Shown in pieces: positions 1 to 64,000 of a DNA stretch of 64,000 nt. Within the stretch, counting starts at the first letter, position 1. Each line of letters begins with the position of its first letter. This DNA comes from Pleurocapsa sp. CCALA 161 (GTDB taxonomy: Bacteria; Cyanobacteriota; Cyanobacteriia; Cyanobacteriales; Xenococcaceae): the NCBI RefSeq assembly GCF_003003995.1, contig NZ_PVWF01000011.1:1-64000 (forward strand), read 5' to 3'. The translations under genes were made by a program, and so were the position numbers. The notes under the pieces were generated by a model that made no database searches, was not told the DNA's origin, and worked only from the letters and a program-made list of their open reading frames with translations.

Positions 1-1218
1 ACGGGATTAGCTGTTTCCCAATTAGCTAGCTGTACTCCCCAAAAACAAGCTGCTGATCCAGAAACCAGAACGGGTTCAGCAGACGGAAACAGCCAACAAG
101 CCAAGCAAGAACCAGTGAAAATAGGTTTAGTGGCTGCTTTAACAGGGGAATCTGCTTTATCGGGAGAAGCGATTACTCGCGGTTTGAAAGTTGCTATTGA
201 TGAAGTGAATGCAGCAGGAGTACTGGGGGGGAAACCTTTAGAATTAGTCAGTCGTGATGATGAATCCGACCCCGCTAAAGGAGTTGCTGCTGCTAGAGAA
301 CTGATCGAACAAGAGGATGTGGCAGTAGTTTTTGGCGGACTTGATTCTCCTGTATCTTTGGCAATGCTGCCTGTGTTTCATGAATTAACTACTCCTTATA
401 TGGGAGTTTGGGCAGCAGCCACAAATATTACCCAAAATGATTTCCAACCCAACTATGCCTTCCGCGTTTCGGCAAATGATAACTTAGTCGATAAATTTTT
501 ACTACAACATGCCCAAGATAAGTATCAAGTCAGTAAAGTTGGCTTAATACTAATTAACAATCCCTGGGGAGAGTCCAATCAAAAGGGCTTTGAATTATGG
601 TCGAAAGCATTTAAAATTCAAATTTCTGGCATCGAAAAATTTAATGAAGAAGATACCGATGTTACCCCACAGCTTACTAGACTAAAAAACTCTGGTGCGG
701 AGGCGTTGATGTTGGTTGCCAATGCTGCTCCTGCTGCTCAGGTAATGCGATCGCTGACTCGGATTAATTGGGACGTGCCGATTGTTTCTCACTGGGGTAT
801 TTCTGGAGGACGTTTCCCCGAATTAGCTGGAGATCTTGCTAGTCAAGTTGAATTTGTGCAAACCTATAGCTTTTTTGGTCCTCAATCGCCGACGGGTCAA
901 AAAGTTCTTCAAGCATTAAATAATAAATTCCAACTAAAAGAGCCGAGTGAAATTCTCGCTCCTATAGGGACGGCCAACGCTTATGATGCTCTAATGTTGA
1001 CGGCTAAAGCGATCGAGCAAGCTGGTTCTACTGAAGGTGCAAAACTACAAGCTGCTTTTGAGAATCTGCCTCAATATAAAGGTTTGATTAAAACTTATGA
1101 TAAACCCTTCACAGCAGATAATCACGATGCTCTAACCGAAGATGATTACATCATGGTGCATTGGCAGGGGAATAAAATCGTTCCCGTTGAACAGAAAAGC
1201 TACAGTCATTCCAAATAA
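1..1218 (+). CDS. ABC transporter substrate-binding lipoprotein, branched-chain amino acid/amide type (5' partial)
   Basis: The frame is open to the left edge, so the start and first half of the signal peptide lie outside. A GTG at 115 could be mistaken for the start, but the in-frame residues before it read L-A-S-C at 22-33, a lipobox, followed by a polar Q/K/D/S-rich linker. The mature protein would be a lipid-anchored periplasmic binding protein. The body (IGLVAALTGESALSGEAITR, then GLKVAIDEVNAAGVLGGKPL) is the LivK-type periplasmic-binding fold (Peripla_BP_6), which captures amino acids, amides or urea for an ABC permease. No permease or ATPase gene follows, so partners would be upstream or elsewhere. 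Family is firm; ligand unknown. Confidence 0.9.
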   Translation, partial: TGLAVSQLASCTPQKQAADPETRTGSADGNSQQAKQEPVKIGLVAALTGESALSGEAITRGLKVAIDEVNAAGVLGGKPLELVSRDDESDPAKGVAAARELIEQEDVAVVFGGLDSPVSLAMLPVFHELTTPYMGVWAAATNITQNDFQPNYAFRVSANDNLVDKFLLQHAQDKYQVSKVGLILINNPWGESNQKGFELWSKAFKIQISGIEKFNEEDTDVTPQLTRLKNSGAEALMLVANAAPAAQVMRSLTRINWDVPIVSHWGISGGRFPELAGDLASQVEFVQTYSFFGPQSPTGQKVLQALNNKFQLKEPSEILAPIGTANAYDALMLTAKAIEQAGSTEGAKLQAAFENLPQYKGLIKTYDKPFTADNHDALTEDDYIMVHWQGNKIVPVEQKSYSHSK

Positions 1219-1242
1219 AAACATACGATATCGTAGGGGAGA

Positions 1243-1258
1243 AGGGGCGATCGCCCCT
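1243..1258. terminator. HIP1-centred palindrome, possible terminator
   Basis: A perfect 16-bp palindrome AGGGGCGATCGCCCCT lies 25 bp after the binding-protein stop. It has HIP1 at its core and would form an 8-bp GC-rich stem without a loop. It could help terminate the upstream gene, but no U-tract follows, so this may only be an expanded HIP1 repeat. Confidence 0.35.
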
Positions 1259-1372
1259 ATGATTAATCTGCGGTAAAACTTAATCAACTTCGGTTTTTGA
1301 GTGACTTAAAATTGAGTCTAAGTGTATTTTCAGATAAGCTTAGTAAAACCAAATAATCATTAACTATCTCAG

Positions 1373-2164
1373 ATGTACTTCAAAAAAATTTACCGTTTGA
1401 TTACGACGATCGCGATCGCCATCTTTTTAATTTCCCAGTCTAATATTCGTGCGGCAAATGCCTCTGAGCATGGGACAAGCATTACTAAGACTAGTCAAAG
1501 ATTATCTCCCCACCACACCCTAGTTGCTCAAGCCTCAACTGGGGAGTTTACCCTACCGCCTTTGCCCTATAGTTATGATGCTTTAGATGAGTATATCGAC
1601 ACTGAAACAATGACTTTGCACCATGATAAACATCATGCTGCTTATGTCAAAAATCTCAATGAAGCGATCGCCCTCTATCCTGATCTCCAAGGGCAATCAA
1701 TCGAGGATCTGTTGCTCAATCTGGATACTCTCCCAGAAGATATCATGACTACTGTACAAAACAATGGTGGTGGTCATGCCAATCACACTATGTTTTGGTC
1801 AATTATGACTCCTGACAGCAACGGTAAACCGACTGGTGAAATTGCTGCGGCAATTGATTCCGCTTTTGGTGACTTTGCTACTTTCCAAACTGAATTTAAT
1901 GATGCGGGTAAAAAACGCTTTGGTAGTGGTTGGGCTTGGCTAGTAATGAACGATCGCAAAGAACTGGAAGTTACCAGTACTGCTAATCAAGATAGCCCGC
2001 TGATGGAAAATCAGTACCCGATTATGGGTAATGATGTTTGGGAACATGCTTACTATCTTAAATATCGCAATAAGAGAGAAGACTATTTAAGCTCATGGTG
2101 GAATGTGGTTAATTGGGATGAAGTAAACAACCGATTTAAAGCAGCTAATAGTTTTTTTGAATAA
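1373..2164 (+). CDS. sodA: Exported or membrane-anchored manganese superoxide dismutase
   Basis: Converts superoxide to oxygen and peroxide. Residues 8-20 form a hydrophobic segment after a K/R-containing N-terminus, followed by a roughly 35-residue linker, so the enzyme is predicted to be exported or anchored, facing the periplasm or thylakoid lumen. The SOD domain starts near residue 57. Visible metal-ligand motifs are M-T-L-H-H-D-K-H-H (first ligand His83), NNGGGHANH and [15 protein letters not shown] and TANQDSPLM are the Mn-type versions rather than the Fe-type (AAQHWNH). Total length of 263 aa is about 60 longer than cytosolic SODs, because of the N-terminal extension. Monocistronic; a hairpin follows at 2196-2212. 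Confidence 0.93.
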
Positions 2165-2195
2165 ATAGTTTGAGCAGACAAAAAATTGCTTATTT

Positions 2196-2212
2196 CCCCC
2201 AATTTTTGGGGG
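2196..2212. terminator. Bidirectional hairpin between convergent genes
   Basis: CCCCCAA, a 3-nt loop and TTGGGGG form a 7-bp stem between the sod stop and the stop of the receiver-HlyD gene on the other strand. T-rich and A-rich flanks fit a shared intrinsic terminator. Confidence 0.6.
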
Positions 2213-2239
2213 CCAAGGCGATTAAGTATTTAAGATTAA

Positions 2240-4531
2240 CTATTTAAGTTTTTGGAAGTTTTTGATTCCACCTAAGAATTCATCCGTCATCAGATTCCAG
2301 ACAGTACGGTTTTCATTGATTCTGACGTTGGCTTGAACCTCCATCCCTGGGCGGATATATTTCTTCTCTCCTTCGACCATCAGGTAATCTTGATCTAGCT
2401 TAACCTTGACAGCATAGCGGAAGAAATCATAGGGTGGTTCGGGTGCAAGTGAACTGGCGCTAATAAATTGAACTTTGCCATCAATACCACCATACTCGCC
2501 GAAGTCAAAAGCACTAATGCGCACATCAACTGGCATCCCTTTTTCCACAAAACCAATTTTGTCAGTCGTCACAAACACTTCTGCCACTAAGTCTTCTGTC
2601 GGCACAATTTGCAAGACTGGTTTAGCTGCTTGACCAGAGGGAGGAACATAGCCAGGATAAGCAGTCAGATCGAACACATCTCCAGTAACAGGAGCGACAA
2701 TAGTTTGATATCTCAAGTTTTGCTCTGCCCCTGCAACTTGACTATTAATTTCCGCAATCTGCTTCTCGTTTTCGACGATGGTTTTATTTAGTTGACTATC
2801 AATTTCCGAGAGTTGAATGCGGTTAGCTGCTCGTCTATCATAAAGGTCTTTAGTAGATACTGAAGTAGTATTACTCAACTGTTCTCTTGCCTGAGAGATA
2901 TCTAAAGATAATCTTTCTCCTTCTTGTATTAAACGATTAATTTCTGCTTGTAAAGTGGTTATATCCTGTTGCTGACGCTCTCGTTCTAGATTGCCCTGTT
3001 TCATTGCGTTTACCATTGAAGCATTGCGATCGTTGATTCTTTGCCTTTGTTGATCGACCTGAAGTTTAGCAATACCACCTTCTTTATAAACGGGGAGAAT
3101 TGAGGCTAAGGTTTGTTGTTCAATTTTAAGACTCTCTTCAGCCTGTGTTCTAGACTCCTGATTACGGTTAATAATTTCGGTTAAATTCTGTCTGCCAGTT
3201 GCCAACTGCGCTCTGGTATCTTGAAGCTGAATTTCATTTTGTTCTAGCTGTTTTTCTAGCTGTTCTACCTCCAATTCAGCGGAGGCGGTGCGTTCACTCA
3301 AGTCAGATCTAGAAGCCTGTAAGCGCTTGAGTTGATCGGGATTAAAGTTACCTCCAGAACCGTTTAAAAGATTATCAAACAAGGCATTTTCTTCGTTCAA
3401 TTCGGCTCGGTTGCGAGACAATGAAGCTACTTCTGGAGCAATTTTTAAAGCGGCAACTGTGCTACTAAGATTGTTAGCATTAACCTTACCAGCTAGCAAA
3501 GCTCGATAAAATTTATTCTCCTGTTTTAAAGTATTCCGTACCTGAGTTAAAGAATTTACCTGGGCTTTAGAAGTGGTGGTGTCTAAAACCATCAAAACAT
3601 CACCTTCCTCAACGCGATCGCCCTCTTCGACTCGAACATCTTTAACGACACCGTTGGTGGGAACTTGAATCTCCTGAGTTTTGCTTATGGGTTGGATCAT
3701 TCCTTGAGCGGGAATTACCTGCTCGATCTTGGCAAATTTAGCCCAGATGAGCGTAAATGCCGTTACTCCCATGATGCAGGCCATCGTCAGTCTCGACCAT
3801 CTAGGAGAAGGGCGCAGCATCACCGTCTGCTCAAATTTGCGCATTTCTATCGATGCTGGTTTACGCTTGACCAAGGCAGCATCATCGCTGTTGACTCTGC
3901 TCGTAACTAGTTGTCCAGGGGGATAAGATTTTGCTGGCGCTGGCGCTGTTGTGTCGGCAATACGCGTAGCCAGAGGAGACATAATCGGCAGTTTTTCTAC
4001 TTCTTCTGCCTGTGGTAAAGATAAATTTCGATAAATTCCTGGTCCAATTTGCGCATAGCCACGATGAATCGATCTAATTGCGTCAGTTAATTCTTTCGCT
4101 GGCGTACCCTTGAGCAAGTAACCCATTGCTCCAGAATTAAGGGATTTAGCTACATATTCCTGATTATCAAAAGTACTAAGCACCAGCACCTTAACATCTG
4201 AAAACTTTTGACAAATTATTTTCGTGGCATCCACCCCGCTCAGCCCTGGCATTTCCATGTCCATCAGAACTACTTCTGGACTCAAAGATTCTACCTGCTT
4301 AAGAGCCTGTTCTCCATTTTCAGCAACCCCAACTATCTCAAGATCGCTTTCTGTTTTGATTAAAGCTTTTAATCCTTCCCGAATCATTTTTTGATCGTCT
4401 ACGATTAAAATACGAATCTGGGAATTTAAAGAATGAGTCAGATCGTTATTTGGGGAACTTTTGATTCCTGGATCAAAGGACAAATTACTAACCGATGGGT
4501 AATTACCATTGCCATTGCTGGATGAATTCAT
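2240..4531 (-). CDS. Response-regulator receiver fused to HlyD-type membrane fusion protein
   Basis: Domain order over 763 aa: polar N-terminus; CheY-like receiver about 38-160 with acidic D45/D46, phospho-acceptor D91 in VVLMDMEMPG, T120 and K141; Pro-rich linker about 171-240; one membrane segment about 247-264; then a HlyD/secretion adaptor with a biotinyl-lipoyl-like part (VPTNGVVKDVRVEEGDRVEEGD), a long coiled coil of about 250 residues and a C-terminal beta domain (APVTGDVFDLTAYPGYVPPS). HlyD adaptors bridge an inner-membrane ABC exporter to an outer-membrane channel. Here the cytosolic tail carries a NarL/FixJ-like receiver with no DNA-binding helix-turn-helix, so phosphorylation may gate secretion rather than transcription (inference). 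No ABC exporter or kinase gene is adjacent. The frame is continuous, so fusion by assembly error is unlikely. Confidence 0.9.
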   Translation of the reverse strand: MNSSSNGNGNYPSVSNLSFDPGIKSSPNNDLTHSLNSQIRILIVDDQKMIREGLKALIKTESDLEIVGVAENGEQALKQVESLSPEVVLMDMEMPGLSGVDATKIICQKFSDVKVLVLSTFDNQEYVAKSLNSGAMGYLLKGTPAKELTDAIRSIHRGYAQIGPGIYRNLSLPQAEEVEKLPIMSPLATRIADTTAPAPAKSYPPGQLVTSRVNSDDAALVKRKPASIEMRKFEQTVMLRPSPRWSRLTMACIMGVTAFTLIWAKFAKIEQVIPAQGMIQPISKTQEIQVPTNGVVKDVRVEEGDRVEEGDVLMVLDTTTSKAQVNSLTQVRNTLKQENKFYRALLAGKVNANNLSSTVAALKIAPEVASLSRNRAELNEENALFDNLLNGSGGNFNPDQLKRLQASRSDLSERTASAELEVEQLEKQLEQNEIQLQDTRAQLATGRQNLTEIINRNQESRTQAEESLKIEQQTLASILPVYKEGGIAKLQVDQQRQRINDRNASMVNAMKQGNLERERQQQDITTLQAEINRLIQEGERLSLDISQAREQLSNTTSVSTKDLYDRRAANRIQLSEIDSQLNKTIVENEKQIAEINSQVAGAEQNLRYQTIVAPVTGDVFDLTAYPGYVPPSGQAAKPVLQIVPTEDLVAEVFVTTDKIGFVEKGMPVDVRISAFDFGEYGGIDGKVQFISASSLAPEPPYDFFRYAVKVKLDQDYLMVEGEKKYIRPGMEVQANVRINENRTVWNLMTDEFLGGIKNFQKLK

Positions 4532-4951
4532 GATTTAAATATTTAGTAACTGCTTCAAATATTAGGTTGTGAGCTAGCTTCTGCAAGAAGCATTAGAATT
4601 ATGGTTAATTAGGTTTTAGAGAATATCCATAAGCATTTTGAATTATTTTTAACAAAACCATAATTAAGGTTAGCTGAACATAAGAGTGATTGTGTACATG
4701 ATTAAACATTAATAACCGATCTATTTGCGGTTAGAAAGATTTCGCCTTAGTAAGAAGTTGGCGATCGCTAGAAGATAAGACATCATCAAGTCTTAATTAT
4801 CTATATTGCTACTGTTAAATCTTGGATTTTCAAGCCTTCTCCTTTAATTAGTTACTACTATAATGCTGAAACAGCTAACTATATTATTCCCACCACTACG
4901 GGATTATGATTCAAAAACCTATAATAAGATAAATTTTCATGTTTATAATTT
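4532..4951. other. Divergent intergenic region, 420 bp
   Basis: AT-rich spacer between the receiver-HlyD gene on the minus strand and ftrC on the plus strand. It must contain both promoters. One HIP1 site lies near 4763. I see no gene, tRNA or clear hairpin here, and no promoter elements I would place with confidence. Confidence 0.5.
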
Positions 4952-5317
4952 ATGACTACAGCCAAATCAACTAGTCAAAGTTCCGACAAAGCCCTGGAAT
5001 CTATGAGGAAATTTGCCGAAAAATACGCCCAACGCACAGATACTTACTTTTGCAGCAATTTATCGGTTACTGCTGCGGTAATCAAGGGATTAGCTGAACA
5101 TAAGCAGGAATTTGGTTCTCCACTTTGCCCTTGTCGCCACTATCAAGACAAGGCAGCAGAAGTTAAAAAAGCTTACTGGAATTGTCCCTGTGTACCAATG
5201 CGAGAAGAGAAGAAATGTCATTGTCTGCTGTTTTTGACCCCAGACAACGCCTTCGCCAGCAATACCCAATCTATCACAACTGAGGAAATTACTCAGCTTT
5301 GTAGTGAAATGGAGTAA
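4952..5317 (+). CDS. ftrC: Ferredoxin:thioredoxin reductase, catalytic beta chain
   Basis: Transfers electrons from photosynthetically reduced ferredoxin to thioredoxin, giving light control of carbon metabolism. All diagnostic cysteines are present with canonical spacing: C59-P-C61, C78-P-C80 and C89-H-C91 (CPC-X16-CPC-X8-CHC). Four of these ligate the 4Fe-4S cluster and two form the redox-active disulfide in the known enzyme. The length of 121 aa is normal for the family. The variable chain gene (ftrV) is not in the window, as is usual in cyanobacteria. The next gene, DUF309, starts 83 bp downstream on the same strand and might be cotranscribed. Confidence 0.97.
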   Translation: MTTAKSTSQSSDKALESMRKFAEKYAQRTDTYFCSNLSVTAAVIKGLAEHKQEFGSPLCPCRHYQDKAAEVKKAYWNCPCVPMREEKKCHCLLFLTPDNAFASNTQSITTEEITQLCSEME

Positions 5318-5400
5318 TTAGTAAACGCGCGAATTAAAGCTATAGCTTAAAGCTTTTATAAGTAAATTTGAAACAAACCAATTCACACTGAGTATGCTTT

Positions 5401-5841
5401 ATGGTTGCTTCTCCTGAATTTGAACAAGGAATTGCTGAATTTAACCAACAGCAGTTTTACGCCTGTCACGATACTTTAGAAGCAATTTGGGTTGATGCTC
5501 CTGAAACAGACAAGCGTTTTTATCAGGGGATATTACAAGTAGCGGTAGGTTGCTATCATCTCAGCAACGATAATTTACGTGGAGCTATTATCCTTTTAGG
5601 GGAGGCGGTAAGAAGACTATGTGACTACCAGCCAGATTATCAAGAAGTTGATGTCGAACAGCTATTAGCACAGTCTGTTACTCTACTCCAGACACTCCAG
5701 CAACTTCCTCCAGAACAAACTAGTGAATTTTGGCAGCAGCTATTGCAAAAGCAGTCGCCAACAATGAAAGAGCAGGATGCTGATCTTGCAGATTTAGTTG
5801 CTAGTTGCCAACTGCCCTATATCAATAGAGTATTAGATTAA
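5401..5841 (+). CDS. DUF309 domain-containing protein
   Basis: A 146-aa all-helical cytosolic protein. The DUF309 signature occupies about residues 5-70: FEQGIAEFNQQQFYACHDTL with the conserved H-D-x-x-E, then RFYQGILQVAVGCYHL and the N-x-x-G-A repeat. The biochemical role of the family is not established. It is common in cyanobacteria and plastid-bearing eukaryotes. The start at 5401 is the only reasonable ATG; an ATG at 5394 is out of frame. It follows ftrC closely on the same strand, but functional linkage is unproven. Confidence 0.85.
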   Translation: MVASPEFEQGIAEFNQQQFYACHDTLEAIWVDAPETDKRFYQGILQVAVGCYHLSNDNLRGAIILLGEAVRRLCDYQPDYQEVDVEQLLAQSVTLLQTLQQLPPEQTSEFWQQLLQKQSPTMKEQDADLADLVASCQLPYINRVLD

Positions 5842-5976
5842 TTAATTTAATTCGTCTTACTTTTAAAAGATAAGCAATTGAAATAAATTAGGACATCTCT
5901 TAATCTTTTTGCCTCTTTGCGCCTCGGCGCGAGATAATTGCTTATAGTTTTACCCTTTACTGCGACTGCTATACCT

Positions 5977-6318
5977 ATGACAGATACTATTTTTGGCAAA
6001 ATTATCCGTCGCGAAATTCCTGCCGATATTGTCTACGAAGATGATTTAGCTCTAGCCTTTAGGGATGTTAATCCTCAAGCCCCAACCCATATTTTAATTA
6101 TTCCTAAAAAGCCTATTGTTCGCCTATCAGAATCGTCTCAAGCAGATACTGCGCTAATGGGACACTTGCTAATGACTGTCAAAAAGGTTGCTGAACAGGA
6201 AAATCTGAGCAACGGCTATCGAGTTGTGATTAATAATGGTACACACGGCGGACAGACTGTAGATCACCTGCATCTTCATCTGCTTGGCGATCGCTTTATG
6301 GGTTGGCCACCAGGATAA
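5977..6318 (+). CDS. HIT family (Hint-like) nucleotide hydrolase
   Basis: 113-aa protein of the histidine-triad superfamily, which hydrolyses purine nucleoside phosphoramidates and related adenylated compounds. The triad is visible as DHLHLHLLGDR near the C-terminus (H-x-H-x-H). The N-terminus TIFGKIIRREIPADIVYEDD is typical for the Hint branch. The frame is open 13 codons further up to a TTG at 5938, but the ATG at 5977 gives exactly the family's normal N-terminus, so I chose it. The gene runs towards the HPF/cold-shock gene on the other strand, with only 18 bp between stops. Confidence 0.92.
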   Translation: MTDTIFGKIIRREIPADIVYEDDLALAFRDVNPQAPTHILIIPKKPIVRLSESSQADTALMGHLLMTVKKVAEQENLSNGYRVVINNGTHGGQTVDHLHLHLLGDRFMGWPPG

Positions 6319-6336
6319 GAACGCTGTTAAATATAA

Positions 6337-6903
6337 TTAGACACCTGGGTCTAAAAGCTGTACTGTCGTGGCTTGAGGTCCCATTTCGCCCATAGTTTCT
6401 TTATATCTTACTCCGCTACCTACGGTTAAGCGCTCAAAATCATTGTTAGTTACGCTGTTACGATGAAAGTAAATTTCTTTTCCTGTACTAATTTCCTGAA
6501 TAAAACCATACCCCTGTTCGGCAAATAGCTTGGTTACCATGGCGCTCACCTGCTGTTCTGGGTGTATTTTTCTTTCTCCTTTTTGTTCAGTAGTGATACT
6601 AATCAATTGACGACGTGCTGCTTCAAAAGCATCACGAATTACTGTTTTTAAAGGAAGATATTGTTTGCCTACATCGGGGCTTTTTACTACTGCGAGTTCA
6701 CGACCATGAGGAATAGTAATATCAATACTGACTCGATAAGGTGAGCCACTGCTAGGGTGATCGTTGTCTTTTTCAATGACTACATGGCAGCTATTCATAT
6801 AGTCACAAAACTGTTCTAATTTGGCAATCTTTTCTTCAACCAAACTTTGAATTGCAGCGGTTTTTTCTAAGTGACGATAAGTTATTTCTGGCTTGATTTT
6901 CAT
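6337..6903 (-). CDS. HPF/RaiA ribosome-hibernation domain fused to a cold-shock domain
   Basis: Residues 1 to about 110 form a HPF/RaiA beta-alpha domain (YRHLEKTAAIQSLVEEKIAKLEQF and a basic second half), the fold that occupies the ribosomal decoding centre during hibernation. Residues about 120-184 form a CspA-like cold-shock domain with RNP1 (GYGFI, 131-135) and RNP2 (EIYFHRN, 143-149), which binds single-stranded RNA or DNA. The combined 188-aa protein would be an RNA-binding, ribosome-associated stress factor (inference). It differs from the long HPF (LrtA) at 44458-45069, which carries the dimerising C-terminal tail, so the genome has at least two HPF proteins. Confidence 0.88.
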   Translation of the reverse strand: MKIKPEITYRHLEKTAAIQSLVEEKIAKLEQFCDYMNSCHVVIEKDNDHPSSGSPYRVSIDITIPHGRELAVVKSPDVGKQYLPLKTVIRDAFEAARRQLISITTEQKGERKIHPEQQVSAMVTKLFAEQGYGFIQEISTGKEIYFHRNSVTNNDFERLTVGSGVRYKETMGEMGPQATTVQLLDPGV

Positions 6904-7311
6904 GAATCTTAATTATGCTGAATATGTTAAATGATTTTTTCAGTAATAGTAAATGCAAGGCAGATAGTTTTTAATTGCTTATAGGGGAAAATTATGATCC
7001 ATATTATACATTTATGGATTTTCATACATCTGTCTTTAGAAATAGACTAAACCGCATCTAGTTAAAAGTGCTTAAAACTGCGTGGAATAAGCTGGGGAGA
7101 TTCATAGTTTTTTAGCTAACTATTTTCAGTAACGAGTTTTGCAATCAAAACTCTTATTTTTAATTGGATGGGATTGAATCTTCACTACAGTAATTTAAAC
7201 TCTATTAGAGCATTTATTATTAATTCAAATACACATACTTAGATAGATGTTTAAGTAATAGTAATTATAGTAAATAAAGAGAATTCAAAGTATCTTTATA
7301 ACTAATTAATA
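6904..7311. other. Divergent intergenic region with orphan terminator, 408 bp
   Basis: Lies between the HPF/cold-shock gene (minus) and the DUF1206 gene (plus). It is AT-rich and holds no protein-like frame. Its notable content is a complete intrinsic terminator at 7134-7162 on the plus strand, although no plus-strand gene lies immediately upstream. That suggests a small RNA between about 6920 and 7162 (see separate entries). Confidence 0.5.
7134..7162 (+). terminator. Rho-independent terminator with no annotated gene upstream
   Basis: GAGTTTTG, a CAAT loop and CAAAACTC form a perfect 8-bp stem at 7134-7153, followed by a T-rich tract to 7162. The orientation is plus strand. The upstream neighbour is transcribed the other way, so the terminator would end either a small RNA or an attenuated leader of the DUF1206 gene. 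Confidence 0.6.
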
Positions 7312-8094
7312 ATGGAAACATTAGCAAGATTTGGCTATGCTGCCAAGGGTTTTGTTTATGGAGCGATCGCTATTTTGGCATTACTAGCTGCATTTAGCAT
7401 CGGTGGCAAAACGACTAATACGACTGGAGCTTTACAGACAATCTCTCAGCAATCTTTTGGTAAACTCTTGTTGATCTTGATCGCTATCGGTTTAGTAGGA
7501 TATGTGCTGTGGCTTTTAATTCAGGCTATTAAAGATCCTGAACATCAAGGAACTGACGCCAAGGGTATATTTTCTCGTTTAGGCTATGCTTTGACTGCCA
7601 CAGCATATATGGGAGTAGCTAGCAATGCTGCATTACTAGCTTTTGGTTCTAGCAAGAGCGCAGGAGGAAATAGTTCTCAACAAGATTGGACAGCGACTTT
7701 GATGCAGCAGCCTTTAGGTAGATGGATCGTGGGATTGGGGGGAGCGCTAGTTATGGGTATTGGCTGTTATCGAATTTATCAAGCTTACAAAACTAAATTT
7801 CGTCAGGAATTAAATCTTAGCCAACTCGACTCACAACAGAAAAGCTGGTTGGTGAATATTAGTCGCTTCGGCATAGCTGCTAGAGGCGTGGTATTTATTA
7901 TGATTGGCTTTTTTGTTTTACAGGCTGCTCATCAATATAATCCCCAGAAAGTTCAAGGATTAGACGGCGTGCTTTATACTTTAACTCAACAACCTTTTGG
8001 TAAAGCTCTGCTGGCTTTAATGGCTTTTGGACTGTTATCCTACGCTATATATCTGCTGCTACAGGCTCGTTTTCGCCGAATTAAAATCAACTAA
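7312..8094 (+). CDS. DUF1206 integral membrane protein
   Basis: 260 aa made of three similar units of two membrane helices each. Unit starts are ARFGYAAKGFVYGAIAILAL (about 5), FSRLGYALTATAYMGVASNA (about 87) and SRFGIAARGVVFIMIGFF (about 184). Each is followed by a Q-Q-x-F/L-G-K/R loop and a second helix, for example QQSFGKLLLILIAIGLVGY. This triplicated architecture is the hallmark of DUF1206. Function is unknown; a small-solute channel or stress-related membrane role is speculation. It appears monocistronic, with a long AT-rich leader that may contain a terminator or attenuator. Confidence 0.88.
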   Translation: METLARFGYAAKGFVYGAIAILALLAAFSIGGKTTNTTGALQTISQQSFGKLLLILIAIGLVGYVLWLLIQAIKDPEHQGTDAKGIFSRLGYALTATAYMGVASNAALLAFGSSKSAGGNSSQQDWTATLMQQPLGRWIVGLGGALVMGIGCYRIYQAYKTKFRQELNLSQLDSQQKSWLVNISRFGIAARGVVFIMIGFFVLQAAHQYNPQKVQGLDGVLYTLTQQPFGKALLALMAFGLLSYAIYLLLQARFRRIKIN

Positions 8095-8291
8095 AATTAA
8101 TCCCGCCAATAAAAACTATTTATTGCTCACTGTACACTCTTGCTCTTTTTAGCTTTGTTTTTTTATTTATGCAACAATGCCGGGGAAATGTTTGAAATTT
8201 CGGTAATCCCAACCTCTGTAATGCTGCAAGACTGCTAGAGAAAGCGCTAGGGTAAGTGAACATAAAATACAAGCGACAATTATCTATTTAC

Positions 8292-10376
8292 ATGACAGAC
8301 GCAACTATTACCAAAAATCCTTTACTAATTGGTAAGGGACTGCCACCTTTTGATCAAATCAAAGCAGAACAGGTTGTTCCTGCTATAAATCAACTGTTAC
8401 AGGAGTTAGACGAGGGGGTTAGCAAACTCGAAGAGAATGTTACACCTACCTGGTCTGGTTTAGTAGAACCTCTCACTGAATTGGAAGAGGGTTTAAGCTG
8501 GAGTTGGGGGATTGTAGGACATCTGATGGGGGTCAAAAATAGTCCTGAGTTGCGAGAAGCTTATGAGCAGATGCAGCCAGAGATCATCAAGTTTTATAAT
8601 AAGTTAACCCAAAGTAAGCCTTTATACGAAGCATTTAAAGGAATCAAAGAAAGTACAGAATGGGAGAGATTAGAACCTGCACAAAAACGGATTGTCGAGT
8701 CTTCCATTCAAGATTTCGAACTATCTGGAGTTGGTTTAACAGGAGAAGCTAGAGATAGATTTAATCAAATTCAGCTTGAGTTGGCGGAATTATCCACTAA
8801 GTTTTCTAATAATGTTTTAGATGCTACTAAGGCTTTTAAACTAAAATTGACAGATAAAAAGGACGTAGAAGGTTTACCTCCGAGTGCTTTAGGCTTGATG
8901 GCGCAAACAGCTAAGGCAGAAGGTAATGAAGACGCTACTCTAGAAAATGGTCCTTGGGTGGTCACTTTAGATTATCCTAGCTATGTTCCTTATCTTAAAT
9001 ATGCTACTAATCAGGAACTACGGGAAAAACTTTATAAGGCATTTGTTTCGCGTGCTGCTGATGGTGACTTTGATAATCGAGGCAATATCGATCGCATTTT
9101 AGCCTTAAGAAAAGAGAAGGCGAATATTTTGGGTTTTGCTAACTTTGCTGAATTAAGTCTAGCGAAAAAGATGGCAACGGACGTAGCAGCGGTGCAGCAA
9201 CTACAAGAAGATCTGCGGGGTGCTAGCTATGATGCAGCAATTAAGGAGTTTGAGGAACTAAAAACCTTTGCAGGACAAGAAAATCTCAAGCATTGGGATG
9301 TAAGTTATTGGGCAGAAAAGCAACGGGAAGCTAAATTTGACTTTAATGAGGAAGAATTACGCCCTTACTTCTCTCTCCCTAAAGTTTTAGACGGTTTATT
9401 CAGTTTGGCTAACCGTATCTTTGGCGTAACTATTAAGGCTGCCGATGGACAAGTATCTGTATGGCATGAAGATGTGCGCTATTTTCAAATAGCGGATGAA
9501 AATGGGCAAGAAATTGCCTTTTTCTATCTCGATCCCTATTCTCGTCCCGCCGAAAAACGTGGTGGTGCTTGGATGAATGACTGTATCGGGCGAGCCAAAA
9601 TAACTAGAGAAGGTAAGACAGAAACTCGTTTACCTGTGGCATATCTCACCTGTAACCAAACACCCCCTGTCGACGATAAGCCTAGCTTAATGACCTTTGG
9701 GGAGGTAACTACCCTCTTTCATGAATTTGGGCATGGTTTACAGCATATGTTGACTACCATCGATTATCCTGGTGCAGCAGGGATTAATAATGTGGAATGG
9801 GATGCAGTCGAGTTACCTAGTCAGTTTATGGAAAACTGGTGTTATGATCGCGCAACTCTTTTTGGGATGGCAAAACACTATCAAACTGGTGAAACTCTTC
9901 CAGAAGAGTATTATCAAAAGTTAGTCGCAGCGAAAAACTATATGAGTGGGTCAGGAATGCTACGCCAACTACATTTTGGGATGTTAGACATGGAACTTCA
10001 TTCTAATTATCAGCCAGGAGGAGCAGAAACTCCTAATGATGTGCGCGATCGCTTGGCCAAAACTACTAGCGTCCTACAGCCTATTCCTGAAGATAATTTC
10101 CTCTGCTCTTTTGGACATATTTTTGCTGGGGGATATGCCGCAGGATACTATAGCTATAAGTGGGCTGAAGTTCTTAGTGCCGATGCCTTTGCTGCTTTTG
10201 AAGAAGCTGGTTTGGAAGATGAAGCAGCCGTGCAGACTGTCGGTAAACGCTTCAAGGATACTGTATTATCTCTTGGTGGTAGCTTACACCCAATGGACGT
10301 ATTTCAGTCATTTCGAGGTAGAGAACCCAAAACTGAACCTCTATTGAGACATAGTGGTTTGTTAGAAGCTGCTTAA
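8292..10376 (+). CDS. prlC: M3 family zinc metallopeptidase, oligopeptidase A type
   Basis: Cytosolic oligopeptidase that degrades short peptides, including cleaved signal peptides in E. coli. The zinc-binding HEFGH lies at residues 477-481, within TLFHEFGHGLQHML, and the third-ligand Glu sits in the following NNVEWDAVELPSQFMENW segment, as in M3 enzymes. The length of 694 aa is close to the 680 of E. coli PrlC. The frame extends upstream to a GTG at 8256, but the ATG at 8292 (MTDATITKNPLL) matches the family N-terminus better. A hairpin followed by T residues at 10414-10457 fits a terminator. Confidence 0.95.
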   Translation: MTDATITKNPLLIGKGLPPFDQIKAEQVVPAINQLLQELDEGVSKLEENVTPTWSGLVEPLTELEEGLSWSWGIVGHLMGVKNSPELREAYEQMQPEIIKFYNKLTQSKPLYEAFKGIKESTEWERLEPAQKRIVESSIQDFELSGVGLTGEARDRFNQIQLELAELSTKFSNNVLDATKAFKLKLTDKKDVEGLPPSALGLMAQTAKAEGNEDATLENGPWVVTLDYPSYVPYLKYATNQELREKLYKAFVSRAADGDFDNRGNIDRILALRKEKANILGFANFAELSLAKKMATDVAAVQQLQEDLRGASYDAAIKEFEELKTFAGQENLKHWDVSYWAEKQREAKFDFNEEELRPYFSLPKVLDGLFSLANRIFGVTIKAADGQVSVWHEDVRYFQIADENGQEIAFFYLDPYSRPAEKRGGAWMNDCIGRAKITREGKTETRLPVAYLTCNQTPPVDDKPSLMTFGEVTTLFHEFGHGLQHMLTTIDYPGAAGINNVEWDAVELPSQFMENWCYDRATLFGMAKHYQTGETLPEEYYQKLVAAKNYMSGSGMLRQLHFGMLDMELHSNYQPGGAETPNDVRDRLAKTTSVLQPIPEDNFLCSFGHIFAGGYAAGYYSYKWAEVLSADAFAAFEEAGLEDEAAVQTVGKRFKDTVLSLGGSLHPMDVFQSFRGREPKTEPLLRHSGLLEAA

Positions 10377-10413
10377 ATGGCTTTTTGAAACAATTTATAT
10401 TTTAATTAATCGC

Positions 10414-10457
10414 AAATCCATTCCTGACATACTTTTATAGTTGGGGATGGATTTTTC
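10414..10457 (+). terminator. Hairpin terminator after the M3 peptidase
   Basis: AAATCCATTCC at 10414-10424 pairs with GGGATGGATTT at 10444-10454 (one wobble). It is followed by more T residues. Confidence 0.55.
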
Positions 10458-10549
10458 TGAGGAATTTATCTGAAGAGATGAGAATTCCAGATTAAATTTC
10501 CTATAAATTTCTACTTTTAAATTCAGTTAAGATCGAACAAACAGCAAAT

Positions 10550-11962
10550 ATGCAAGTACCTAAAATGATGACGACAGCTACAGCAAGTACAGCAACAACA
10601 GAACAGTTAAAAAGCGCAGTCGCAACTTATCAAGATCAAGTAGACTATTTAGAAATTCGCGTGGAACAAAGTGAATCCACAAGGCTTTCTTTTCGCGGCA
10701 AACAGTTAGACTCGGTAGATCGTAGTTTTTCTTTAGGAGGGGGCATTCGCGCCTGCCATAAGGGAGGCTGGAGTTTTGTTACTTTTAACGGTTTGCACGA
10801 GCTTAACGCAAGAATTGAAGAGGCGATTTCACAAGCAAAGTTGGTGGGTAAAGAAGAGACACAGCTAGCCACTGTTGAACCGATTGAAGACTATGTTCCC
10901 GAAGAGATTAAACGCGATCCGCGTACGGTGTCCCTCAAAGATAAGCGTGAATTATTGGAAGCTTATAACGAGATCTTGCTTAATTTTGACCCACGTATCC
11001 AAACTACTATGGCGAGTATTGGCGATCGCTTTGCGACCAAAACCTTAATTAACTCTACTGGTAGCTGTATTGTGCAAGAGAGGCTGGATATCAACGGGCG
11101 ATTTGCAGCGATCGCCAAAGGAGAGGATGGAGTTGTCCGTCAGGGTTTTGAATCGGTTCATTCGCGTAATGATTTTGATGCTCTAGTGGGGATTGAAGAT
11201 CGGGTTAAAGGTGCAGCCGAAAGAGCAGTGAGACAGTTAGAAGCGAAATCTGTCAAAGGTGGTCAATATACAGTAATTCTCGATCCCTATCTTGCTGGAG
11301 TGTTTATTCACGAGGCTTTTGGACACCTTTCTGAGGCTGATTTTGTCTATGAAAACCCCAAGATGCAAGAATTATTAACTCTGGGTAAACCGATGGGCAT
11401 TAAACAGTTAAACGTAGTTGATGATGCCACGATGGAAAATCTGCCTGGATCGATGAAGTATGATGATGAAGGAGTACCTGGACAACGCAAGTATTTAATT
11501 AAAAACGGTGTCTTAACTGAAAGATTACACTCCCGTGAGACAGCAGGCAAGATGGCTGAAGCACCTACGGGGAACGCTAGAGCAATTCGGGCTAACTATC
11601 CTCCCATTGTACGGATGACTAATACAGCGATCGAACCTGGGGATACTTCTCTAGAAGAGATGTTTGCAGGAATCGAAGAAGGGGTATATGCCGTCAGAAT
11701 GCTGGGAGGACAAACTAATGGGGAAATGTTTACCTTTGCAGCAGCCGAAGGCTATATGATCCGTAATGGCAAAATTGCTGAACCTGTCAGTGACGTAACT
11801 TTATCAGGTAATGTCTTTCAAACTCTCCAGGACATAGATGCAATCAGTAGCGACACTCTCTATACCAATGGGGGGTGCGGTAAAGGGGGACAAATGCCTT
11901 TGCCTGTTAGTGTTGGTGGCCCTCATATTCGCATCAGAAATGTTGTGGTCGGTGGCAGATAA
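10550..11962 (+). CDS. tldD: TldD/PmbA family metalloprotease, TldD subunit
   Basis: 470 aa. The metal-binding HEAFGH motif (HExxxH) is visible in AGVFIHEAFGHLSEADF, as in E. coli TldD, with the usual C-terminal Gly-rich block ending in IRNVVVGGR. TldD forms a heterodimer with TldE/PmbA that trims unfolded peptides and matures some modified peptides such as microcin B17. No tldE/pmbA lies next to it here, so the partner must be elsewhere in the genome. ATGs at 10550, 10565 and 10568 are in frame, and the region before the conserved core (STATTEQLKSAV) is poorly constrained, so the exact start is uncertain by a few residues. Confidence 0.95.
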   Translation: MQVPKMMTTATASTATTEQLKSAVATYQDQVDYLEIRVEQSESTRLSFRGKQLDSVDRSFSLGGGIRACHKGGWSFVTFNGLHELNARIEEAISQAKLVGKEETQLATVEPIEDYVPEEIKRDPRTVSLKDKRELLEAYNEILLNFDPRIQTTMASIGDRFATKTLINSTGSCIVQERLDINGRFAAIAKGEDGVVRQGFESVHSRNDFDALVGIEDRVKGAAERAVRQLEAKSVKGGQYTVILDPYLAGVFIHEAFGHLSEADFVYENPKMQELLTLGKPMGIKQLNVVDDATMENLPGSMKYDDEGVPGQRKYLIKNGVLTERLHSRETAGKMAEAPTGNARAIRANYPPIVRMTNTAIEPGDTSLEEMFAGIEEGVYAVRMLGGQTNGEMFTFAAAEGYMIRNGKIAEPVSDVTLSGNVFQTLQDIDAISSDTLYTNGGCGKGGQMPLPVSVGGPHIRIRNVVVGGR

Positions 11963-11982
11963 AAAATATTATATTTAACTTA

Positions 11983-12023
11983 AGTTCGGGTTAAGAAAGT
12001 AGAGCTACTGTTTAACTCGAACT
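11983..12023. terminator. Inverted repeat between convergent tldD and cysE
   Basis: AGTTCGGGTTAA at 11983-11994 pairs with TTAACTCGAACT at 12012-12023 (one G-T wobble, 17-nt loop). Its position between two converging stops suggests a bidirectional terminator. Confidence 0.45.
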
Positions 12024-12027
12024 GAGG

Positions 12028-12804
12028 TTAAGTATTTTCTCTCAATAACTCTTCACCTAAAAACTCTCTAATCTCTTTGTCTCGTAATAAGCAGCTATCT
12101 TCGACTTGATGACATAATTCTTTTTCCCCTGACTCAGATAATGCTGCTGCAACTAAGTATTTTCTTGCCGATTGAGATCTTAACTGTTTTACTTCTTGTT
12201 CTAAAGACTCGATGCGATCGACTAAAGTACGAATTACCGCTGCTTCTGAATCGGGTAGATTACCGTGTTCTAAAGGATCTACTTTTACCCCCGAACGGTA
12301 AATTACTCTGCCTGGAATACCCACTACCGTGCAGTTAGAAGGCACATCGCGCAATACGACCGAACCTGCGCCGATACGCACATCATTCCCAATTTGGATA
12401 TTGCCTAAAACTTTTGCCCCACCGCCAATAACAACATTTTCTCCCAAGGTTGGATGACGTTTACCTAGTTCTTTGCCTGTTCCGCCTAAAGTAACTCCCT
12501 GATAAATTAAGCAGTAGTCGCCGATAATTGCAGTCTCACCAATCACCACCCCCATGCCATGGTCAATAAAGACCCCTTGACCAATTTGCGCTCCTGGGTG
12601 AATTTCAATGCCTGTCAAAAAACGAGCCAGATGAGAAATAAAGCGCGGAAAAAAAGGAATACCAATTTTATACAGCCAATGGGCAATACGATGGAAAGAT
12701 AAAGCCTGTAAACCAGGATAACAAACTAAAACCTCAAGCCAGTTGCGGGCTGCGGGGTCGCGCTCAAAAATGATGCGAAAGTCAGCGACTAGTGAGGAAA
12801 GCAT
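12028..12804 (-). CDS. cysE: Serine O-acetyltransferase
   Basis: Makes O-acetylserine from serine and acetyl-CoA, the first committed step of cysteine synthesis. The N-terminal helical domain (about 1-65) is followed by a left-handed beta-helix of hexapeptide repeats with the catalytic loop [19 protein letters not shown] and [20 protein letters not shown], and the acyl-CoA site around [20 protein letters not shown]. The C-terminal extension (about 190-258) is hydrophilic with a predicted helix around [18 protein letters not shown]. Cyanobacterial CysE proteins often carry such tails, whose role is unclear. No cysK is adjacent. Confidence 0.95.
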
Positions 12805-12932
12805 CAGTTATTATCCTTTATTTGATTAATGTTTAAGATGAACGAAACTATTCTATCTTTTTCACGGCGTTTGTGATCTCTATAATTTGGTGTAATATCA
12901 CACCAGTTTTAATTTATTTATGCCCACGTCAA

Positions 12933-15251
12933 CTAAAGCGTTTTTAAAACTTCTGCCTGTTGAATCAGCCATTTTTCTCCTTGGCGAATCAATTGATAAC
13001 GCACTAACAGTTTGTCGTCATAGGATTCAGCGTTATTTAGCTGACCCGACTGATAATGTTGGGCGGTTTCTTTTATTTCTGCTTCCGCCGTTGCTTTGTT
13101 TTGATTATTAGGGTCTATTTTGGCCGAGCGCATGACTAGAGAATGTTCATACTCTCGATAGATATTTTCTTGTTGATATATCTTTGCGCTTGCTCGCCAG
13201 GTAGTTAAAAGTGGCTCTGCTAAAATGCTGTTTAAGCGATCGATTTGATGCTCCTTGCCGAAAGCCGCCGATTTGCTGCTTAACCAGGCTTGAATTGCCT
13301 GCTGAGATTGCTGAGTTAAGGTTAACTGAGGAGCGGGTTTTTTCGTGACAGATTGAGTCTTTTGTGGCGGAATTTCTACCGAGGGTTGGTTAAGCGCGAT
13401 CGCCAATTCTTCCTGGCTAGCTGTTTTGTTGGCTGGAGACAGAAACAGCTTCATCCCTAAATAGCTAACTGTGCCAATGCCTAAAATCAAGCTGATGATA
13501 AATAGCCAGCCTTGCCAAATTGTTCTAGGACTGCGTTTTTTCTGACCAGCTTTTTTGCCCCTAGCTTTTTTCTGCGCCTTGTGGATGACAGATTCTGGTA
13601 CTGCTCTGGTGTTTTTAGGCTCTAAAGGCAATAACAGAGATTTTTTGGGACTAGATTGATGAGTAGTTTGAGCCGAAATTGGTTCACCAGGCTTAAATCC
13701 TGAAAAAGCAGCAGCTTGCTCTCGTTCCATCGTGGCAGTAGCAGAACTCTGGTGATTAGCGCTAGATCCTCCCAGTTCTTTCGCAACAAACTCAACTTGG
13801 GCAGCACTGACGGTTGACTTTTCTCCAGAAAATAAATTACGCCATAAAGCCCTAATTTTTGAATTTGCATCTGTCTTCCTTTTCGCTCTTGGTTGGGACA
13901 CCCCTTCTCGGTTGAGAGCGTTTTCTGCCATGGTAGGTGGAGCTAACTGTTCTACATAGGCTTGAACTTGTGGATCGGCAAAATATTCTTTGAGGGTTAG
14001 CTCAATAGGTGCTAGATCGACAAATTGTGCCAAAACATCTTGTAAGAGCCACTGTTGAGCATAAAAGCATAATCCTGGTAACAAATCCGAACTATCTTCT
14101 GAATTGTCTATAGCGTGCTGCTGCACCTGTTGGAGTTGACTAGGATCGGCAGAATTTTTTAGTTGATTAATTGCTTTTTCGATATGTCCCAACAATAAAG
14201 CGGCGATCGCCTGTTCCCAGCTAACATCCTGTTTTTCACTAAGATAATCCAATTTTCTCTGGGCGCGGGAAACTAGTTCTGGTCTTTTGAGACTAAATCC
14301 TCGTCCTAATAAGGCATAAACTGACAAGTAATTAGCGATCGCCGATTGTGACTGACTTTTATTATCAAACAGCTCTTGTTGTTCGTCAGAAGTTAGATAT
14401 GTTCTTAGCTGCTGGATAAAACATAAAAACTGATCGAAATTTAGACCAGAGCGATCTTCTCCTTTCCCCTCAATTCCCTGACGCTGAATTAACATCGACT
14501 GCAACAATTTCAGCCCTTCTGTCCTAGCGGCTGACTTGCCAGGATTGCGCGAAATTAATTCTAAAACTCTGTAGGGACGAAGTTTACATAAATCTTGTTC
14601 TAATTCTGTCTGCAAGTGGGGAAACAAGCTTTTTTGGTGGAGTAGCTCGATTCCCAATTGACTCGACAAAGCTGCACTTTCATATTCCCGACGATGCCAC
14701 TGCTCTCTGCCCAACTCCATATAGGCTAAAGTCAAAACTAAAATCAAATCTTCTTGAGTCTTGTCGAGAGAAAGCTCACTGGCTCGGTGTTTTTGCTGTT
14801 CTAGTTCTCGACGATTAAATTCATCTATTCCCAGCCTGAGAACTGTTTCATACTCCCCCAATTCATGCAAAATCAATAAAGCCCCGACAATTTGGCTTGC
14901 GGAAATCTCAATAGTCGGGTTAGCCAAGACAATATTCTCTTCCTCTGGGCTGATCTGAGCGGCTAGATCTGGTTCATCAACTGTTGAGTGATCATCTTTA
15001 TCTTTAATCGCTTCTGGAGTTGCTGGCTGCATATTCAGCAAAAATTGAGCATCGTAACTAGCTCTTTGTTCTGAATTTGACAACACCTGATAAGAATACT
15101 CAATTAGTTGTTGACGAGCTTTAACCGTCTCTTCGCTATATTCACGGCGAGGTTGCTGTAAAAGGCGATCGTGATAAGCTTGTTCCAACTGTGCCGAGTT
15201 AGCTTTGACAGGAACACTGAGAATACGGTAGTAGTCGAGGGGGATTCGCAC
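12933..15251 (-). CDS. ftn2: Cell division protein Ftn2/ZipN (ARC6 homologue)
   Basis: Membrane anchor that tethers FtsZ rings to the cytoplasmic membrane, the cyanobacterial ancestor of plastid ARC6. A DnaJ-like N-terminal region (about 1-65: RIPLDYYRILSVPVKANSAQLEQAYHDRL) precedes a long helical region. One membrane helix lies in TIWQGWLFIISLILGIGTVS, and a C-terminal IMS/DUF4101 domain (about the last 115 residues) lies in the periplasm. I start at GTG 15251 because MRIPLDYYRIL is the conserved N-terminus; the upstream ATG at 15296 would add 15 unconserved residues. This gives 772 aa. minCDE lies about 1.7 kb away, so two division modules sit close together. Confidence 0.93.
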   Translation of the reverse strand: MRIPLDYYRILSVPVKANSAQLEQAYHDRLLQQPRREYSEETVKARQQLIEYSYQVLSNSEQRASYDAQFLLNMQPATPEAIKDKDDHSTVDEPDLAAQISPEEENIVLANPTIEISASQIVGALLILHELGEYETVLRLGIDEFNRRELEQQKHRASELSLDKTQEDLILVLTLAYMELGREQWHRREYESAALSSQLGIELLHQKSLFPHLQTELEQDLCKLRPYRVLELISRNPGKSAARTEGLKLLQSMLIQRQGIEGKGEDRSGLNFDQFLCFIQQLRTYLTSDEQQELFDNKSQSQSAIANYLSVYALLGRGFSLKRPELVSRAQRKLDYLSEKQDVSWEQAIAALLLGHIEKAINQLKNSADPSQLQQVQQHAIDNSEDSSDLLPGLCFYAQQWLLQDVLAQFVDLAPIELTLKEYFADPQVQAYVEQLAPPTMAENALNREGVSQPRAKRKTDANSKIRALWRNLFSGEKSTVSAAQVEFVAKELGGSSANHQSSATATMEREQAAAFSGFKPGEPISAQTTHQSSPKKSLLLPLEPKNTRAVPESVIHKAQKKARGKKAGQKKRSPRTIWQGWLFIISLILGIGTVSYLGMKLFLSPANKTASQEELAIALNQPSVEIPPQKTQSVTKKPAPQLTLTQQSQQAIQAWLSSKSAAFGKEHQIDRLNSILAEPLLTTWRASAKIYQQENIYREYEHSLVMRSAKIDPNNQNKATAEAEIKETAQHYQSGQLNNAESYDDKLLVRYQLIRQGEKWLIQQAEVLKTL

Positions 15252-15491
15252 GATGATGATTCCTCTGGACGGCTTTAACATCCTGGTAAGTGACAAATAA
15301 GTGAAAGAATAGAAAATATACTTAGCTGAACTCTTTTATTGGGGTTTCAAGGAGATTTCAACAATCTAGTCCAGTTGAACATCCCATGTTGCGCTTTTTG
15401 CCAGCATTCTAACTCAAGTTTATTTAAACCACATCAAATAAACAGATTTATTTGAGAAAATACAAACATCTGTAAACTTTGCTGAAAAAAT

Positions 15492-16814
15492 ATGAATAAA
15501 ACACAGCCGAAAATCATTGTAATTGACGATGACCCCACAGGCTCTCAAACAGTACACAGTTGCCTATTACTGATGCAGTGGGATGTGAATACCCTCATGC
15601 AAGGTTTACAGGATAGCGCCCCAATTTTCTTTATTCTGAGTAACACCAGAGCAATGAATCCCGAACAAGCCATTGCTACTATCCAGTCAATTTGCCATAA
15701 TCTCAAAATTGCGATCGCCAAGGCGGAAATTCAAGATTTTTTGGTAGTGAGTCGCTCTGATTCTACTCTCAGAGGACATTATCCTGTTGAAACTGATGTA
15801 ATTGCTCAAGAATTGGGCGGTTTTGATGCTCATTTTCTCACCCCTGCCTTTTTTGAAGGAGGCAGGATTACCGTCGACCAGACTCACTATCTGCTGATTG
15901 ACGGGGTTAAAACTCCTGTCGCCGAGACGGAATTCGCCCGCGATTCAGTGTTTGGCTATAGTCATAGCTATCTGCCTGACTATGTTGCTGAAAAAACTCA
16001 GGGTAAGATTGCCCCAGAACAGGTAGTTAGATTTTCTTTGTCTGATATTCGTACAGGGAAAATTCGCTCTCGTTTGCTTGAGCTTAAGCATAATCAGTGT
16101 GTGGTGGTTGATGGCGAATGTCAAGCGGACTTTGATTTACTAGCAGAGGCAATTTTACAGGCAACGGCTCAGGGCAAACGCTTTCTCTTTCGCTCGGCTG
16201 CTAGCTTGCTGACCTCCTTGGCACAATTAGGAAAACAGCCCATTGCTGCCGAAAATATGGCACGTTACCGACCAACGGAGCGACCTGGGGTAGTTTTAGT
16301 CGGTTCTCATGTACAAAAAACCACCCAGCAGCTTAATCAGTTGCTCAAAGAACAGGTGGTAGGAATAGAGGTTGATGTGGTGGCTTTACGCGATTGCCCT
16401 CAAGCTAAAACAGAGATTCTAGAGTCGGTTTTAGCTGCTGTCGAAAAGGCTTTTGACCAAGATCAAACGGCGGTAATATATACCAGTAGAGCAGAATTAA
16501 GTTTTGATGACATACAGCAAAGATTAGAATTTGGCGTAGCCGTTTCTGCTTTATTGATGGAAATAGTTCAGGGTTTACCACCCACCATCAGTTTTTTAAT
16601 TAGTAAAGGCGGTATTACTTCAAACGATGTTCTTAGTGTTGGTCTAAACTTAACTCAAGCCAGACTTTTAGGGCAGATTCTGCCAGGCTGTTCTGTAATT
16701 CGTACCGAACCTACTCATCCTCAATTTCCTAATTTACCAGTAGTTTTATTTCCAGGTAACGTCGGCGATCAACACAGTTTAGTTGCTACTTGGCAACGCT
16801 TAACAATTTCGTAA
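15492..16814 (+). CDS. Four-carbon acid sugar kinase family protein (DUF1537)
   Basis: 440 aa with the two-domain layout of the family. The N-terminal substrate domain has IIVIDDDPTGSQTVHSCLLL and SRSDSTLRGHYPVETDVI. The C-terminal nucleotide-binding domain has VVLVGSHVQKTTQQLNQLL and the glycine motif ISKGGITSNDV. Characterised members (OtnK, DtnK, LtnK) phosphorylate four-carbon sugar acids such as erythronate and threonate. No partner dehydrogenase or aldolase is adjacent, so the substrate is unknown; a metabolite-salvage role is inference. It sits between Ftn2 and minC, with no obvious functional link to division. Confidence 0.88.
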   Translation: MNKTQPKIIVIDDDPTGSQTVHSCLLLMQWDVNTLMQGLQDSAPIFFILSNTRAMNPEQAIATIQSICHNLKIAIAKAEIQDFLVVSRSDSTLRGHYPVETDVIAQELGGFDAHFLTPAFFEGGRITVDQTHYLLIDGVKTPVAETEFARDSVFGYSHSYLPDYVAEKTQGKIAPEQVVRFSLSDIRTGKIRSRLLELKHNQCVVVDGECQADFDLLAEAILQATAQGKRFLFRSAASLLTSLAQLGKQPIAAENMARYRPTERPGVVLVGSHVQKTTQQLNQLLKEQVVGIEVDVVALRDCPQAKTEILESVLAAVEKAFDQDQTAVIYTSRAELSFDDIQQRLEFGVAVSALLMEIVQGLPPTISFLISKGGITSNDVLSVGLNLTQARLLGQILPGCSVIRTEPTHPQFPNLPVVLFPGNVGDQHSLVATWQRLTIS

Positions 16815-16913
16815 TCTTTCATTGACGGAAACTTACGTTAGTATGTGAAGCGTAAAAACAGAAATACTTAGAAAGTAGATATACGTAGATATACGGATGA
16901 TCAGGATGGTTGC

Positions 16914-17747
16914 ATGACTTTCGAGCCTACTATCTCCCTGGATAAAAACGACGATCAGCCCGATTCGTCTCCTCTCGTCAATCGTTATGCTCAAATTTAT
17001 TTGAAGCACGATGACGAGCAAATGCTGTTGGTACTGCCCAGTCAAGCAGAAATTAGTGCCGATTTACCTTGGTCAGAAACTTGGCAAGAGCTAAAACATC
17101 TGTTACAAACCAAGGAGCAGTCTTGGCAAGTAGGGGCAAATGTGTGCTTGGTTGCCAAAGATCGGCTGCTTGATGCCAGACAGTTACAAACCATTGCCGA
17201 AACTCTGGATGATGTAAAACTATCACTTTTGACAGTGAGTACCAATCGGCGGCAAACGGCAGTGGCAGCGGCAACTAGCGGTTATTCCGTCCAGCAACAA
17301 GCTGTTGCCCAACCTTTGATTAAAGCAGCGACTGACTCAGAAGAAATTTCTCCTTTAGCAGATCCGCTGTATTTACAAAGTACCGTTCGTTCGGGGGTGG
17401 AAATACGTCATCCAGGAACTATTGTCATCTTTGGCGATCTAAATCCAGGTGGAAAAGCGATCGCCGCAGGAGATATCTTGGTTTGGGGTCGTTTGCGAGG
17501 AATTGCCCACGCAGGAGCGCAAGGGAATACTCAATGTCGAATTACAGCACTACAGATGGAATTTACCCAGTTGCGGATTGCTGACGCTGTGGCTAGAGCG
17601 CCTAAATTAAGACCTAGGCGTTTATCCCCAGAGTTGGCCTTCATGACTACAGAGGGAATCCGTTTAGCCAAAACTTCGGAGTTTGCCAAACACTATGTTT
17701 ATTCGCCCCCAAATGGCGCATGGATTGATCAAAATCAAGCAAAATAA
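16914..17747 (+). CDS. minC: Septum site-determining protein MinC
   Basis: FtsZ inhibitor that, recruited by MinD, prevents division near poles. The C-terminal beta-helix domain is clear from about residue 155: SGVEIRHPGTIVIFGDLNPG, GKAIAAGDILVWGRLRGIAH and RIADAVARAPK. The N-terminal FtsZ-inhibiting domain is present but divergent, with a long hydrophilic linker rich in Q and A between the domains. The 277-aa length is within the cyanobacterial range. The ATG at 16914 is preceded by AGGA about 7 nt upstream. First gene of minCDE; minD starts 30 bp after its stop. Confidence 0.94.
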   Translation: MTFEPTISLDKNDDQPDSSPLVNRYAQIYLKHDDEQMLLVLPSQAEISADLPWSETWQELKHLLQTKEQSWQVGANVCLVAKDRLLDARQLQTIAETLDDVKLSLLTVSTNRRQTAVAAATSGYSVQQQAVAQPLIKAATDSEEISPLADPLYLQSTVRSGVEIRHPGTIVIFGDLNPGGKAIAAGDILVWGRLRGIAHAGAQGNTQCRITALQMEFTQLRIADAVARAPKLRPRRLSPELAFMTTEGIRLAKTSEFAKHYVYSPPNGAWIDQNQAK

Positions 17748-17777
17748 CTACAGCTACACAAATCGTAAACAAGCAAT

Positions 17778-18575
17778 ATGAGTCGTATAATTGTTGTTAC
17801 CTCAGGCAAAGGAGGCGTGGGTAAAACCACTACCACATCTAATTTAGGAGCCGCGATTGCTAAACAGAACCGTTCTGTTGCTTTGATCGATGCTGACTTT
17901 GGATTAAGAAATTTAGATCTGTTGCTCGGTTTAGAAGAGCGAGTTGTCTATACGGCGATCGACGTTTTAGCTGGAGAGTGTCGTCTGGCACAGGCTCTAG
18001 TCAAAGATAAGCGTCTCAAAGGTTTAGTCTTGCTTCCCGCAGCACAAAATCGCAATAAAGAGTCAGTTCAACCCGAACAAATGAAGAAGATCGCCACTGC
18101 CTTGGCGAAGGGTTATGATTATATCTTGATCGATTGTCCCGCAGGTATTGAATTGGGTTTTCGTAACGCCATTTCTGCTGCTAAAGAAGCTTTAATCGTC
18201 ACAACTCCAGAGGTTGCAGCGGTCAGGGATGCAGATCGCGTAATCGGCTTACTCGAAGCAGAAGGGGTTAACAAAATTAACCTAATTGTTAATCGAGTCA
18301 AACCCTGGATGGTTGAGGAAAATAAAATGATGAGCGTCGAAGACGTGCTGGAACTATTAGGCGTGCCATTAATTGGCGTTGTTCCTGATGATGAGAAAGT
18401 AATTGTCGCCACCAATAAGGGAGAACCTTTAGTGTTAGGAGAATATGATTCTCTTCCTGCTCAAGCATATCTTAATATAGCTCGGCGTTTAGAAGGCGAA
18501 AAAGTACCGTTTCTAGACTTGATGGCGAATCAAGGTAATCTTTTGACTCGTTTACGTCGCATGTTTGGTGGTTAA
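17778..18575 (+). CDS. minD: Septum site-determining ATPase MinD
   Basis: ParA/MinD-family ATPase that binds membrane in the ATP form and recruits MinC. The deviant Walker A SGKGGVGKTTTTSNLG lies at about residues 8-23, followed by IDADFGLRNLDLLLGLE and the Walker B segment DYILIDCPAGIE. The C-terminus ends in the amphipathic membrane-targeting helix NLLTRLRRMFGG. Length 265 aa, as in other MinD proteins. It is the middle gene of minCDE and almost certainly cotranscribed with it. Confidence 0.97.
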   Translation: MSRIIVVTSGKGGVGKTTTTSNLGAAIAKQNRSVALIDADFGLRNLDLLLGLEERVVYTAIDVLAGECRLAQALVKDKRLKGLVLLPAAQNRNKESVQPEQMKKIATALAKGYDYILIDCPAGIELGFRNAISAAKEALIVTTPEVAAVRDADRVIGLLEAEGVNKINLIVNRVKPWMVEENKMMSVEDVLELLGVPLIGVVPDDEKVIVATNKGEPLVLGEYDSLPAQAYLNIARRLEGEKVPFLDLMANQGNLLTRLRRMFGG

Positions 18576-18655
18576 CCAGGCACAACTAACTTGAAATTTT
18601 CTCGATACTTTCATGAACAACGCAACCAATTGCGTCTGTTCTTCAAATGTAGACC

Positions 18656-19042
18656 ATGTTAAACATGATTAAAAGGTTGCTGGAAATGCTTTTTCCCTGG
18701 AATAATAACACCAACAGTCGAAGTCACGCTAAAAGCCGCTTGAAGCTGATTATTGCTCACGATCGCGCCAGCATTAATCCCGATATGATGGAGGCCATGC
18801 GCGAAGAAATCCTCGACGTAGTAGCCCGCTATGTTGAGGTAGATCGCGAGGAAATGGAATTTTCTCTTTGTAACGACCAACGCATGACTTCCTTGACGGC
18901 TAATTTACCAATTCGTCAAATTAAGCGCATGGGTGAGCTTAAAGAGCAGATTAAAGAAAATAAATCCATAGATTTACAGCAGATCGAAATTACGGAAATT
19001 GAGTTGGAGGCTGAGGTCAAACCCAATAAAACTAACAGTTGA
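18656..19042 (+). CDS. minE: Cell division topological specificity factor MinE
   Basis: Stimulates MinD ATPase and drives pole-to-pole oscillation. The N-terminal amphipathic membrane and anti-MinCD helix is seen in MIKRLLEMLFPWN, then the core SRLKLIIAHDRASINPDMME and EEILDVVARYVEVDREEMEF. The C-terminal tail after residue 95 is charged and longer than in E. coli MinE (128 versus 88 aa), a feature also seen in other cyanobacteria. Two in-frame ATGs lie at 18656 and 18665. The gap from minD is 80 bp, without a terminator-like hairpin. Confidence 0.95.
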   Translation: MLNMIKRLLEMLFPWNNNTNSRSHAKSRLKLIIAHDRASINPDMMEAMREEILDVVARYVEVDREEMEFSLCNDQRMTSLTANLPIRQIKRMGELKEQIKENKSIDLQQIEITEIELEAEVKPNKTNS

Positions 19043-19628
19043 CGATAGTTAGAACCTGTTTTTTTATCAAACACAACGTTGGTTAGATTTTGTTTGTCAA
19101 GATCTAGCTAGATAGCCAGTAATTCTCAAGCAATTTAGTGGCTGTAACGCTGTGGAAAATTATTATTAATACTTATATTTGGTTATTTTAATGTTGCTAA
19201 ATACTAAATATATGTTTGCCTGAAAATAATTAAAAATATAGTCTAGTGAATAACTTTATAGTTAAGCATATAGATCAATAGCTTCAGTTCGCTCTGCTCT
19301 ACCCTCAAATTTGGGGTTGATGGGGCGATATTTTTTAGATCGGTTGTTAACTGGCTCCTTAAACCTGTATTGAAAACAGAAGCTATAACAACAACTAAGT
19401 AGCTAGGCATAATTAATTTAAAGACTGATATGAGGTGGTGGAGTAGTGGAGATAGGGGAGTAGGGGAGAAAAATAAGAATCCGTTATTTTATATTTAATT
19501 CCACCCAGCTACTTAGTTGTTAATTTCTGACTACATGCGAGCATATGTCTGTTTTTTTCTGCCCACCAAATCAAGTAAAAGTCAAATGATATACTAATAG
19601 ATCCTCAGCAAGCTCGAAAAAAATTAGC
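19043..19628. other. Intergenic region of 586 bp between minE and smpB
   Basis: AT-rich and non-coding by my reading. It contains a short hairpin around 19302-19318 (CCCTCAAATTTGGGG) and a MITE-like element with imperfect terminal inverted repeats at 19390-19521 (separate entry). The smpB promoter must lie in the last 100 bp. No tmRNA gene is visible. Confidence 0.55.
19390..19521. mobile_element. MITE-like element with imperfect terminal inverted repeats
   Basis: AACAACTAAGTAGCT at 19390-19404 is the exact reverse complement of AGCTACTTAGTTGTT at 19507-19521. The match continues inward imperfectly for roughly another 15 bp (AGGCATAATTAATTTAAA against GGGTGGAATTAAATATAAA). The roughly 100-bp interior is purine-rich with repeated GGAG/TAGGGGAG units and codes for nothing. 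I see no convincing target-site duplication, so a non-autonomous transposon is inferred, not shown. Confidence 0.45.
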
Positions 19629-20096
19629 ATGGTGGAAAAAACAGCAGGCGTTAAAATAATTAGTGATAATCGTCAGGCTCGTTATCTTTACGAAATACTT
19701 GAAACCTACGAAGCGGGGATGGAACTAGTCGGCACAGAAGTTAAATCAATTCGCGCAGGCAAGGTTAATCTTAGAGACGGCTATGCCTTTATTAAAAATG
19801 GCGAAGCTTGGTTAAGCAATGTGCATATTTCACCCTACGAAGCAGGAGGCAGTCATTTTAATCATGAGCCTCTAAGAATTCGTAAATTGTTGCTACACCG
19901 CAAAGAAATTAATAAACTGATCGGACAGACAGAACAAAAAGGTTTAACTCTTGTTCCTCTCAGGATGTATTTTAAAGGGGGGAGAGTGAAAATTGCCATT
20001 GGTTTAGGTAAGGGCAAAAAACTTCACGATAAGCGAGAAACTGCTAAAAAGCGTGATGATCAACGAGATATGGCCAGAGCAATGAAGCGAGAATAA
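19629..20096 (+). CDS. smpB: SsrA-binding protein SmpB
   Basis: Partner of tmRNA in trans-translation, rescuing stalled ribosomes. The 155-aa protein shows the family blocks [40 protein letters not shown] and HVSPYE-like HISPYEAGG. The basic C-terminal tail ([20 protein letters not shown]) enters the ribosomal mRNA channel in known structures. No ssrA gene is seen in the window. Monocistronic, preceded by a long repeat-bearing spacer and followed by a dispersed-repeat region. Confidence 0.97.
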
Positions 20097-20230
20097 ACCT
20101 ATTTTATCAATGCTGTTGGCTTAAAGATTGTTTTTTGAGATTTAGAGACTTGGGCAATAATTATCTCCCTACTTCCTTATTTTCTATTTTCGTCTTACGA
20201 AATTTCCTCAACGCAAGGAACACTGAAGTG

Positions 20231-20330
20231 CTAGCCCTAAAGGATTTCCTAAAGGTTATATCCGTAGGTGTACCATTTGCGAAGCTTATCCTTTAGGACA
20301 CCTTCGGATTTCACGTCCTTCGCGTCGCCC
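20231..20330. repeat. Dispersed repeat region containing a 33-bp sequence shared with 39047-39079
   Basis: Positions 20267-20299 are an exact reverse complement of 39047-39079 (33 bp, core CTAAAGGATAAGCTTCGC on the other strand). The surroundings hold further CCTAAAGG/CCTTTAGG and CCTTCG/CGAAGG words, so the block is a mosaic of short palindromic units. It lies between smpB and the convergent cryptochrome gene and could fold in RNA as a terminator-like structure. Confidence 0.6.
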
Positions 20331-20348
20331 GCGCAAAAGAATTTCGCG

Positions 20349-21806
20349 CTACCTGCTACTTGCTAGATAGATCTTTTCGTTAGCTTTAACCGACTTGAAA
20401 AAGTCGACGACGGGGCGAGGATAATCGACTCCTAGCTTGACTCCATAATGGCTCTGTTCGTCTTGAGTCAATTTGTCAGGAGCGCGAACTTTATCCCCAG
20501 GCAGAGAAGCTAATTCTGGTAACCAATGCTTAAGATATTCTCCTTGAGGATCATAGTCTTTTGTTTGCTTGGCAATATTAAAATAACGAAAGCCTCGCGC
20601 ATCGTTGCCTACCCCCGCAGTGTAATTCCAGTTACCCCAGTTGCTACAGACATCGTAATCAATCAGTAGTGACTCAAACCATTCTGCGCCCATACGCCAG
20701 TCGATACCCAGATTTTTAGTTAAAAAGCTAGCCACATTTTGTCTACCACGGTTAGACATAAAACCAGTGGCTGCTATTTCTCGCATATTAGCATCAACCA
20801 GAGGATAGCCAGTTTTGCCACTGCGCCAAAGATCGAAGCGTTGCCAATCTTGTTTCCAGGGAATTTCAACTCCCCGCATTCCCGCAATCTTAAATACCTG
20901 ATTACCGTGTTTAGCGACAATAAAGCGAAAAAAGTCGCGCCAGATCAGTTCAAAGATCAGCCAGTAGGTTGAGTCGTTTTTGACTCTTTCTTGCTCATAT
21001 TTAATCACCTGATCGTTAATATACCGTGGAGAAATACAGCCTAAAGCTAGCCAAGGGGAAAACTTAGAAGAATAATTCGCCCCCAACATCCCGTTGCGAG
21101 TTTCTTTATATTCTTGCAAACAATCCTGCTGCCAAAAATATTGATCTAGCCGTTTGATTGCTTCAGTTTCTCCTCCTTTAAATTTTAATACCCCGCGCCG
21201 ATCAACTTCGGGAATAGATAGACCAAAATCAGCTAGAGTAGGAATTTCTCCTGGTTCAATTTCTGGTAAAGGCGGTAATTGCTTTGGTGCAGTCAAAGAC
21301 TGATTAATTTGCGACTTTTTCTCTACTTGTTGACGAAAATTGGTATACAACTCTGGAGTTTGTTCAATTTTAAAGGGTAAATCTTCTGGCATGTATAGCG
21401 TTGCTTCCCAGTAAGACTTGACCTGAATATTTTTCGCTGATAAAGCCTGCCTAAGCCTTTGCTCAACTCGCTGCTCTTGCGCAGTAACCTCTTGGCTGTA
21501 ACACACGTAATCTATGTTTAATTGTTCGGCGATCGCTGGTATGATTTCTTCAGGTAAACCTCGACGTACTATTAAATTACTGCCTAATTTCTGGAGCGAA
21601 GCACGCAAATCCGTCACAGATTCAATTAAAAACTGAGCCCGATAGTTACCCGTTTTGGGAAATCCAAAGGAAGTCTCGCCAAAATTGCGCTCATCAAAAC
21701 AGTAGAGGGGAGTAATCTCAGCTTTTTGCTTCACTGCTTCATCTAGCGCCCGAAGATCGTGAACTCTCAAGTCGTTGCGATACCAAATTAAAATTCTTTG
21801 AGTCAT
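20349..21806 (-). CDS. Cryptochrome DASH / photolyase-family flavoprotein
   Basis: 485-aa FAD-binding photolyase/cryptochrome. The N-terminal alpha/beta antenna domain starts ILIWYRNDLRVHDLRALDEA, with CFDERNFGETSFGFPKTGNYR characteristic of the DASH branch. The C-terminal FAD domain holds NGMLGANYSSKFSPWLALGC, TGYPLVDANMREIAATGFMS and NRGRQNVASFL. CRY-DASH proteins repair cyclobutane dimers in single-stranded or looped DNA and may have a light-signalling role; the Synechocystis Sll1629 protein is of this type by my recollection of its sequence. There is no C-terminal extension. The gene is isolated, with stop near the dispersed-repeat block. Confidence 0.92.
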   Translation of the reverse strand: MTQRILIWYRNDLRVHDLRALDEAVKQKAEITPLYCFDERNFGETSFGFPKTGNYRAQFLIESVTDLRASLQKLGSNLIVRRGLPEEIIPAIAEQLNIDYVCYSQEVTAQEQRVEQRLRQALSAKNIQVKSYWEATLYMPEDLPFKIEQTPELYTNFRQQVEKKSQINQSLTAPKQLPPLPEIEPGEIPTLADFGLSIPEVDRRGVLKFKGGETEAIKRLDQYFWQQDCLQEYKETRNGMLGANYSSKFSPWLALGCISPRYINDQVIKYEQERVKNDSTYWLIFELIWRDFFRFIVAKHGNQVFKIAGMRGVEIPWKQDWQRFDLWRSGKTGYPLVDANMREIAATGFMSNRGRQNVASFLTKNLGIDWRMGAEWFESLLIDYDVCSNWGNWNYTAGVGNDARGFRYFNIAKQTKDYDPQGEYLKHWLPELASLPGDKVRAPDKLTQDEQSHYGVKLGVDYPRPVVDFFKSVKANEKIYLASSR

Positions 21807-21999
21807 ATCTTTTCTTTATATTTTATATATATTTAAAATATAAAGTAGTATTAATCACGCTCAGAACCACTCAAAGTACTTGCAGGTTAAACTAACTTCA
21901 AGAATGAAAGTATAAAAATATAGATATTGACTCGTTAGCTCTCAATTAATCAAATTTTTCTTTTGTGTAAGTCATAACTAAAATCGCGATCGCTAAACT

Positions 22000-22260
22000 T
22001 TAGCTATTAGGAAAACAAAATTGCTCAATATTAATCACGGCTTCTCCGTGGCTGGGAATCCAAGCAGCCCATTCCCAGTTTGATATTTGACAAAGCAGCA
22101 AAGCTTCATCGTGACAAAGAGGACTAAATGATTCTGGTTCTAATAGTTGCACCCAAGTATCTGACTGAGGTTGGGGAATCGTTGTTCTTTCTTTTCGATC
22201 AAGAGGAACTGAACACCATTGCACTGCTAAATTTTGTTCTCTTAGTTTTTGAATCGTCAT
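22000..22260 (-). CDS. Conserved small hypothetical protein (86 aa)
   Basis: A small acidic protein, MTIQKLREQNLAVQWCSVPL to the C-terminal VINIEQFCFPNS. The frame extends 9 codons further to 22287, but the ATG at 22260 is preceded by GAGAAAAG, a plausible ribosome-binding site inside the longer frame, so I prefer it. Tryptophan content is high (four or five Trp in 86 residues, including SNWEWAAWIPS). I recognise no domain. Neighbours on both sides are unrelated monocistronic genes. Confidence 0.6.
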   Translation of the reverse strand: MTIQKLREQNLAVQWCSVPLDRKERTTIPQPQSDTWVQLLEPESFSPLCHDEALLLCQISNWEWAAWIPSHGEAVINIEQFCFPNS

Positions 22261-22420
22261 AATTCTTTTCTCATTATTTTTCCGCACTCAGATCCACAAA
22301 CAAAAAAAATTTTCTGTATTTAAAGTTACAAAAATATGCGTATTCTGGTCAAGTTAACGTTTCATAACTTAATCTACCCACGCTTGAAATGACCCCTTAG
22401 AAACTGTCAACTCAGCATCT

Positions 22421-23056
22421 TTATTTCATCATGTGGGAAGGAAGAATGATCTGAGGAAGTAAGGGTCTAAGATCGTCTAAAGAAACTGTGCCATAGGTCA
22501 TAATGGTTGGCACTTCCACTGTAAAATCTAATAGAGTTCCACTCCTGCCGTGTTTACTCTTGCCTCCATCGATAATTAAAGAAACTTTGTCGCCATAAAA
22601 TTTGACCGCAAGCTCGGCATCAGTTGCTTGAATGCCTGCAAAAGCAGCAGAAGTTCCCACCATAGGAAAAGGTATTTCCATAACTAGATCGTAGATAAAT
22701 CGATCTGGACAGGTGACAAAAACATTTTTAAATCCGTTGGTTACCGCCTCGGATAAAGTAGGTTTGGCGCGCATAATCATCGTCACGGGATAGGGAAAAT
22801 GATTCATCATCTGTAGAGCGGCTCGATCGACTTTCACTACTTGCTCTGCTTTTTCTTTGCGGGTAAATACGCCTAGAGGTTGGGGAGAAGAAAAGGCTTT
22901 GATTTGTCTAAGCAGAGTAACAGCCTTTGTATCATTGCCATTAGCGACTAACGCATAGACAGTATCTGTAGGAAGAATGATGACTTCCCCTGCTTTGAGG
23001 CGACTCTTTATTTCAGGTATTAAATTTCGATTGAGCTTGAGAACTTTACTATTCAT
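22421..23056 (-). CDS. YrdC/Sua5/YciO-family protein, divergent
   Basis: 211 aa with the YrdC fold: LKAGEVIILPTDTVYALVAN near the N-terminus, then LLRQIKAFSSPQPLGVF, PYPVTMIM and GTSAAFAGIQATDAE. True threonylcarbamoyl-AMP synthases, which make the ATP- and threonine-dependent precursor of tRNA t6A, carry K-x-R, P-G-P-x-T and S-A-N motifs at these places. Here they read K53-A-F55, P88-Y-P-V-T92 and S136-A-A. The fold is clear, but the loss of three near-invariant residues makes t6A synthesis doubtful. A second, canonical copy elsewhere is likely. Confidence 0.8.
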   Translation of the reverse strand: MNSKVLKLNRNLIPEIKSRLKAGEVIILPTDTVYALVANGNDTKAVTLLRQIKAFSSPQPLGVFTRKEKAEQVVKVDRAALQMMNHFPYPVTMIMRAKPTLSEAVTNGFKNVFVTCPDRFIYDLVMEIPFPMVGTSAAFAGIQATDAELAVKFYGDKVSLIIDGGKSKHGRSGTLLDFTVEVPTIMTYGTVSLDDLRPLLPQIILPSHMMK

Positions 23057-23390
23057 CAGTGGAGATAATTACAGAATTTTATCGGTAACAGTATGTTGGT
23101 TGACAAAGTTGATTAGAATCTAAAATTGCAGCTATAGTGCGGTCGCCTCGAGCGGCAAAAGTTCAGTAAGTCATTAAATATTGCTGTATCTTTAGATACT
23201 TTATGCATTTTTATCATGATATCATGACTATAAAGCATAAATGCCTATATTTAATGTTGATCGGTGAGGATTCAATATTTCTCGTTTAGGGAGATAATTA
23301 AACACCAATCTCTATATAAATAAGCCAGGCTGCAAATTTTTTAGATAAAATGGCTAATCCAACTTCTTTGCGTTGTAGATCATTAAGCCA
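23057..23390. other. Divergent intergenic region with a 42-bp dyad, 334 bp
   Basis: Separates the YrdC-like gene (minus) from the DUF938 gene (plus). The main structure is an interrupted dyad at 23200-23241 (separate entry). The rest is AT-rich with no coding potential I can support. Confidence 0.5.
23200..23241. promoter_or_regulatory. Symmetrical dyad, possible operator
   Basis: TTTATGC at 23200-23206 and GCATAAA at 23235-23241 are exact inverted copies. They are centred on the perfect 14-bp palindrome TCATGATATCATGA at 23214-23227. Both share the same symmetry axis (23220.5), so this is one two-layer dyad in a divergent promoter region. It could be a repressor site or an extended hairpin; there is no T-tract to favour a terminator. 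Confidence 0.4.
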
Positions 23391-23999
23391 ATGGATGCCA
23401 GACAGTACGCCCCAGCTACCCTCCGTAATCGCGAACCTATTTTAAAGATCCTCTCAGAAGTTTTGCCAACCAATAGTAATGTGCTAGAAATTGCTAGTGG
23501 AACGGGAGAACATGCCATTTTTTTCGCTTCTGAGTTAAAATCATGTCGATGGATTCCTTCTGACGTTAATTCTTTAGCTACGGACAGTATTGTTGCCTGG
23601 AAAAATGCTTGTCCTGTTGATAATTTAGAGTTACCCTTGCTGATTGATGTAACTCAGAAAAATTGGCAACAGCAGGTAAAAAATCACGCTATTAACGCCA
23701 TCGTTAATATTAACATGATTCATATTGCCCCTTGGCAGGCTTGTTTAGGCTTAATTGAAGGGGTTGGACAAATTTTACCTAATGATGGCATCCTGTATCT
23801 TTATGGTCCTTATAAACGTGATGGCGAGCATACTGCCCCAAGCAATGTCAGTTTTGATCGTTCTTTACGCGATCGCAATCCTCTTTGGGGAGTGAGGGAT
23901 TTAGAAGAAGTGGTTGAGACAGCAACAACGCACAACCTAAAATTGCAGCAAGTTATTTCAATGCCCGCTAATAATTTATCCGTTATCTTTAGTCGCTGA
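23391..23999 (+). CDS. DUF938 / class I SAM-dependent methyltransferase-like protein
   Basis: 202-aa Rossmann-fold protein. The SAM-binding glycine motif I is VLEIASGTGEHAIFFA at about residue 33. The DUF938 hallmarks are the N-terminal YAPATLRNREPIL, VNINMIHIAPWQACLGLI, and the late LYLYGPYKRDGEHTAPSN and FDRSLRDRNPLWGVRDLEEV. Members are also called UPF0585 in animals. The substrate is unknown. The next gene, a receiver-TM protein, begins 35 bp downstream on the same strand, so the two may be cotranscribed. Confidence 0.88.
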   Translation: MDARQYAPATLRNREPILKILSEVLPTNSNVLEIASGTGEHAIFFASELKSCRWIPSDVNSLATDSIVAWKNACPVDNLELPLLIDVTQKNWQQQVKNHAINAIVNINMIHIAPWQACLGLIEGVGQILPNDGILYLYGPYKRDGEHTAPSNVSFDRSLRDRNPLWGVRDLEEVVETATTHNLKLQQVISMPANNLSVIFSR

Positions 24000-24034
24000 A
24001 TAGAATATTTCAATTTATCGCCCAATCAGATTTT

Positions 24035-24799
24035 ATGAAGATCAAACTTTTTCTAGCTGACGATCAATATCTCATGTTAGAAGGCATCAAGGCAATTTTA
24101 AAACACGAGCCAGAAATAGAGATAGTGGGTACAGCTCAAGATGGTCATAGTGCGATCGATCAAGTGATCAAATTACAGCCCGATCTGGTTTTAATTGATC
24201 TTGAAATGCCCAAAATGAACGGCATTGTTGCGACAAAATATATTTGCAAATATATGCCCGATACTAGAGTAATTGTGTTGACCAGTCATAAACAACCGAG
24301 TTACATTACACAGGCTTTACAGGCAGGTGCATCAGCATATCTCTTAAAAGATAGTTTAGTTGAAGATCTTAAGCGGACAATTCGTTCTCTGGGTCAGGGT
24401 TCTAACTACGTTGAAGCCAAACTATCTGTCAAAACAGTTAAACGCAGACCAATAGTAAGTATGATTAAATATCAAAAAAAGAGCGTTTATCTGCAAAAAT
24501 ATCGTAAAAGTATTTATCAACCAGCCCTCAAAAGCCAACGCTCCAAGCTTCAGCAAAATTCTACCAATACTATCAATATTTTAGTTCGCAATTCAGTCAA
24601 CCCTGTCATCAATAAGACTAGTTTAGCTCCCATTTTCGATCTTCCTGCAACTCAAGACATTTCCTTGTTCTATCAATCAAAATTTCCAAATAACCGATTT
24701 TATAGTCAACCACAATTTAACCGCCAAGCTTATCTTAAAATCATTATGTTAATGCTTATAGCGATCGCCAGCTTTGTCTTATCAATCATTGTCTTTTAA
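24035..24799 (+). CDS. Membrane-anchored response-regulator receiver without output domain
   Basis: 254 aa. A CheY-like receiver occupies about 1-120 with D9/D10, phospho-acceptor D55 (VLIDLEMPKMNG), T83 and K105. It is followed by a basic, Q/N/S-rich linker of about 110 residues and a single C-terminal membrane helix (about 233-254, IIMLMLIAIASFVLSIIVF), after which the protein stops. There is no helix-turn-helix. The receiver aligns well with that of the receiver-HlyD fusion at 2240-4531, including GVAENGEQAL against GTAQDGHSAI and the LLK-x-x-x-x-E-L/D-L end. It looks like a paralogue lacking the periplasmic HlyD part. A tail-anchored phospho-signalling protein is inferred. Confidence 0.85.
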   Translation: MKIKLFLADDQYLMLEGIKAILKHEPEIEIVGTAQDGHSAIDQVIKLQPDLVLIDLEMPKMNGIVATKYICKYMPDTRVIVLTSHKQPSYITQALQAGASAYLLKDSLVEDLKRTIRSLGQGSNYVEAKLSVKTVKRRPIVSMIKYQKKSVYLQKYRKSIYQPALKSQRSKLQQNSTNTINILVRNSVNPVINKTSLAPIFDLPATQDISLFYQSKFPNNRFYSQPQFNRQAYLKIIMLMLIAIASFVLSIIVF

Positions 24800-24830
24800 A
24801 CTTTTTTCAACTTTAAATTTACTTTACTAC

Positions 24831-25622
24831 TTACTTTAAAGGCCACCAATCAACTTTGTCCCTAGTTGCTCCATACACTACCTTTAACTCTTCAGGATTC
24901 ACTACTGTTACCAAATCGTTTTGCACCTTGTGGGATTTCAACATTCCCGCTTTGGTTAACCCCTTTAGCACCTGTTCTACTGTGCGGTTGTTTAATTGAC
25001 AAGCCTTAGCAATAACTTCTACTGGCAAATCGAAAACAAACATATTTCCTTGAGGCTGATTACCTAATTCTCTTTCTTGATAAATTAAAGCCCGCAGCAA
25101 AGCTGCCACCGCTTGAGGAGGATAAGTACTACAGTTCAGCAGATGATATTGAAACTTTTCCTGTAGCTCAAACATTAATCCATAGCGTTGGCGAAATACT
25201 TCGGATTCTTGATGGATTAAGCGGATAGTTTCTAGGGGAATTTTGATTACGTCAGTGGTTTTATAAGCCTCTACCAAGCTAGGAAAAGCGCGAGAAAATT
25301 TGCCGTAGCTGAAGGCAAGATTTTGCATTCCAAAACAACTATTGCAGTAGGTAATGGCAATAATGCGGTCTAAGGGAGTGCTACGGACGATAATAGGACC
25401 ACCATCAATGATTACATAGAGATGCTCCAAACTAGAATCAGGCTTGAATGCTGTATAAACAGGACGACTAGAATAAAGTTTTTCAGCCACAAGCTGCTGG
25501 GAGTCAAGATGCTTGGTAATTAGAGCTGAATCTAAATCTTTGAATAAAAAATTATGCTTGATTAAATTTTCTAGGTTATCTGCTGACTCTGAATTTGATG
25601 ATTGCTGATTAACTTTTTTCAT
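24831..25622 (-). CDS. Crp/Fnr-family-like transcriptional regulator
   Basis: 263 aa. Residues about 20-150 resemble a cyclic-nucleotide-binding beta-barrel (FKPDSSLEHLYVIIDGGPII, then a divergent region). A central helix and a winged helix-turn-helix at about 190-250 follow (DLPVEVIAKACQLNNRTVEQ, VLKGLTKAGMLKSHKVQNDL). The barrel lacks the clear Arg-containing phosphate-binding cassette (G-E-x-x-x-R-S/T-A) of cAMP-binding Crp, so ligand binding is unlikely or different. DNA-binding is likely. It converges with the receiver-TM gene (31 bp between stops). Targets unknown. Confidence 0.75.
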   Translation of the reverse strand: MKKVNQQSSNSESADNLENLIKHNFLFKDLDSALITKHLDSQQLVAEKLYSSRPVYTAFKPDSSLEHLYVIIDGGPIIVRSTPLDRIIAITYCNSCFGMQNLAFSYGKFSRAFPSLVEAYKTTDVIKIPLETIRLIHQESEVFRQRYGLMFELQEKFQYHLLNCSTYPPQAVAALLRALIYQERELGNQPQGNMFVFDLPVEVIAKACQLNNRTVEQVLKGLTKAGMLKSHKVQNDLVTVVNPEELKVVYGATRDKVDWWPLK

Positions 25623-25811
25623 AAAATTGACTACTATCGACCTATTGTCTTAAAAGTTTAAACAACTTTGTGATCATCCTTGAGTAATTCAAAATTTAAT
25701 TTTAATACATTTGAAATTTTATAATGAGATATCTGCCTGCTGAGGAAAAGCTGCGTAATACTAAACCGCACAAAGTAGGATTAAACAATATAGCTACCAA
25801 GAAAAAGACAT

Positions 25812-27179
25812 ATGGCGATCGCAACTATTAACCCCGCAACAGGGGAAACTCTCAAGACTTTTACTCCTCTAAGTAATTCTGAAATAGAAAGCAAACTGGA
25901 TTTAGCGCAATCAACCTTTGAGTCATATCGTCAGACAAGCTTTACTCAACGTAGTCAGTGGTTGAACCAAGCAGCAGAGATCTTAGAACAAGATACCCTC
26001 AAGTTTGCCCAGATTATGACCACGGAAATGGGCAAGACGCTTTCTAGTGCGATCGCCGAAGTAGAAAAGTGCGCTAAAGTTTGTCGTTTCTATGCCGAAA
26101 AAGCGCCTGAATTCTTAGCAGATGTGGCAATAGAGAGTGATGCTAGCCACAGTTATGTGGCATATCAGCCTTTAGGAGCAATTTTGGCAGTAATGCCCTG
26201 GAATTTCCCTTTCTGGCAGGTATTTCGCTTTGCTGCTCCCGCTTTGATGGCGGGTAATGTAGGGCTGCTGAAACACGCTTCTAATGTGCCTCAGTGTGCT
26301 TTGGCGATCGAGTCGATTATCTCCCAGGCTGGATTTCCCCCAGGGGCATTTCAAACCTTATTAATTGGTGCAAGTCAGGTTAAATCGATTATTGAAGACG
26401 ATCGCGTCAAGGCAGCAACTTTGACGGGAAGCGAGCCAGCAGGGGCAGCCTTAGCCTCGGCTGCGGGACAACAGATTAAAAAGGTAGTCTTGGAATTAGG
26501 CGGTAGCGATCCGTTTATTGTCATGGAAAGCGCCGACATCGAAGAGGCGGTAACTACGGCAGTTAAAGCTAGGATGTTGAATAACGGACAGTCTTGTATT
26601 GCTGCTAAACGGTTTATCGTAGCCGAAAGTGTTGCAGACAGCTTTCAAGAACAATTATTAAAGCAGTTTCAAGCTTTGACTATTGGCGATCCAATGCACA
26701 AAGATACCGATCTTGGCCCTTTAGCCACAGAAACTATTCGCGCTGAATTAGACCAGCAGGTCAAAACAGCAGTCAAGCAGGGAGCCAAGATTTTAACTGG
26801 TGGAGAGCCAATTACAGATCGCCCAGGCAATTATTATCCCCCCACAATTTTGACAGATATTCCTGTTGATTCGGCTACGGCACAGGAAGAGTTTTTTGGC
26901 CCAGTGGCGTTATTATTTCGGGTTCAGAATCTGGATGAAGCGATCGCTTTAGCCAATCATATTCCCTTTGGTTTGGGTGCTAGTGCCTGGACAAACAATT
27001 CAGAGGAAAGCCAGCGTTTAGTTGCCGAAATCGAAGCAGGAGCAGTATTTATCAACGGAATGGTTAAATCCGATCCTCGTTTACCTTTTGGTGGTATCAA
27101 GCGCTCGGGCTATGGTAGAGAATTAAGCAGCCAGGGTATTCACGAATTTGTCAATATTAAGACTGTTTGGATTAAGTAA
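25812..27179 (+). CDS. gabD: NAD(P)-dependent succinate-semialdehyde dehydrogenase
   Basis: 455-aa aldehyde dehydrogenase. It shows the NAD-binding region PLGAILAVMPWNFPFWQVFR, catalytic Glu in VVLELGGSDPFIV, catalytic Cys in NNGQSCIAAKRFIV, and EEFFGPVALLF and LPFGGIKRSGYGRE near the end. The short form and SCIAAKR loop match the cyanobacterial succinate-semialdehyde dehydrogenases that, with 2-oxoglutarate decarboxylase, close the TCA cycle. The decarboxylase gene is not adjacent. The family is certain; the exact aldehyde substrate is inferred. A strong hairpin terminator overlaps the stop region. Confidence 0.9.
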   Translation: MAIATINPATGETLKTFTPLSNSEIESKLDLAQSTFESYRQTSFTQRSQWLNQAAEILEQDTLKFAQIMTTEMGKTLSSAIAEVEKCAKVCRFYAEKAPEFLADVAIESDASHSYVAYQPLGAILAVMPWNFPFWQVFRFAAPALMAGNVGLLKHASNVPQCALAIESIISQAGFPPGAFQTLLIGASQVKSIIEDDRVKAATLTGSEPAGAALASAAGQQIKKVVLELGGSDPFIVMESADIEEAVTTAVKARMLNNGQSCIAAKRFIVAESVADSFQEQLLKQFQALTIGDPMHKDTDLGPLATETIRAELDQQVKTAVKQGAKILTGGEPITDRPGNYYPPTILTDIPVDSATAQEEFFGPVALLFRVQNLDEAIALANHIPFGLGASAWTNNSEESQRLVAEIEAGAVFINGMVKSDPRLPFGGIKRSGYGRELSSQGIHEFVNIKTVWIK

Positions 27180-27193
27180 AGGGCTTTTGCCCT
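27180..27193. terminator. Hairpin between convergent gabD and glcD
   Basis: AGGGC, a TTTT loop and GCCCT at 27180-27193 form a short GC stem immediately after the dehydrogenase stop. Confidence 0.45.
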
Positions 27194-27255
27194 AGCTATT
27201 TACTTAAGTAATCTTAAGGAGCTAAGAGCTTGTTTTGGTAAAAGATGCGAGTAAG

Positions 27256-28743
27256 TTAATAGAGTTCCGCATCTTTAAACTGCTGAATCTTCTGGGCATT
27301 AGCTGCTTCTCCACAACTACGAGGAGTGGGAAAGATTTTATCTGGATTAGCCAGTCCTTTTTTGTTTAGTGCCGTGCGTACATACTGCATGGTTTCTAGA
27401 TCGGTAGAGTTGAACATATAGGGCATATAGCAGTTTTTATCTGCACCAATACCATGCTCTCCCGATAGACTTCCTCCTGCATCCACACACAGCTTGAGGA
27501 TCTCTCCCCCAATTTCCTCTACCGTAGCAAAAGCTCCTGGCACAGCGTTATCGTAAAGAATCAACGGATGAAGATTACCGTCTCCTGCATGAAATACATT
27601 GGCGATTTTATAACCATAGCGATCGCTTAAGGCATTAATTTCTGCTAGCACTTCTACCAGCTTGGTACGGGGAATCACTCCATCCTGAACAAAATAATCA
27701 GGACTCATATGTCCCGCTGCTGCAAAAGCAGCCTTTCTTCCCTTCCATAGTTTGGCGCGAGTATCAAGATCTTCGGCACTAGTAATACCTGTAGCATTGT
27801 GTTTTTGGCAGATCGCCTCAACTCTGGTGCGATAAGCTTCCACCTCTACTTTTAAACCGTCTAATTCAACTAATAATACTGCTGCCGCTTGGCGATCATA
27901 GCAACCTGTATTGACAATATCCTCCACAGCATTAATGCTCAGGTTATCCATAATTTCCATCCCCGCTGGAATAATACCCGAACTAATAATTTCGGCTACC
28001 GCAGCCCCCGAATCTTCCACAGTCGGAAAGTTCGCCAATAAGACAAATACCGATTCAGGGCGCTTGAGGATTCTTAGCGTAATTTCAGTAGCAATACCCA
28101 AAGTCCCCTCAGAGCCGACAAATAGACCTGTTAGATCGTATCCAGGCATCTCACCGATCATGCCTCCGACATCAATAATCTCTCCTTCGGTAGTGACTAG
28201 CTTCAAACCTAAAACATGGTTAGTAGTTACACCATACTTGAGACAATGAACTCCCCCAGAGTTTTCCGCCACATTCCCGCCAATCGAACAAATAATCTGA
28301 CTTGAAGGATCGGGAGCGTAGTAAAAACCTGCTCCACTTACCGCCTGAGTTACCCAGTTGTTAATTACCCCTGGTTGCACAGTAATACAGTGATTATCTA
28401 AGTCTTGAGCGATGATTTGATTCATTCTCGCTGTCACAATTAGCACCCCCTCCCCGTGAGGCAAGGCACCCCCAGATAAACCTGTCCCTGCACCTCTAGC
28501 AACCCACGGTATATTGTTGTCATGGCACAATTTAACCGCAGCAGCCACTTCTTCTGTAGTACGGGGTAAAACTACCACGGCAGGACGCTGACGATAGCTT
28601 GCCAAACCATCGCATTCATATGTCAGCAGTTCTTCCCTACGGCGAACAACACCATCCTTACTAACTATAGTTTCTAACTGTTTAATAATCGGTTGCCATT
28701 TGTCTTGAGTACCTGAAAAAAGCTTGTTTAATCTCATCGCCAT
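27256..28743 (-). CDS. glcD: Glycolate oxidase/dehydrogenase FAD subunit GlcD
   Basis: 495-aa FAD-linked oxidase. The PCMH-type FAD domain has VVLPRTTEEVAAAVKLCHDN, ARGAGTGLSGGALP and GNVAENSGGVHCLKYGVT. The C-terminal substrate domain ends with VFHAGDGNLHPLILYD and LSGEHGIGADK, both classic GlcD motifs. It oxidises glycolate formed by photorespiration to glyoxylate. glcE and glcF, the partner subunits in E. coli, are not next to it, as is usual in cyanobacteria. Upstream lies a decayed WD40 fragment on the same strand. Confidence 0.93.
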   Translation of the reverse strand: MAMRLNKLFSGTQDKWQPIIKQLETIVSKDGVVRRREELLTYECDGLASYRQRPAVVVLPRTTEEVAAAVKLCHDNNIPWVARGAGTGLSGGALPHGEGVLIVTARMNQIIAQDLDNHCITVQPGVINNWVTQAVSGAGFYYAPDPSSQIICSIGGNVAENSGGVHCLKYGVTTNHVLGLKLVTTEGEIIDVGGMIGEMPGYDLTGLFVGSEGTLGIATEITLRILKRPESVFVLLANFPTVEDSGAAVAEIISSGIIPAGMEIMDNLSINAVEDIVNTGCYDRQAAAVLLVELDGLKVEVEAYRTRVEAICQKHNATGITSAEDLDTRAKLWKGRKAAFAAAGHMSPDYFVQDGVIPRTKLVEVLAEINALSDRYGYKIANVFHAGDGNLHPLILYDNAVPGAFATVEEIGGEILKLCVDAGGSLSGEHGIGADKNCYMPYMFNSTDLETMQYVRTALNKKGLANPDKIFPTPRSCGEAANAQKIQQFKDAELY

Positions 28744-28775
28744 TGCTGCATTATCTGAATTTACCCCTACTTACC

Positions 28776-28976
28776 TCAGTTTAATGATTTTTGAAGAGAA
28801 TCAAGCGATTTTGATTCATGCTTTAATAATCTAATATTTCCTTGATTACATCCAGTAGCTAATATTTAACTATCAGGACTATATGTAACTGCTCTAATTT
28901 TTTCATGATGATCATGATGATTTATAGTTGAGATTAATTTATCTATAGTTAAGGAACTATTAATTCCTTGACACAA
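28776..28976 (-). pseudogene. Decayed WD40-repeat gene fragment
   Basis: Read on the minus strand, the spacer upstream of glcD translates as HHDHHEKIRAVTYSPDS, stop (28866-28868), ILATGCNQGNIRLL. Apart from the stop this is a recognisable WD40 repeat (H..K-I-R-A-V-x-Y-S-P-D-x-x-x-L-A-T-G-x-x-x-G-x-I-R-L). The same frame is open upstream to about 28976 (LTIDKLISTIN) and ends at 28776. No start codon with a ribosome site is visible and only one repeat survives, so this is a remnant of a WD40 protein gene, not an active gene. Confidence 0.6.
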
Positions 28977-28978
28977 AT

Positions 28979-29344
28979 ATGATCAAGAATCTTGCGCCAA
29001 ATATTTTTCGACAGCGATTACTAATCGAAGGTTTCTACACTATAGATGTTGACAAAAAGAGTATAGAGAAATATCTCTTTAATGTCGCCGAACATTTAGG
29101 GTTAAAGACGTATGGCAACCCGATCATCTTTGCGCCTGCTTCAGGTATGGGTAAAAAGGAAAATACGGGATACGATGCATTTATTCCCTTGATTGACTCT
29201 GGCATCTCAACCTATTTTTGGAGCGAGGCTAAGTTTTTTTCAATTGTTATATACACCTGCAAGGGTTTTAATGAGCAAGCAGCAATTGGTTTTACCAGAG
29301 AATATTTTGCTGTATCTAGTGAAATAGCCAGTGTCTCCTTTTAA
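28979..29344 (+). CDS. SpeD-like pyruvoyl-enzyme homologue (AdoMet decarboxylase family)
   Basis: 121 aa. The N-terminus RQRLLIEGFYTIDVDKKSIE matches the start of the class 1B S-adenosylmethionine decarboxylase fold. The segment D73-S74-G-I-S-T-Y79-F-W81-S-E lines up with the SpeD autocleavage loop E-S-H-L-T-I-H-T-W-P-E, and Cys94 falls exactly 13 residues after the Trp, as the catalytic Cys does in SpeD. The self-cleaving Ser is kept, Glu before it becomes Asp, and the processing His68 becomes Tyr79. It may be a pyruvoyl decarboxylase for another substrate or an inactive homologue. No spermidine-synthase gene is nearby. It converges with the EcsC operon. Confidence 0.7.
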   Translation: MIKNLAPNIFRQRLLIEGFYTIDVDKKSIEKYLFNVAEHLGLKTYGNPIIFAPASGMGKKENTGYDAFIPLIDSGISTYFWSEAKFFSIVIYTCKGFNEQAAIGFTREYFAVSSEIASVSF

Positions 29345-29478
29345 TTAGATAGATTTGCGATCGCATCCTAGCCATCAGAATAGAAAACAACTTGAACAAA
29401 ATGCGATCGCGTTAGTTTGAGTATTGGTCTTCAAAGAATTGGGTATTTCAGCTAGCGATCGCCATACAACAACTTTCT

Positions 29479-30102
29479 TTATTTTTGAGCCGATTTTTGA
29501 TTAAAAAGCTGGAACAGTTTTTGCAGATCAAAATCATTCCAACTCAAAGCAACTGAAGTTTCAATCATTAATTCTCCCTGTTTTAGGCTAGTTATCAATG
29601 TTGACTCATTTTTCAAACTAGAAAAAAGAGCTTCTATAAGCTGTGATTGATTTCTAGGAAGAGCATAGTAAACTTTATCTGCTTCAACTCTAACACCTTC
29701 TGGTAATTTCCCATTAGGAATTTTGCTACCTAAAAAGTTCTGCCAACCAGCGATCAGATAACGGTAAATAATAGAATCGGTGTAAAATTCAGGAGGTGTT
29801 AATAAACGAAGTTCCCCTTCAATACTATTCTCATTAAGAGTTATTTTTTCAGGAGTAAAATGTATTTTTACTTGAACTTTTTTATGTTCTACTGTGGCAA
29901 TTAGTCCTTCTGATAAATCAGGTTCTAAACTTTTTAATTGTTCAACCTTAGAAACAGCTTGTTGACAAAAGAGTAAAACGGTTTTTTTCTTTAATATCAA
30001 TTGCTTACTTTCTGGACTAAATAAAATATACTCTTTGATCATTTCTGTAAGAATTTGTTTTGATTCTTGAACCGTTGTTTTAAGTCTGTTAAATATACTC
30101 AT
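29479..30102 (-). CDS. Hypothetical protein, third gene of the EcsC operon
   Basis: 207 aa. I do not recognise it. The N-terminal 40 residues are helical and basic (MSIFNRLKTTVQESKQILTE). A beta-rich middle follows (LIATVEHKKVQVKIHFTPEK, then ITLNENSIEGELRLLTPPEF), then GVRVEADKVYYALPRNQSQL and a helical C-terminus (WNDFDLQKLFQLFNQKSAQK). There is no signal peptide or membrane helix. It starts 80 bp after the EcsC gene on the same strand with no intervening hairpin, so cotranscription is likely and a shared role with EcsC is inferred. Confidence 0.7.
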   Translation of the reverse strand: MSIFNRLKTTVQESKQILTEMIKEYILFSPESKQLILKKKTVLLFCQQAVSKVEQLKSLEPDLSEGLIATVEHKKVQVKIHFTPEKITLNENSIEGELRLLTPPEFYTDSIIYRYLIAGWQNFLGSKIPNGKLPEGVRVEADKVYYALPRNQSQLIEALFSSLKNESTLITSLKQGELMIETSVALSWNDFDLQKLFQLFNQKSAQK

Positions 30103-30182
30103 ATTTGGTTACCTTATTAATCATAGTTATTGATATTGACACGCGAGCATTTTGAGCATTTATATTGTCAAGTAATTTTTTT

Positions 30183-30821
30183 TTACGAAGCTTTAAATAA
30201 TTTTTTGGCAGTTTTTCCACAGCTATTCACAAATATGCCATCAAAAGTCCCTCCAACAACACCTCCAACTAAAGGCACCATTTTCATGAGATTTACAGCA
30301 CCTTTTTCACCAGCTTTTGTAATTAGTCGAAATCCAATCTTTTTATTAATTTCAATTAGAACCTTACCAGGTATTTGCTTGATTAGGTTTTGGCACATCT
30401 TTGTACCAATCGCAATTCCTGCATTTTTAAGAATCTCTTCACCAGCTTCACCTATCAGGCATAACAGAATCATTGTTCTTACTTGTTCCGAATGAATGTC
30501 ATATCCTCGAAGGTAAGCTATTGTAGCAACAGTATTAGCTGCTAGCGCGTAAGACGTAGCTACACCTGCTGGAATGGTAATGGGCATTGCAGCAATACCG
30601 CCTAATCCAGCAATAAAACCAGTACCCGCAGCATACGTAGTTCTCCAAGCAATAACTGAATTAATGGCCTCCTCAACGCTAGCTGATTTACTCAAGTGGT
30701 CTTCTGCAACCTGCTTGGCAGATGGCAAAATTCCCAACCCATTAATTCCAGCGTCGGCAATCCACTCAAGAGTTGTCTGTATCAGATTGCTTTTATCGTT
30801 GTCTATGTTAGTTGAAACCAT
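30183..30821 (-). CDS. EcsC family protein
   Basis: 212 aa. Family features are an N-terminal amphipathic stretch, WRTTYAAGTGFIAGLGGIAAMPITIPAGVATSYALAANTVATIAYL read in segments as a Gly/Ala-rich hydrophobic region (about 58-103), the G-Y-D-I-H-S-E-Q-V-R segment, and the C-terminal MVPLVGGVVGGTFDGIFVNS. B. subtilis EcsC is the third product of the ecs ABC-transporter locus, and its function is unresolved. Here there is no transporter; the gene is the middle of a three-gene unit with two small unknown proteins. Likely membrane-associated. Confidence 0.8.
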   Translation of the reverse strand: MVSTNIDNDKSNLIQTTLEWIADAGINGLGILPSAKQVAEDHLSKSASVEEAINSVIAWRTTYAAGTGFIAGLGGIAAMPITIPAGVATSYALAANTVATIAYLRGYDIHSEQVRTMILLCLIGEAGEEILKNAGIAIGTKMCQNLIKQIPGKVLIEINKKIGFRLITKAGEKGAVNLMKMVPLVGGVVGGTFDGIFVNSCGKTAKKLFKAS

Positions 30822-30880
30822 AAGATTAAAGTATATTTCTTAGTTAATAGTTTACAAAAACGACAGTAATTGTTATAAAT

Positions 30881-31306
30881 TTATTGAGACTTGGCAATAG
30901 CTATAGCCATGTTTTGTAATAAATTTTCTTCTTGCTTTGCGCTCAAAATTTTACTTTTAATCAAATCTACGGTAGCATCAAATTTGTAGGTTTCTTTTTC
31001 AAACTCCACCATTATTTCTGCACCTTGGCAGTTTAAAGCTGCTCTCGCTTTTTCAAGATTTTTCAGTTTTTTAAAAGTGCATTCACCAACAGTTCCACTA
31101 ATATTACCTACAGCATCAACAGCACCTTTTCCAATATCCATAACACCTTCTAGTGTTCCTGAAACAACTAAACCTGTAAACCATAAAGGAGATGTTAAGC
31201 TTAAAGCCACTTTATTTCCTACACCTTTAGTTTCAAATCCTTTAACAACTGAGTCAGCAAATTTTTTAGTTAATTCCATAATCTTTAAACCAAATACATT
31301 AATCAT
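30881..31306 (-). CDS. Hypothetical protein, first gene of the EcsC operon
   Basis: 141 aa from the ATG at 31306, or 132 from a second in-frame ATG at 31279; neither has a strong ribosome site. The N-terminal half is amphipathic and glycine-rich (KGFETKGVGNKVALSLTSPL, then LVVSGTLEGVMDIGKGAVDA), resembling the Gly/Ala membrane-interacting segments of EcsC. The C-terminal half is charged and helical (EIMVEFEKETYKFDATVDLI). No family recognised. Gap to EcsC is 59 bp on the same strand, so it is probably the promoter-proximal gene of the unit. Confidence 0.7.
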   Translation of the reverse strand: MINVFGLKIMELTKKFADSVVKGFETKGVGNKVALSLTSPLWFTGLVVSGTLEGVMDIGKGAVDAVGNISGTVGECTFKKLKNLEKARAALNCQGAEIMVEFEKETYKFDATVDLIKSKILSAKQEENLLQNMAIAIAKSQ

Positions 31307-31674
31307 ATTTTCATTGTAAATATTAAATTAAGCAGTGATTTGAATCAGTTCTATTTGATTAAAAAGTAAAACTAATAAAAATTTACAAATATGTATTAGC
31401 TGAATAAGTGGAATCCATATTTGTTTTTCTATTGCTTAATTAATCGCTCATATTCGCAACCTTTTCTACAGCAATCGTAATTGTATTCGCCATCTCAAAG
31501 TGCGATCGCCAGATCTATAAATCCCAGAATATCGGCTAATTTTCAGCTTTTACCCCAAAATCGCTAAATCTAGAAAATGCGATCGCATTCAAAACCAGCT
31601 TACAGTCTATAGATGAAAAAGATGTGCTTTTGGAGACAGCATATAATTAACTAAGCAAGAAACAAAAAACTCCC
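31307..31674. other. Intergenic region of 368 bp before the toxin-antitoxin pair
   Basis: Separates the EcsC operon (minus) and the antitoxin (plus), so it holds two divergent promoters. It has several HIP1-type GCGATCGC sites after 31500 and the left copy of a direct repeat at 31546-31586. I see no coding frame. Confidence 0.5.
31546..31586 (+). repeat. Left direct-repeat block flanking the toxin-antitoxin locus
   Basis: It has two parts. Module A at 31546-31570 matches 32234-32258 with one mismatch in 25 bp. Module B at 31565-31586 (core TAAATCTAGAAAATGCGATC) is identical over 22 bp to 32212-32233. In the right copy the modules occur in the order B then A. Both contain or end near a HIP1 site. 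Confidence 0.65.
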
Positions 31675-31929
31675 ATGTCATATCACGTTACAGCAGACTA
31701 TGCCCGTAAAAACTTTAATGAAATTATTCAACGAGCCAAGATTGAAGCCGAAGGAGTAACAATAGTCAAAGACAATCAAAGCTTTGTACTAATCGATCAA
31801 GAAGAATTAGAAGCCTTGATTGAAACTGCTGAATTGCTTCAACTTCCTGACATATTGACAGATGTATCGCAAGCAAGAAAAGAATATCAACAGCAAGAAA
31901 CTTTAACCATGGAGGATATATTTGGTTGA
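31675..31929 (+). CDS. Type II antitoxin, Phd/YefM family
   Basis: 84 aa. The N-terminal DNA-binding domain reads MSYHVTADYARKNFNEIIQR, the Phd/YefM pattern in which a beta strand is followed by A-R-x-x-F-x-E-I/L. Next comes VTIVKDNQSFVLIDQEELEA and a C-terminal toxin-wrapping tail (QLPDILTDVSQARKEYQQ). It would neutralise the RelE/YoeB-like toxin encoded directly downstream and autoregulate the operon. The toxin frame starts inside its last codons. It remains intact although the toxin frame is broken. Confidence 0.88.
   Translation: MSYHVTADYARKNFNEIIQRAKIEAEGVTIVKDNQSFVLIDQEELEALIETAELLQLPDILTDVSQARKEYQQQETLTMEDIFG
31911..31915 (+). promoter_or_regulatory. Ribosome-binding site for the toxin frame
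   Basis: GGAGG, a full Shine-Dalgarno core, lies inside the antitoxin gene 6 nt before TTG 31922. It supports that TTG as the toxin start and translational coupling to the antitoxin. Confidence 0.6.
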
Positions 31930-32190
31930 AGACACTCCTAAGTATCAAGTTCGATTTAGCAAAAAAGCTCAGAAAGATATTGCAGAATTAACTGAGAAAC
32001 AAAAAACCAAGCCAAGCAAATTTTAGAACAAGTTATTGCTGTTAATCCTCATCGTGGAAAAGCCTTAAAGGGCAAGTTAAAAGGTTTAAATTCTTATAGA
32101 TTGAATCGCCAAGAGCGAGTTTTGTATGAGATTTACGAAAAAGACAAGACTGTTTTAATTATTACGGCTAGAACTCATTACGGAGAATAG
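31922..32190 (+). pseudogene. RelE/YoeB-like toxin gene broken by a 5-bp tandem duplication
   Basis: The frame starts at TTG 31922, overlapping the antitoxin stop by 8 nt, and reads LVEDTPKYQVRFSKKAQKDI then AELTEKQKTKPSKF before a stop at 32024-32026. The tandem CCAAG-CCAAG at 32007-32016 explains it: removing one copy restores a continuous 87-residue product in which EKQKTKQILEQVIAVNPHRG joins KALKGKLKGLNSYRLNRQER and VLYEIYEKDKTVLIITARTH, ending at 32190. That is a typical RelE/ParE-superfamily toxin ribonuclease with basic residues and the C-terminal R-T-H-Y. As written it is non-functional. A recent slipped-strand event or a sequencing error are both possible. Confidence 0.8.
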
Positions 32191-32211
32191 GTGAGAACAA
32201 TATATACAGCA

Positions 32212-32258
32212 TAAATCTAGAAAATGCGATCGCGCTTTTACTCCAAAATCGCTAAATC
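32212..32258 (+). repeat. Right direct-repeat block flanking the toxin-antitoxin locus
   Basis: Module B (32212-32233) is identical to 31565-31586. Module A (32234-32258) matches 31546-31570 with one mismatch. It lies 22 bp after the toxin stop and is followed by another HIP1-like cluster. Confidence 0.65.
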
Positions 32259-32314
32259 GCGATCGCGATACTGCCATCAAAGTAAAATAGATATGTTCAG
32301 CTTTCAGTCAATTA

Positions 32315-33229
32315 ATGAATTATCGACAGACTCAAGATCCAGTTTCGACGATTAAATCAGCGAAAGTTCTTGCAGAATTATTTCTTAAAGCATCCGTAGC
32401 AAACGTTAATACTCTAACTGGCTGGTCGTTAGATGATCGTAACCCTCAGATCATTGAACAGCTGATGCCGTTTGTTAGCTGGTTGTATCACAATTATTTT
32501 CGAGTGCAAACTGATGGCTGGGAAAATATTCCTCCAACTGGTAAAGTGCTGCTGATTGGTTCTCATAATGGCGGTTTGGCTGCTCCTGATACAGTGATGA
32601 TGACCTATGATTGGTTTCGACAATTTGGTACAGATCGCTTAGCCTATGCTTTGATGGAACCCAAAGTCTGGCAAGCTTTACCAGGATTAGCTCGTTTAGC
32701 GGCACAAGTAGGTGCTATTCAACCCCATCCAGATTTAGTCAGGGCTGCTTTGCGTCGAGATGCTGCGGTTTTAATCTATCCAGGGGGAGCTAAAGATGTG
32801 TTTCGCCCCCACTCGATGCGCAACAAAATTTATTTTCATGGTCACAAAGGATTTATCAAATTAGCTTTGCAGGAAAAAGCGCCAATTGTTCCTTTTATTT
32901 CTCATGGAGCCCATTCAACCTTAATTGTGTTAGCCGATATTTATCCTCAAGTACAGCAACTACACAAGTGGGGAATGCCCTGGCTGGGAGGTTTTGACCC
33001 TGGGGTGTTTCCTATTTATCTGGGCTTACCTTGGGGTCTTGGAGTAGGCCCTTTGCCCAATATTCCTCTGCCTATTCCCCTGCACACTAGAGTCTGTTCA
33101 CCGATTCTCTTTGAGCGGTATGGTCAAGAAGCCAGTCGCGATCGCGAATACGTCGAACAATGCTACGATCGAGTTTGCCAACAGATGCAGCAGCAACTAG
33201 ATCAATTAGTTCAAGAAAAAGAGCGTTAA
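32315..33229 (+). CDS. Lysophospholipid acyltransferase (PlsC-like) family protein
   Basis: 304 aa. The acyltransferase core is VLLIGSHNGGLAAPDTVMMT (a variant of the N-H-x(4)-D block, as in the branch with N-H-S-G-G-x-x-x-P-D), then AVLIYPGGAKDVFRPHSMRN (the E/P-G-x-R-S-type block) and APIVPFISHGAHSTLIVLAD. Such proteins transfer fatty acyl groups to lysophospholipids, diacylglycerol or related acceptors; some cyanobacterial relatives make neutral lipids. The lipid acceptor cannot be told from sequence. A hydrophobic segment near LPWGLGVGPLPNIPLPIPL suggests membrane association. Monocistronic. Confidence 0.8.
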   Translation: MNYRQTQDPVSTIKSAKVLAELFLKASVANVNTLTGWSLDDRNPQIIEQLMPFVSWLYHNYFRVQTDGWENIPPTGKVLLIGSHNGGLAAPDTVMMTYDWFRQFGTDRLAYALMEPKVWQALPGLARLAAQVGAIQPHPDLVRAALRRDAAVLIYPGGAKDVFRPHSMRNKIYFHGHKGFIKLALQEKAPIVPFISHGAHSTLIVLADIYPQVQQLHKWGMPWLGGFDPGVFPIYLGLPWGLGVGPLPNIPLPIPLHTRVCSPILFERYGQEASRDREYVEQCYDRVCQQMQQQLDQLVQEKER

Positions 33230-33349
33230 AGTCTAGAGTCAGTTAAATTCAACTCGATTATTTAGTAGGAAAAAAGAACTAAGATCGGGTTGCACTGTCA
33301 GTAAGATACTATGCTGGAGAGCTTTTCTGTCTGCCTATTTATCTTATAT

Positions 33350-34459
33350 TCAAAACCGATCTTCAATTTCTTCTTCTAGCTGTCTGGCGTAGATGTCTTG
33401 CAAATTCTGGTGTTTAACATTGCGAGCAGTGCGACGATATTTTTTAGTTTGCAGCTTGGGTTCATATTGACTTTTTCCAGATCGCTTAACTTTTAGTTTA
33501 AGGTTAGATTCTTCGTCTGGTTTTTGCTGCAATGCTATTTGATGAGCGATCGCTTTATTTAAAAAATCTAGATAATATTCGTATCTTTCCCAGTCTCCCC
33601 GCACAACGCAATTTGGCTCATCACGATGAAGACAGTTGCTAAACTGGCAGTTTGCCTGTTGTAATCTGGCTCTAGCTTCAGGAAAATACTGCGCTAAATT
33701 GCTGGGAATACAGTCTAGATCGGGCTGATTAAATCCTGGACTATCGGCCAGTAAACCACCTCCTGGAAGCTCAAATAACTCTACATGGCGAGTCGTATGA
33801 CGACCTCGCTGTAGTTTGCCAGAAACTTCTCCTACGCGCAATTTAATCGAAGGAATCAAAGCATCAATCAAGCTTGATTTGCCCACACCGCTAGGACCTG
33901 CCACAACGGTAATTTTGCCTTCTAAACGAGCTGACAATTCATCAAGACCGATTCCTTGCGCCACGCTGATATAGCTAGCATCATATCCCCATGTAGATAG
34001 ACGTTCTTGCCACTGCTGCTGTTGTTGTGGAGTAATTAGATCGCACTTATTGAGACACAAACAAAGTTTCAAGGCTGTTGACTCAGCCTTAACCAAAAAG
34101 CGACTCAGTTGCCAAGGATCGAGGATTGGTTCTGCCATAGCAAAAACTAACAAAGTAAGCTCTGCATTAGCCACAGGAGGTCGCTGTAGCTCGGTAAGAC
34201 GGGGTTCTACTCTACTTATAGCTCCTCTAGCATCCTGCCAATCGGGTTCTTCGATCAAAACGCGATCGCCGACCATTACACTCTGCCCAATTTTTTTTAG
34301 GCGAGTACGTCTAGTACAAAGTAAAGACTTAGCTGCTGGATTATTGGCTAACTTTACCTGATAAAAATTAGCTTGAACAGCGACCACTGTTCCCCACAAC
34401 TGATTCAAATTTCGAGTCGCAGTATTCAGCAATCCATCGACATGATCTTCTTCCCTCAC
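33350..34459 (-). CDS. rsgA: Ribosome small-subunit-dependent GTPase RsgA
   Basis: Circularly permuted GTPase that assists late 30S maturation. An OB-fold N-terminus is followed by G4 (LCLNKCDLI), then G1 (GPSGVGKSSLID) and G3 (DSPGF), in the permuted order. A C-terminal zinc knuckle follows with CQFSNCLHRDEPNC. The start is GTG at 34459, in a GTGA overlap with the tusA stop, and no alternative start is available before the OB fold. It is the last gene of grpE-dnaK-dnaJ-tusA-rsgA. The C-terminal extension (about 40 basic residues) is longer than in E. coli. Confidence 0.95.
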   Translation of the reverse strand: MREEDHVDGLLNTATRNLNQLWGTVVAVQANFYQVKLANNPAAKSLLCTRRTRLKKIGQSVMVGDRVLIEEPDWQDARGAISRVEPRLTELQRPPVANAELTLLVFAMAEPILDPWQLSRFLVKAESTALKLCLCLNKCDLITPQQQQQWQERLSTWGYDASYISVAQGIGLDELSARLEGKITVVAGPSGVGKSSLIDALIPSIKLRVGEVSGKLQRGRHTTRHVELFELPGGGLLADSPGFNQPDLDCIPSNLAQYFPEARARLQQANCQFSNCLHRDEPNCVVRGDWERYEYYLDFLNKAIAHQIALQQKPDEESNLKLKVKRSGKSQYEPKLQTKKYRRTARNVKHQNLQDIYARQLEEEIEDRF

Positions 34460-34728
34460 GAAGTTACAGGACGACGAACTAACAAAGAAAAGAAATCTTG
34501 CTGTTGGGCCAACGCCTCAACCTGATAACCTTCCATTTTTAGACTATCAGGCACTTGTTCAATCGGCTCACCAGGATCGAGCCAGACTTCTAAAAGTGTA
34601 CCTGGGGGCATTTGCTCCAAACGCAACTTGGTTCTCACAAAATTAATCGGACAAGGAGTACCACGCAAATCTAAATGAGCATCTGCGCAGTTTGAGATAT
34701 CACTATTTAAGCTTTGAAGATCGCTCAT
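34456..34728 (-). CDS. tusA: TusA-family sulfur carrier protein
   Basis: 90-aa SirA/TusA-like protein. The signature is [20 protein letters not shown] with the sulfur-carrying C26 in C-P, though the usual C-P-x-P reads C-P-I-N. The rest of the fold follows ([30 protein letters not shown]). TusA relays persulfide sulfur for tRNA thiolation or cofactors. Both ends overlap neighbours by 4 bp (ATGA with dnaJ, GTGA with rsgA), so translation is coupled in a chaperone/ribosome-assembly operon. That position suggests a stress-linked sulfur-transfer role (inference). Confidence 0.88.
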
Positions 34729-35864
34729 TTTTGGAACAAACCTCCTAAGAAACCTTCTTTGCTAGCTTTACTTACAGTTTCACCTCGAACTCCCGCTAGC
34801 TTTTCTAAGAGTTCTCTCTCTTCAGAATTAACTTTAGTGGGAATATTGATCTTAACGGTAATTAGATGGTTTCCCCGACTTACAGGATTACCAAGTTTAG
34901 GCACCCCTTTGTTTTCTAGGGTTAGCACCGTATTTGGTTGAGTGCCAGAGGGAATAGTCAATTCTTCCTTACCATCAACCGTATTAACTTGTAGGTTACA
35001 GCCTAAAATAGCCTGTAAATAACTAATCGAAATTTCCGATCTAACATTAATCCCTTCACGAGTGAACTCTTTATCAGATTCCACAAATAGATATACGTAT
35101 AGGTCTCCTGGTGTACCGTTGCGAACACCAGCATCACCCTCTCCTGAAACTCTTAGACGAGTACCATTATCCACACCAGGAGGAATAGTAATTTTAAGAT
35201 TCTTAGTTTCTTGCAGACGACCTGCGCCATGACAAGTGCTACATTTCTCTTCTATTACCTGTCCTGTGCCGTTACAATTAGTGCAAGCTGAAACCTGTGC
35301 AAAACTACCAAAAGGAGTTCGAGTAGCACGACGCACTTGACCACTCCCACTACAGACACTACAGGTTTTAACTCCTGTGCCTGGTTTAGCTCCACTACCA
35401 CTACAGGTTTGACAAGATTCTAAATGGGGAATCTTAATTTGCTTTTCGCCACCAAAAACAGCTTCTCTAAAGTCTAGCTTGAGGTCTAAGCGCAGATCGT
35501 CTCCCCTTACAGGTCCATTACGACGACGAGACTGCCCCTGGCTAGTACCAGTACCACCGCCAAAACCGCTAAAAATAGTTTCAAAAATATCGGCAAAACC
35601 ACCCATGTCGTTATAGTCGAATCCTGACGCACCCCCGCCAGCACCACCTACTCCAGCTTCGCCAAAGCGGTCATATCTACCGCGAGTGTCTGGTTCAGAA
35701 AGAACTTCGTAAGCGCGATTAATTTCTTTAAATTTTTCTTCTGCTCCTGGTTCTTTGTTGACATCGGGATGATATTGGCGCGCTAGTCGGCGATAAGCGC
35801 GCTTTAGTTCATCTTTATCTACATCGCGGGATACGCCCAGGATTTGATAGTAGTCCTCTGCCAT
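34725..35864 (-). CDS. dnaJ: Chaperone protein DnaJ
   Basis: 379-aa type I J-protein. Residues 1-65 are the J-domain with HPD ([20 protein letters not shown]), followed by a Gly/Phe-rich region and four zinc-finger repeats [24 protein letters not shown] and CSTCHGAG. The C-terminal substrate-binding domains start [20 protein letters not shown]. It stimulates the ATPase of DnaK encoded just upstream (158-bp gap). The stop overlaps the tusA start by 4 bp. Confidence 0.97.
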
Positions 35865-36022
35865 AAAATCTTAATTTTTTCCTATGGTTTATAGATTGTA
35901 CTGTAGCAAAATCAGAACCAGTAAATATAGTACGGTTACTACTAAGAACTAATTATTTTAAATTTACCCTAAGTAATTTGCTCTACTTAATAGTCAACCA
36001 CATAAATTCAGTCTATATTCAC

Positions 36023-38017
36023 TTAATCAACTGATTCATAATCATCGTCTAAACCAAAATCAACACCTCCTTCAACGTTGGCATTGTTAGATATACTAAC
36101 AACTGCTTTGACGTTATTGCCGCCCGCTAAATCCATCTCAGTTTTAGCGCTAGCCAACTCGTCATCCTCAAAGTCATCAAAGACGAAAGAATCATTAGGG
36201 TTAACATTTCTTTGTTGATAAACGTCCGTACCAATTTCCAGCAGCGTTTGACGCAAGCTTTCTAAAATATCGCTAATATCTTTGATGCTGGTATGAGGAT
36301 TATTGCAAGCGATCTTAAACTCCTCTTTAATGCGGGCAATTTTTGCTTTATATTCATCGCGAATCAAGTCTCCTTGTTCACTAACAGTTGAATCGTAATT
36401 GTAAATTAAATTCTCAGCTTGGTTTTTCAACTTGACTAATTCAACATGACGGCGATCTTGGTCGGCAAAACTATCTGCTTCTTGACGCATTCGCTCAACT
36501 TCGCTAGAGCTTAATCCTCCTGTATTGCTAATAGTGATACTTTGCTGTTTACCAGTACCCTTATCTTGAGCCGAAACCTGCAAAATACCGTTGACGTCAA
36601 TTTCAAAGGCAACTTCAATCTGAGGCATTCCTCTAGGAGCAACAGGAATTCCTGTTAAAAGAAACTTGCCTAAGCTTTTATTGTCTTTTGCCATGGCTCT
36701 TTCCCCTTGAAGGGCATGAATCTCCACGGTTGTCTGACCATCAGCAGCAGTAGAAAAGATCTGCGATTTGCTGGTAGGAACGGTTGTATTCTTTTCAATG
36801 ATCTTGGTAAAAACCTCCCCCAAAGTTTCGATCCCCAGTGATAGAGGAGTAATATCAAGCAGCAAAACATCTTCAACTTCCCCACCTAAAACACCGGCTT
36901 GAATCGCTGCCCCTGCTGCCACTGCTTCATCTGGATTAACTGAGCGGTCTATTTGCATTCCATCAAAGATGGTTTTAATCGCTGCCTGGACTGCGGGAAT
37001 GCGCGTAGAACCGCCAACTAAGATAATGCGATCAATCTCATGAGGCTCCAAGTCAGAATCTTTTAAAGCTAACTTAACTGGGTCTAGAGTTTTTTGGATT
37101 AAATCCTTAGCTAATTCTTCAAATTTAGCTCGACTTAGCTCTAATTCAATATGTTTAGGCCCTGTTTCATCGGCAGTGATAAAAGGCAGGTTAATTGATG
37201 TAGTTGGAGTAGCCGAAAGCTCAATTTTGGCTTTTTCCGCAGCCTCTCTCATCCGTTGCAACGCCATCTTATCCGTTCTAAGATCAATTTCTTCTTGAGC
37301 ATAAAAAGTTTTGATCAGCCAACGTACGATTACGTTATCAAAATCATCACCACCAAGATGATTATTCCCTGCTGTAGACTTTACTTCAAATACACCATTG
37401 CCCAATTGCAGGACAGAAACATCAAAAGTTCCGCCCCCCAAGTCAAAAACGAGAATGTGTTCTTCTCGGTCTTGTTTGTCCAAGCCATAAGCTAAAGCAG
37501 CAGCAGTAGGCTCATTGACAATACGTAACACCTCAAGTCCAGCAATCGTACCGGCATCTTTGGTAGCCTGTCGCTGGGCATCAGTAAAATAGGCAGGTAC
37601 CGTAATTACGACCTCTTTGACAGGTTCTCCCAAAAAGCTTTCGGCATCTGCCTTTAACTTTTGCAAAATCATGGCAGAAATCTCCTGAGGAGTATAATTC
37701 CTGTTTTTGATCTGAACATCAACAGTATCATCTCGACCTGGAATACATTTGTAAGGCGTGCGCGATCGCTCTTCTTCTGTGTCTTCCCAACGACGACCAA
37801 TAAAGCGTTTGATGCTATGAATTGTATTTTGCGCGTTGGTAACTGATTGCCTTTTTGCCAACTGACCGACTAAACGAGTATCCCCCTTGGCAAACGCTAC
37901 CATACTAGGAGTTGTCCGCGCCCCCTCTGAATTAGCAATAATTATGGGCTTGCCCCCCTCCAGTACAGCAACGCAACTGTTAGTAGTTCCCAGATCAATA
38001 CCGATAACTTTTGCCAT
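36023..38017 (-). CDS. dnaK: Molecular chaperone DnaK (Hsp70)
   Basis: 664 aa. The ATPase domain starts [20 protein letters not shown], with [17 protein letters not shown] and [13 protein letters not shown]. The interdomain linker is [17 protein letters not shown] and a substrate-binding domain with lid follows. The C-terminus ends in an acidic, Gly/Asn-containing tail (DDDYESVD). Arrangement grpE-dnaK-dnaJ is that of the main DnaK system, corresponding to the dnaK2-type locus in well-studied cyanobacteria (inference from synteny). The grpE gap is 148 bp and no CIRCE element is seen in it. Confidence 0.97.
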
Positions 38018-38165
38018 AGTGCTTAGGCAGTAACTTTCATGTATGTATAAATTACAAAGATGTTGACAGAGAAGCTAATGGTATTCATCGGCATACTGCA
38101 ATGCCGAGCTAATAAATCCCCGATAAAGTTTCAAACTTAATAGTCGTTTGAAACTAGGCAGTTAC

Positions 38166-38876
38166 TTAATGATCATTTTCTTCGTTTTCTGTCGTTTTCT
38201 GTTCCGAAGTTATCACAGGTTCTTGAGGAACAGCAACTTTAACCATGGCATGACGCAAAATTGTGTCGCCAATAGTGTAACCTCGCATCAGTTGCTCAAT
38301 CACGGTTCCTTCAGGATATTCATTGGTGGGTTCGCGCAACATAGCTTCATGATAATTGGGATCAAATTCTTGTCCTTCAGGTCGCATAGCTGAAACTCCC
38401 ATTTTTTTGAGACATTCCACTAAAGTTTTGTATACTCCCTGATAGCTAGAATGAATTGTTTTTTCGCCTTCGCTCTCTGGTTTTAGCTGGGTTCTGGCTC
38501 GCTCAAAGTTATCGATAACAGGTAGTAATTCAGCAATGACGTTTTTCTTCGTCTGCGCTTCTAAATTTTCTTTTTCTTTGGTAGTTCGGCGGCGAAAATT
38601 CTCAAAATCTGCTGCCAAGCGAGCATATTGCGCCTTGGCTAGATCTGCCTGTTGGCTCTTTTCGTCTAAAAGTTGCTTCAGATTGGCATTTTCTTGCTGG
38701 AATGCAGCAAAAATTTCTTCATTTTCAGCAGTTTGATGATCCTCTGAATTTATTTCTGTAGTTTCATCTAGCTCCACAGCAGATTCTGGCACAGAATTTT
38801 GGTTTTCTAAAGAAGTATCAACGGCAACTTCAGGATTTTCGACAGGATTTTCAGGTTGTTTTTGCTCTTCAGTCAT
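38166..38876 (-). CDS. grpE: Nucleotide exchange factor GrpE
   Basis: 236 aa. A long acidic, low-complexity N-terminus (Q/E/N-rich, about 1-55) leads to a coiled coil ([20 protein letters not shown]) and the GrpE core: [31 protein letters not shown] and a C-terminal beta domain with [26 protein letters not shown]. It releases ADP from DnaK. First gene of a five-gene operon; upstream is a 447-bp spacer with dispersed repeats but no recognisable CIRCE or sigma-32-type element. Confidence 0.95.
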
Positions 38877-38967
38877 AGGAATGTTTGTCTCTTTACGTAC
38901 AAAATATAGAATATGGCATTCAGCTAAGGAATTAACAGTTTTAATTTTTTTTAGCTGATTAAAACTA

Positions 38968-38985
38968 CCTTGCTAACTAGCAAGG
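38968..38985. repeat. Perfect 18-bp hairpin
   Basis: CCTTGCTA-AC-TAGCAAGG forms an 8-bp stem. It lies about 90 bp upstream of grpE's start, so it could sit in the grpE leader or be an operator. No T-tract follows on either strand. Confidence 0.4.
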
Positions 38986-38999
38986 GATCGACTTCGCTA

Positions 39000-39150
39000 C
39001 TGTGCGAAGCTGCTTCAAGCAGTCCTAAAGGATATGTTATGCCCTTGTCCTAAAGGATAAGCTTCGCAAATGGTACACCTTCGGAGATCGCCATACTTGG
39101 GCTTGACCTAAGACGGCGTTGCTCGGCTAGTCCTTGAGGGCGATCGCCTC
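39000..39150. repeat. Dispersed repeat mosaic, second copy of the 33-bp sequence
   Basis: 39047-39079 is the exact reverse complement of 20267-20299. A related word AGTCCTAAAGGATA occurs just before at 39021-39034, so the unit is partly repeated within the block. The words TTCGC/GCGAA and CTAGTCC recur, linking it to the hairpin at 44401-44452. Confidence 0.6.
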
Positions 39151-39323
39151 ATCAACCTTATAGTACAGTCATCATAAGATATTTTTCTCTCGCTCAAGAT
39201 TAGTTGTGGTACTTAAAAATTAAACTACTTAATCGTAATTGGAATAGTTAATTTTGGGCAGTAGGAATTTTACGCCAAGTTTAGGGAACACTAGCTATCG
39301 TCAGGAGATATTTTTTCTATTTT

Positions 39324-41324
39324 ATGGCTTATTCTTCCTCTAAAAAAAATCGAGCGATCGCCGTACGTAATAATTTGTCGCCTTTTGGTAATCAATTGGT
39401 ACAAAAAGGTTTTATTGATGGCGATAAAATGCAAAAGGCTTTGGCGGAGAGTCGCAAAACAGGGCATTCGCTGATCGACGTATTAGAATCAGCTACAGGT
39501 AAACAGCTACCGCCAGATTTATTGCGCCAATATAAAAAACACCATTTATTTGAGCTAAAAGTCCTTTATGGGGTGGAATCGGCCGATCCTGAAATCGAAA
39601 CCGAAAAATTTAGTAACAATCAAATGGGGGAATTAATTAATTCCCTAATTCCCCTCGATCTTTGTCGTCGCTATCGTTTAATTCCGCTATACAAAAAAGA
39701 TGGAGACAATCCTATTTTAGTGGTAGCGATGGTCGATCCAGAGAACCTGGAAGCCCAGGATGATCTCAATCGAATTCTTAGACCTAAAGGAATTGGCATT
39801 GAACGACAGGTCATAACTCAAAGCGATTATCAACAATTAATCGATCGGTTTTTGGATGATCAGGTCAAACAAGAAACTGCCAAGAAACAAGAGGTTAACG
39901 TTGATGTTTCTTTAGAGTTAGATAACTTTGACTTTAATTTAGAAGAAGGTGAGGATGAACTTGCCGATGACTTAGGTGCAGCCAACGAAGCTCAAGCAGC
40001 ACCAATTATTACCTTGGTCAATAAAATTCTGGCTAAAGCCCTACAAGACGGTGTTTCTGATATTCACGTCGAACCCCAGGAAGAAGGGTTGAAAATTCGT
40101 TATCGCAAAGATGGTGTGTTGCAGCAGCCTTTCGATCGGATGCCGAAAAAAATTATCCCAGCGGTAATTGCTCGATTTAAGATTATGGCAGAGCTAGATA
40201 TTGCTGAAAAGCGCTTGCCTCAAGATGGCAAAATCCGTCGGATGTTTCAGGGAAGAAAGGTGGATTTTCGGGTCAATACTCTACCTAGTCGCTATGGAGA
40301 AAAGGTTGTTTTACGGATTCTCGATAATTCGGCAACTCAACTAGGTCTAGATAAGCTGATTTCCCACGAGGGAACGTTGGAAATAGTCCGAGACATGGCA
40401 AAACGACCTTTTGGGATTATTTTAGTTACAGGTCCTACAGGGTCGGGTAAATCTACCAGTCTTTATTCAGTATTAGCCGAAAGAAACAGTCCTGATATTA
40501 ATATTTGTACTGCTGAAGACCCGATTGAATATTCACTAGACGGGATTACTCAGGTACAGGTAATTCGCGAAAAGGGGATGGATTTCGCTTCGATCCTGCG
40601 AGCTTTCTTAAGACAAGATCCTGACGTAATTCTGGTAGGTGAGACTAGAGACTCAGAAACGGCAAAAACAGCAATTGAAGCAGCTTTAACAGGTCACTTG
40701 GTACTAACTACCCTCCACACCAATGATGCAGCTGGAGCGATCGCTCGTTTAGATGAGATGGGTGTCGAACCATTTATGATCTCAGGAGCATTAGTCGGAG
40801 TTTTGGCTCAAAGATTAATGCGCAAAGTTTGCAGTGAATGTCGGATTGCTTATAATCCCACCCACGAGGAGTTAGCTAGATTCGGTTTATCAGCAGCAGT
40901 AGGGGAAGAGGTTATTTTTTACAAAGCTCATAAGCTTGATGTAGAACAGCTTTCTCAAGCAAAAGCCAACGGTACCCTCTGTTCCAAGTGCCTGGGGGTA
41001 GGCTACAAAGGACGAATTGGAGTTTACGAAGTAATGCGTAACTCGGAAAAACTACAGACTTTGATCAACGAAGGGGCAAATACCGATCGCATCAAAGAAA
41101 CTGCCGTAGAAGAAGGCATGATTACAATCCTGGCATATAGTCTCAATCTAGTTAAAGAAGGTCACACTACTTTAGAAGAAGTCGAACGGGTAACATTTAC
41201 CGACTCAGGTTTAGAAGCAGAACTCAAAGCAAAACGCAAGAGTGGTTTAGTCTGTCGCACCTGTAGTGCTGAATTGCTGCCTGAGTGGTTGGATTGCCCT
41301 TATTGTATGACTCCCCGTTTTTAA
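39324..41324 (+). CDS. pilB: Type IV pilus assembly ATPase PilB
   Basis: 666 aa. An N-terminal GspE/PilB MshEN-type domain (about 15-190) is followed by an acidic linker and the secretion ATPase domain: GVSDIHVEPQEEGLKIRYRK, Walker A GPTGSGKSTSL, the Asp box (ICTAEDPIEYSLDGITQVQV), Walker B-type ILVGETRDSETA and the His box VLTTLHTNDA. A four-Cys metal site is present (CSECR...CSKCLGVGYKGRIGV), plus an extra C-terminal zinc-ribbon CRTCSAELLPEWLDCPYC not found in E. coli-type PilB. It powers pilus extension, needed for motility and DNA uptake. First gene of pilB-pilT-pilC. Confidence 0.95.
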   Translation: MAYSSSKKNRAIAVRNNLSPFGNQLVQKGFIDGDKMQKALAESRKTGHSLIDVLESATGKQLPPDLLRQYKKHHLFELKVLYGVESADPEIETEKFSNNQMGELINSLIPLDLCRRYRLIPLYKKDGDNPILVVAMVDPENLEAQDDLNRILRPKGIGIERQVITQSDYQQLIDRFLDDQVKQETAKKQEVNVDVSLELDNFDFNLEEGEDELADDLGAANEAQAAPIITLVNKILAKALQDGVSDIHVEPQEEGLKIRYRKDGVLQQPFDRMPKKIIPAVIARFKIMAELDIAEKRLPQDGKIRRMFQGRKVDFRVNTLPSRYGEKVVLRILDNSATQLGLDKLISHEGTLEIVRDMAKRPFGIILVTGPTGSGKSTSLYSVLAERNSPDINICTAEDPIEYSLDGITQVQVIREKGMDFASILRAFLRQDPDVILVGETRDSETAKTAIEAALTGHLVLTTLHTNDAAGAIARLDEMGVEPFMISGALVGVLAQRLMRKVCSECRIAYNPTHEELARFGLSAAVGEEVIFYKAHKLDVEQLSQAKANGTLCSKCLGVGYKGRIGVYEVMRNSEKLQTLINEGANTDRIKETAVEEGMITILAYSLNLVKEGHTTLEEVERVTFTDSGLEAELKAKRKSGLVCRTCSAELLPEWLDCPYCMTPRF

Positions 41325-41372
41325 ATCAAGATTGTAACAGTTAAAAAATTTCAAAAATTTCAGGAACAGATT

Positions 41373-42497
41373 ATGGATTTAATGATCGAAGATATGATGG
41401 AGCGCCTAGTAGAAATGGGTGGCTCTGATATGCACATCCAAGCTGGCGCACCAGTTTACTTTCGGATTAGCGGTAAATTAACACCCATTGGGGATGAGCT
41501 AAGTCCCCAAGAGTGTCAACGCTTAATCTTTAGTATGCTTAACAATACTCAAAGAAAAGAGCTGGAACAGCACTGGGAACTAGATTGCTCTTATGGGGTA
41601 AAAGGATTAGCTCGGTTTCGGGTCAATGTTTATAAAGAGCGTGGCTGTTTTGCTGCTTGTTTACGAGCATTATCTTCCAAGATTCCTAATTTCGATCAGC
41701 TAGGTTTACCTGATGTCATCAGAAGAACCACTGAAAGACCAAGGGGACTAGTTTTGGTCACAGGCCCAACAGGTTCGGGTAAGACTACAACTTTAGCAGC
41801 GATGTTGGACTTAATTAACCGCAGTCGGGGGGAACACATTTTAACGGTAGAAGACCCGATTGAATACGTCTTTGAAAACGAGAAAAGTTTGTTTCACCAG
41901 CGCCAAAAAGGAGAAGATACTAAAAGCTTTGCTAATGCCCTCAAAGCTGCACTGCGAGAAGATCCAGATATTATTCTGGTGGGAGAAATGCGAGATTTGG
42001 AAACAATTTCCTTGGCAATTTCCGCTGCTGAAACAGGTCACTTAGTATTTGGAACTCTCCACACCAATTCGGCATCGGGAACGGTGGATCGAATAATTGA
42101 CGTTTTTCCCGCTGGTCAACAGGCACAAATTAGAGCCATGCTGTCCAATTCGTTGATTGCTGTTTTTAGTCAAACTTTGGTTAAAAAGAAAAGTCCCAAA
42201 CCAGGCGAATTTGGTCGAGTAATGGCGCAGGAAATCATGATTGTCACTCCAGCAATTTCTAATTTGATTCGCGAAGGTAAGGCTGCCATGGTCTATTCAG
42301 CGATTCAAACGGGAGCCAAGATGGAGATGCAAACTATGGAACAGGCTTTGGCTGATTTGATTAAAAAAGGCATTGTCAGCATGGAAGAAGGGTTAGCTAA
42401 AAGTTCTCGACCAGATGAACTACAGCGTCTTGTAGGTAGTGCTGCGGGAGATGTGGGGATGATGGCTAATGCTAAAGCAGGCGCTAAACGCAGTTAA
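41373..42497 (+). CDS. pilT: Type IV pilus retraction ATPase PilT
   Basis: 374 aa. PilT features: MGGSDMHIQAGAPVYFRISG at the N-terminus, Walker A GPTGSGKTTTLA, Asp box LTVEDPIEYVFENEKSLFHQ, Walker B-type ILVGEMRDLETIS, His box VFGTLHTNSASGTVDRIIDV and the C-terminal AIRE-like block ISNLIREGKAAMVYSAIQTG. It depolymerises pili to drive twitching and phototaxis. It starts 48 bp after pilB and 55 bp before pilC on the same strand, so it is part of one operon. Confidence 0.96.
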   Translation: MDLMIEDMMERLVEMGGSDMHIQAGAPVYFRISGKLTPIGDELSPQECQRLIFSMLNNTQRKELEQHWELDCSYGVKGLARFRVNVYKERGCFAACLRALSSKIPNFDQLGLPDVIRRTTERPRGLVLVTGPTGSGKTTTLAAMLDLINRSRGEHILTVEDPIEYVFENEKSLFHQRQKGEDTKSFANALKAALREDPDIILVGEMRDLETISLAISAAETGHLVFGTLHTNSASGTVDRIIDVFPAGQQAQIRAMLSNSLIAVFSQTLVKKKSPKPGEFGRVMAQEIMIVTPAISNLIREGKAAMVYSAIQTGAKMEMQTMEQALADLIKKGIVSMEEGLAKSSRPDELQRLVGSAAGDVGMMANAKAGAKRS

Positions 42498-42552
42498 TTA
42501 CTATTTAAACTAATTATTTTGCAATCACTAATTTCAACTATTTAATTTACTT

Positions 42553-43767
42553 ATGTCTACCTATATAGCAAAAGTCAAAGACCATTCAGGAAAAGTCTTT
42601 AATCAAAAAATTGATGCTGCTTCGGTTGAACAAGCTCGTTTAGTACTCAAAAACAGATATGTGGCAGTCGGCAAAATCAATAAAGCTGGTTTTGAAATTA
42701 ATTTAGAACCATTACAGTTAGCCTTAGCTAAAGTAACGGTCAAAGATAAGGCAGTATTTTCGCGCCAGTTTTCCGTAATGGTCAATGCCGGGGTGGCAAT
42801 CATTCGGGCGTTGGGTATTCTAGCGGATCAAGCACCTAATCCTAAACTCAAAAGAGCATTATTAGGCATTAGTGCAGAAGTACAGCAGGGTACTAGTTTG
42901 TCGGAATCAATGAAAGACTACCCTGAATGTTTCAATAACCTCTATGTTTCGATGGTTGAAGCTGGGGAAGCGGGGGGAGTTCTAGATGAAGTACTGATGC
43001 GACTTTCTAAACTATTGGAAGACATGGCCAAGTTACAGAACCAAATCAAATCGGCGATGGCTTATCCAGTAACAGTAGGAATTTTTGCTGTAATTGCCTT
43101 TTTAGGGATGACAATCTTTCTAATTCCTGTATTTGGTGGAATTTTTGAACAATTGGGAGCTGAATTACCTTTGTTAACTCGCATCATGCTGAATATCAGT
43201 GGTATTCTTCGTAGCTGGAAAGTTTTAATTCCGATTGTTGCATTTACTGGACTAAGTTTCTTAATTCGTACCTACTATAAAACTCCTCCTGGTCGTCTCC
43301 AAATTGATGGCTTTATGCTGAAGATGCCACTGTTTGGAGACTTGAACGAAAAAATTGCCGTAGCTCGCTTTTGTCGTATTTTTGGTACTTTAACTCGTTC
43401 TGGTGTTCCCGTATTGCAATGTTTTGATATCGTTTGTGACACGATTGGTAACCAAGTATTAGTGAACGCTGTGCAGGCGGCAAAACGCGATATTCAACAG
43501 GGTGGGATGATTTCCTTGGCAATTCAAAAAGAAAATGTCTTCCCTGCCTTGGCAATTCAAATGATTAGTATCGGGGAAGAAACTGGAGAACTAGACGGCA
43601 TGATGGAAAAAGTGGCTGATTTCTATGAAGATGAAGTGGAACAGTCAGTTAAAGCTCTTACTAGTATGATTGAACCAATTATGATGGTGGGTATTGCTTT
43701 GATGGTAGGTACGATTTTGATGTCGATGTATTTACCAATGTTCTCGATCTTCGATCAGTTGGCTTAA
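42553..43767 (+). CDS. pilC: Type IV pilus inner-membrane platform protein PilC
   Basis: 404 aa with two T2SSF domains. The first is KDKAVFSRQFSVMVNAGVAI and GTSLSESMKDYPECFNNLYV, with EAGEAGGVLDEVL. The second is ARFCRIFGTLTRSGVPVLQC and ISIGEETGELDGMMEKVADF. Three membrane segments are visible, around MAYPVTVGIFAVIAFLGMTI, VLIPIVAFTGLSFLI and the C-terminal PIMMVGIALMVGTILMSMYL. PilC links the PilB and PilT motors to the pilin assembly site. Another same-strand gene follows after 43 bp. Confidence 0.95.
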   Translation: MSTYIAKVKDHSGKVFNQKIDAASVEQARLVLKNRYVAVGKINKAGFEINLEPLQLALAKVTVKDKAVFSRQFSVMVNAGVAIIRALGILADQAPNPKLKRALLGISAEVQQGTSLSESMKDYPECFNNLYVSMVEAGEAGGVLDEVLMRLSKLLEDMAKLQNQIKSAMAYPVTVGIFAVIAFLGMTIFLIPVFGGIFEQLGAELPLLTRIMLNISGILRSWKVLIPIVAFTGLSFLIRTYYKTPPGRLQIDGFMLKMPLFGDLNEKIAVARFCRIFGTLTRSGVPVLQCFDIVCDTIGNQVLVNAVQAAKRDIQQGGMISLAIQKENVFPALAIQMISIGEETGELDGMMEKVADFYEDEVEQSVKALTSMIEPIMMVGIALMVGTILMSMYLPMFSIFDQLA

Positions 43768-43810
43768 TGGTTGATTTTATAACTAGCGTTTTGCCTACAT
43801 TAAGAATTTT

Positions 43811-44395
43811 ATGATATCCGTCAAAAAAACTGACTATGAGACATTGTTGGCAGAGTATAGCACTCGTAGCGGGGCGATCGCTTTACTCAAGCAATATCGC
43901 CCTTACCTTGAGGCATTACCCAGCATTCGTCGTCCTGAACAAAGTTTGATTACGATTCCTCTGCCTGTAGTTCGCATCCGCCGACCAGAACTATATTCTC
44001 ATGACCCTTTAACCACTAAAACTCCTCGGGTGGCCACTTCTCTTCCCTGTGATTTAGGTATTTTGATGTGTGACCCAGAATGGAAGATTAAGATGGGTGC
44101 CGAAATTATTGTTTTTATTCATCGTCCTGAAGAAGATTTCTCCGATCTGATCAATCGCTGGCGTAAAACTCAGGTTTATCTCGATCAAGACTATGAATGG
44201 TTAATGCCGCCGACTGAACAGCACATGATTAGTGAAGCAGCAGAGGCAATTAATCCTCTATTTGTAGTTTTTGACGGAACAAGCGATCGCATTAAGCAAG
44301 GTTTGGCTGGTGCTGGCTTTCCTTATATTGTTCAGGATCTTGATTTTTTAATCGAGCCAGAGATCGAGCCAGAGACAGAAGCATTTTCGACTTGA
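43811..44395 (+). CDS. Hypothetical protein downstream of pilC
   Basis: 194 aa, unrecognised. It is soluble, with no signal peptide. It begins MISVKKTDYETLLAEYSTRS, contains RVATSLPCDLGILMCDPEWK and MGAEIIVFIHRPEEDFSDLI, and ends in an acidic run (IEPEIEPETEAFST). The spacing of 43 bp after pilC with no hairpin suggests it is the last gene of the pilBTC operon, so a pilus-related or motility role is an inference from position only. A strong hairpin at 44401-44452 follows. Confidence 0.7.
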   Translation: MISVKKTDYETLLAEYSTRSGAIALLKQYRPYLEALPSIRRPEQSLITIPLPVVRIRRPELYSHDPLTTKTPRVATSLPCDLGILMCDPEWKIKMGAEIIVFIHRPEEDFSDLINRWRKTQVYLDQDYEWLMPPTEQHMISEAAEAINPLFVVFDGTSDRIKQGLAGAGFPYIVQDLDFLIEPEIEPETEAFST

Positions 44396-44400
44396 TCGTA

Positions 44401-44452
44401 GTAGGGGCGATTCGCGACGCGAAGCTAGTCCTTTAGGGCGAATCGCCTCTAC
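44401..44452. terminator. Long hairpin from a dispersed-repeat family between convergent genes
   Basis: GTAGGGGCGATTCGC at 44401-44415 pairs with GCGAATCGCCTCTAC at 44438-44452 (one mismatch), with an inner GCGACGCGAAGCTAGTCCTT loop region. It lies between the 194-aa gene and hpf stops, so it probably ends both transcripts. GCTAGTCCTTTAGGG inside the loop also resembles words in the repeat blocks near 20240 and 39020. Confidence 0.6.
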
Positions 44453-44457
44453 GATTT

Positions 44458-45069
44458 TTAATGAGAATAATCACCTTGACGAGCGTTACTATCTGAACGA
44501 GGCTGAATTAAACCATAACCTCCATGATTACGACTATAAATTACGTTAATCTCATTTGATTCACTGTTGTGAAACATATAAAAGTCATGATCTATGAGCT
44601 GGAGTTGTGCTAATGCTTCTTCCGTTGTCATGGGCGGCATGGCAAAATATTTACTTCTGACTACTGTGGCAGGTAATTCAGGAAGGCGATCGCTATTTAA
44701 TTCATCAACTTTAACTAGTTCTTCACCCTCAACTATTTCTTCTTGTCTTATATGAGCATGAGCATTTTTAGCTAAATGCTTTTCTTTATATCTGCGTAGC
44801 TGACGCGCAATTTTATCTGCCACCATGTCGATACTTGCATAAAGATTGTCGCTACCTTCTTGGGCGCGAATTACCGTCCCATTGGCAAATACCGTTACTT
44901 CCGCCTTATGTTTTCTTTCGATCCGAGAATTGCGAGCTACAGATAAGTGGACATCCACTTTGCTAGTTATATTCTGAAAATGTTTAACTGCCTTTTCTAA
45001 CTTCTGTTCGACGTAATCATGAATTGATTCTGTGACTGCAATGTTATTTCCTTGGATCAAAAGTTTCAT
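44458..45069 (-). CDS. hpf: Long-form ribosome hibernation promoting factor (LrtA-type)
   Basis: 203 aa. The N-terminal HPF domain is clear (about 1-100: [60 protein letters not shown]). The C-terminal dimerisation tail (about 140-195: [40 protein letters not shown]) pairs ribosomes into 100S dimers in known long HPFs. Cyanobacterial LrtA transcripts accumulate in darkness, controlled through the leader RNA; the roughly 500-bp spacer upstream could contain that leader. A second, differently built HPF fusion is at 6337-6903. Confidence 0.93.
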
Positions 45070-45583
45070 ACTTGCTACTCCATAATCTACAGTTTTAAGG
45101 CCATATAGTTAAGATCTGATTTTGCTAGAAAATTGTCATTATATATACGAATCTTTTGAACTTAAAATTGGTTATTACTATGGTGTAGTAAATAAACAGA
45201 ATTATGTTTTAGTTCAAAATAAATTATTTCACTATTATCATTACCCAAATATACAACACATAAATTACTATGCCTTGCTTTTTTTATTAGTAATGCATAA
45301 AAGTGCTAGCATGATACTCTTATTTAACATAGAGTGAGCTATCAATACTAATTTATCAATCGAGATTCGGTCTGTTCAAATCACAAAACTGCTACACTTT
45401 AATTTTTATCTTTGAGATAGCTTGCAGTTTTAATTTATTTTGGCAATTTCCTCAAGCAGTTGTATCTTTACTCTAGCTTTATAGCTACAAGACTAACACT
45501 TTAACTGCTAAAAAACAGCAAAACATTCAGTTTTTTTATGTTACGTTACATTGGTTGACATTTTTTTAAGTAGACTGTAGTTT
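45070..45583. other. Divergent intergenic region, 514 bp
   Basis: AT-rich spacer between hpf (minus) and lipB (plus). A 71-codon frame at 45122-45337 is AT-biased, Tyr/Asn/His-rich and has no ribosome site, so I do not call it. For LrtA, a long 5' leader that controls mRNA stability is established in Synechococcus and could fill part of this space (inference). Confidence 0.45.
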
Positions 45584-46258
45584 ATGTCACAAAATAGTCG
45601 AGTTAGTAGAGTTTGTGGGTTAAATAATCAAGGAATAGTCGATTATAGCCAAGCTTGGGACTATCAGCGATCGCTAGTAAAAGCAAGAGTTAATAATCCC
45701 AGTTTAAATGATGTTTTAATTTTAGTAGAACATCCCCCTGTTTATACTTTAGGCACAGGTTCAAGTCTAGATTTTCTTAATTTCGATCCCCAAGCAGGAG
45801 AATTTGAAGTTCATCGGATTGAGCGAGGGGGAGAAGTGACCTATCATTGTCCTGGCCAGTTGGTAGGCTATCCGATTCTTAATCTGCGCTACTATCAACA
45901 GGATTTGCATTGGTATCTGAGGCAATTAGAAACGGTGATTATTAATACTGTGGCTAACTATGGTTTGTCTGCCTATCGTGTTCCAAATTTGACGGGGGTT
46001 TGGGTAGAAGGAAAGAAAATTGCTGCGATCGGCATTAAAGTTAAACGTTGGATTACAATGCACGGTTTTGCCATTAATGTTTGTCCTGATCTGAGTGGGT
46101 TTAAACAGATAGTCCCCTGCGGAATTGCCGACAAGCCAGTCGGTAGTCTACAAGAATTTGTACTTGATCTTACAGTAGAGCGAGTTCGGGTCGATGTGGC
46201 GCAAGCTTTTGCCTCCGTATTTAAACTAAAATTAGTTGAAGAAAATATTTTAAACTAA
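45584..46258 (+). CDS. lipB: Octanoyl-[ACP]:protein N-octanoyltransferase
   Basis: 224 aa. It transfers octanoate from ACP to lipoyl domains of dehydrogenases and the glycine cleavage system. Blocks: [40 protein letters not shown], and the catalytic lysine region [26 protein letters not shown]. The catalytic Cys is in [14 protein letters not shown]. Normal length. lipA is not adjacent. It converges on the DMT permease gene, and a strong AT hairpin separates the two stops. Confidence 0.96.
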
Positions 46259-46282
46259 TACTAGTCAATCAACCACGTAGTC

Positions 46283-46320
46283 TATCTAATTAAAAAAGTA
46301 CCGCAGTTTTTAATTAGATA
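46283..46320. terminator. Bidirectional hairpin between lipB and the DMT permease
   Basis: TATCTAATTAAAAA at 46283-46296 and TTTTTAATTAGATA at 46307-46320 form a perfect 14-bp stem with a 10-nt loop. It overlaps the last codons of the permease gene. A/T runs on each side give U-tracts in both directions. Confidence 0.55.
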
Positions 46321-47201
46321 AACATTAGAGCAATTCCAGCTAAAGAAACTATGACTCCTAGTATTGATCTAAAACTGATTTTTTCTCCCTGCAACGCCAC
46401 TATCGGCAAGATAAATAAAGGACTAGTGGCCAAGAAGGTTTGAGCAATTCCCGTCGGCGCAAATTTAAGAGATATTTGCTGTAACCAAATACCAAGATAA
46501 GTACTGCCAAAAGCAGCGATCGCAATTATGCCTAAACTACGTCTAGATAGTTGCCATTGAAGATGAATTTGTTTGGCAACAGGTAAAAACATTAAGCCGA
46601 TGACAATTATCGTACCGCCGATTAAGCGAATTAAAGTACTTTCAAGAGAACTAATAGCCGATTGTGTTAGAGCATATCTAGAAATGACTGCCCCTAATGC
46701 TTGAGCGATCGCCGCAAGAATCCCCCAAATAAGGCCTTTTCGCGAGATGCTGATATTATCTACAGGATTACGTTCACTAATGACCCAGGCTATCCCCAGA
46801 ATAGTTAATATAATACCGTACCAAGAACTAGAGGCTAGCTGTTCGCCAATAAAAATTAATGCTAGTAATGCACCCATTGGGGGAGATAAAGTTTCTAACA
46901 AAAGAGTGCGTCTTGCACCCAAACTATTTAAAGCTAAAAAGTAGGCAGTGTCTCCTAAACCAATACCGATCGCACCGCTAATAGTTAGTAAAGCTACAGT
47001 TGAAGTAGATAAATTACTAAAAGCTGAACCCTGGATTAGTAGAGTAATAACAATCAAAGCGATCGCAATTATACCTTTATAGAGATTAAGTTGTAGCGGA
47101 GGAATCTTTAACCCCAGGCGACTATAAACCAAAGAAGATAAAGTCCAAAGCAGCGCAGCACTTAAAGCAGCTATCTCGCCGATATAATTAGTAAGAATCA
47201 T
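46314..47201 (-). CDS. DMT superfamily (EamA) transporter
   Basis: 295 aa with about ten hydrophobic segments arranged as two EamA repeats of five helices. The first starts IGEIAALSAALLWTLSSLVY and has TISGAIGIGLGDTAYFLALN and LSPPMGALLALIFIGEQLAS. The second begins GLIWGILAAIAQALGAVISR and has PLFILPIVALQGEKISFRSI. Such proteins export or import small metabolites such as amino acids; the substrate cannot be told. No partner gene or regulator nearby. Confidence 0.88.
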   Translation of the reverse strand: MILTNYIGEIAALSAALLWTLSSLVYSRLGLKIPPLQLNLYKGIIAIALIVITLLIQGSAFSNLSTSTVALLTISGAIGIGLGDTAYFLALNSLGARRTLLLETLSPPMGALLALIFIGEQLASSSWYGIILTILGIAWVISERNPVDNISISRKGLIWGILAAIAQALGAVISRYALTQSAISSLESTLIRLIGGTIIVIGLMFLPVAKQIHLQWQLSRRSLGIIAIAAFGSTYLGIWLQQISLKFAPTGIAQTFLATSPLFILPIVALQGEKISFRSILGVIVSLAGIALMFI

Positions 47202-47364
47202 AGAACCAGCCCTGTCAAGATGTCTGTTTTTAGGTCTTAATTTTTAGCTGCTCTAAATAAATACACTGTAAGATATATAAGTTTATGTCCTGTGTATTAA
47301 AAAATAATTTTGTACCCAAAAAATGTAACATAGTTTCAGTGGTAACCTTGATTCAGGCAGTTCT

Positions 47365-48228
47365 ATGTCGATAGCCAAGCCTAAAGAACAGAAACCAAAA
47401 GTTTTATTTGCCAAATTCTGGTTGTGGTCAGCAGTCGTGACAATCATGATTTTTTTTCTGGCGCCGATTCTCTGGCAGATACTTACTGCGGTTAAGTTAA
47501 ATGAAGACATTTCCGCCATTCCCAACGTCTATTTACCCAGTGAGTTTACTTTTGAACATTACACTCAGCTATTTAGCCGTCGTCCATTTTTAACCTATAT
47601 CTTTAATAGTGCTTTAGTAGCCAGCATATCTACTATTTTGTGCTTAGTACTGGGTTCTCCTGCTGCCTATACCCTCACTAGGATGAATTTGCCAGGAGAA
47701 AAATTGATCCTGGCGGGAATTTTGATTATTACTCTATTTCCCTACGTGCTGTTGTTTCTAGGATTGCTAGAATTAGTTAAGGCGATGGGTTTAGGCAATA
47801 ACTACTTGGCTTTAATTATTCCTTACACAGCAATTAACCTACCCTTGACCATTCTTGTCATGAGAAGCTTTTTTCAGCAACTTCCCCAGGATTTAGAAGA
47901 TGCAGCGAAGATGGACGGCTATAAAACTTGGGGCATGCTGGTAAATATTTTACTGCCAATGACTTTACCTGCTTTGGCAACCACTGGGATTTTAACCTTC
48001 ATTTTTGCCTGGAATGAATATATTTTTGCCCTAACCTTTATTACGGAAGAAGCAAAAAAAACGATTCCCGTAGCTACTGCTCAAATAGGAGGAGCAAGTC
48101 TTTTTGATATTCCCTATGGTCCTATTGCTGCTGCCACAGTTTTGGGTACTCTACCATTGGTGATTCTCGTTCTAGTTTTTCAACGTCAGATCGTTCAAGG
48201 GTTAACCGCAGGTGCGGTTAAAGGTTAA
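47365..48228 (+). CDS. Carbohydrate ABC transporter permease (MalG-type), orphan
   Basis: 287 aa with six membrane segments; the first is VTIMIFFLAPILWQILTAVK. The permease-ATPase coupling loop EAA motif is DLEDAAKMDGYKTWGMLVNI. The C-terminus FQRQIVQGLTAGAVKG is nearly invariant in MalG-like sugar permeases. In the usual operon this subunit follows a binding protein and a MalF-type permease, none of which is present here. Partners must be encoded elsewhere. The sugar is unknown (trehalose, sucrose or glucosylglycerol are possible in cyanobacteria, as inference). Confidence 0.9.
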   Translation: MSIAKPKEQKPKVLFAKFWLWSAVVTIMIFFLAPILWQILTAVKLNEDISAIPNVYLPSEFTFEHYTQLFSRRPFLTYIFNSALVASISTILCLVLGSPAAYTLTRMNLPGEKLILAGILIITLFPYVLLFLGLLELVKAMGLGNNYLALIIPYTAINLPLTILVMRSFFQQLPQDLEDAAKMDGYKTWGMLVNILLPMTLPALATTGILTFIFAWNEYIFALTFITEEAKKTIPVATAQIGGASLFDIPYGPIAAATVLGTLPLVILVLVFQRQIVQGLTAGAVKG

Positions 48229-48291
48229 GCTCACAATCTTTACTAAAGTTACCGCCTTCAAAGTAGTTTTTAGTTTTTGCAGTAGTTTCCA

Positions 48292-48651
48292 ATGTATATA
48301 TCTGAACATGACAAGATGCTGATTCGTCAGCTAATCGAAAATCAACTACAGGCATTTCAAGCAAACGATTTAGCAACAGCTTTATCTTTGACTAGTCCTA
48401 AGATTCAACATGAATTTACCCCACCAGAGTTTAGCCAGATCATCAGCGATAAATATGGTGCGCTCCTCAAACCTCGCTCGGTTATGTTTCGTGGTTTTAC
48501 CCTCGTCAATAATTTTCCTGCCTTAATTGCGATGATTATGGATCGAGAAGGTAATTTAGTTAAAGTTATATTTATCGTGCAGCATCAACAGGACTATAGC
48601 TGGCGCGTTCATGGTTACGAGCTGGCGGGTATTAATGAGAAGATCGTGTGA
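48292..48651 (+). CDS. DUF4864 domain-containing protein
   Basis: 119 aa. The layout fits the cystatin/NTF2-like DUF4864 family: an N-terminal helix ISEHDKMLIRQLIENQLQAF with QANDLATALSLTSPKIQHEF, then ALLKPRSVMFRGFTLVNNFP and C-terminal WRVHGYELAGI. There is no signal peptide in this version, although many members are exported. Function unknown. It follows the sugar permease by 63 bp on the same strand and converges on moaD. Confidence 0.75.
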   Translation: MYISEHDKMLIRQLIENQLQAFQANDLATALSLTSPKIQHEFTPPEFSQIISDKYGALLKPRSVMFRGFTLVNNFPALIAMIMDREGNLVKVIFIVQHQQDYSWRVHGYELAGINEKIV

Positions 48652-48683
48652 ATAATAGACCCGTGTTTTTGCTCGTGTCATCA

Positions 48684-48965
48684 CTAACCACCGCTCACAG
48701 GAGGAATTAAAACTACTTCATCTCCCTCATGCAGCACCGTAGTTGACTCGACAAACTGCAAATTTACCCCAAAGCGGGTGAGATCTCGCCACTTAGTTAA
48801 TTTGGGTTGCTGTTCAATCAAAGATGTTAAAAGCTGGTCTACAGTGGTTTCTGGTAATAACACTAGATCTAATTCTGGTGTGCCAAACACCTCCTGATAG
48901 ACCGCAAACAGCTTAACTTTAATTTGAATTTTTTGATTGTCCTCAATCATGATCATTACCCTCAC
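48684..48965 (-). CDS. moaD: MoaD/ThiS-family molybdopterin synthase small subunit
   Basis: 93 aa ubiquitin-like sulfur carrier. The C-terminus is the diagnostic GDEVVLIPPVSGG, whose Gly-Gly is thiocarboxylated and donates sulfur to precursor Z in molybdopterin synthesis. The N-terminal beta strand IQIKVKLFAVYQEVFGTPEL is MoaD-like rather than ThiS-like (longer, with FA-x-x-x-E). In-frame ATGs at the first, fourth and sixth codons leave the start uncertain by a few residues. No other moa gene is adjacent. It lies upstream of nothing on its strand; era starts farther right. Confidence 0.85.
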   Translation of the reverse strand: MRVMIMIEDNQKIQIKVKLFAVYQEVFGTPELDLVLLPETTVDQLLTSLIEQQPKLTKWRDLTRFGVNLQFVESTTVLHEGDEVVLIPPVSGG

Positions 48966-48999
48966 AAGGGTGCTTCACGAAGTCGCTCCTAATTTTTAC

Positions 49000-49018
49000 G
49001 GGCGAATGCCATTCGCCC
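49000..49018. terminator. Hairpin after era
   Basis: GGGCGAAT-GCC-ATTCGCCC forms an 8-bp stem that ends right before the era stop codon on the minus strand. It belongs to a common short inverted word (GGGCGAAT/ATTCGCCC), also echoed at 44436-44443. Confidence 0.5.
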
Positions 49019-49975
49019 CTACTCTTCAACTTGATAACCAAACTCTGCCAAGCGTAATCTTGACTGTCGCCATTTAGGTTCAACTTTAACAAACAATTCT
49101 AAATGAACCTTGCCCGCAATTAGCTTTTGAATCTGCTGACGAGCTTCTGTACCAATGGTTTTGAGCATAGTACCTTGCTTGCCAATTAAAATCCCTTTTT
49201 GAGAACTACGTTCAATATTAATTGCTGCATTTACTTTGGTGATTTTAGGCATCTCGACAATTTTTTCGATGGTAATGGCTACTGAATGGGGAATTTCTTG
49301 ACGGGTGTGGAGCAAAATTTGTTCTCTGATTAATTCAGCAATGATAAAGCGTTCTGGTTGATCTGTGACTAAATCTGGAGGATAGTAATAAGGACCAGTT
49401 TCGAGCCGATTGATCAAAGCCTGCTGCAAGTCTTGAGTGCCGACTCCCGTAGTCGCAGAAAACTTAACCGTAGACCAATTAGTAGCGGCGATTAAATCGG
49501 CGTAGGTATCATCAATAAACTGATAATTGCTGGGCTGGAGATCGACCTTATTTAGACCTAGCACCACGGGAGTATCAATACGTTTAAGGATATCAAAAAT
49601 AAAGCGATCGCCCGTTCCTGCCTCACTAGAACCATCTACGACAAACAAAACTAAATCTACCGACTTAATCGCTGTTTTAGCATTCTGTACGAGTACTTTA
49701 CCTAATTCATGATGGGGTTTATGAATCCCTGGGGTATCCACAAAAATAATTTGCGCATCGGGGGTGGTTAAGATTCCCCGCAAACGATTGCGAGTAGTTT
49801 GCGCCACAGGAGAAGTGATGGCAATTTTTTGTCCAATCAAATGATTCATTAAAGTGGACTTGCCCACATTTGGTCTACCAACGATCGCAATAAAACCCGA
49901 TTTAAAATCAGGTAGGGCGATGGGAATAGTTGTGAAAAGGTTTTCTATGTTTTCTGTGTTTTCTGGAGAATCCAT
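49019..49975 (-). CDS. era: GTPase Era
   Basis: 318 aa. G1 is GFIAIVGRPNVGKSTLMNHL, G2 region TTRNRLRGIL, G3 VDTPGIHKPHHELG and G4 LGLNKVDL. A C-terminal KH domain follows with ERSSQKGILIGKQGTMLKTI and VHLELFVKVEPKW. Era binds the 3' end of 16S rRNA and the GTP cycle drives 30S assembly, so this window holds two ribosome-assembly GTPases (Era and RsgA). The N-terminal about 25 residues are an acidic extension. Family and role are firm. Confidence 0.96.
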   Translation of the reverse strand: MDSPENTENIENLFTTIPIALPDFKSGFIAIVGRPNVGKSTLMNHLIGQKIAITSPVAQTTRNRLRGILTTPDAQIIFVDTPGIHKPHHELGKVLVQNAKTAIKSVDLVLFVVDGSSEAGTGDRFIFDILKRIDTPVVLGLNKVDLQPSNYQFIDDTYADLIAATNWSTVKFSATTGVGTQDLQQALINRLETGPYYYPPDLVTDQPERFIIAELIREQILLHTRQEIPHSVAITIEKIVEMPKITKVNAAINIERSSQKGILIGKQGTMLKTIGTEARQQIQKLIAGKVHLELFVKVEPKWRQSRLRLAEFGYQVEE

Positions 49976-50000
49976 GAAGAGGTAAAAGGTAAGAGGTGAG

Positions 50001-51116
50001 TTAGCAATCGAGAATGTCTATTACGTATTCTCCTTGGTTAACACATTGGTTAGTAGAGATATCAAAGACTATCCCCGATGTTTCGGCATGGACGTTAATA
50101 ATTTCTGGAGTCGTTCCTTGTTTGTTAAAGCTGAGTAGCTGATAAATTTGTTCTCCAGACTTTACTCTAGTTGCTAAGGGTAATCTAGACTGTATCATTC
50201 CCCCTGTCGGGGCATAGTAACTATTTATGTTCTGTTTTGATACTAAGGTGGTTTTTGTCGTGTGGATTACCCCAGGCAACATTTGTTTATAGGCAAGGTA
50301 GTTTTTAATTCCTCTCAATCCCCTCGCGACGGAATCGGGATTGATGATCATTCCCCCACCCAGTTCTAGAGTCCAGGCTTCAAGATCGAACTGAACTTTT
50401 TGACCTAAGTTAGCCAACTCCTGTTCTAAGGCTAGCCAAGGCTTAAGAAATGCCTCATCAAAAGCATCACCATCATACTGATCCATTAACACGCCATAGT
50501 CTAACAAGAGATATTTGATGCTCTCAATTCTTTCTCGAAAACCAAAAGTATAATCGATCGCCTGATTACTAGAACTATGAATATCAATCACATAATTAGC
50601 ATCCAAACATAAAGACTGTAGCTGGTAGCGATATTGTCGACTCAGGGGAACGCTGCGAGGTGAGTTAATGCACTCTAATTCTGCTGTCCAAGCTTGCTTG
50701 ATGGTTTCTAGATAATTACGGCGAATCTCTGCTACAGGTTTATTAAGCTGAGATTGAGCAAACTCAGTTAAACCTACTGCCTCTTTTTCATAGTCCCAAA
50801 AAATCCGATTCCAGTTTTTACCATCGTAGCTATTAAACCGACCTGTAGAAAAAAAATGCGATCGCTGGTTAACTCCCAACGGATTACAGACAGGTACTAA
50901 CCAAATTTCTCCCTCTAGCTGGTCAGCATCTAAAGCTGTTAAATATTCAATTAGCTGCTGAATTACCGCATTACCAACAATTTCCGCCCCATGAAGGTTT
51001 GCCTGAATATAGGCTTTTTTGCCAGGGAAATTGCCTTGAAATTTGTAGATTTGTAGGGATAATACATCACCAGAAGCTAACTTTAGTAAATCAATGGTAG
51101 AAATCTGCGGAATCAT
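50001..51116 (-). CDS. Succinylglutamate desuccinylase/aspartoacylase-family zinc peptidase
   Basis: 371 aa from the chosen start. An M14-like AstE/AspA fold has the zinc ligands in QANLHGAEIVGN (H-x-x-E) and VIDIHSSSNQAI (H). The substrate region is VPVCNPLGVNQRSHFFSTGR. The C-terminus is a barrel-sandwich-like domain (GEQIYQLLSFNKQGTTPEII, then IVFDISTNQCVNQGEYVIDI), as in aspartoacylase relatives. The frame runs 23 codons further to 51185, but AAAGGAG sits 4 nt before the ATG at 51116, so I take that start. Likely deacylates an N-acyl amino acid; substrate unknown. It lies upstream of era (25 bp), perhaps one transcript. Confidence 0.85.
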   Translation of the reverse strand: MIPQISTIDLLKLASGDVLSLQIYKFQGNFPGKKAYIQANLHGAEIVGNAVIQQLIEYLTALDADQLEGEIWLVPVCNPLGVNQRSHFFSTGRFNSYDGKNWNRIFWDYEKEAVGLTEFAQSQLNKPVAEIRRNYLETIKQAWTAELECINSPRSVPLSRQYRYQLQSLCLDANYVIDIHSSSNQAIDYTFGFRERIESIKYLLLDYGVLMDQYDGDAFDEAFLKPWLALEQELANLGQKVQFDLEAWTLELGGGMIINPDSVARGLRGIKNYLAYKQMLPGVIHTTKTTLVSKQNINSYYAPTGGMIQSRLPLATRVKSGEQIYQLLSFNKQGTTPEIINVHAETSGIVFDISTNQCVNQGEYVIDILDC

Positions 51117-51120
51117 CTGT

Positions 51121-51127
51121 CTCCTTT
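51121..51127 (-). promoter_or_regulatory. Ribosome-binding site that fixes the aspartoacylase-family start
   Basis: AAAGGAG on the minus strand, 4 nt before ATG 51116. It argues against the upstream ATG at 51185, which would place this site inside the gene. Confidence 0.6.
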
Positions 51128-51336
51128 GATTGAGCATCCTTGGAGTGCCTAGTTTATCTTGATTAACCCTAACTATGCTACTCAAACTGAGGAAGCTAAG
51201 ATCCCCGATTATCTAAAGACAATTAGGAGATTTTACGCTGATTTAAGTCAAAATGCCTAGACTTGAGAATGATGTCATCAATTGTAAGAACAAGGTAAAT
51301 TAAGGATCAAAATTGATCTGATTATAAGGAGTTTTA

Positions 51337-52125
51337 ATGCTAGAGCTATATCAATTTGAGCTATCTCACTATTGCGAAAAAGTTCGTCTAATTTTAGATT
51401 ACAAACAGTTAGAGTATCGTAAAATTGAAGTTACTCCTGGTGTGGGTCAGATTGAGCTGATGCAAAAGTCAGGCAGTCGTCAAGTACCAGTCCTCAAAGA
51501 CGGTAGTACTTATGTTTCTGACTCTACAGAAATTGCTTTATATTTGGAACGCAAGTACCCTGAACGCCCAATTTTACCCACAGATTCTTTGGCAAAGGGA
51601 CAGTGTTTGTTGATGGAAGAATGGGCAGATGTTTCAATTGGTTCAAAGGCACGCAAGGCTTTTATCGGTGCTTTAAATCAAAATCAAAATTTCCGCACTT
51701 CTTTGTTACCAGCTAACACTCCTGATTTGGTCAAAACTGCCGTGGGAGCTATTCCTGGAGAAGTATTAGAGGTATTAGGAACTGGAGTGGGTTTTGGTGG
51801 AGGTGCTGTTAAGGAAGCAAAAAAAAGCTTGACTCAAGATTTAGAAGCTTTATGTCTAATTTTGCAGAACCAACCTTATCTGACAGGAGACAGTCCAACT
51901 TTAGCCGATTTCGCTGTGGCGGGATTAAGTATTTATCTGAAGTTTCCCGCAGGCTCTTATCTGGATATTCCCGATCCTCTTAAAGGAAAAGGTATTCCTG
52001 GATTAGCTGATAATATTACTTTTGAGCCTTTCTTTGCCTGGCGCGATCGCCTTTATGCAGATTTTCGCCGAGGTTCTAGTATTCCTCCTAGTAGTTCTGC
52101 ACCTACTTCCATCAGCATTGATTAA
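51337..52125 (+). CDS. Glutathione S-transferase family protein
   Basis: 262 aa. The N-terminal thioredoxin-like domain starts LELYQFELSHYCEKVRLILD (S-H-x-C-E active-site region) with QVPVLKDGSTYVSDSTEIAL (cis-Pro and the E-S/T-x-A-I glutathione-binding motif in variant form). The C-terminal helical domain has PYLTGDSPTLADFAVAGLSI, the N-capping motif of GSTs. There is an unusual Ser/Pro tail (RRGSSIPPSSSAPTSISID). Probably conjugates glutathione or reduces thiols; electrophile unknown. A terminator follows. Confidence 0.87.
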   Translation: MLELYQFELSHYCEKVRLILDYKQLEYRKIEVTPGVGQIELMQKSGSRQVPVLKDGSTYVSDSTEIALYLERKYPERPILPTDSLAKGQCLLMEEWADVSIGSKARKAFIGALNQNQNFRTSLLPANTPDLVKTAVGAIPGEVLEVLGTGVGFGGGAVKEAKKSLTQDLEALCLILQNQPYLTGDSPTLADFAVAGLSIYLKFPAGSYLDIPDPLKGKGIPGLADNITFEPFFAWRDRLYADFRRGSSIPPSSSAPTSISID

Positions 52126-52154
52126 ATTTGGACTATTTATTAGTTATTAATAAT

Positions 52155-52182
52155 TAGGGGTATTGATGCCCCTACTTTTTTC
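52155..52182 (+). terminator. Rho-independent terminator after the GST gene
   Basis: AGGGGTA, a 4-nt loop and TGCCCCT form a stem with one wobble pair at 52156-52173, followed by CTTTTTT at 52175-52181. Confidence 0.7.
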
Positions 52183-52374
52183 TGTAACAATATTTAATTC
52201 AGCTTAACTAGCTTAACTAAGTTAATTAATTCAATCAAAACCTCTGTATTTTCGAGTTGATAGCTGAAATTTCAGACCCTATAGCTAATTCTCAACCTGC
52301 AACTATTACCTAAAACAAACATAATCAATATTATAGAGTCATAATTTTTATAAGTTTTATATTTCCTTACAGCT

Positions 52375-53616
52375 ATGAGAGTCGGTCTACAGTCTTACCT
52401 TAGCGATCATCATCTTGATGCTCGGATAAACAATAGCCAGCGTCAACTTTCTCTGGCAATCTCCGCTATTGCTGACGATCAGACAACAGATCTACCCCTC
52501 AATCTCTGCTTAGTTTTAGATCGCAGCGGTTCGATGTCTGGAAAACCTCTGGAAATGGTGAAAGAAGCTGCGATTAATCTGATCGAAAAACTCAAGCCAA
52601 AAGATCGCCTAAGCGTAATCGCCTTCGATCATCGGGCAAAAGTAATTGTGCCGAACCAAGCAGTAACTGATATTGAGTCTATTAAACAGAAAATTCAGCT
52701 GATGGTTGCTGATGGGGGGACTGCTATTGATGAAGGACTACGCTTGGGATTGAAAGAAATAGCGTCCCAAAATCTGCACTGTGTATCCCGCATTTTTTTA
52801 TTAACCGATGGAGAAAATGAACACGGCGACAATAATCGTTGTCTGAAATTGGCAGAACTAGCGTCAGAATATAACGTAACCATCGATACGTTAGGTTTTG
52901 GCGAGCATTGGAATCAGGATATTCTGGAACAAATTGCCGATTTAGCCCAAGGAACTATAGCCTATATTGAACAGCCAAATCAGGCAGTGACTGAGTTTGA
53001 GCTTCTGTTTACCCGCGCCCAGTCTGTAGGTTTAACCAATAGCTCTTTAACGATGGAGTTAATGCCTAAAGTTCGTCTAGCTGAATTAAAACCAGTGGCA
53101 CAAGTAGCCCCTGAAACAATTGAACTACCAATTCATTTAGAAGGTAATTACTTTACGGTTCGTTTGGGAGATCTGATGATGGATCGACCACGGGTAATTT
53201 TAATCAATTTTTATATCAACCAGTTGTCCCCAGGTACTCATAAAATTGCAGCAGTGCAGCTAAAGTACGACGATCCTAGTACTAATCAAGAAAATCTCCA
53301 TTCCGATGTTTTGGCGATTGAATTAGAATCTCAAGATTCATATCAGGCTAATCCCAGCGACGAAGTCCAAAATCATATTTTGACTTTAGCTAAATATCGT
53401 CAAACCCAAATTGCTGAAACTAAATTAAAAGATGGCGATCGCGCTGGAGCAGCTACGATGTTACAAACTGCTGCTAAAACTGCTCTACAATTAGGAGATC
53501 GCTCAGGGGCAACGATCCTGCAAACCAACGCAACTCGACTACAGATCGGCAAAGATTTATCTGAGGGCGATCGCAAAAAGACGCGACTGGTATCTAAAAC
53601 AATTTTAAAAAATTAA
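52375..53616 (+). CDS. von Willebrand factor A domain protein
   Basis: 413 aa. A VWA domain spans about 40-215 with a complete MIDAS: LVLDRSGSMSGKPLEMVKEA (DxSxS), then ADGGTAIDEGLRLGLKEIA (T) and IFLLTDGENEHGD (TDGE). The C-terminal half is beta-rich (VAPETIELPIHLEGNYFTVR) with a helical end carrying repeated A-T-x-L-Q blocks. No signal peptide or membrane helix, so likely cytosolic. Such proteins bind divalent metal and partner proteins, often with MoxR ATPases, but no MoxR gene is here. A hairpin at 53615-53648 follows. Confidence 0.9.
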   Translation: MRVGLQSYLSDHHLDARINNSQRQLSLAISAIADDQTTDLPLNLCLVLDRSGSMSGKPLEMVKEAAINLIEKLKPKDRLSVIAFDHRAKVIVPNQAVTDIESIKQKIQLMVADGGTAIDEGLRLGLKEIASQNLHCVSRIFLLTDGENEHGDNNRCLKLAELASEYNVTIDTLGFGEHWNQDILEQIADLAQGTIAYIEQPNQAVTEFELLFTRAQSVGLTNSSLTMELMPKVRLAELKPVAQVAPETIELPIHLEGNYFTVRLGDLMMDRPRVILINFYINQLSPGTHKIAAVQLKYDDPSTNQENLHSDVLAIELESQDSYQANPSDEVQNHILTLAKYRQTQIAETKLKDGDRAGAATMLQTAAKTALQLGDRSGATILQTNATRLQIGKDLSEGDRKKTRLVSKTILKN

Positions 53617-53648
53617 AACACTGCGAAATGATTTAATCACAGTGTTTT
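53615..53648. terminator. Hairpin after the VWA gene
   Basis: AAAACACTG at 53615-53623 and CAGTGTTTT at 53640-53648 form a perfect 9-bp stem with a 16-nt loop. The oligo-T in the right arm supports termination of the VWA transcript; it could also end the minus-strand 33-aa gene. Confidence 0.65.
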
Positions 53649-53700
53649 AAGCAAATATTTTATCTGGATATATCTGGATACATTCTAAAAATCGTTAGTT

Positions 53701-53802
53701 CTAACCGCCAACCAGCGACATTAGTAAAATTACAGCTACGCTGCTAAAAGCAAGAAGTAAAGCGAATATAATTGATTGACTTAAATCTGAAGAAACTTTC
53801 AT
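53701..53802 (-). CDS. Small single-pass membrane peptide, 33 aa
   Basis: ATG at 53802, stop TAG at 53701-53703: MKVSSDLSQSIIFALLLAFS, SVAVILLMSLVGG. Residues 10-31 are a single clean membrane helix, short polar N-terminus facing one side, ending in Gly-Gly. AGGAAAA lies about 8-10 nt before the ATG on the minus strand, a plausible ribosome site. Sizes like this are typical of the small thylakoid-complex subunits (photosystem, cytochrome b6f, NDH), but the sequence does not match those I can recall (PetG, PetL, PetN, PsbT, PsbM, Psb30). Function unknown. Confidence 0.55.
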   Translation of the reverse strand: MKVSSDLSQSIIFALLLAFSSVAVILLMSLVGG

Positions 53803-54075
53803 GAGCTTAATTTTCCTAAATTTTTCCTAAATATTGTTGTTAGATTACGCAATACAGCTATTGATTAGAAACTACAGAATTTAGCGATGGTAATTAGGGA
53901 TCAAGCACAACTTATAAAAAATAGCTTCTAATTGATTTTGTATCTATCTGAATAGTATCTAATAATTAGTTTGATTTATCAAAAAAACTCATAATTGCAA
54001 CTTTTGTTCATAGAACTTCGTCTAACTCAATGATTTTGCGATCCGCTTTTTATCAATAATGTCGGAGTTAGTGAA
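53803..54075. other. Intergenic region of 273 bp
   Basis: AT-rich, lying between the 33-aa gene and the DUF1800 gene. It probably holds divergent promoters. No gene or strong hairpin seen. Confidence 0.4.
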
Positions 54076-55464
54076 TTGCTAAACCAAAAACATATTTTGT
54101 CCAAATTGAGCTTTGGCACAACTTCAACAGAGCTAAAACAGGTTGCCCAAATTGGAATTGAAGCTTATATACAGTCTCAGCTTGAGCCTCAATCTATTAA
54201 TGAATCTTCCCAACTAGAAAATTATTTATACCAGCTTGATTTAATTAACCGAAACCCAATCGAACTAAATCAAGAGGCTACTGCTTTGCGCAAAAAGCTG
54301 CAAAATTCACAACTATCGAGTGAACAGCAGCAAGAAATTCAGCAAGACAGCAGAAAATTAGCTATTGCAATGGTAAATCAAGCTGAGGATGCTCATCTGC
54401 TCAGAGCAATTTACTCTAATCGTCAGCTACAGGAAGTGATGGTCGATTTTTGGTTTAATCATTTTAATGTTTACGCTCAAAAAGACGCAGTCAAGTTCTG
54501 GTTATACGAATACGAAAATCAAATTCGGACTCATGCTTTAGGCAGCTTCTATGATTTGTTGTTAGCAACCGCAAAACATCCAGCGATGCTCATGTATTTA
54601 GATAATCAAATGAATACTGCGCCAGATAGCCCTGCGGGCAAAAAGCACAACAGGGGTCTAAATGAAAACTATGCTCGCGAATTAATGGAGTTACATACTT
54701 TAGGAGTAGACGGAGGCTATAGTCAGGACGATGTCATCGTTCTGGCTCGAATATTTACAGGTTGGAGTATGGATCGTTCGGGGAAAAAAGGAGAACAAAA
54801 AGGTTTTTACTTTTTTGCTAGTCGTCACGATCGCCAAAATAAACTATTTTTAGGACACCAAATTTCTGCTAGTGGTATTGAAGAAGGCGAAAAGGCTCTA
54901 AAAATCCTGGCAAATCATCCTGCAACTGCCCATCACATTAGTTATCAGCTAGCGCAATATTTTGTTGCCGATCGCCCCCCCGAATCTTTGGTTAATCATC
55001 TAGCTAAGATTTTTCTTGATAGTAGGGGTAACATCCAGCTAGTTATGGATGCTTTGATTCACAGCCAAGAATTTAACAATCCCCAATATTTTGGACAAAA
55101 GTTTAAAACCCCTTACCAATATTTAATCTCCTTGGTGCGATGGGGAGAGATTCAACAGCCTAACCTCAAGAGATTACGCGGAATGCTATTTCAGCTATCA
55201 ATGCCCACCTATGGATGTATAGCCCCTAACGGGTATAGCAATGCTCAATCAGTTTGGTTAAATCCTCAAGCAATGCTACAACGGACAGGTTTAGCTACGG
55301 CGATCGCCAACGGAGTTTTGAATAAAAACAGTCGAGTTGAGATGCAACAACTAGAACAAAATTTGGGCGTAGTTTCTTCGCGGACAAAACAGGTGATTGA
55401 ACAAACGCCAGTCAAGCTACGTACTGCCTTAATGATGGGCAGTCCAGAAGCAATGTATCGCTAA
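54076..55464 (+). CDS. DUF1800 domain-containing protein
   Basis: 462 aa. DUF1800 signatures: LLRAIYSNRQLQEVMVDFWF with NHFNVY, the RGLNENYARELMELHTLGVD-GGYSQDDV segment, then ARIFTGWSMDR and the final conserved ANGYSNAQSVWLNP-type block. The start is TTG at 54076, with GGAG at 54064-54067 upstream; no ATG or GTG lies in frame before the conserved LNQKHILSKLSFG. Its partner DUF1501 protein begins 51 bp downstream, the standard pairing for this family. The function is unknown; a role in exported-protein or cell-surface metabolism is suggested by the partner's Tat signal. Confidence 0.9.
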   Translation: MLNQKHILSKLSFGTTSTELKQVAQIGIEAYIQSQLEPQSINESSQLENYLYQLDLINRNPIELNQEATALRKKLQNSQLSSEQQQEIQQDSRKLAIAMVNQAEDAHLLRAIYSNRQLQEVMVDFWFNHFNVYAQKDAVKFWLYEYENQIRTHALGSFYDLLLATAKHPAMLMYLDNQMNTAPDSPAGKKHNRGLNENYARELMELHTLGVDGGYSQDDVIVLARIFTGWSMDRSGKKGEQKGFYFFASRHDRQNKLFLGHQISASGIEEGEKALKILANHPATAHHISYQLAQYFVADRPPESLVNHLAKIFLDSRGNIQLVMDALIHSQEFNNPQYFGQKFKTPYQYLISLVRWGEIQQPNLKRLRGMLFQLSMPTYGCIAPNGYSNAQSVWLNPQAMLQRTGLATAIANGVLNKNSRVEMQQLEQNLGVVSSRTKQVIEQTPVKLRTALMMGSPEAMYR

Positions 55465-55515
55465 ACTAGGTCAGTAGGAAATAAAAAATATATATAAAAT
55501 AATATATGAAAATAT

Positions 55516-56739
55516 ATGAAAAGAAGAAGTTTTTTAACGGCGGCAAGTTTAGCAACGGGAGGAATGTTATTGCCAATCGGGTGTAATAGCTGGGTGGCGC
55601 AACCAACTACTAATAAACCTAATAACCGCAAGCGTTTGGTGGTGGTGTTTCTTAGAGGTGCAGTTGATGGCTTGAATATTGTCATTCCCCATCAAGCAGC
55701 AGAATACTATGAAGCCAGACCAACGATCGCCGTACCCTATCCACAGCAGCCCAATGGGACAATCGATCTCGATGGCTTTTTTGGTTTACATCCCCAACTC
55801 AAAGAACTGATACCTTTCTGGCAGAATAAGCAATTGGCGTTTGTACATGCTAGCGGTTCTCCTGTACTGGAGCGTTCTCATTTTCAGGCTCAAGATTATC
55901 TAGAAAATGGGACTCCAGGAGTCAAGAATACCCCTGATGGCTGGCTGAATCGACTGTTAGCCCAATTACCTCAAGATACACCCACTCAGGCTATTAATGT
56001 TGGGGTAACTACCCCTTATATTCTTAAGGGTAAAATGGCGATCGCTAGTCTCAAACCAGGTAAAAATTCCGCAGCACCAATTGCCACAGATCGTCCTCTG
56101 ATTCGAGCAGCTTTTAGTAAGTTGTATAGTGGCAGCGATCCTTTGAGTAAGGCATATCAAACTGGCAGTAAAGCTAGAGATATAATAACAGCGGAGTTGG
56201 GGCAAGAAATGAGCGAGGCTTCACGGGGAGCAAAAAGCGTTAACGCCTTTGTTGATGATGCTGCTGAGGTGGCAAAATTGATGGTAGGCAACGCTAAGAC
56301 GCAATTAGCCTTTATGGAAATTGGCGGTTGGGATACCCATGTGAATCAAAATCCTCTGTTAGACCGTTTATTACCTTCTTTAGGTGAAGGTCTAGCCACT
56401 TTAGCTCATGGGCTCAAACCAATTTTTGCCGATACTGTCATTGTGGTGATGTCTGAGTTTGGCAGAACAGTACGAGAAAACGGCAATAAAGGAACAGATC
56501 ACGGTTACGGCAACGTCATGTGGCTTCTAGGAGGCCCAGTACGTGGAGGCAATGTCTACGGTAAGTGGTTGGGATTAGATCACTCGGCACTATATCAAAA
56601 CCGAGATTTACCTATTACCACCGATTTTAGAGAAGTATTCTCCTCAATCCTACAGCAGCACCTATCTGTTCCTGGCGATCGCCTAAATCAAGTTTTTCCC
56701 AATTTTCAATTAACTAACAAAATCGATTTTTTGGTTTAG
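55516..56739 (+). CDS. DUF1501 domain-containing protein with Tat signal
   Basis: 407 aa. The N-terminus MKRRSFLTAASLATGGMLLP is a twin-arginine export signal (RRSFL), with a lipobox-like I-G-C at residue 23, so the protein may be exported folded and lipid-anchored. The DUF1501 domain (phosphoesterase/sulfatase-like fold) follows: LVVVFLRGAVDGLNIVIPHQ, then AFVHASGSPVLERSHFQAQD, and TVIVVMSEFGRTVRENGNKG-TDHGYG. The conserved D-G, H-F and S-E-F-G-R residues could bind metal. Second gene of the DUF1800/DUF1501 pair. Confidence 0.92.
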   Translation: MKRRSFLTAASLATGGMLLPIGCNSWVAQPTTNKPNNRKRLVVVFLRGAVDGLNIVIPHQAAEYYEARPTIAVPYPQQPNGTIDLDGFFGLHPQLKELIPFWQNKQLAFVHASGSPVLERSHFQAQDYLENGTPGVKNTPDGWLNRLLAQLPQDTPTQAINVGVTTPYILKGKMAIASLKPGKNSAAPIATDRPLIRAAFSKLYSGSDPLSKAYQTGSKARDIITAELGQEMSEASRGAKSVNAFVDDAAEVAKLMVGNAKTQLAFMEIGGWDTHVNQNPLLDRLLPSLGEGLATLAHGLKPIFADTVIVVMSEFGRTVRENGNKGTDHGYGNVMWLLGGPVRGGNVYGKWLGLDHSALYQNRDLPITTDFREVFSSILQQHLSVPGDRLNQVFPNFQLTNKIDFLV

Positions 56740-56763
56740 GATTCTTGACTAGAAATATTTATT

Positions 56764-56798
56764 TAGTTTCTAGTTTCTAGTTTCTAGTTTTTAGTTTC
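56764..56798 (+). repeat. Heptanucleotide tandem repeat (STRR-like)
   Basis: Five consecutive 7-bp units, TAGTTTC three times, TAGTTTT once, TAGTTTC once. Short tandemly repeated heptamers are a known feature of cyanobacterial intergenic DNA. It lies between two convergent genes. Confidence 0.75.
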
Positions 56799-56846
56799 TA
56801 CCTACTACTTTTTTTTACTATCCAATTAATTTTGCACGACTACTTA

Positions 56847-57476
56847 TTAAACTGAACTATTCCAAATGCTTTTGCCCTGATCCTCATTAAAACGATAGAA
56901 CACAGGCTCATCTTTAAATTGATGCTCATTAGTGACATGTTGAAAAATGCCTTTATCCAGCATTTTTTGACCTAAAACGATCGCATCTTCTCGGGATATT
57001 TTTACCTGATTGACAAGCCAATCGACGGCTTCATTACCCAAAAAACAGCGTTGAAACAGCATTAATTTATGTCGTCGAGTTTTAATTTCTACCCCTCGTT
57101 CTGAATGCATTTCAATCGCTAACTGCCTGAGACTAATTCTTTGAGCATTACCTTTGGGTTGAGAACTATCAGCAGAGGGTTGAGATTTAGCTGTTGTTTG
57201 CTCACTAGAGCCTGGAATGATATTAGATTTATGCTTGTTATTTTGCATCCAGATCCCTACACTGTTCCTACCTTTGACTAGTAAGGTGGCAATCTGCGAT
57301 CGCTCTTCATGGTCTAGATATTCTTCACGACATTCTTTGATTGCAGCCTCTATTTCTTCCTTGGGGAAGGATTTTTCTCTAATAAACAGATTTTTGTTAT
57401 AGATTAAGCCTGATAATGTTTGATCTCCGCTTTGTATTTTACAATACTGTACCTGTGTATGATCTAAGAAAAGCAT
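56847..57476 (-). CDS. DEP domain-containing protein
   Basis: 209 aa from the chosen ATG. The N-terminal half (MLFLDHTQVQYCKIQSGDQT...) is unrecognised with a coiled, acidic part. A low-complexity S/Q/T linker (about 100-115) leads to a C-terminal DEP domain (about 118-195): LRQLAIEMHSERGVEIKTRR, FQRCFLGNEAVDWLVNQVKI and GQKMLDKGIFQHV, with the W-L pair typical of DEP. The frame extends 20 codons to 57536, but AGGAG 10 nt before ATG 57476 and the switch to non-conserved residues favour 57476. DEP domains bind membranes or signalling partners; the partner is unknown. Confidence 0.75.
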   Translation of the reverse strand: MLFLDHTQVQYCKIQSGDQTLSGLIYNKNLFIREKSFPKEEIEAAIKECREEYLDHEERSQIATLLVKGRNSVGIWMQNNKHKSNIIPGSSEQTTAKSQPSADSSQPKGNAQRISLRQLAIEMHSERGVEIKTRRHKLMLFQRCFLGNEAVDWLVNQVKISREDAIVLGQKMLDKGIFQHVTNEHQFKDEPVFYRFNEDQGKSIWNSSV

Positions 57477-57486
57477 TTTTTTCTCA

Positions 57487-57491
57487 CTCCT
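57487..57491 (-). promoter_or_regulatory. Ribosome-binding site for the DEP protein
   Basis: AGGAG on the minus strand, 10 nt before ATG 57476. It supports the shorter form over the frame start at 57536. Confidence 0.45.
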
Positions 57492-57577
57492 ATATCTGCC
57501 CCTATAGCTAAGCAAAATAACAATCTGTTTACACACAGTTATAACTTAAGTTTTGCAGTCATCACAGTGAAAAACAG

Positions 57578-59650
57578 TTATTGATCTATGCTTTTGACGG
57601 GAACGATTTTTGTATATTCAAAATTATTCAAGCTGGGTTTAACCAAGAGATAATCTTGTTGATTTAATTCGAGATGATCTTGCTTACAGTTCTGTTTTGG
57701 GGAGTAATAGGTTAGCACATATTCTTGCCCAATTAAAGATTTTGTTGCTTGTTCTACCTCTCCCTGCCATTGAGTTTTAGTAACTAAAATAATTAGTTGA
57801 TTGGCTAGTTGAGGAATTGCTGTAGCTACCTGTCGGCGATAGATTTGGTCTAGGCTGCCAAAAGGAGAATCCATCACAATGGGAAAAGTGCTGCTGTCAT
57901 AACCCACTAAACTATTGCCCTCACTCCATTGTCTAACGCGATCAATGATGCCACCAATAAACGACAGGCTTAAAATCTGGTTTTCTCCCGTCGATGCAGC
58001 CACAGGTGCAGCAATCCCCGAAGTATTCTCGATTAAGGTTAATTTATAATCGCTACTCAGTTTGGGAAGATAAGGGGTAAAGGAAATAAAGCTAAAAATT
58101 TCCTGCACTTTCTGTTCCAAAGCAAGACGAAACTGCTGTTCAAGACGACTCCTAACTTCATGCAGCCTAACGATCGCTTCCTCTGTAACAGCAATTCTAG
58201 TTTGAGCTAGCTTTTGTTTAGTTTCGGTTAGCTGATGTCGAGCGATCTTTTGACTTAATTGCTCCAATTGTTGCGTGCGATCGCTTTGCTGTTGTTGGTT
58301 TTCACCCTGTTCTAAAATTAGACCTTTGATTTTCTCTTCAATTGTCTCAATGTTTTGCTGTAGCTGTTGGGCATCTCGATTTGGATAGCTATTTAATTGT
58401 TTATTTGCTTGCTCTGTCTCCGTTTCTAAGCGATTCAGTTCGAGATACTGCTGCTTAATTTCTGCCTGTTGTCGATCTAGCTGCTGCCAAAAATCAGCCG
58501 CTTGAGACTTGATTGTGTTTACCTGCGTCTCTAAACGAATTGCCGATTCTTCAATGTTTTGTAATTCTGCTTTTTCCAGCCATGACTTAACGTTGTTGTA
58601 TGTATCGGTGTTGGGAGTAAGAATCCCGCCACAAAGACAGCGCTGTTGCTCTAGTAGTTGCTGAATAAATTCTTGTTTGAGTCCACTCGAAAGCTGTCCG
58701 CGATCGCGCAATGTTTGCAGCAAGCTAATAAAGCGATCGCTGATAGACGGGAGAAAAACTACATAGCTATCCTGTGACAATAACTTTTTTAATTCTTTTT
58801 TACTTTGGAGCAAATTTTGCTTAATTATTTTCTGCTGTTTAACTAACTTCAGCTTAAGTTTTTGGATCTCATCAACCCCACTAATTTCTAATAGCTGTCG
58901 CGATAAAGTTGCTTTACGCTGTTCCAACTCAGCTACTTCTTTAGTAATTTTGGTAATTAGTTGTTTAATCGCTTCAAGATCTTGCTCTAAATTAATTTGC
59001 TCTTTTAATAGCTGCTTAGTTTGAGCATCGCCTAATTCTGCCAACTCCTCTTGCAGACTTCTTTTAGCTTTTTTTAAATGTTCAATTCCCCGATCTAAAA
59101 CCTTAACTCCTAGCAACTCCTTTGTATCTTCGGCAATATTGGAGTTATGATTCTGACGAAAAAAACCATCGATTCTTTCCCCGTCAAAGAAAAAATACTG
59201 ATGTAAACTAGCGGGTAAAATGCGATTAATTATATCTTCTGGCGACTCTAGAGGCGGATACCAACGTCCATCATCTCCTGCCACCAGCATAAATAAATTA
59301 GCCTGAGTGTAGTTGATCTGATGTTGAACATTCTTGCTGGCGTAACACTTGCGCTTTAATTGATAGATCTTGCGATCGCGTTCAAACTGTAGCTCAACCC
59401 AACATTCTACTGCTTGCTCTGGCGCTGCTTCGGCAAGAGATTTTTGATTAACTAATAATTCTGGTGAAGCAAAAGCTGCCGTAAACTTTTCATAGAGTAC
59501 CCAAGTAAAAGCATTGAGAATAGAAGTCTTACCTGCACCATTATTGCCATAGATGACAGTGGTGTTTCTTTCCCCGCTGGCAAACTTAATCTGTGGGGTT
59601 TTGCCATAAAATTGGCGAAAGTTACACAGTTGCAGGTAATTTAACTTCAT
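57578..59650 (-). CDS. DndD/Rad50-like SMC-type ATPase
   Basis: 690 aa. The N-terminal ATPase half has LCNFRQFYGKTPQIKF and Walker A VIYGNNGAGKTSILNAFTWV, and YFFFDGERIDGFF, a block typical of DndD. A long coiled coil (about 190-560) contains a zinc-hook-like RCLCGG. The C-terminal half has the signature STGENQILSLSFIGGII, Walker B FPIVMDSPFGSLD and the D-loop. DndD is the ATPase of DNA phosphorothioation systems, but dndB, C and E are absent here. Overlaps a 65-aa gene by 4 bp (ATGA). It could be an orphan defence/repair ATPase or part of an unrecognised two-gene system. Confidence 0.85.
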   Translation of the reverse strand: MKLNYLQLCNFRQFYGKTPQIKFASGERNTTVIYGNNGAGKTSILNAFTWVLYEKFTAAFASPELLVNQKSLAEAAPEQAVECWVELQFERDRKIYQLKRKCYASKNVQHQINYTQANLFMLVAGDDGRWYPPLESPEDIINRILPASLHQYFFFDGERIDGFFRQNHNSNIAEDTKELLGVKVLDRGIEHLKKAKRSLQEELAELGDAQTKQLLKEQINLEQDLEAIKQLITKITKEVAELEQRKATLSRQLLEISGVDEIQKLKLKLVKQQKIIKQNLLQSKKELKKLLSQDSYVVFLPSISDRFISLLQTLRDRGQLSSGLKQEFIQQLLEQQRCLCGGILTPNTDTYNNVKSWLEKAELQNIEESAIRLETQVNTIKSQAADFWQQLDRQQAEIKQQYLELNRLETETEQANKQLNSYPNRDAQQLQQNIETIEEKIKGLILEQGENQQQQSDRTQQLEQLSQKIARHQLTETKQKLAQTRIAVTEEAIVRLHEVRSRLEQQFRLALEQKVQEIFSFISFTPYLPKLSSDYKLTLIENTSGIAAPVAASTGENQILSLSFIGGIIDRVRQWSEGNSLVGYDSSTFPIVMDSPFGSLDQIYRRQVATAIPQLANQLIILVTKTQWQGEVEQATKSLIGQEYVLTYYSPKQNCKQDHLELNQQDYLLVKPSLNNFEYTKIVPVKSIDQ

Positions 59651-59844
59651 TGCACAGTATGTTTAATAATATTCAGAATATCATCATTAATATTACGGGG
59701 AGTTTTTAAATAAAGCTTGTCTTTCTCTAACTTTAAAACCTGTTCAATTACCTGCTTTACTTTTTTTGGTGCATTGACGATCGGCTCTTGAATTGAAGTT
59801 AAATCTGAATTTATTTGCTGGTTATGGTTAAATAAATCGCTCAT
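59647..59844 (-). CDS. Small protein encoded in front of the DndD-like ATPase
   Basis: 65 aa, unrecognised. It is acidic to neutral and helical in its second half: NAPKKVKQVIEQVLKLEKDK and NINDDILNIIKHTVQ. No signal or membrane segment. Its stop codon TGA lies inside the ATGA that starts the ATPase, so translation is coupled and the product probably acts with the ATPase, as adaptor, antitoxin-like regulator or subunit (inference). Confidence 0.7.
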   Translation of the reverse strand: MSDLFNHNQQINSDLTSIQEPIVNAPKKVKQVIEQVLKLEKDKLYLKTPRNINDDILNIIKHTVQ

Positions 59845-59865
59845 AAATAATTACTTATCTTGATG

Positions 59866-59892
59866 ATTTTAACCATTTTAACCATTTTAACC
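59866..59892. repeat. 9-bp tandem repeat overlapping the mgdA stop
   Basis: ATTTTAACC occurs three times in direct succession on the plus strand. Read on the minus strand it contains successive TAA codons, and the glucosyltransferase stop lies in it. Confidence 0.65.
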
Positions 59893-61320
59893 ATTATTTA
59901 AGCTAGCAGAACCTTCATGCGCGGTTTTGACCCATTTTAAGCGTTTGGGACGGATGGACATTCTCGCCGTGACGCTACACATAACTATTTGCCAATGGAG
60001 CATATAAACTAAACCCCGTAAAGATTGACCCATAATCTTCAATAGATCGGCTAGATTGATTGCCTTGCCAGATGCATTTTGGATGCGAACTAATCCCCGA
60101 AACATTCCCGCAAAACCCCAGGCAAACAGCAAAGCGGTCACAGGACTGAGGATGGGCAAACGGTGACGAGCGATCGCCATAATCCCATCAGGTACGTTAG
60201 CTGCGGGAACAAGGTATTGCAGCAGCATCCAGCAGAGTAGATCGATTCTTTTGCCAAATCCCATCGGCGTGCGGAAAATATAGCGCCAGTAGTCGAGATA
60301 GCGCTGATAGCCTCCTTCTGCCCAACGATTGCGCTGATGCCATAAGGAAGAGGCTTTAGTTACTCCTTCTTCTAAGACGGGAGGAGTCAGCAGAAAACCA
60401 ATTTTCCAATTATCCAAATGAAGACGAATGGTTAGGTCTAAATCATCGGTAATGGTTTCCTCATTCCAACCACCACAGCTATCAAGAGCCTTGCGGCTCA
60501 CAAACTGACCATTACCTCTTAATTCGCCAATACCACCCACGGCAATACGCTGTTGCTGGAAATAGCTATCTAGAGCCATTTCGGCTGCTTGTCCCTTCGT
60601 CCACAAGTTTTCCTCAGAGTTGGCGATCGCTTTTCTGACCTGGACTGCTCCCATTTGAGTATCATCAAACAATGGTACAACTCTTTTTAACAGATCGGGT
60701 GACACCTTGGCATCGGCATCAAATACGCCAATAATATCGCCAAAAGTTTGAGGAATTACCTGATTTAATGCTCCTGACTTGCCACCCCCCGCATTAACTG
60801 CTCGATGGACTACTTTTAGTTGAGGATATTCTGTAGCTAGTCGATCTAAAATTGCTGGAGTATTATCAGTACTGCGATCGTCAATTGCCCAAACTTCATA
60901 TTTATCGGCTGGATAATCTAGGTTACAGAGCATTGCGACCAGATTACCGATGACAATTTCCTCATTCTTGGCTGCTACCAACAGAGAGACTTGGGGCGCA
61001 TCGGTCAAAAGCTCATCGGGCAAGGGGTTAGGTACATCATCTGATTTAGCAAATAGATAGCGTAATATTTGCATCCCCACCAAAGACGTAAAGCCCCAAA
61101 CCAACCAGATTCCCCAGCTAACTAGATGCAGCATGATTACAGTGAGCCAAACTGTCGTCAGTAAAAAAGCGGCTTTCTGTCTACGTCCCGCTAAACCCTG
61201 AAAAAAATCTTCCCGAAACTCTTCTTCGGCAATTTCTGGGTCAGATAATTCAGCTAAGAGAGAATTAATGGGGTCTAAATCTGGATCGGATTTTTCTTTT
61301 GGCCAGTAATTCTCTGTCAT
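59887..61320 (-). CDS. mgdA: Family 2 glycosyltransferase, MgdA-type glucosyl-diacylglycerol synthase
   Basis: 477 aa. Processive GT2 motifs: VWAIDDRSTDNTPAILDRL (D), VFDADAKVSPDLLK (DxD), ETITDDLDLTIRLH (TDD) and QRNRWAEGGYQRYL (QxxRW). Two membrane segments near the N-terminus (AFLLTTVWLTVIMLHLVSWG) and several after the catalytic core. The layout matches the cyanobacterial beta-glucosyl-diacylglycerol synthase (MgdA, Sll1377 in Synechocystis), which makes GlcDG, the precursor of the thylakoid galactolipid MGDG. Assignment is from overall resemblance, so other lipid glucosyltransferases remain possible. Confidence 0.78.
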   Translation of the reverse strand: MTENYWPKEKSDPDLDPINSLLAELSDPEIAEEEFREDFFQGLAGRRQKAAFLLTTVWLTVIMLHLVSWGIWLVWGFTSLVGMQILRYLFAKSDDVPNPLPDELLTDAPQVSLLVAAKNEEIVIGNLVAMLCNLDYPADKYEVWAIDDRSTDNTPAILDRLATEYPQLKVVHRAVNAGGGKSGALNQVIPQTFGDIIGVFDADAKVSPDLLKRVVPLFDDTQMGAVQVRKAIANSEENLWTKGQAAEMALDSYFQQQRIAVGGIGELRGNGQFVSRKALDSCGGWNEETITDDLDLTIRLHLDNWKIGFLLTPPVLEEGVTKASSLWHQRNRWAEGGYQRYLDYWRYIFRTPMGFGKRIDLLCWMLLQYLVPAANVPDGIMAIARHRLPILSPVTALLFAWGFAGMFRGLVRIQNASGKAINLADLLKIMGQSLRGLVYMLHWQIVMCSVTARMSIRPKRLKWVKTAHEGSASLNNG

Positions 61321-61592
61321 AATTATGTTTTCAAATCTGCGCTAGGCTACAAAATTTAGGCGATTCCAAGGCTACGGGTTACTTAATTGTGTCCTTGATA
61401 TTTCCAATCAGCAATCAATTCATTGTCAATCTTCCTGGCTCAATTGTAGCGAAAATTGTAAACTTTCTTGACAAAAATTAAATTTGCCCAGGGACTAATA
61501 TCTTAACTTTATTGGTTCTCGGGGTGGTTTTTGGTTAAAGTAAGTAGCAGCAATAGTTTAATTTTTCTAAATTTAATTTAAGTTATTACAAC
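61321..61592. other. Divergent intergenic region, 272 bp
   Basis: Between mgdA (minus) and the hydroxylase/SDR gene (plus). It contains a TTGACA at 61468-61473 facing plus, but no convincing -10 at the right spacing. Nothing else recognised. Confidence 0.35.
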
Positions 61593-62843
61593 ATGATGAT
61601 CGGCAGTTGGCTTGGGGGGTTGGCGATCGCTTTAGCCTCAGTATTATGGGTGGAATTAGTCAGGGATTTGTATCATACTCTGTCTCATCTCTGGCAACCC
61701 TTATATCGGCTTCATGTCTGGCATCACAAAGTTTTTCGCCCCGATCTATCAGTAGTCAGCGATACGATTTATCGTCAAGCGCATTGGTATAATGATGTCC
61801 CCGAAGCTTTGGTTATGTTGGCATTAAGTATCTTACCTGGGACGCTGATCAATCATGGGAATATTACGCCTCAGTGGGCAGCATGGACAGGCTCTGTTTA
61901 TACTCTTAGCTTTTTGTTAGGAGCGATCGCTCGTGGATTGGGTATTCCCTGGGTAGATGAATTAACAGACGTGACTCATCGACCAGGAGAATTTACTACC
62001 CTACCCTCGCGCTGGTTGGTTAATCGTCCTTATCACTGGCGACATCATTTTGATAATCAAGATGCTTATTTTTCTGGAACTTTGACGGTGGTAGATAAAC
62101 TTTTGGGGACAGCGCTATCGCTCAAGCATAAACGCATTGCCGTTACAGGCGCATCAGGAACTCTGGGTAGAGCTTTATTAACCCAACTGCACTTGGCTGG
62201 GGCAAAAGTAATCGCTTTAACTTCATCTGAGACAGAGATCGAGCTAGAAATTGGTTCAGCAAAGCTCCCTATCAAAACTTTATCCTGGCAGGCTGGACAA
62301 GAACAAGAATTACTTTCTCAGTTAGAAAAAGTGGATATTTTGATTCTCAATCATGGAGTTAATGTTCATGGTCAACGAGATCACAGTGCGATCGCTCAAT
62401 CCTATGAAATTAACACTTTTTCTACTCTACGTTTGATGGAGTTGTTTTTCCAAACCGTAAAAAGCGATCGCGACATGATTCGCAAAGAAGTCTGGGTCAA
62501 TACTTCAGAAGCAGAGGTCAATCCTGCCTTTAGTCCTCTCTATGAACTGAGTAAAAGAGCGATCGGTGAACTGGTCACCCTGCGTCGTTTAGATGCTCCC
62601 TGCATGGTGCGGAAGTTGATTTTAGGACCCTTTAAAAGTCAGCTTAATCCTGTTGGGGTGATGTCGCCTGAATGGGTAGCAAAACAAATTGTTAACTTAG
62701 CCCGTCGAGACATACGCAACATTATTGTGACGATTAATCCTTTAACTTTTATCTTTTTTCCCTTTAAAGAATTTTTTACCTCTGCTTATTTTCGCTTGTT
62801 TAGTTCGTCTGAACGACCACAGCAAAAAAAATCTAGTTTATAG
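61593..62843 (+). CDS. Bifunctional sterol desaturase/short-chain dehydrogenase
   Basis: 416 aa fusion. The N-terminal about 180 residues form a fatty-acid hydroxylase/sterol desaturase-like membrane domain with His clusters HTLSHLWQPLYRLHVWHHKV and NRPYHWRHHFDNQDAYF. The C-terminal about 230 residues form an SDR Rossmann domain starting RIAVTGASGTLGRALLTQLH, with ILNHGVNVHG (N-x-G) and the Tyr-x-x-x-Lys motif YELSKR. This fusion is found in cyanobacteria; its substrate, probably a lipid or pigment-like molecule, is not known to me. Its stop overlaps the convergent TonB-like gene by 6 bp. Confidence 0.87.
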   Translation: MMIGSWLGGLAIALASVLWVELVRDLYHTLSHLWQPLYRLHVWHHKVFRPDLSVVSDTIYRQAHWYNDVPEALVMLALSILPGTLINHGNITPQWAAWTGSVYTLSFLLGAIARGLGIPWVDELTDVTHRPGEFTTLPSRWLVNRPYHWRHHFDNQDAYFSGTLTVVDKLLGTALSLKHKRIAVTGASGTLGRALLTQLHLAGAKVIALTSSETEIELEIGSAKLPIKTLSWQAGQEQELLSQLEKVDILILNHGVNVHGQRDHSAIAQSYEINTFSTLRLMELFFQTVKSDRDMIRKEVWVNTSEAEVNPAFSPLYELSKRAIGELVTLRRLDAPCMVRKLILGPFKSQLNPVGVMSPEWVAKQIVNLARRDIRNIIVTINPLTFIFFPFKEFFTSAYFRLFSSSERPQQKKSSL

Positions 62844-64000
62844 ATCTGGCTTTGCTGGTAGAGGAACGTTTTTGAGTTGATCGGGATTTAAATCTGGCAG
62901 AGGTATATTTCGCAAGCGATCGCCTAATGATGGTGATGAGTTATCTGGTGCAGGCACAGGTTCGGGTTTTGGTTTGGGTTGCGTTGCTGGTTTAGGTGCA
63001 GGCGCAGGTTCGGGTTTTGGTTTAGATTGCGTTGCTGGTTTAGGTGCAGGCGCAGGCTGGGGCTTTGGTTGGGATTGCGTTGCTGGTTTGGGTGCAGGCG
63101 CAGGCTGGGGAGACTGTTTTTGTTCAGATTGGCGAATAGAAGGTAGTGTCAAAGCAGGACAGATTTGGGGATCGTATTCGTAATTGATCTCTACTTGATA
63201 AGGCTTGGGCTTATTTGTGTCGTTCTTAAATAGGCGCGATCGCAGATCTTGATTGGCTTGTTGATTAAAAATGGGATATTTTGAGCCTTTTAGTAAATCA
63301 AGGGTAACAACTTCGCCTGTGGTATTAACCATTACACCAAAAACGCTACTTCCTTGGAGTCTTACAATACAGGCATCGCGGGGATAAGTACCTTTAATGG
63401 CGATATTGTCTGGCTTGGCATCTTTAATTTTAGCTACCCAGAGAAGATAGTTTTTTCTGGCTTCCTCATTACTAGTCCCCTCCTTGGTAGGAGTTATACT
63501 TTGACGCAAGCTAGCAATCCGCTGTTGCGATGCAGCTACTTTTTGGGCAGCAATAACTTCTGGGGTATCCTGTGGCTTAGTTGTGGGTTCAGTTTCAGGC
63601 TTCGTTTCGGGTTGCTTTTGAGGTGGTTGAGGCTTGGCCGTATTAGTTGGATTTGAGGGAGTTTTAACTATTGGGGTTTTTGTGGATGACTGGGGAACTT
63701 TACCCAGATTAGGGGGTAGCTTGATTGGTTCAACTTGGAAATCTGAAGGATCTAGATCTGTTTGCGTTTGTGGAGGCAGGGGTAAATTAGACCAATTACC
63801 TACTGGAGGCAGGGTAATATCGGTTATGGGCGGTAAAGGAGGAAAATTAGACTGTGGTGGTGGCGGAATAATTAGGGGTGGTAAATTAGCAGGATCTGCA
63901 TTTCCAGGCAGCAAATTGGGTGGTAAATTAGCAGGATTGGTGAGGCTTGCAAGATCTGGAGTTTTTAATTGAGGCTCAAGATCTGGCAAACGAGCCTGTT
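62838..64000 (-). CDS. Proline-rich TonB-like protein (5' partial)
   Basis: The frame is open to the right edge (last codons read Q-A-R-L before the TTG at 63989), so the N-terminus is missing. What remains is a Pro/Leu/Asn-rich first 130 residues (LPPNLLPGNADPANLPPLI), a P/K/T linker, then a globular part, WVAKIKDAKPDNIAIKGTYP and GSSVFGVMVNTTGEVVTLDL, resembling the TonB C-terminal fold. It ends with a P-A-P-A-P-K-P-A-T-Q repeat tail encoded by three 48-bp DNA repeats (62950-63093). An envelope-spanning role is likely; the missing N-terminus would show the anchor. Confidence 0.7.
   Translation of the reverse strand, partial: QARLPDLEPQLKTPDLASLTNPANLPPNLLPGNADPANLPPLIIPPPPQSNFPPLPPITDITLPPVGNWSNLPLPPQTQTDLDPSDFQVEPIKLPPNLGKVPQSSTKTPIVKTPSNPTNTAKPQPPQKQPETKPETEPTTKPQDTPEVIAAQKVAASQQRIASLRQSITPTKEGTSNEEARKNYLLWVAKIKDAKPDNIAIKGTYPRDACIVRLQGSSVFGVMVNTTGEVVTLDLLKGSKYPIFNQQANQDLRSRLFKNDTNKPKPYQVEINYEYDPQICPALTLPSIRQSEQKQSPQPAPAPKPATQSQPKPQPAPAPKPATQSKPKPEPAPAPKPATQPKPKPEPVPAPDNSSPSLGDRLRNIPLPDLNPDQLKNVPLPAKPDL
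62950..63110 (-). repeat. 48-bp tandem repeats in the TonB-like gene
   Basis: Units at 62950-62997, 62998-63045 and 63046-63093, with a partial fourth to 63110. The first two differ at only a few positions; the third is more diverged. Each encodes 16 residues of a P-K-P/P-A-P-A-P-K-P-A-T-Q motif. Confidence 0.8.

Follow-up and report, generated by a model that had tools for sequence, protein, structure and literature searches.

A short gene in the 64,000-nucleotide stretch of Pleurocapsa sp. CCALA 161 DNA analysed here (the window) encodes what is, by profile match and predicted structure, a protein with the fold of AdoMet decarboxylase (SpeD). Our preferred reading, to which we give a probability of roughly 0.45, is that this protein belongs to a SpeD-fold subfamily of its own, which is patchy in its distribution, is carried in part on plasmids, and probably still uses Ser/Cys (pyruvoyl-type) chemistry, acting on a substrate other than AdoMet. 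The proposal of a non-AdoMet substrate is made because Pro71 is absent in 17/17 members, Glu72 is not conserved and a normal SpeD is present in the host. A first-pass annotation had left two alternatives, a changed substrate and a loss of processing, and the former now appears the likelier of the two.

The open reading frame begins with an ATG, a start backed by relatives that share the same start position, and encodes 121 amino acids plus a stop (product P0001):

28979..29344, plus strand, SpeD-like open reading frame, recognised by its Pfam match, its predicted fold and relatives beginning at the same place

The reverse complement of 28979-29344 is not open, as stops break a single-frame reading. 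A promoter scan at the gene found 5 sites, where shuffled sequence averaged 3.3, and no terminator was found there. The host genome is 5.37 Mb in 249 contigs, and a scan of genome contigs found an 88% identical relative (L038) in a Hyellaceae cyanobacterium metagenome assembly. Between a FAD-linked oxidase gene (27256-28743) and the SpeD-like gene sits a minus-strand remnant (28746-28976) with several stops that resembles a WD40-type repeat (IRAVTYSPDS*ILATG; the WD40 label is our own reading). On the other side are a minus-strand gene for an EcsC family protein (30183-30821; PF12787, 48.4 bits), adjoined by reading frames at 29479-30102 and 30881-31306 that have no Pfam match at E <= 0.01, and a plus-strand pair (31675-32200) made up of a Phd/YefM antitoxin gene (PF02604) and then a RelE/YoeB-like toxin frame, again so labelled by us, which is split over two reading frames.

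Membership in the SpeD superfamily was seen by several routes. P0001 matched Pfam AdoMet_dc (PF02675) at 29 bits (gathering cut-off 25, E 1.5e-6), and PF02675 was matched by 16/16 full-length members of the subfamily, the window protein included, with no other Pfam family matched at E <= 0.01. In the genome search, 10/15 listed family places lay over the PF02675 gathering score, and the other five scored 22.5-24.2 bits. The best PHROGs assignment, phrog_3125 (AdoMetDC, E 7.7e-5), agreed with Pfam; the NCBIfam equivalog for AdoMetDC, TIGR03330, was not reached (16.1 bits vs. a cut-off of 75.65). An AlphaFold2 model built from a 58-row alignment of P0001, L038 and 56 viral SpeD-type homologues had a mean pLDDT of 89.9, and its best PDB match was T. 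maritima AdoMetDC (Z 15.2, rmsd 2.0, 107 residues). Because that alignment contained SpeD-type sequences, a control model was made with P0001 and L038 only. The control was of low confidence (57.0), its order of elements was unchanged, and the same five prokaryotic AdoMetDC chains came out on top, the best at E 2.6e-5 and the next chain at 0.019. Searches against PDB sequences gave no match to P0001 at E <= 10 with phmmer, and two weak matches to profile A3 (E 0.35 and 1.4) were judged to be due to chance. The homology to SpeD claimed earlier is thus borne out by the Pfam score and by the structure comparison, which found similarity of fold.

Active-site residues were read from a profile alignment of 17 family proteins, i.e., the window protein, 15 other full-length members and the member from G541. 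The comparison set was 184 other SpeD-fold rows, 58 from 50/50 bacterial loci and 126 from 96/96 viral loci; these rows are redundant, with overlapping loci and near-copies, so that counts among them show absence of exceptions and not independent events. The numbers of Trp70, Pro71, Glu72 and Asp79 were obtained by counting along from Ser63, His68 and Cys83 of PMC10407285, which fits the numbering of the AdoMetDC rows. The sites placed by the alignment in the window are:

28991..29029, plus strand, N-terminal motif L-A-P-N-I-F-R-Q-R-L-L-I-E, residues 5-17
29174..29176, plus strand, GAT, Asp66, at the T. maritima Ser55 position
29195..29197, plus strand, GAC, Asp73, the residue preceding the cleavage Ser, at the T. 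maritima Glu62 position
29198..29200, plus strand, TCT, Ser74, the predicted cleavage and pyruvoyl Ser, at the T. maritima Ser63 position
29213..29215, plus strand, TAT, Tyr79, at the position of the processing His68
29219..29221, plus strand, TGG, Trp81, at the Trp70 position by offset
29246..29248, plus strand, Val90, at the Asp79 position
29258..29260, plus strand, TGC, Cys94, equivalent of the catalytic Cys83

The cleavage Ser was found in 17/17 members and 184/184 other rows, and the Cys83 column holds Cys in every aligned row except one, which is gapped there. Ser74, Gly75, Tyr79, Trp81 and Cys94 are fixed in 17/17 members, and the spacing in P0001 is that of the SpeD rows: 13 residues from Trp to Cys, 20 from Ser to Cys and 5 from Ser to Tyr. 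Reading the codons confirmed the first-pass description of Ser74, Trp81 and Cys94 at exact SpeD spacing, with Asp73 before the Ser and Tyr79 for His68; to it are now added two more changed sites, Ser55 to Asp66 and Asp79 to Val90, the N-terminal motif, the normal SpeD of the host and the subfamily itself. At the His68 column all 17 members have Tyr and all 184 other rows have His. The Ser55 column is Asp or Glu in 17/17 members vs. Ser or Thr in 184/184 other rows, and the Asp79 column is Val or Ile in 17/17 vs. Asp or Glu in 184/184. The residue before the Ser, in the Glu62 column, is Asp or Glu in 17/17 members, in a column that is less sure than the Ser, Tyr and Cys columns because hhalign prefers two compensating gaps. 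With those gaps Asp73 would be aligned with the Glu rather than the Thr of the SpeDC E-T-S; that alignment was set aside and the ungapped hairpin retained.

Two further columns bear on substrate. According to PMC10407285, one proline marks AdoMetDC, and the proline and four other residues separate the known activities. We took its AdoMetDC-vs.-ADC diagnostic proline to be Pro71 by inference. None of the 17 members has Pro there (Ser, Glu, Thr or Gln instead); Pro is present in 44/58 bacterial and 35/126 viral rows. The Glu72 column varies within the subfamily, and the one member of 17 with Glu is the window protein itself, which counts against our preferred reading. Outside the active site, the fixed N-terminal x-P-x-I-x-R-Q-R-L differs from SpeD: P7, I9, R11, Q12, R13, L14 and E17 are invariant in 16/16 full-length members, and the R13 column in other SpeD-fold rows is mostly His (54/58 bacterial, 101/126 viral). 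The 16 full-length members are as little as 41% identical in pairs, with 25/118 ungapped columns invariant; at that rate Ser, Tyr and Cys would all be fixed by luck about 1 time in 100.

PMC10407285 describes Ser63, His68 and Cys83 as residues that T. maritima AdoMetDC cannot do without in self-processing. The human enzyme needs Ser229 for activation and His243, the equivalent of His68, for the second step, and its H243A form stalls as an ester; Ser55 is the T. maritima equivalent of Ser229, though S55A is still activated, and Glu62 is a possible general base for Ser63 (PMC3975893). In the AlphaFold2 model of P0001, a two-residue turn joins strands 64-71 and 74-81 into a hairpin. If residue 71 pairs with 74, then 66 faces 79, just as Ser55 faces His68 in SpeD, and the facing Ser-His pair would therefore be replaced by a facing Asp-Tyr pair. 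This Tyr79-Asp66 pairing is read from predicted strands only. On the model, the processing site appears rebuilt, with an Asp-Tyr pair introduced, the acid at 79 lost, and the cleavage Ser, the preceding acid and the Cys kept. The set of three coordinated replacements, at His68, at the Ser55 that faces it and at Asp79, suggests redesign rather than erosion.

A pathway consistent with these residues can be proposed. Asp73, or Asp66, would help Ser74 to attack the preceding carbonyl, forming an ester. The proton abstraction role of His68 would pass to Tyr79, lying opposite Asp66 in the hairpin of strands 64-71 and 74-81, the chain would split before Ser74 to give a pyruvoyl group, and Cys94 would reprotonate the decarboxylated product, which may enter an accessory pathway without need of a dedicated partner gene. 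Several points weigh against such a scheme. The characterised enzymes depend on His68 (His243 in human) for their processing (PMC3975893, PMC10407285), the fixed Ser and Cys could be structural instead, and no neighbouring gene points to a pathway (358 reading frames, 21 loci). In the aspartate decarboxylase PanD, a pyruvoyl enzyme with a Tyr near the site, this Tyr58 is dispensable for activation (PMC3975893). Among the matches listed in a search of the open-licence PMC literature (titles and abstract starts), there was no SpeD homologue with Tyr at His68, no processed Tyr-type SpeD and no such subfamily. The PanD fold differs from the SpeD fold.

Seventeen members were read, the window protein included, and in a tree of 116 columns 16 of them group in a single clade (100/99), the branch to which is 3.4 changes per column long; the clade spans cyanobacteria, another class and a gammaproteobacterial plasmid. 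Within the genus of the window there are three intact copies (G002, G003, G004) and two remnants (G011, G012). Other genomes of the same class contribute G111, G467, G471, G671, G682 and G609, a copy with a shortened 5' end (G541) and a broken one (G598), and another class of the same phylum contributes G384, G722 and G740, plus a copy in G427 cut by the contig end. At the thresholds used, and with the window genome and the remnants counted in, matches were found in 4/386 genomes of the phylum, 11/388 of the order, 4/194 of the class of G384 and 3/42 of the family of G111. In the window's own family 8/27 genomes matched, two of them (G017 and G020) with proteins of the ornithine-decarboxylase type with His. 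In the family of G384 6/10 matched; the subfamily is represented there by the G384 copy and by a single place in G427, and five weak places, scoring 27-31 bits, are in loci whose SpeD-fold rows all carry His. Three members are on plasmids, those of Nostoc sp. NIES-3756, Acaryochloris marina (pREC2) and the gammaproteobacterium Halioglobus pacificus. The patchy spread and the plasmid carriage suggest that the subfamily spread partly by horizontal transfer, and a point against this is that two of the three plasmids (Nostoc and Halioglobus) were typed as non-mobilizable, pREC2 being conjugative. The public record of the Acaryochloris plasmid member annotates it as S-adenosylmethionine decarboxylase, which is probably wrong.

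Phages were considered as a source and rejected. A tblastn search of 50,697 phage records with P0001 matched 11 of them, none better than E 6. With the Halioglobus member as query 9 records matched, the best at E 0.002, and all 7 that were annotated are phage AdoMetDC genes. A scan of viral_contigs with two peptide patterns (A2) gave 44 matches and no relative of the subfamily. In the same collection, profile A5 of the ornithine type has relatives in 373 viral stretches (80 were kept), and a search with one SpeD protein and different patterns gave 16.

Neighbouring genes were compared all against all (358 reading frames from 21 loci; distances were lacking for G011, G012, G471 and G427, where the central gene was not located), and no neighbour was common in a consistent place beyond close relatives, nor did any name a pathway. 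Neighbours in common were found mostly among close relatives, i.e., within the genus, between G671 and G682, and between G467 and G471. Several genes that are shared more widely, encoding pentapeptide-repeat (5 loci), deformylase-like, NB-ARC, integrase and SDR-reductase proteins by our reading, were rejected for their differing placement. Next to both the Acaryochloris and the G384 member lies a GNAT gene, which was also discarded; the one in G384 resembles, to our reading, the housekeeping RimI. As for SpeD itself, the host of the window encodes a normal one elsewhere (G000:C31). The normal SpeD of G671 (L072, G671:C137:6319-6624) reads with two internal stops, so that G671 may rely on other polyamine routes, unless these are contig errors. 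The two ornithine-decarboxylase-type homologues with ETSS...H, L007 (G020) and L050 (G017), are in genomes with a normal SpeD at another place. Three divergent SpeD homologues that have the His, L073 (G111), L074 (G471) and L075 (G467), lie 0.9-1.1 kb from an open frame of 480-520 amino acids with a SpeE-like domain.

The first-pass annotation had raised the possibility of an arginine or ornithine decarboxylase, as described for some SpeD homologues, and that the protein is a decarboxylase of the SpeDA or SpeDC kind with an unusual processing residue now looks unlikely. The subfamily profile is closest to that of the ornithine type, with a probability of 98.0, an E of 1.5e-13 and 27% identity across 86 columns (vs. 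probability 84.4, E 7.1e-6 and 17% identity for AdoMetDC), and subfamily and SpeDC rows have in common a longer loop with Y-G-x-P, besides the Ser and the Cys. The tree joins the subfamily to SpeDC at 90/50 on the 3.4-long branch; given that support, the long branch with its long-branch warning and the 116 columns, this was not accepted as proof of descent from SpeDC. In G384 there is no SpeE-like match at E <= 1e-10, the kind of anomaly by which PMC10407285 searched for its cases. Unlike SpeDC, however, the subfamily has Asp or Glu for the Thr before the Ser, Tyr for His, Val or Ile for the acid at 79 and Asp or Glu for Ser/Thr at 55, carries the N-terminal L-x-P-x-I-x-R-Q-R motif, and the subfamily protein ends in Phe without the C-terminal Arg. 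Of the SpeDC diagnostic residues, in columns we inferred from the SpeDC rows, Gln, Thr and Tyr are absent and Phe is present in 4/17, the window protein included; the Ser/His/Cys triad of SpeDA is incomplete for want of the His. Moreover, the SpeDA and SpeDC cases of PMC10407285 lacked canonical ADC or ODC, whereas canonical SpeA is over cut-off in 14/18 carriers, the window's genome included, though three of the 14 (G011, G012 and G598) hold only remnants of the SpeD-like gene. SpeA is below cut-off in G384, G722, G740 and G427, three of which have a weak match (68-71 bits). On the Nostoc and Acaryochloris plasmids, the genes annotated up to 12 kb away include no polyamine gene, the other loci having been covered by the shared-neighbour comparison only. 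The arginine or ornithine decarboxylase proposal is therefore not borne out for the kinds described, given the missing Thr, the Tyr at His68 and the carriage of SpeA. Class 1b AdoMetDC (T. maritima 1tlu/1vr7) agrees with the subfamily in fold, in Ser63, Glu/Asp62, Trp70 and Cys83 and in their spacing, but the subfamily is without His68, Pro71, Asp79 and Ser55, and has Glu72 in the window protein only.

The most serious competitor, which we consider a genuine though doubtful possibility, is that the protein is a pseudoenzyme, a proenzyme that never cleaves and that binds a small molecule or a partner as a sensor, activator or inhibitor. Replacement of a His whose human counterpart is needed for the second step (PMC3975893) is in line with this, and unprocessed SpeD-fold proteins are on record: the trypanosome prozyme (PMC5201418), the V. 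vadensis C-terminal domain (PMC10407285) and a Leishmania AdoMetDC-like protein (PMC3686867). Like the subfamily, the prozyme is a paralogue on the SpeD fold with a deviating catalytic set, and it may occur alongside a genuine SpeD. But the prozyme, which is without a pyruvoyl site and acts on a partner, and the V. vadensis domain are both described as being without key residues, while Ser74 and Cys94 are fixed in 17/17 members here. A role as obligate activator of SpeD is also counted against by two well-covered carriers, G004 (100% complete) and G384 (94%, one contig), which have no other AdoMet_dc match at E <= 0.01; the less complete G609 shows the same, and G598, with its broken gene and no AdoMet_dc match, has neither. 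Since G384 also gave no SpeE-like match at E <= 1e-10, an obligate partnership with SpeD or with SpeE looks unlikely. Processing might instead begin and fail to finish, leaving a stalled ester, or two chains with an N-terminal Ser and no pyruvoyl, in a protein acting as a Ser/Cys hydrolase or binder. The stalling of human H243A (PMC3975893) is in line with this, and Asp73 and Ser74 are perhaps enough for the first step; a stalled ester alone would not explain the fixed Cys94 and Tyr79, and we think this outcome improbable. The remaining explanation, a recently dead gene, is very improbable, even though remnants do occur: the G011 copy is truncated ahead of Tyr79, that of G012 is a fragment, and that of G598 is broken by an in-frame stop, with its Cys and Asp66 sites altered too, as expected if those sites matter only in working copies. 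Nei-Gojobori estimates on 11/16 full-length genes gave a value for 21/23 pairs (dN/dS 0.06-0.15; the two further pairs were saturated, and several with dS above 1 give rough ratios), which indicates that the window frame is a real gene. The window copy is full length, and its dN/dS against its three closest relatives is 0.13-0.15 (dS 0.40-0.97). Simple decay of the window copy is thus unlikely because of purifying selection and the fixation of Ser, Cys and Tyr in 17/17 members.

In sum, we favor a distinct SpeD-fold subfamily that probably keeps its pyruvoyl-type chemistry. A fuller statement, which we offer only tentatively, is of a SpeD-fold pyruvoyl family in which an Asp/Glu-Tyr processing pair replaces Ser/Thr-His-Asp, the substrate lies beyond AdoMet, arginine and ornithine, and spread has been partly by plasmid. 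A subfamily with Tyr fixed at His68, yet with the Ser and the Cys kept, would provide a natural test of what self-processing needs, and may be a candidate for a fourth activity on the SpeD fold.
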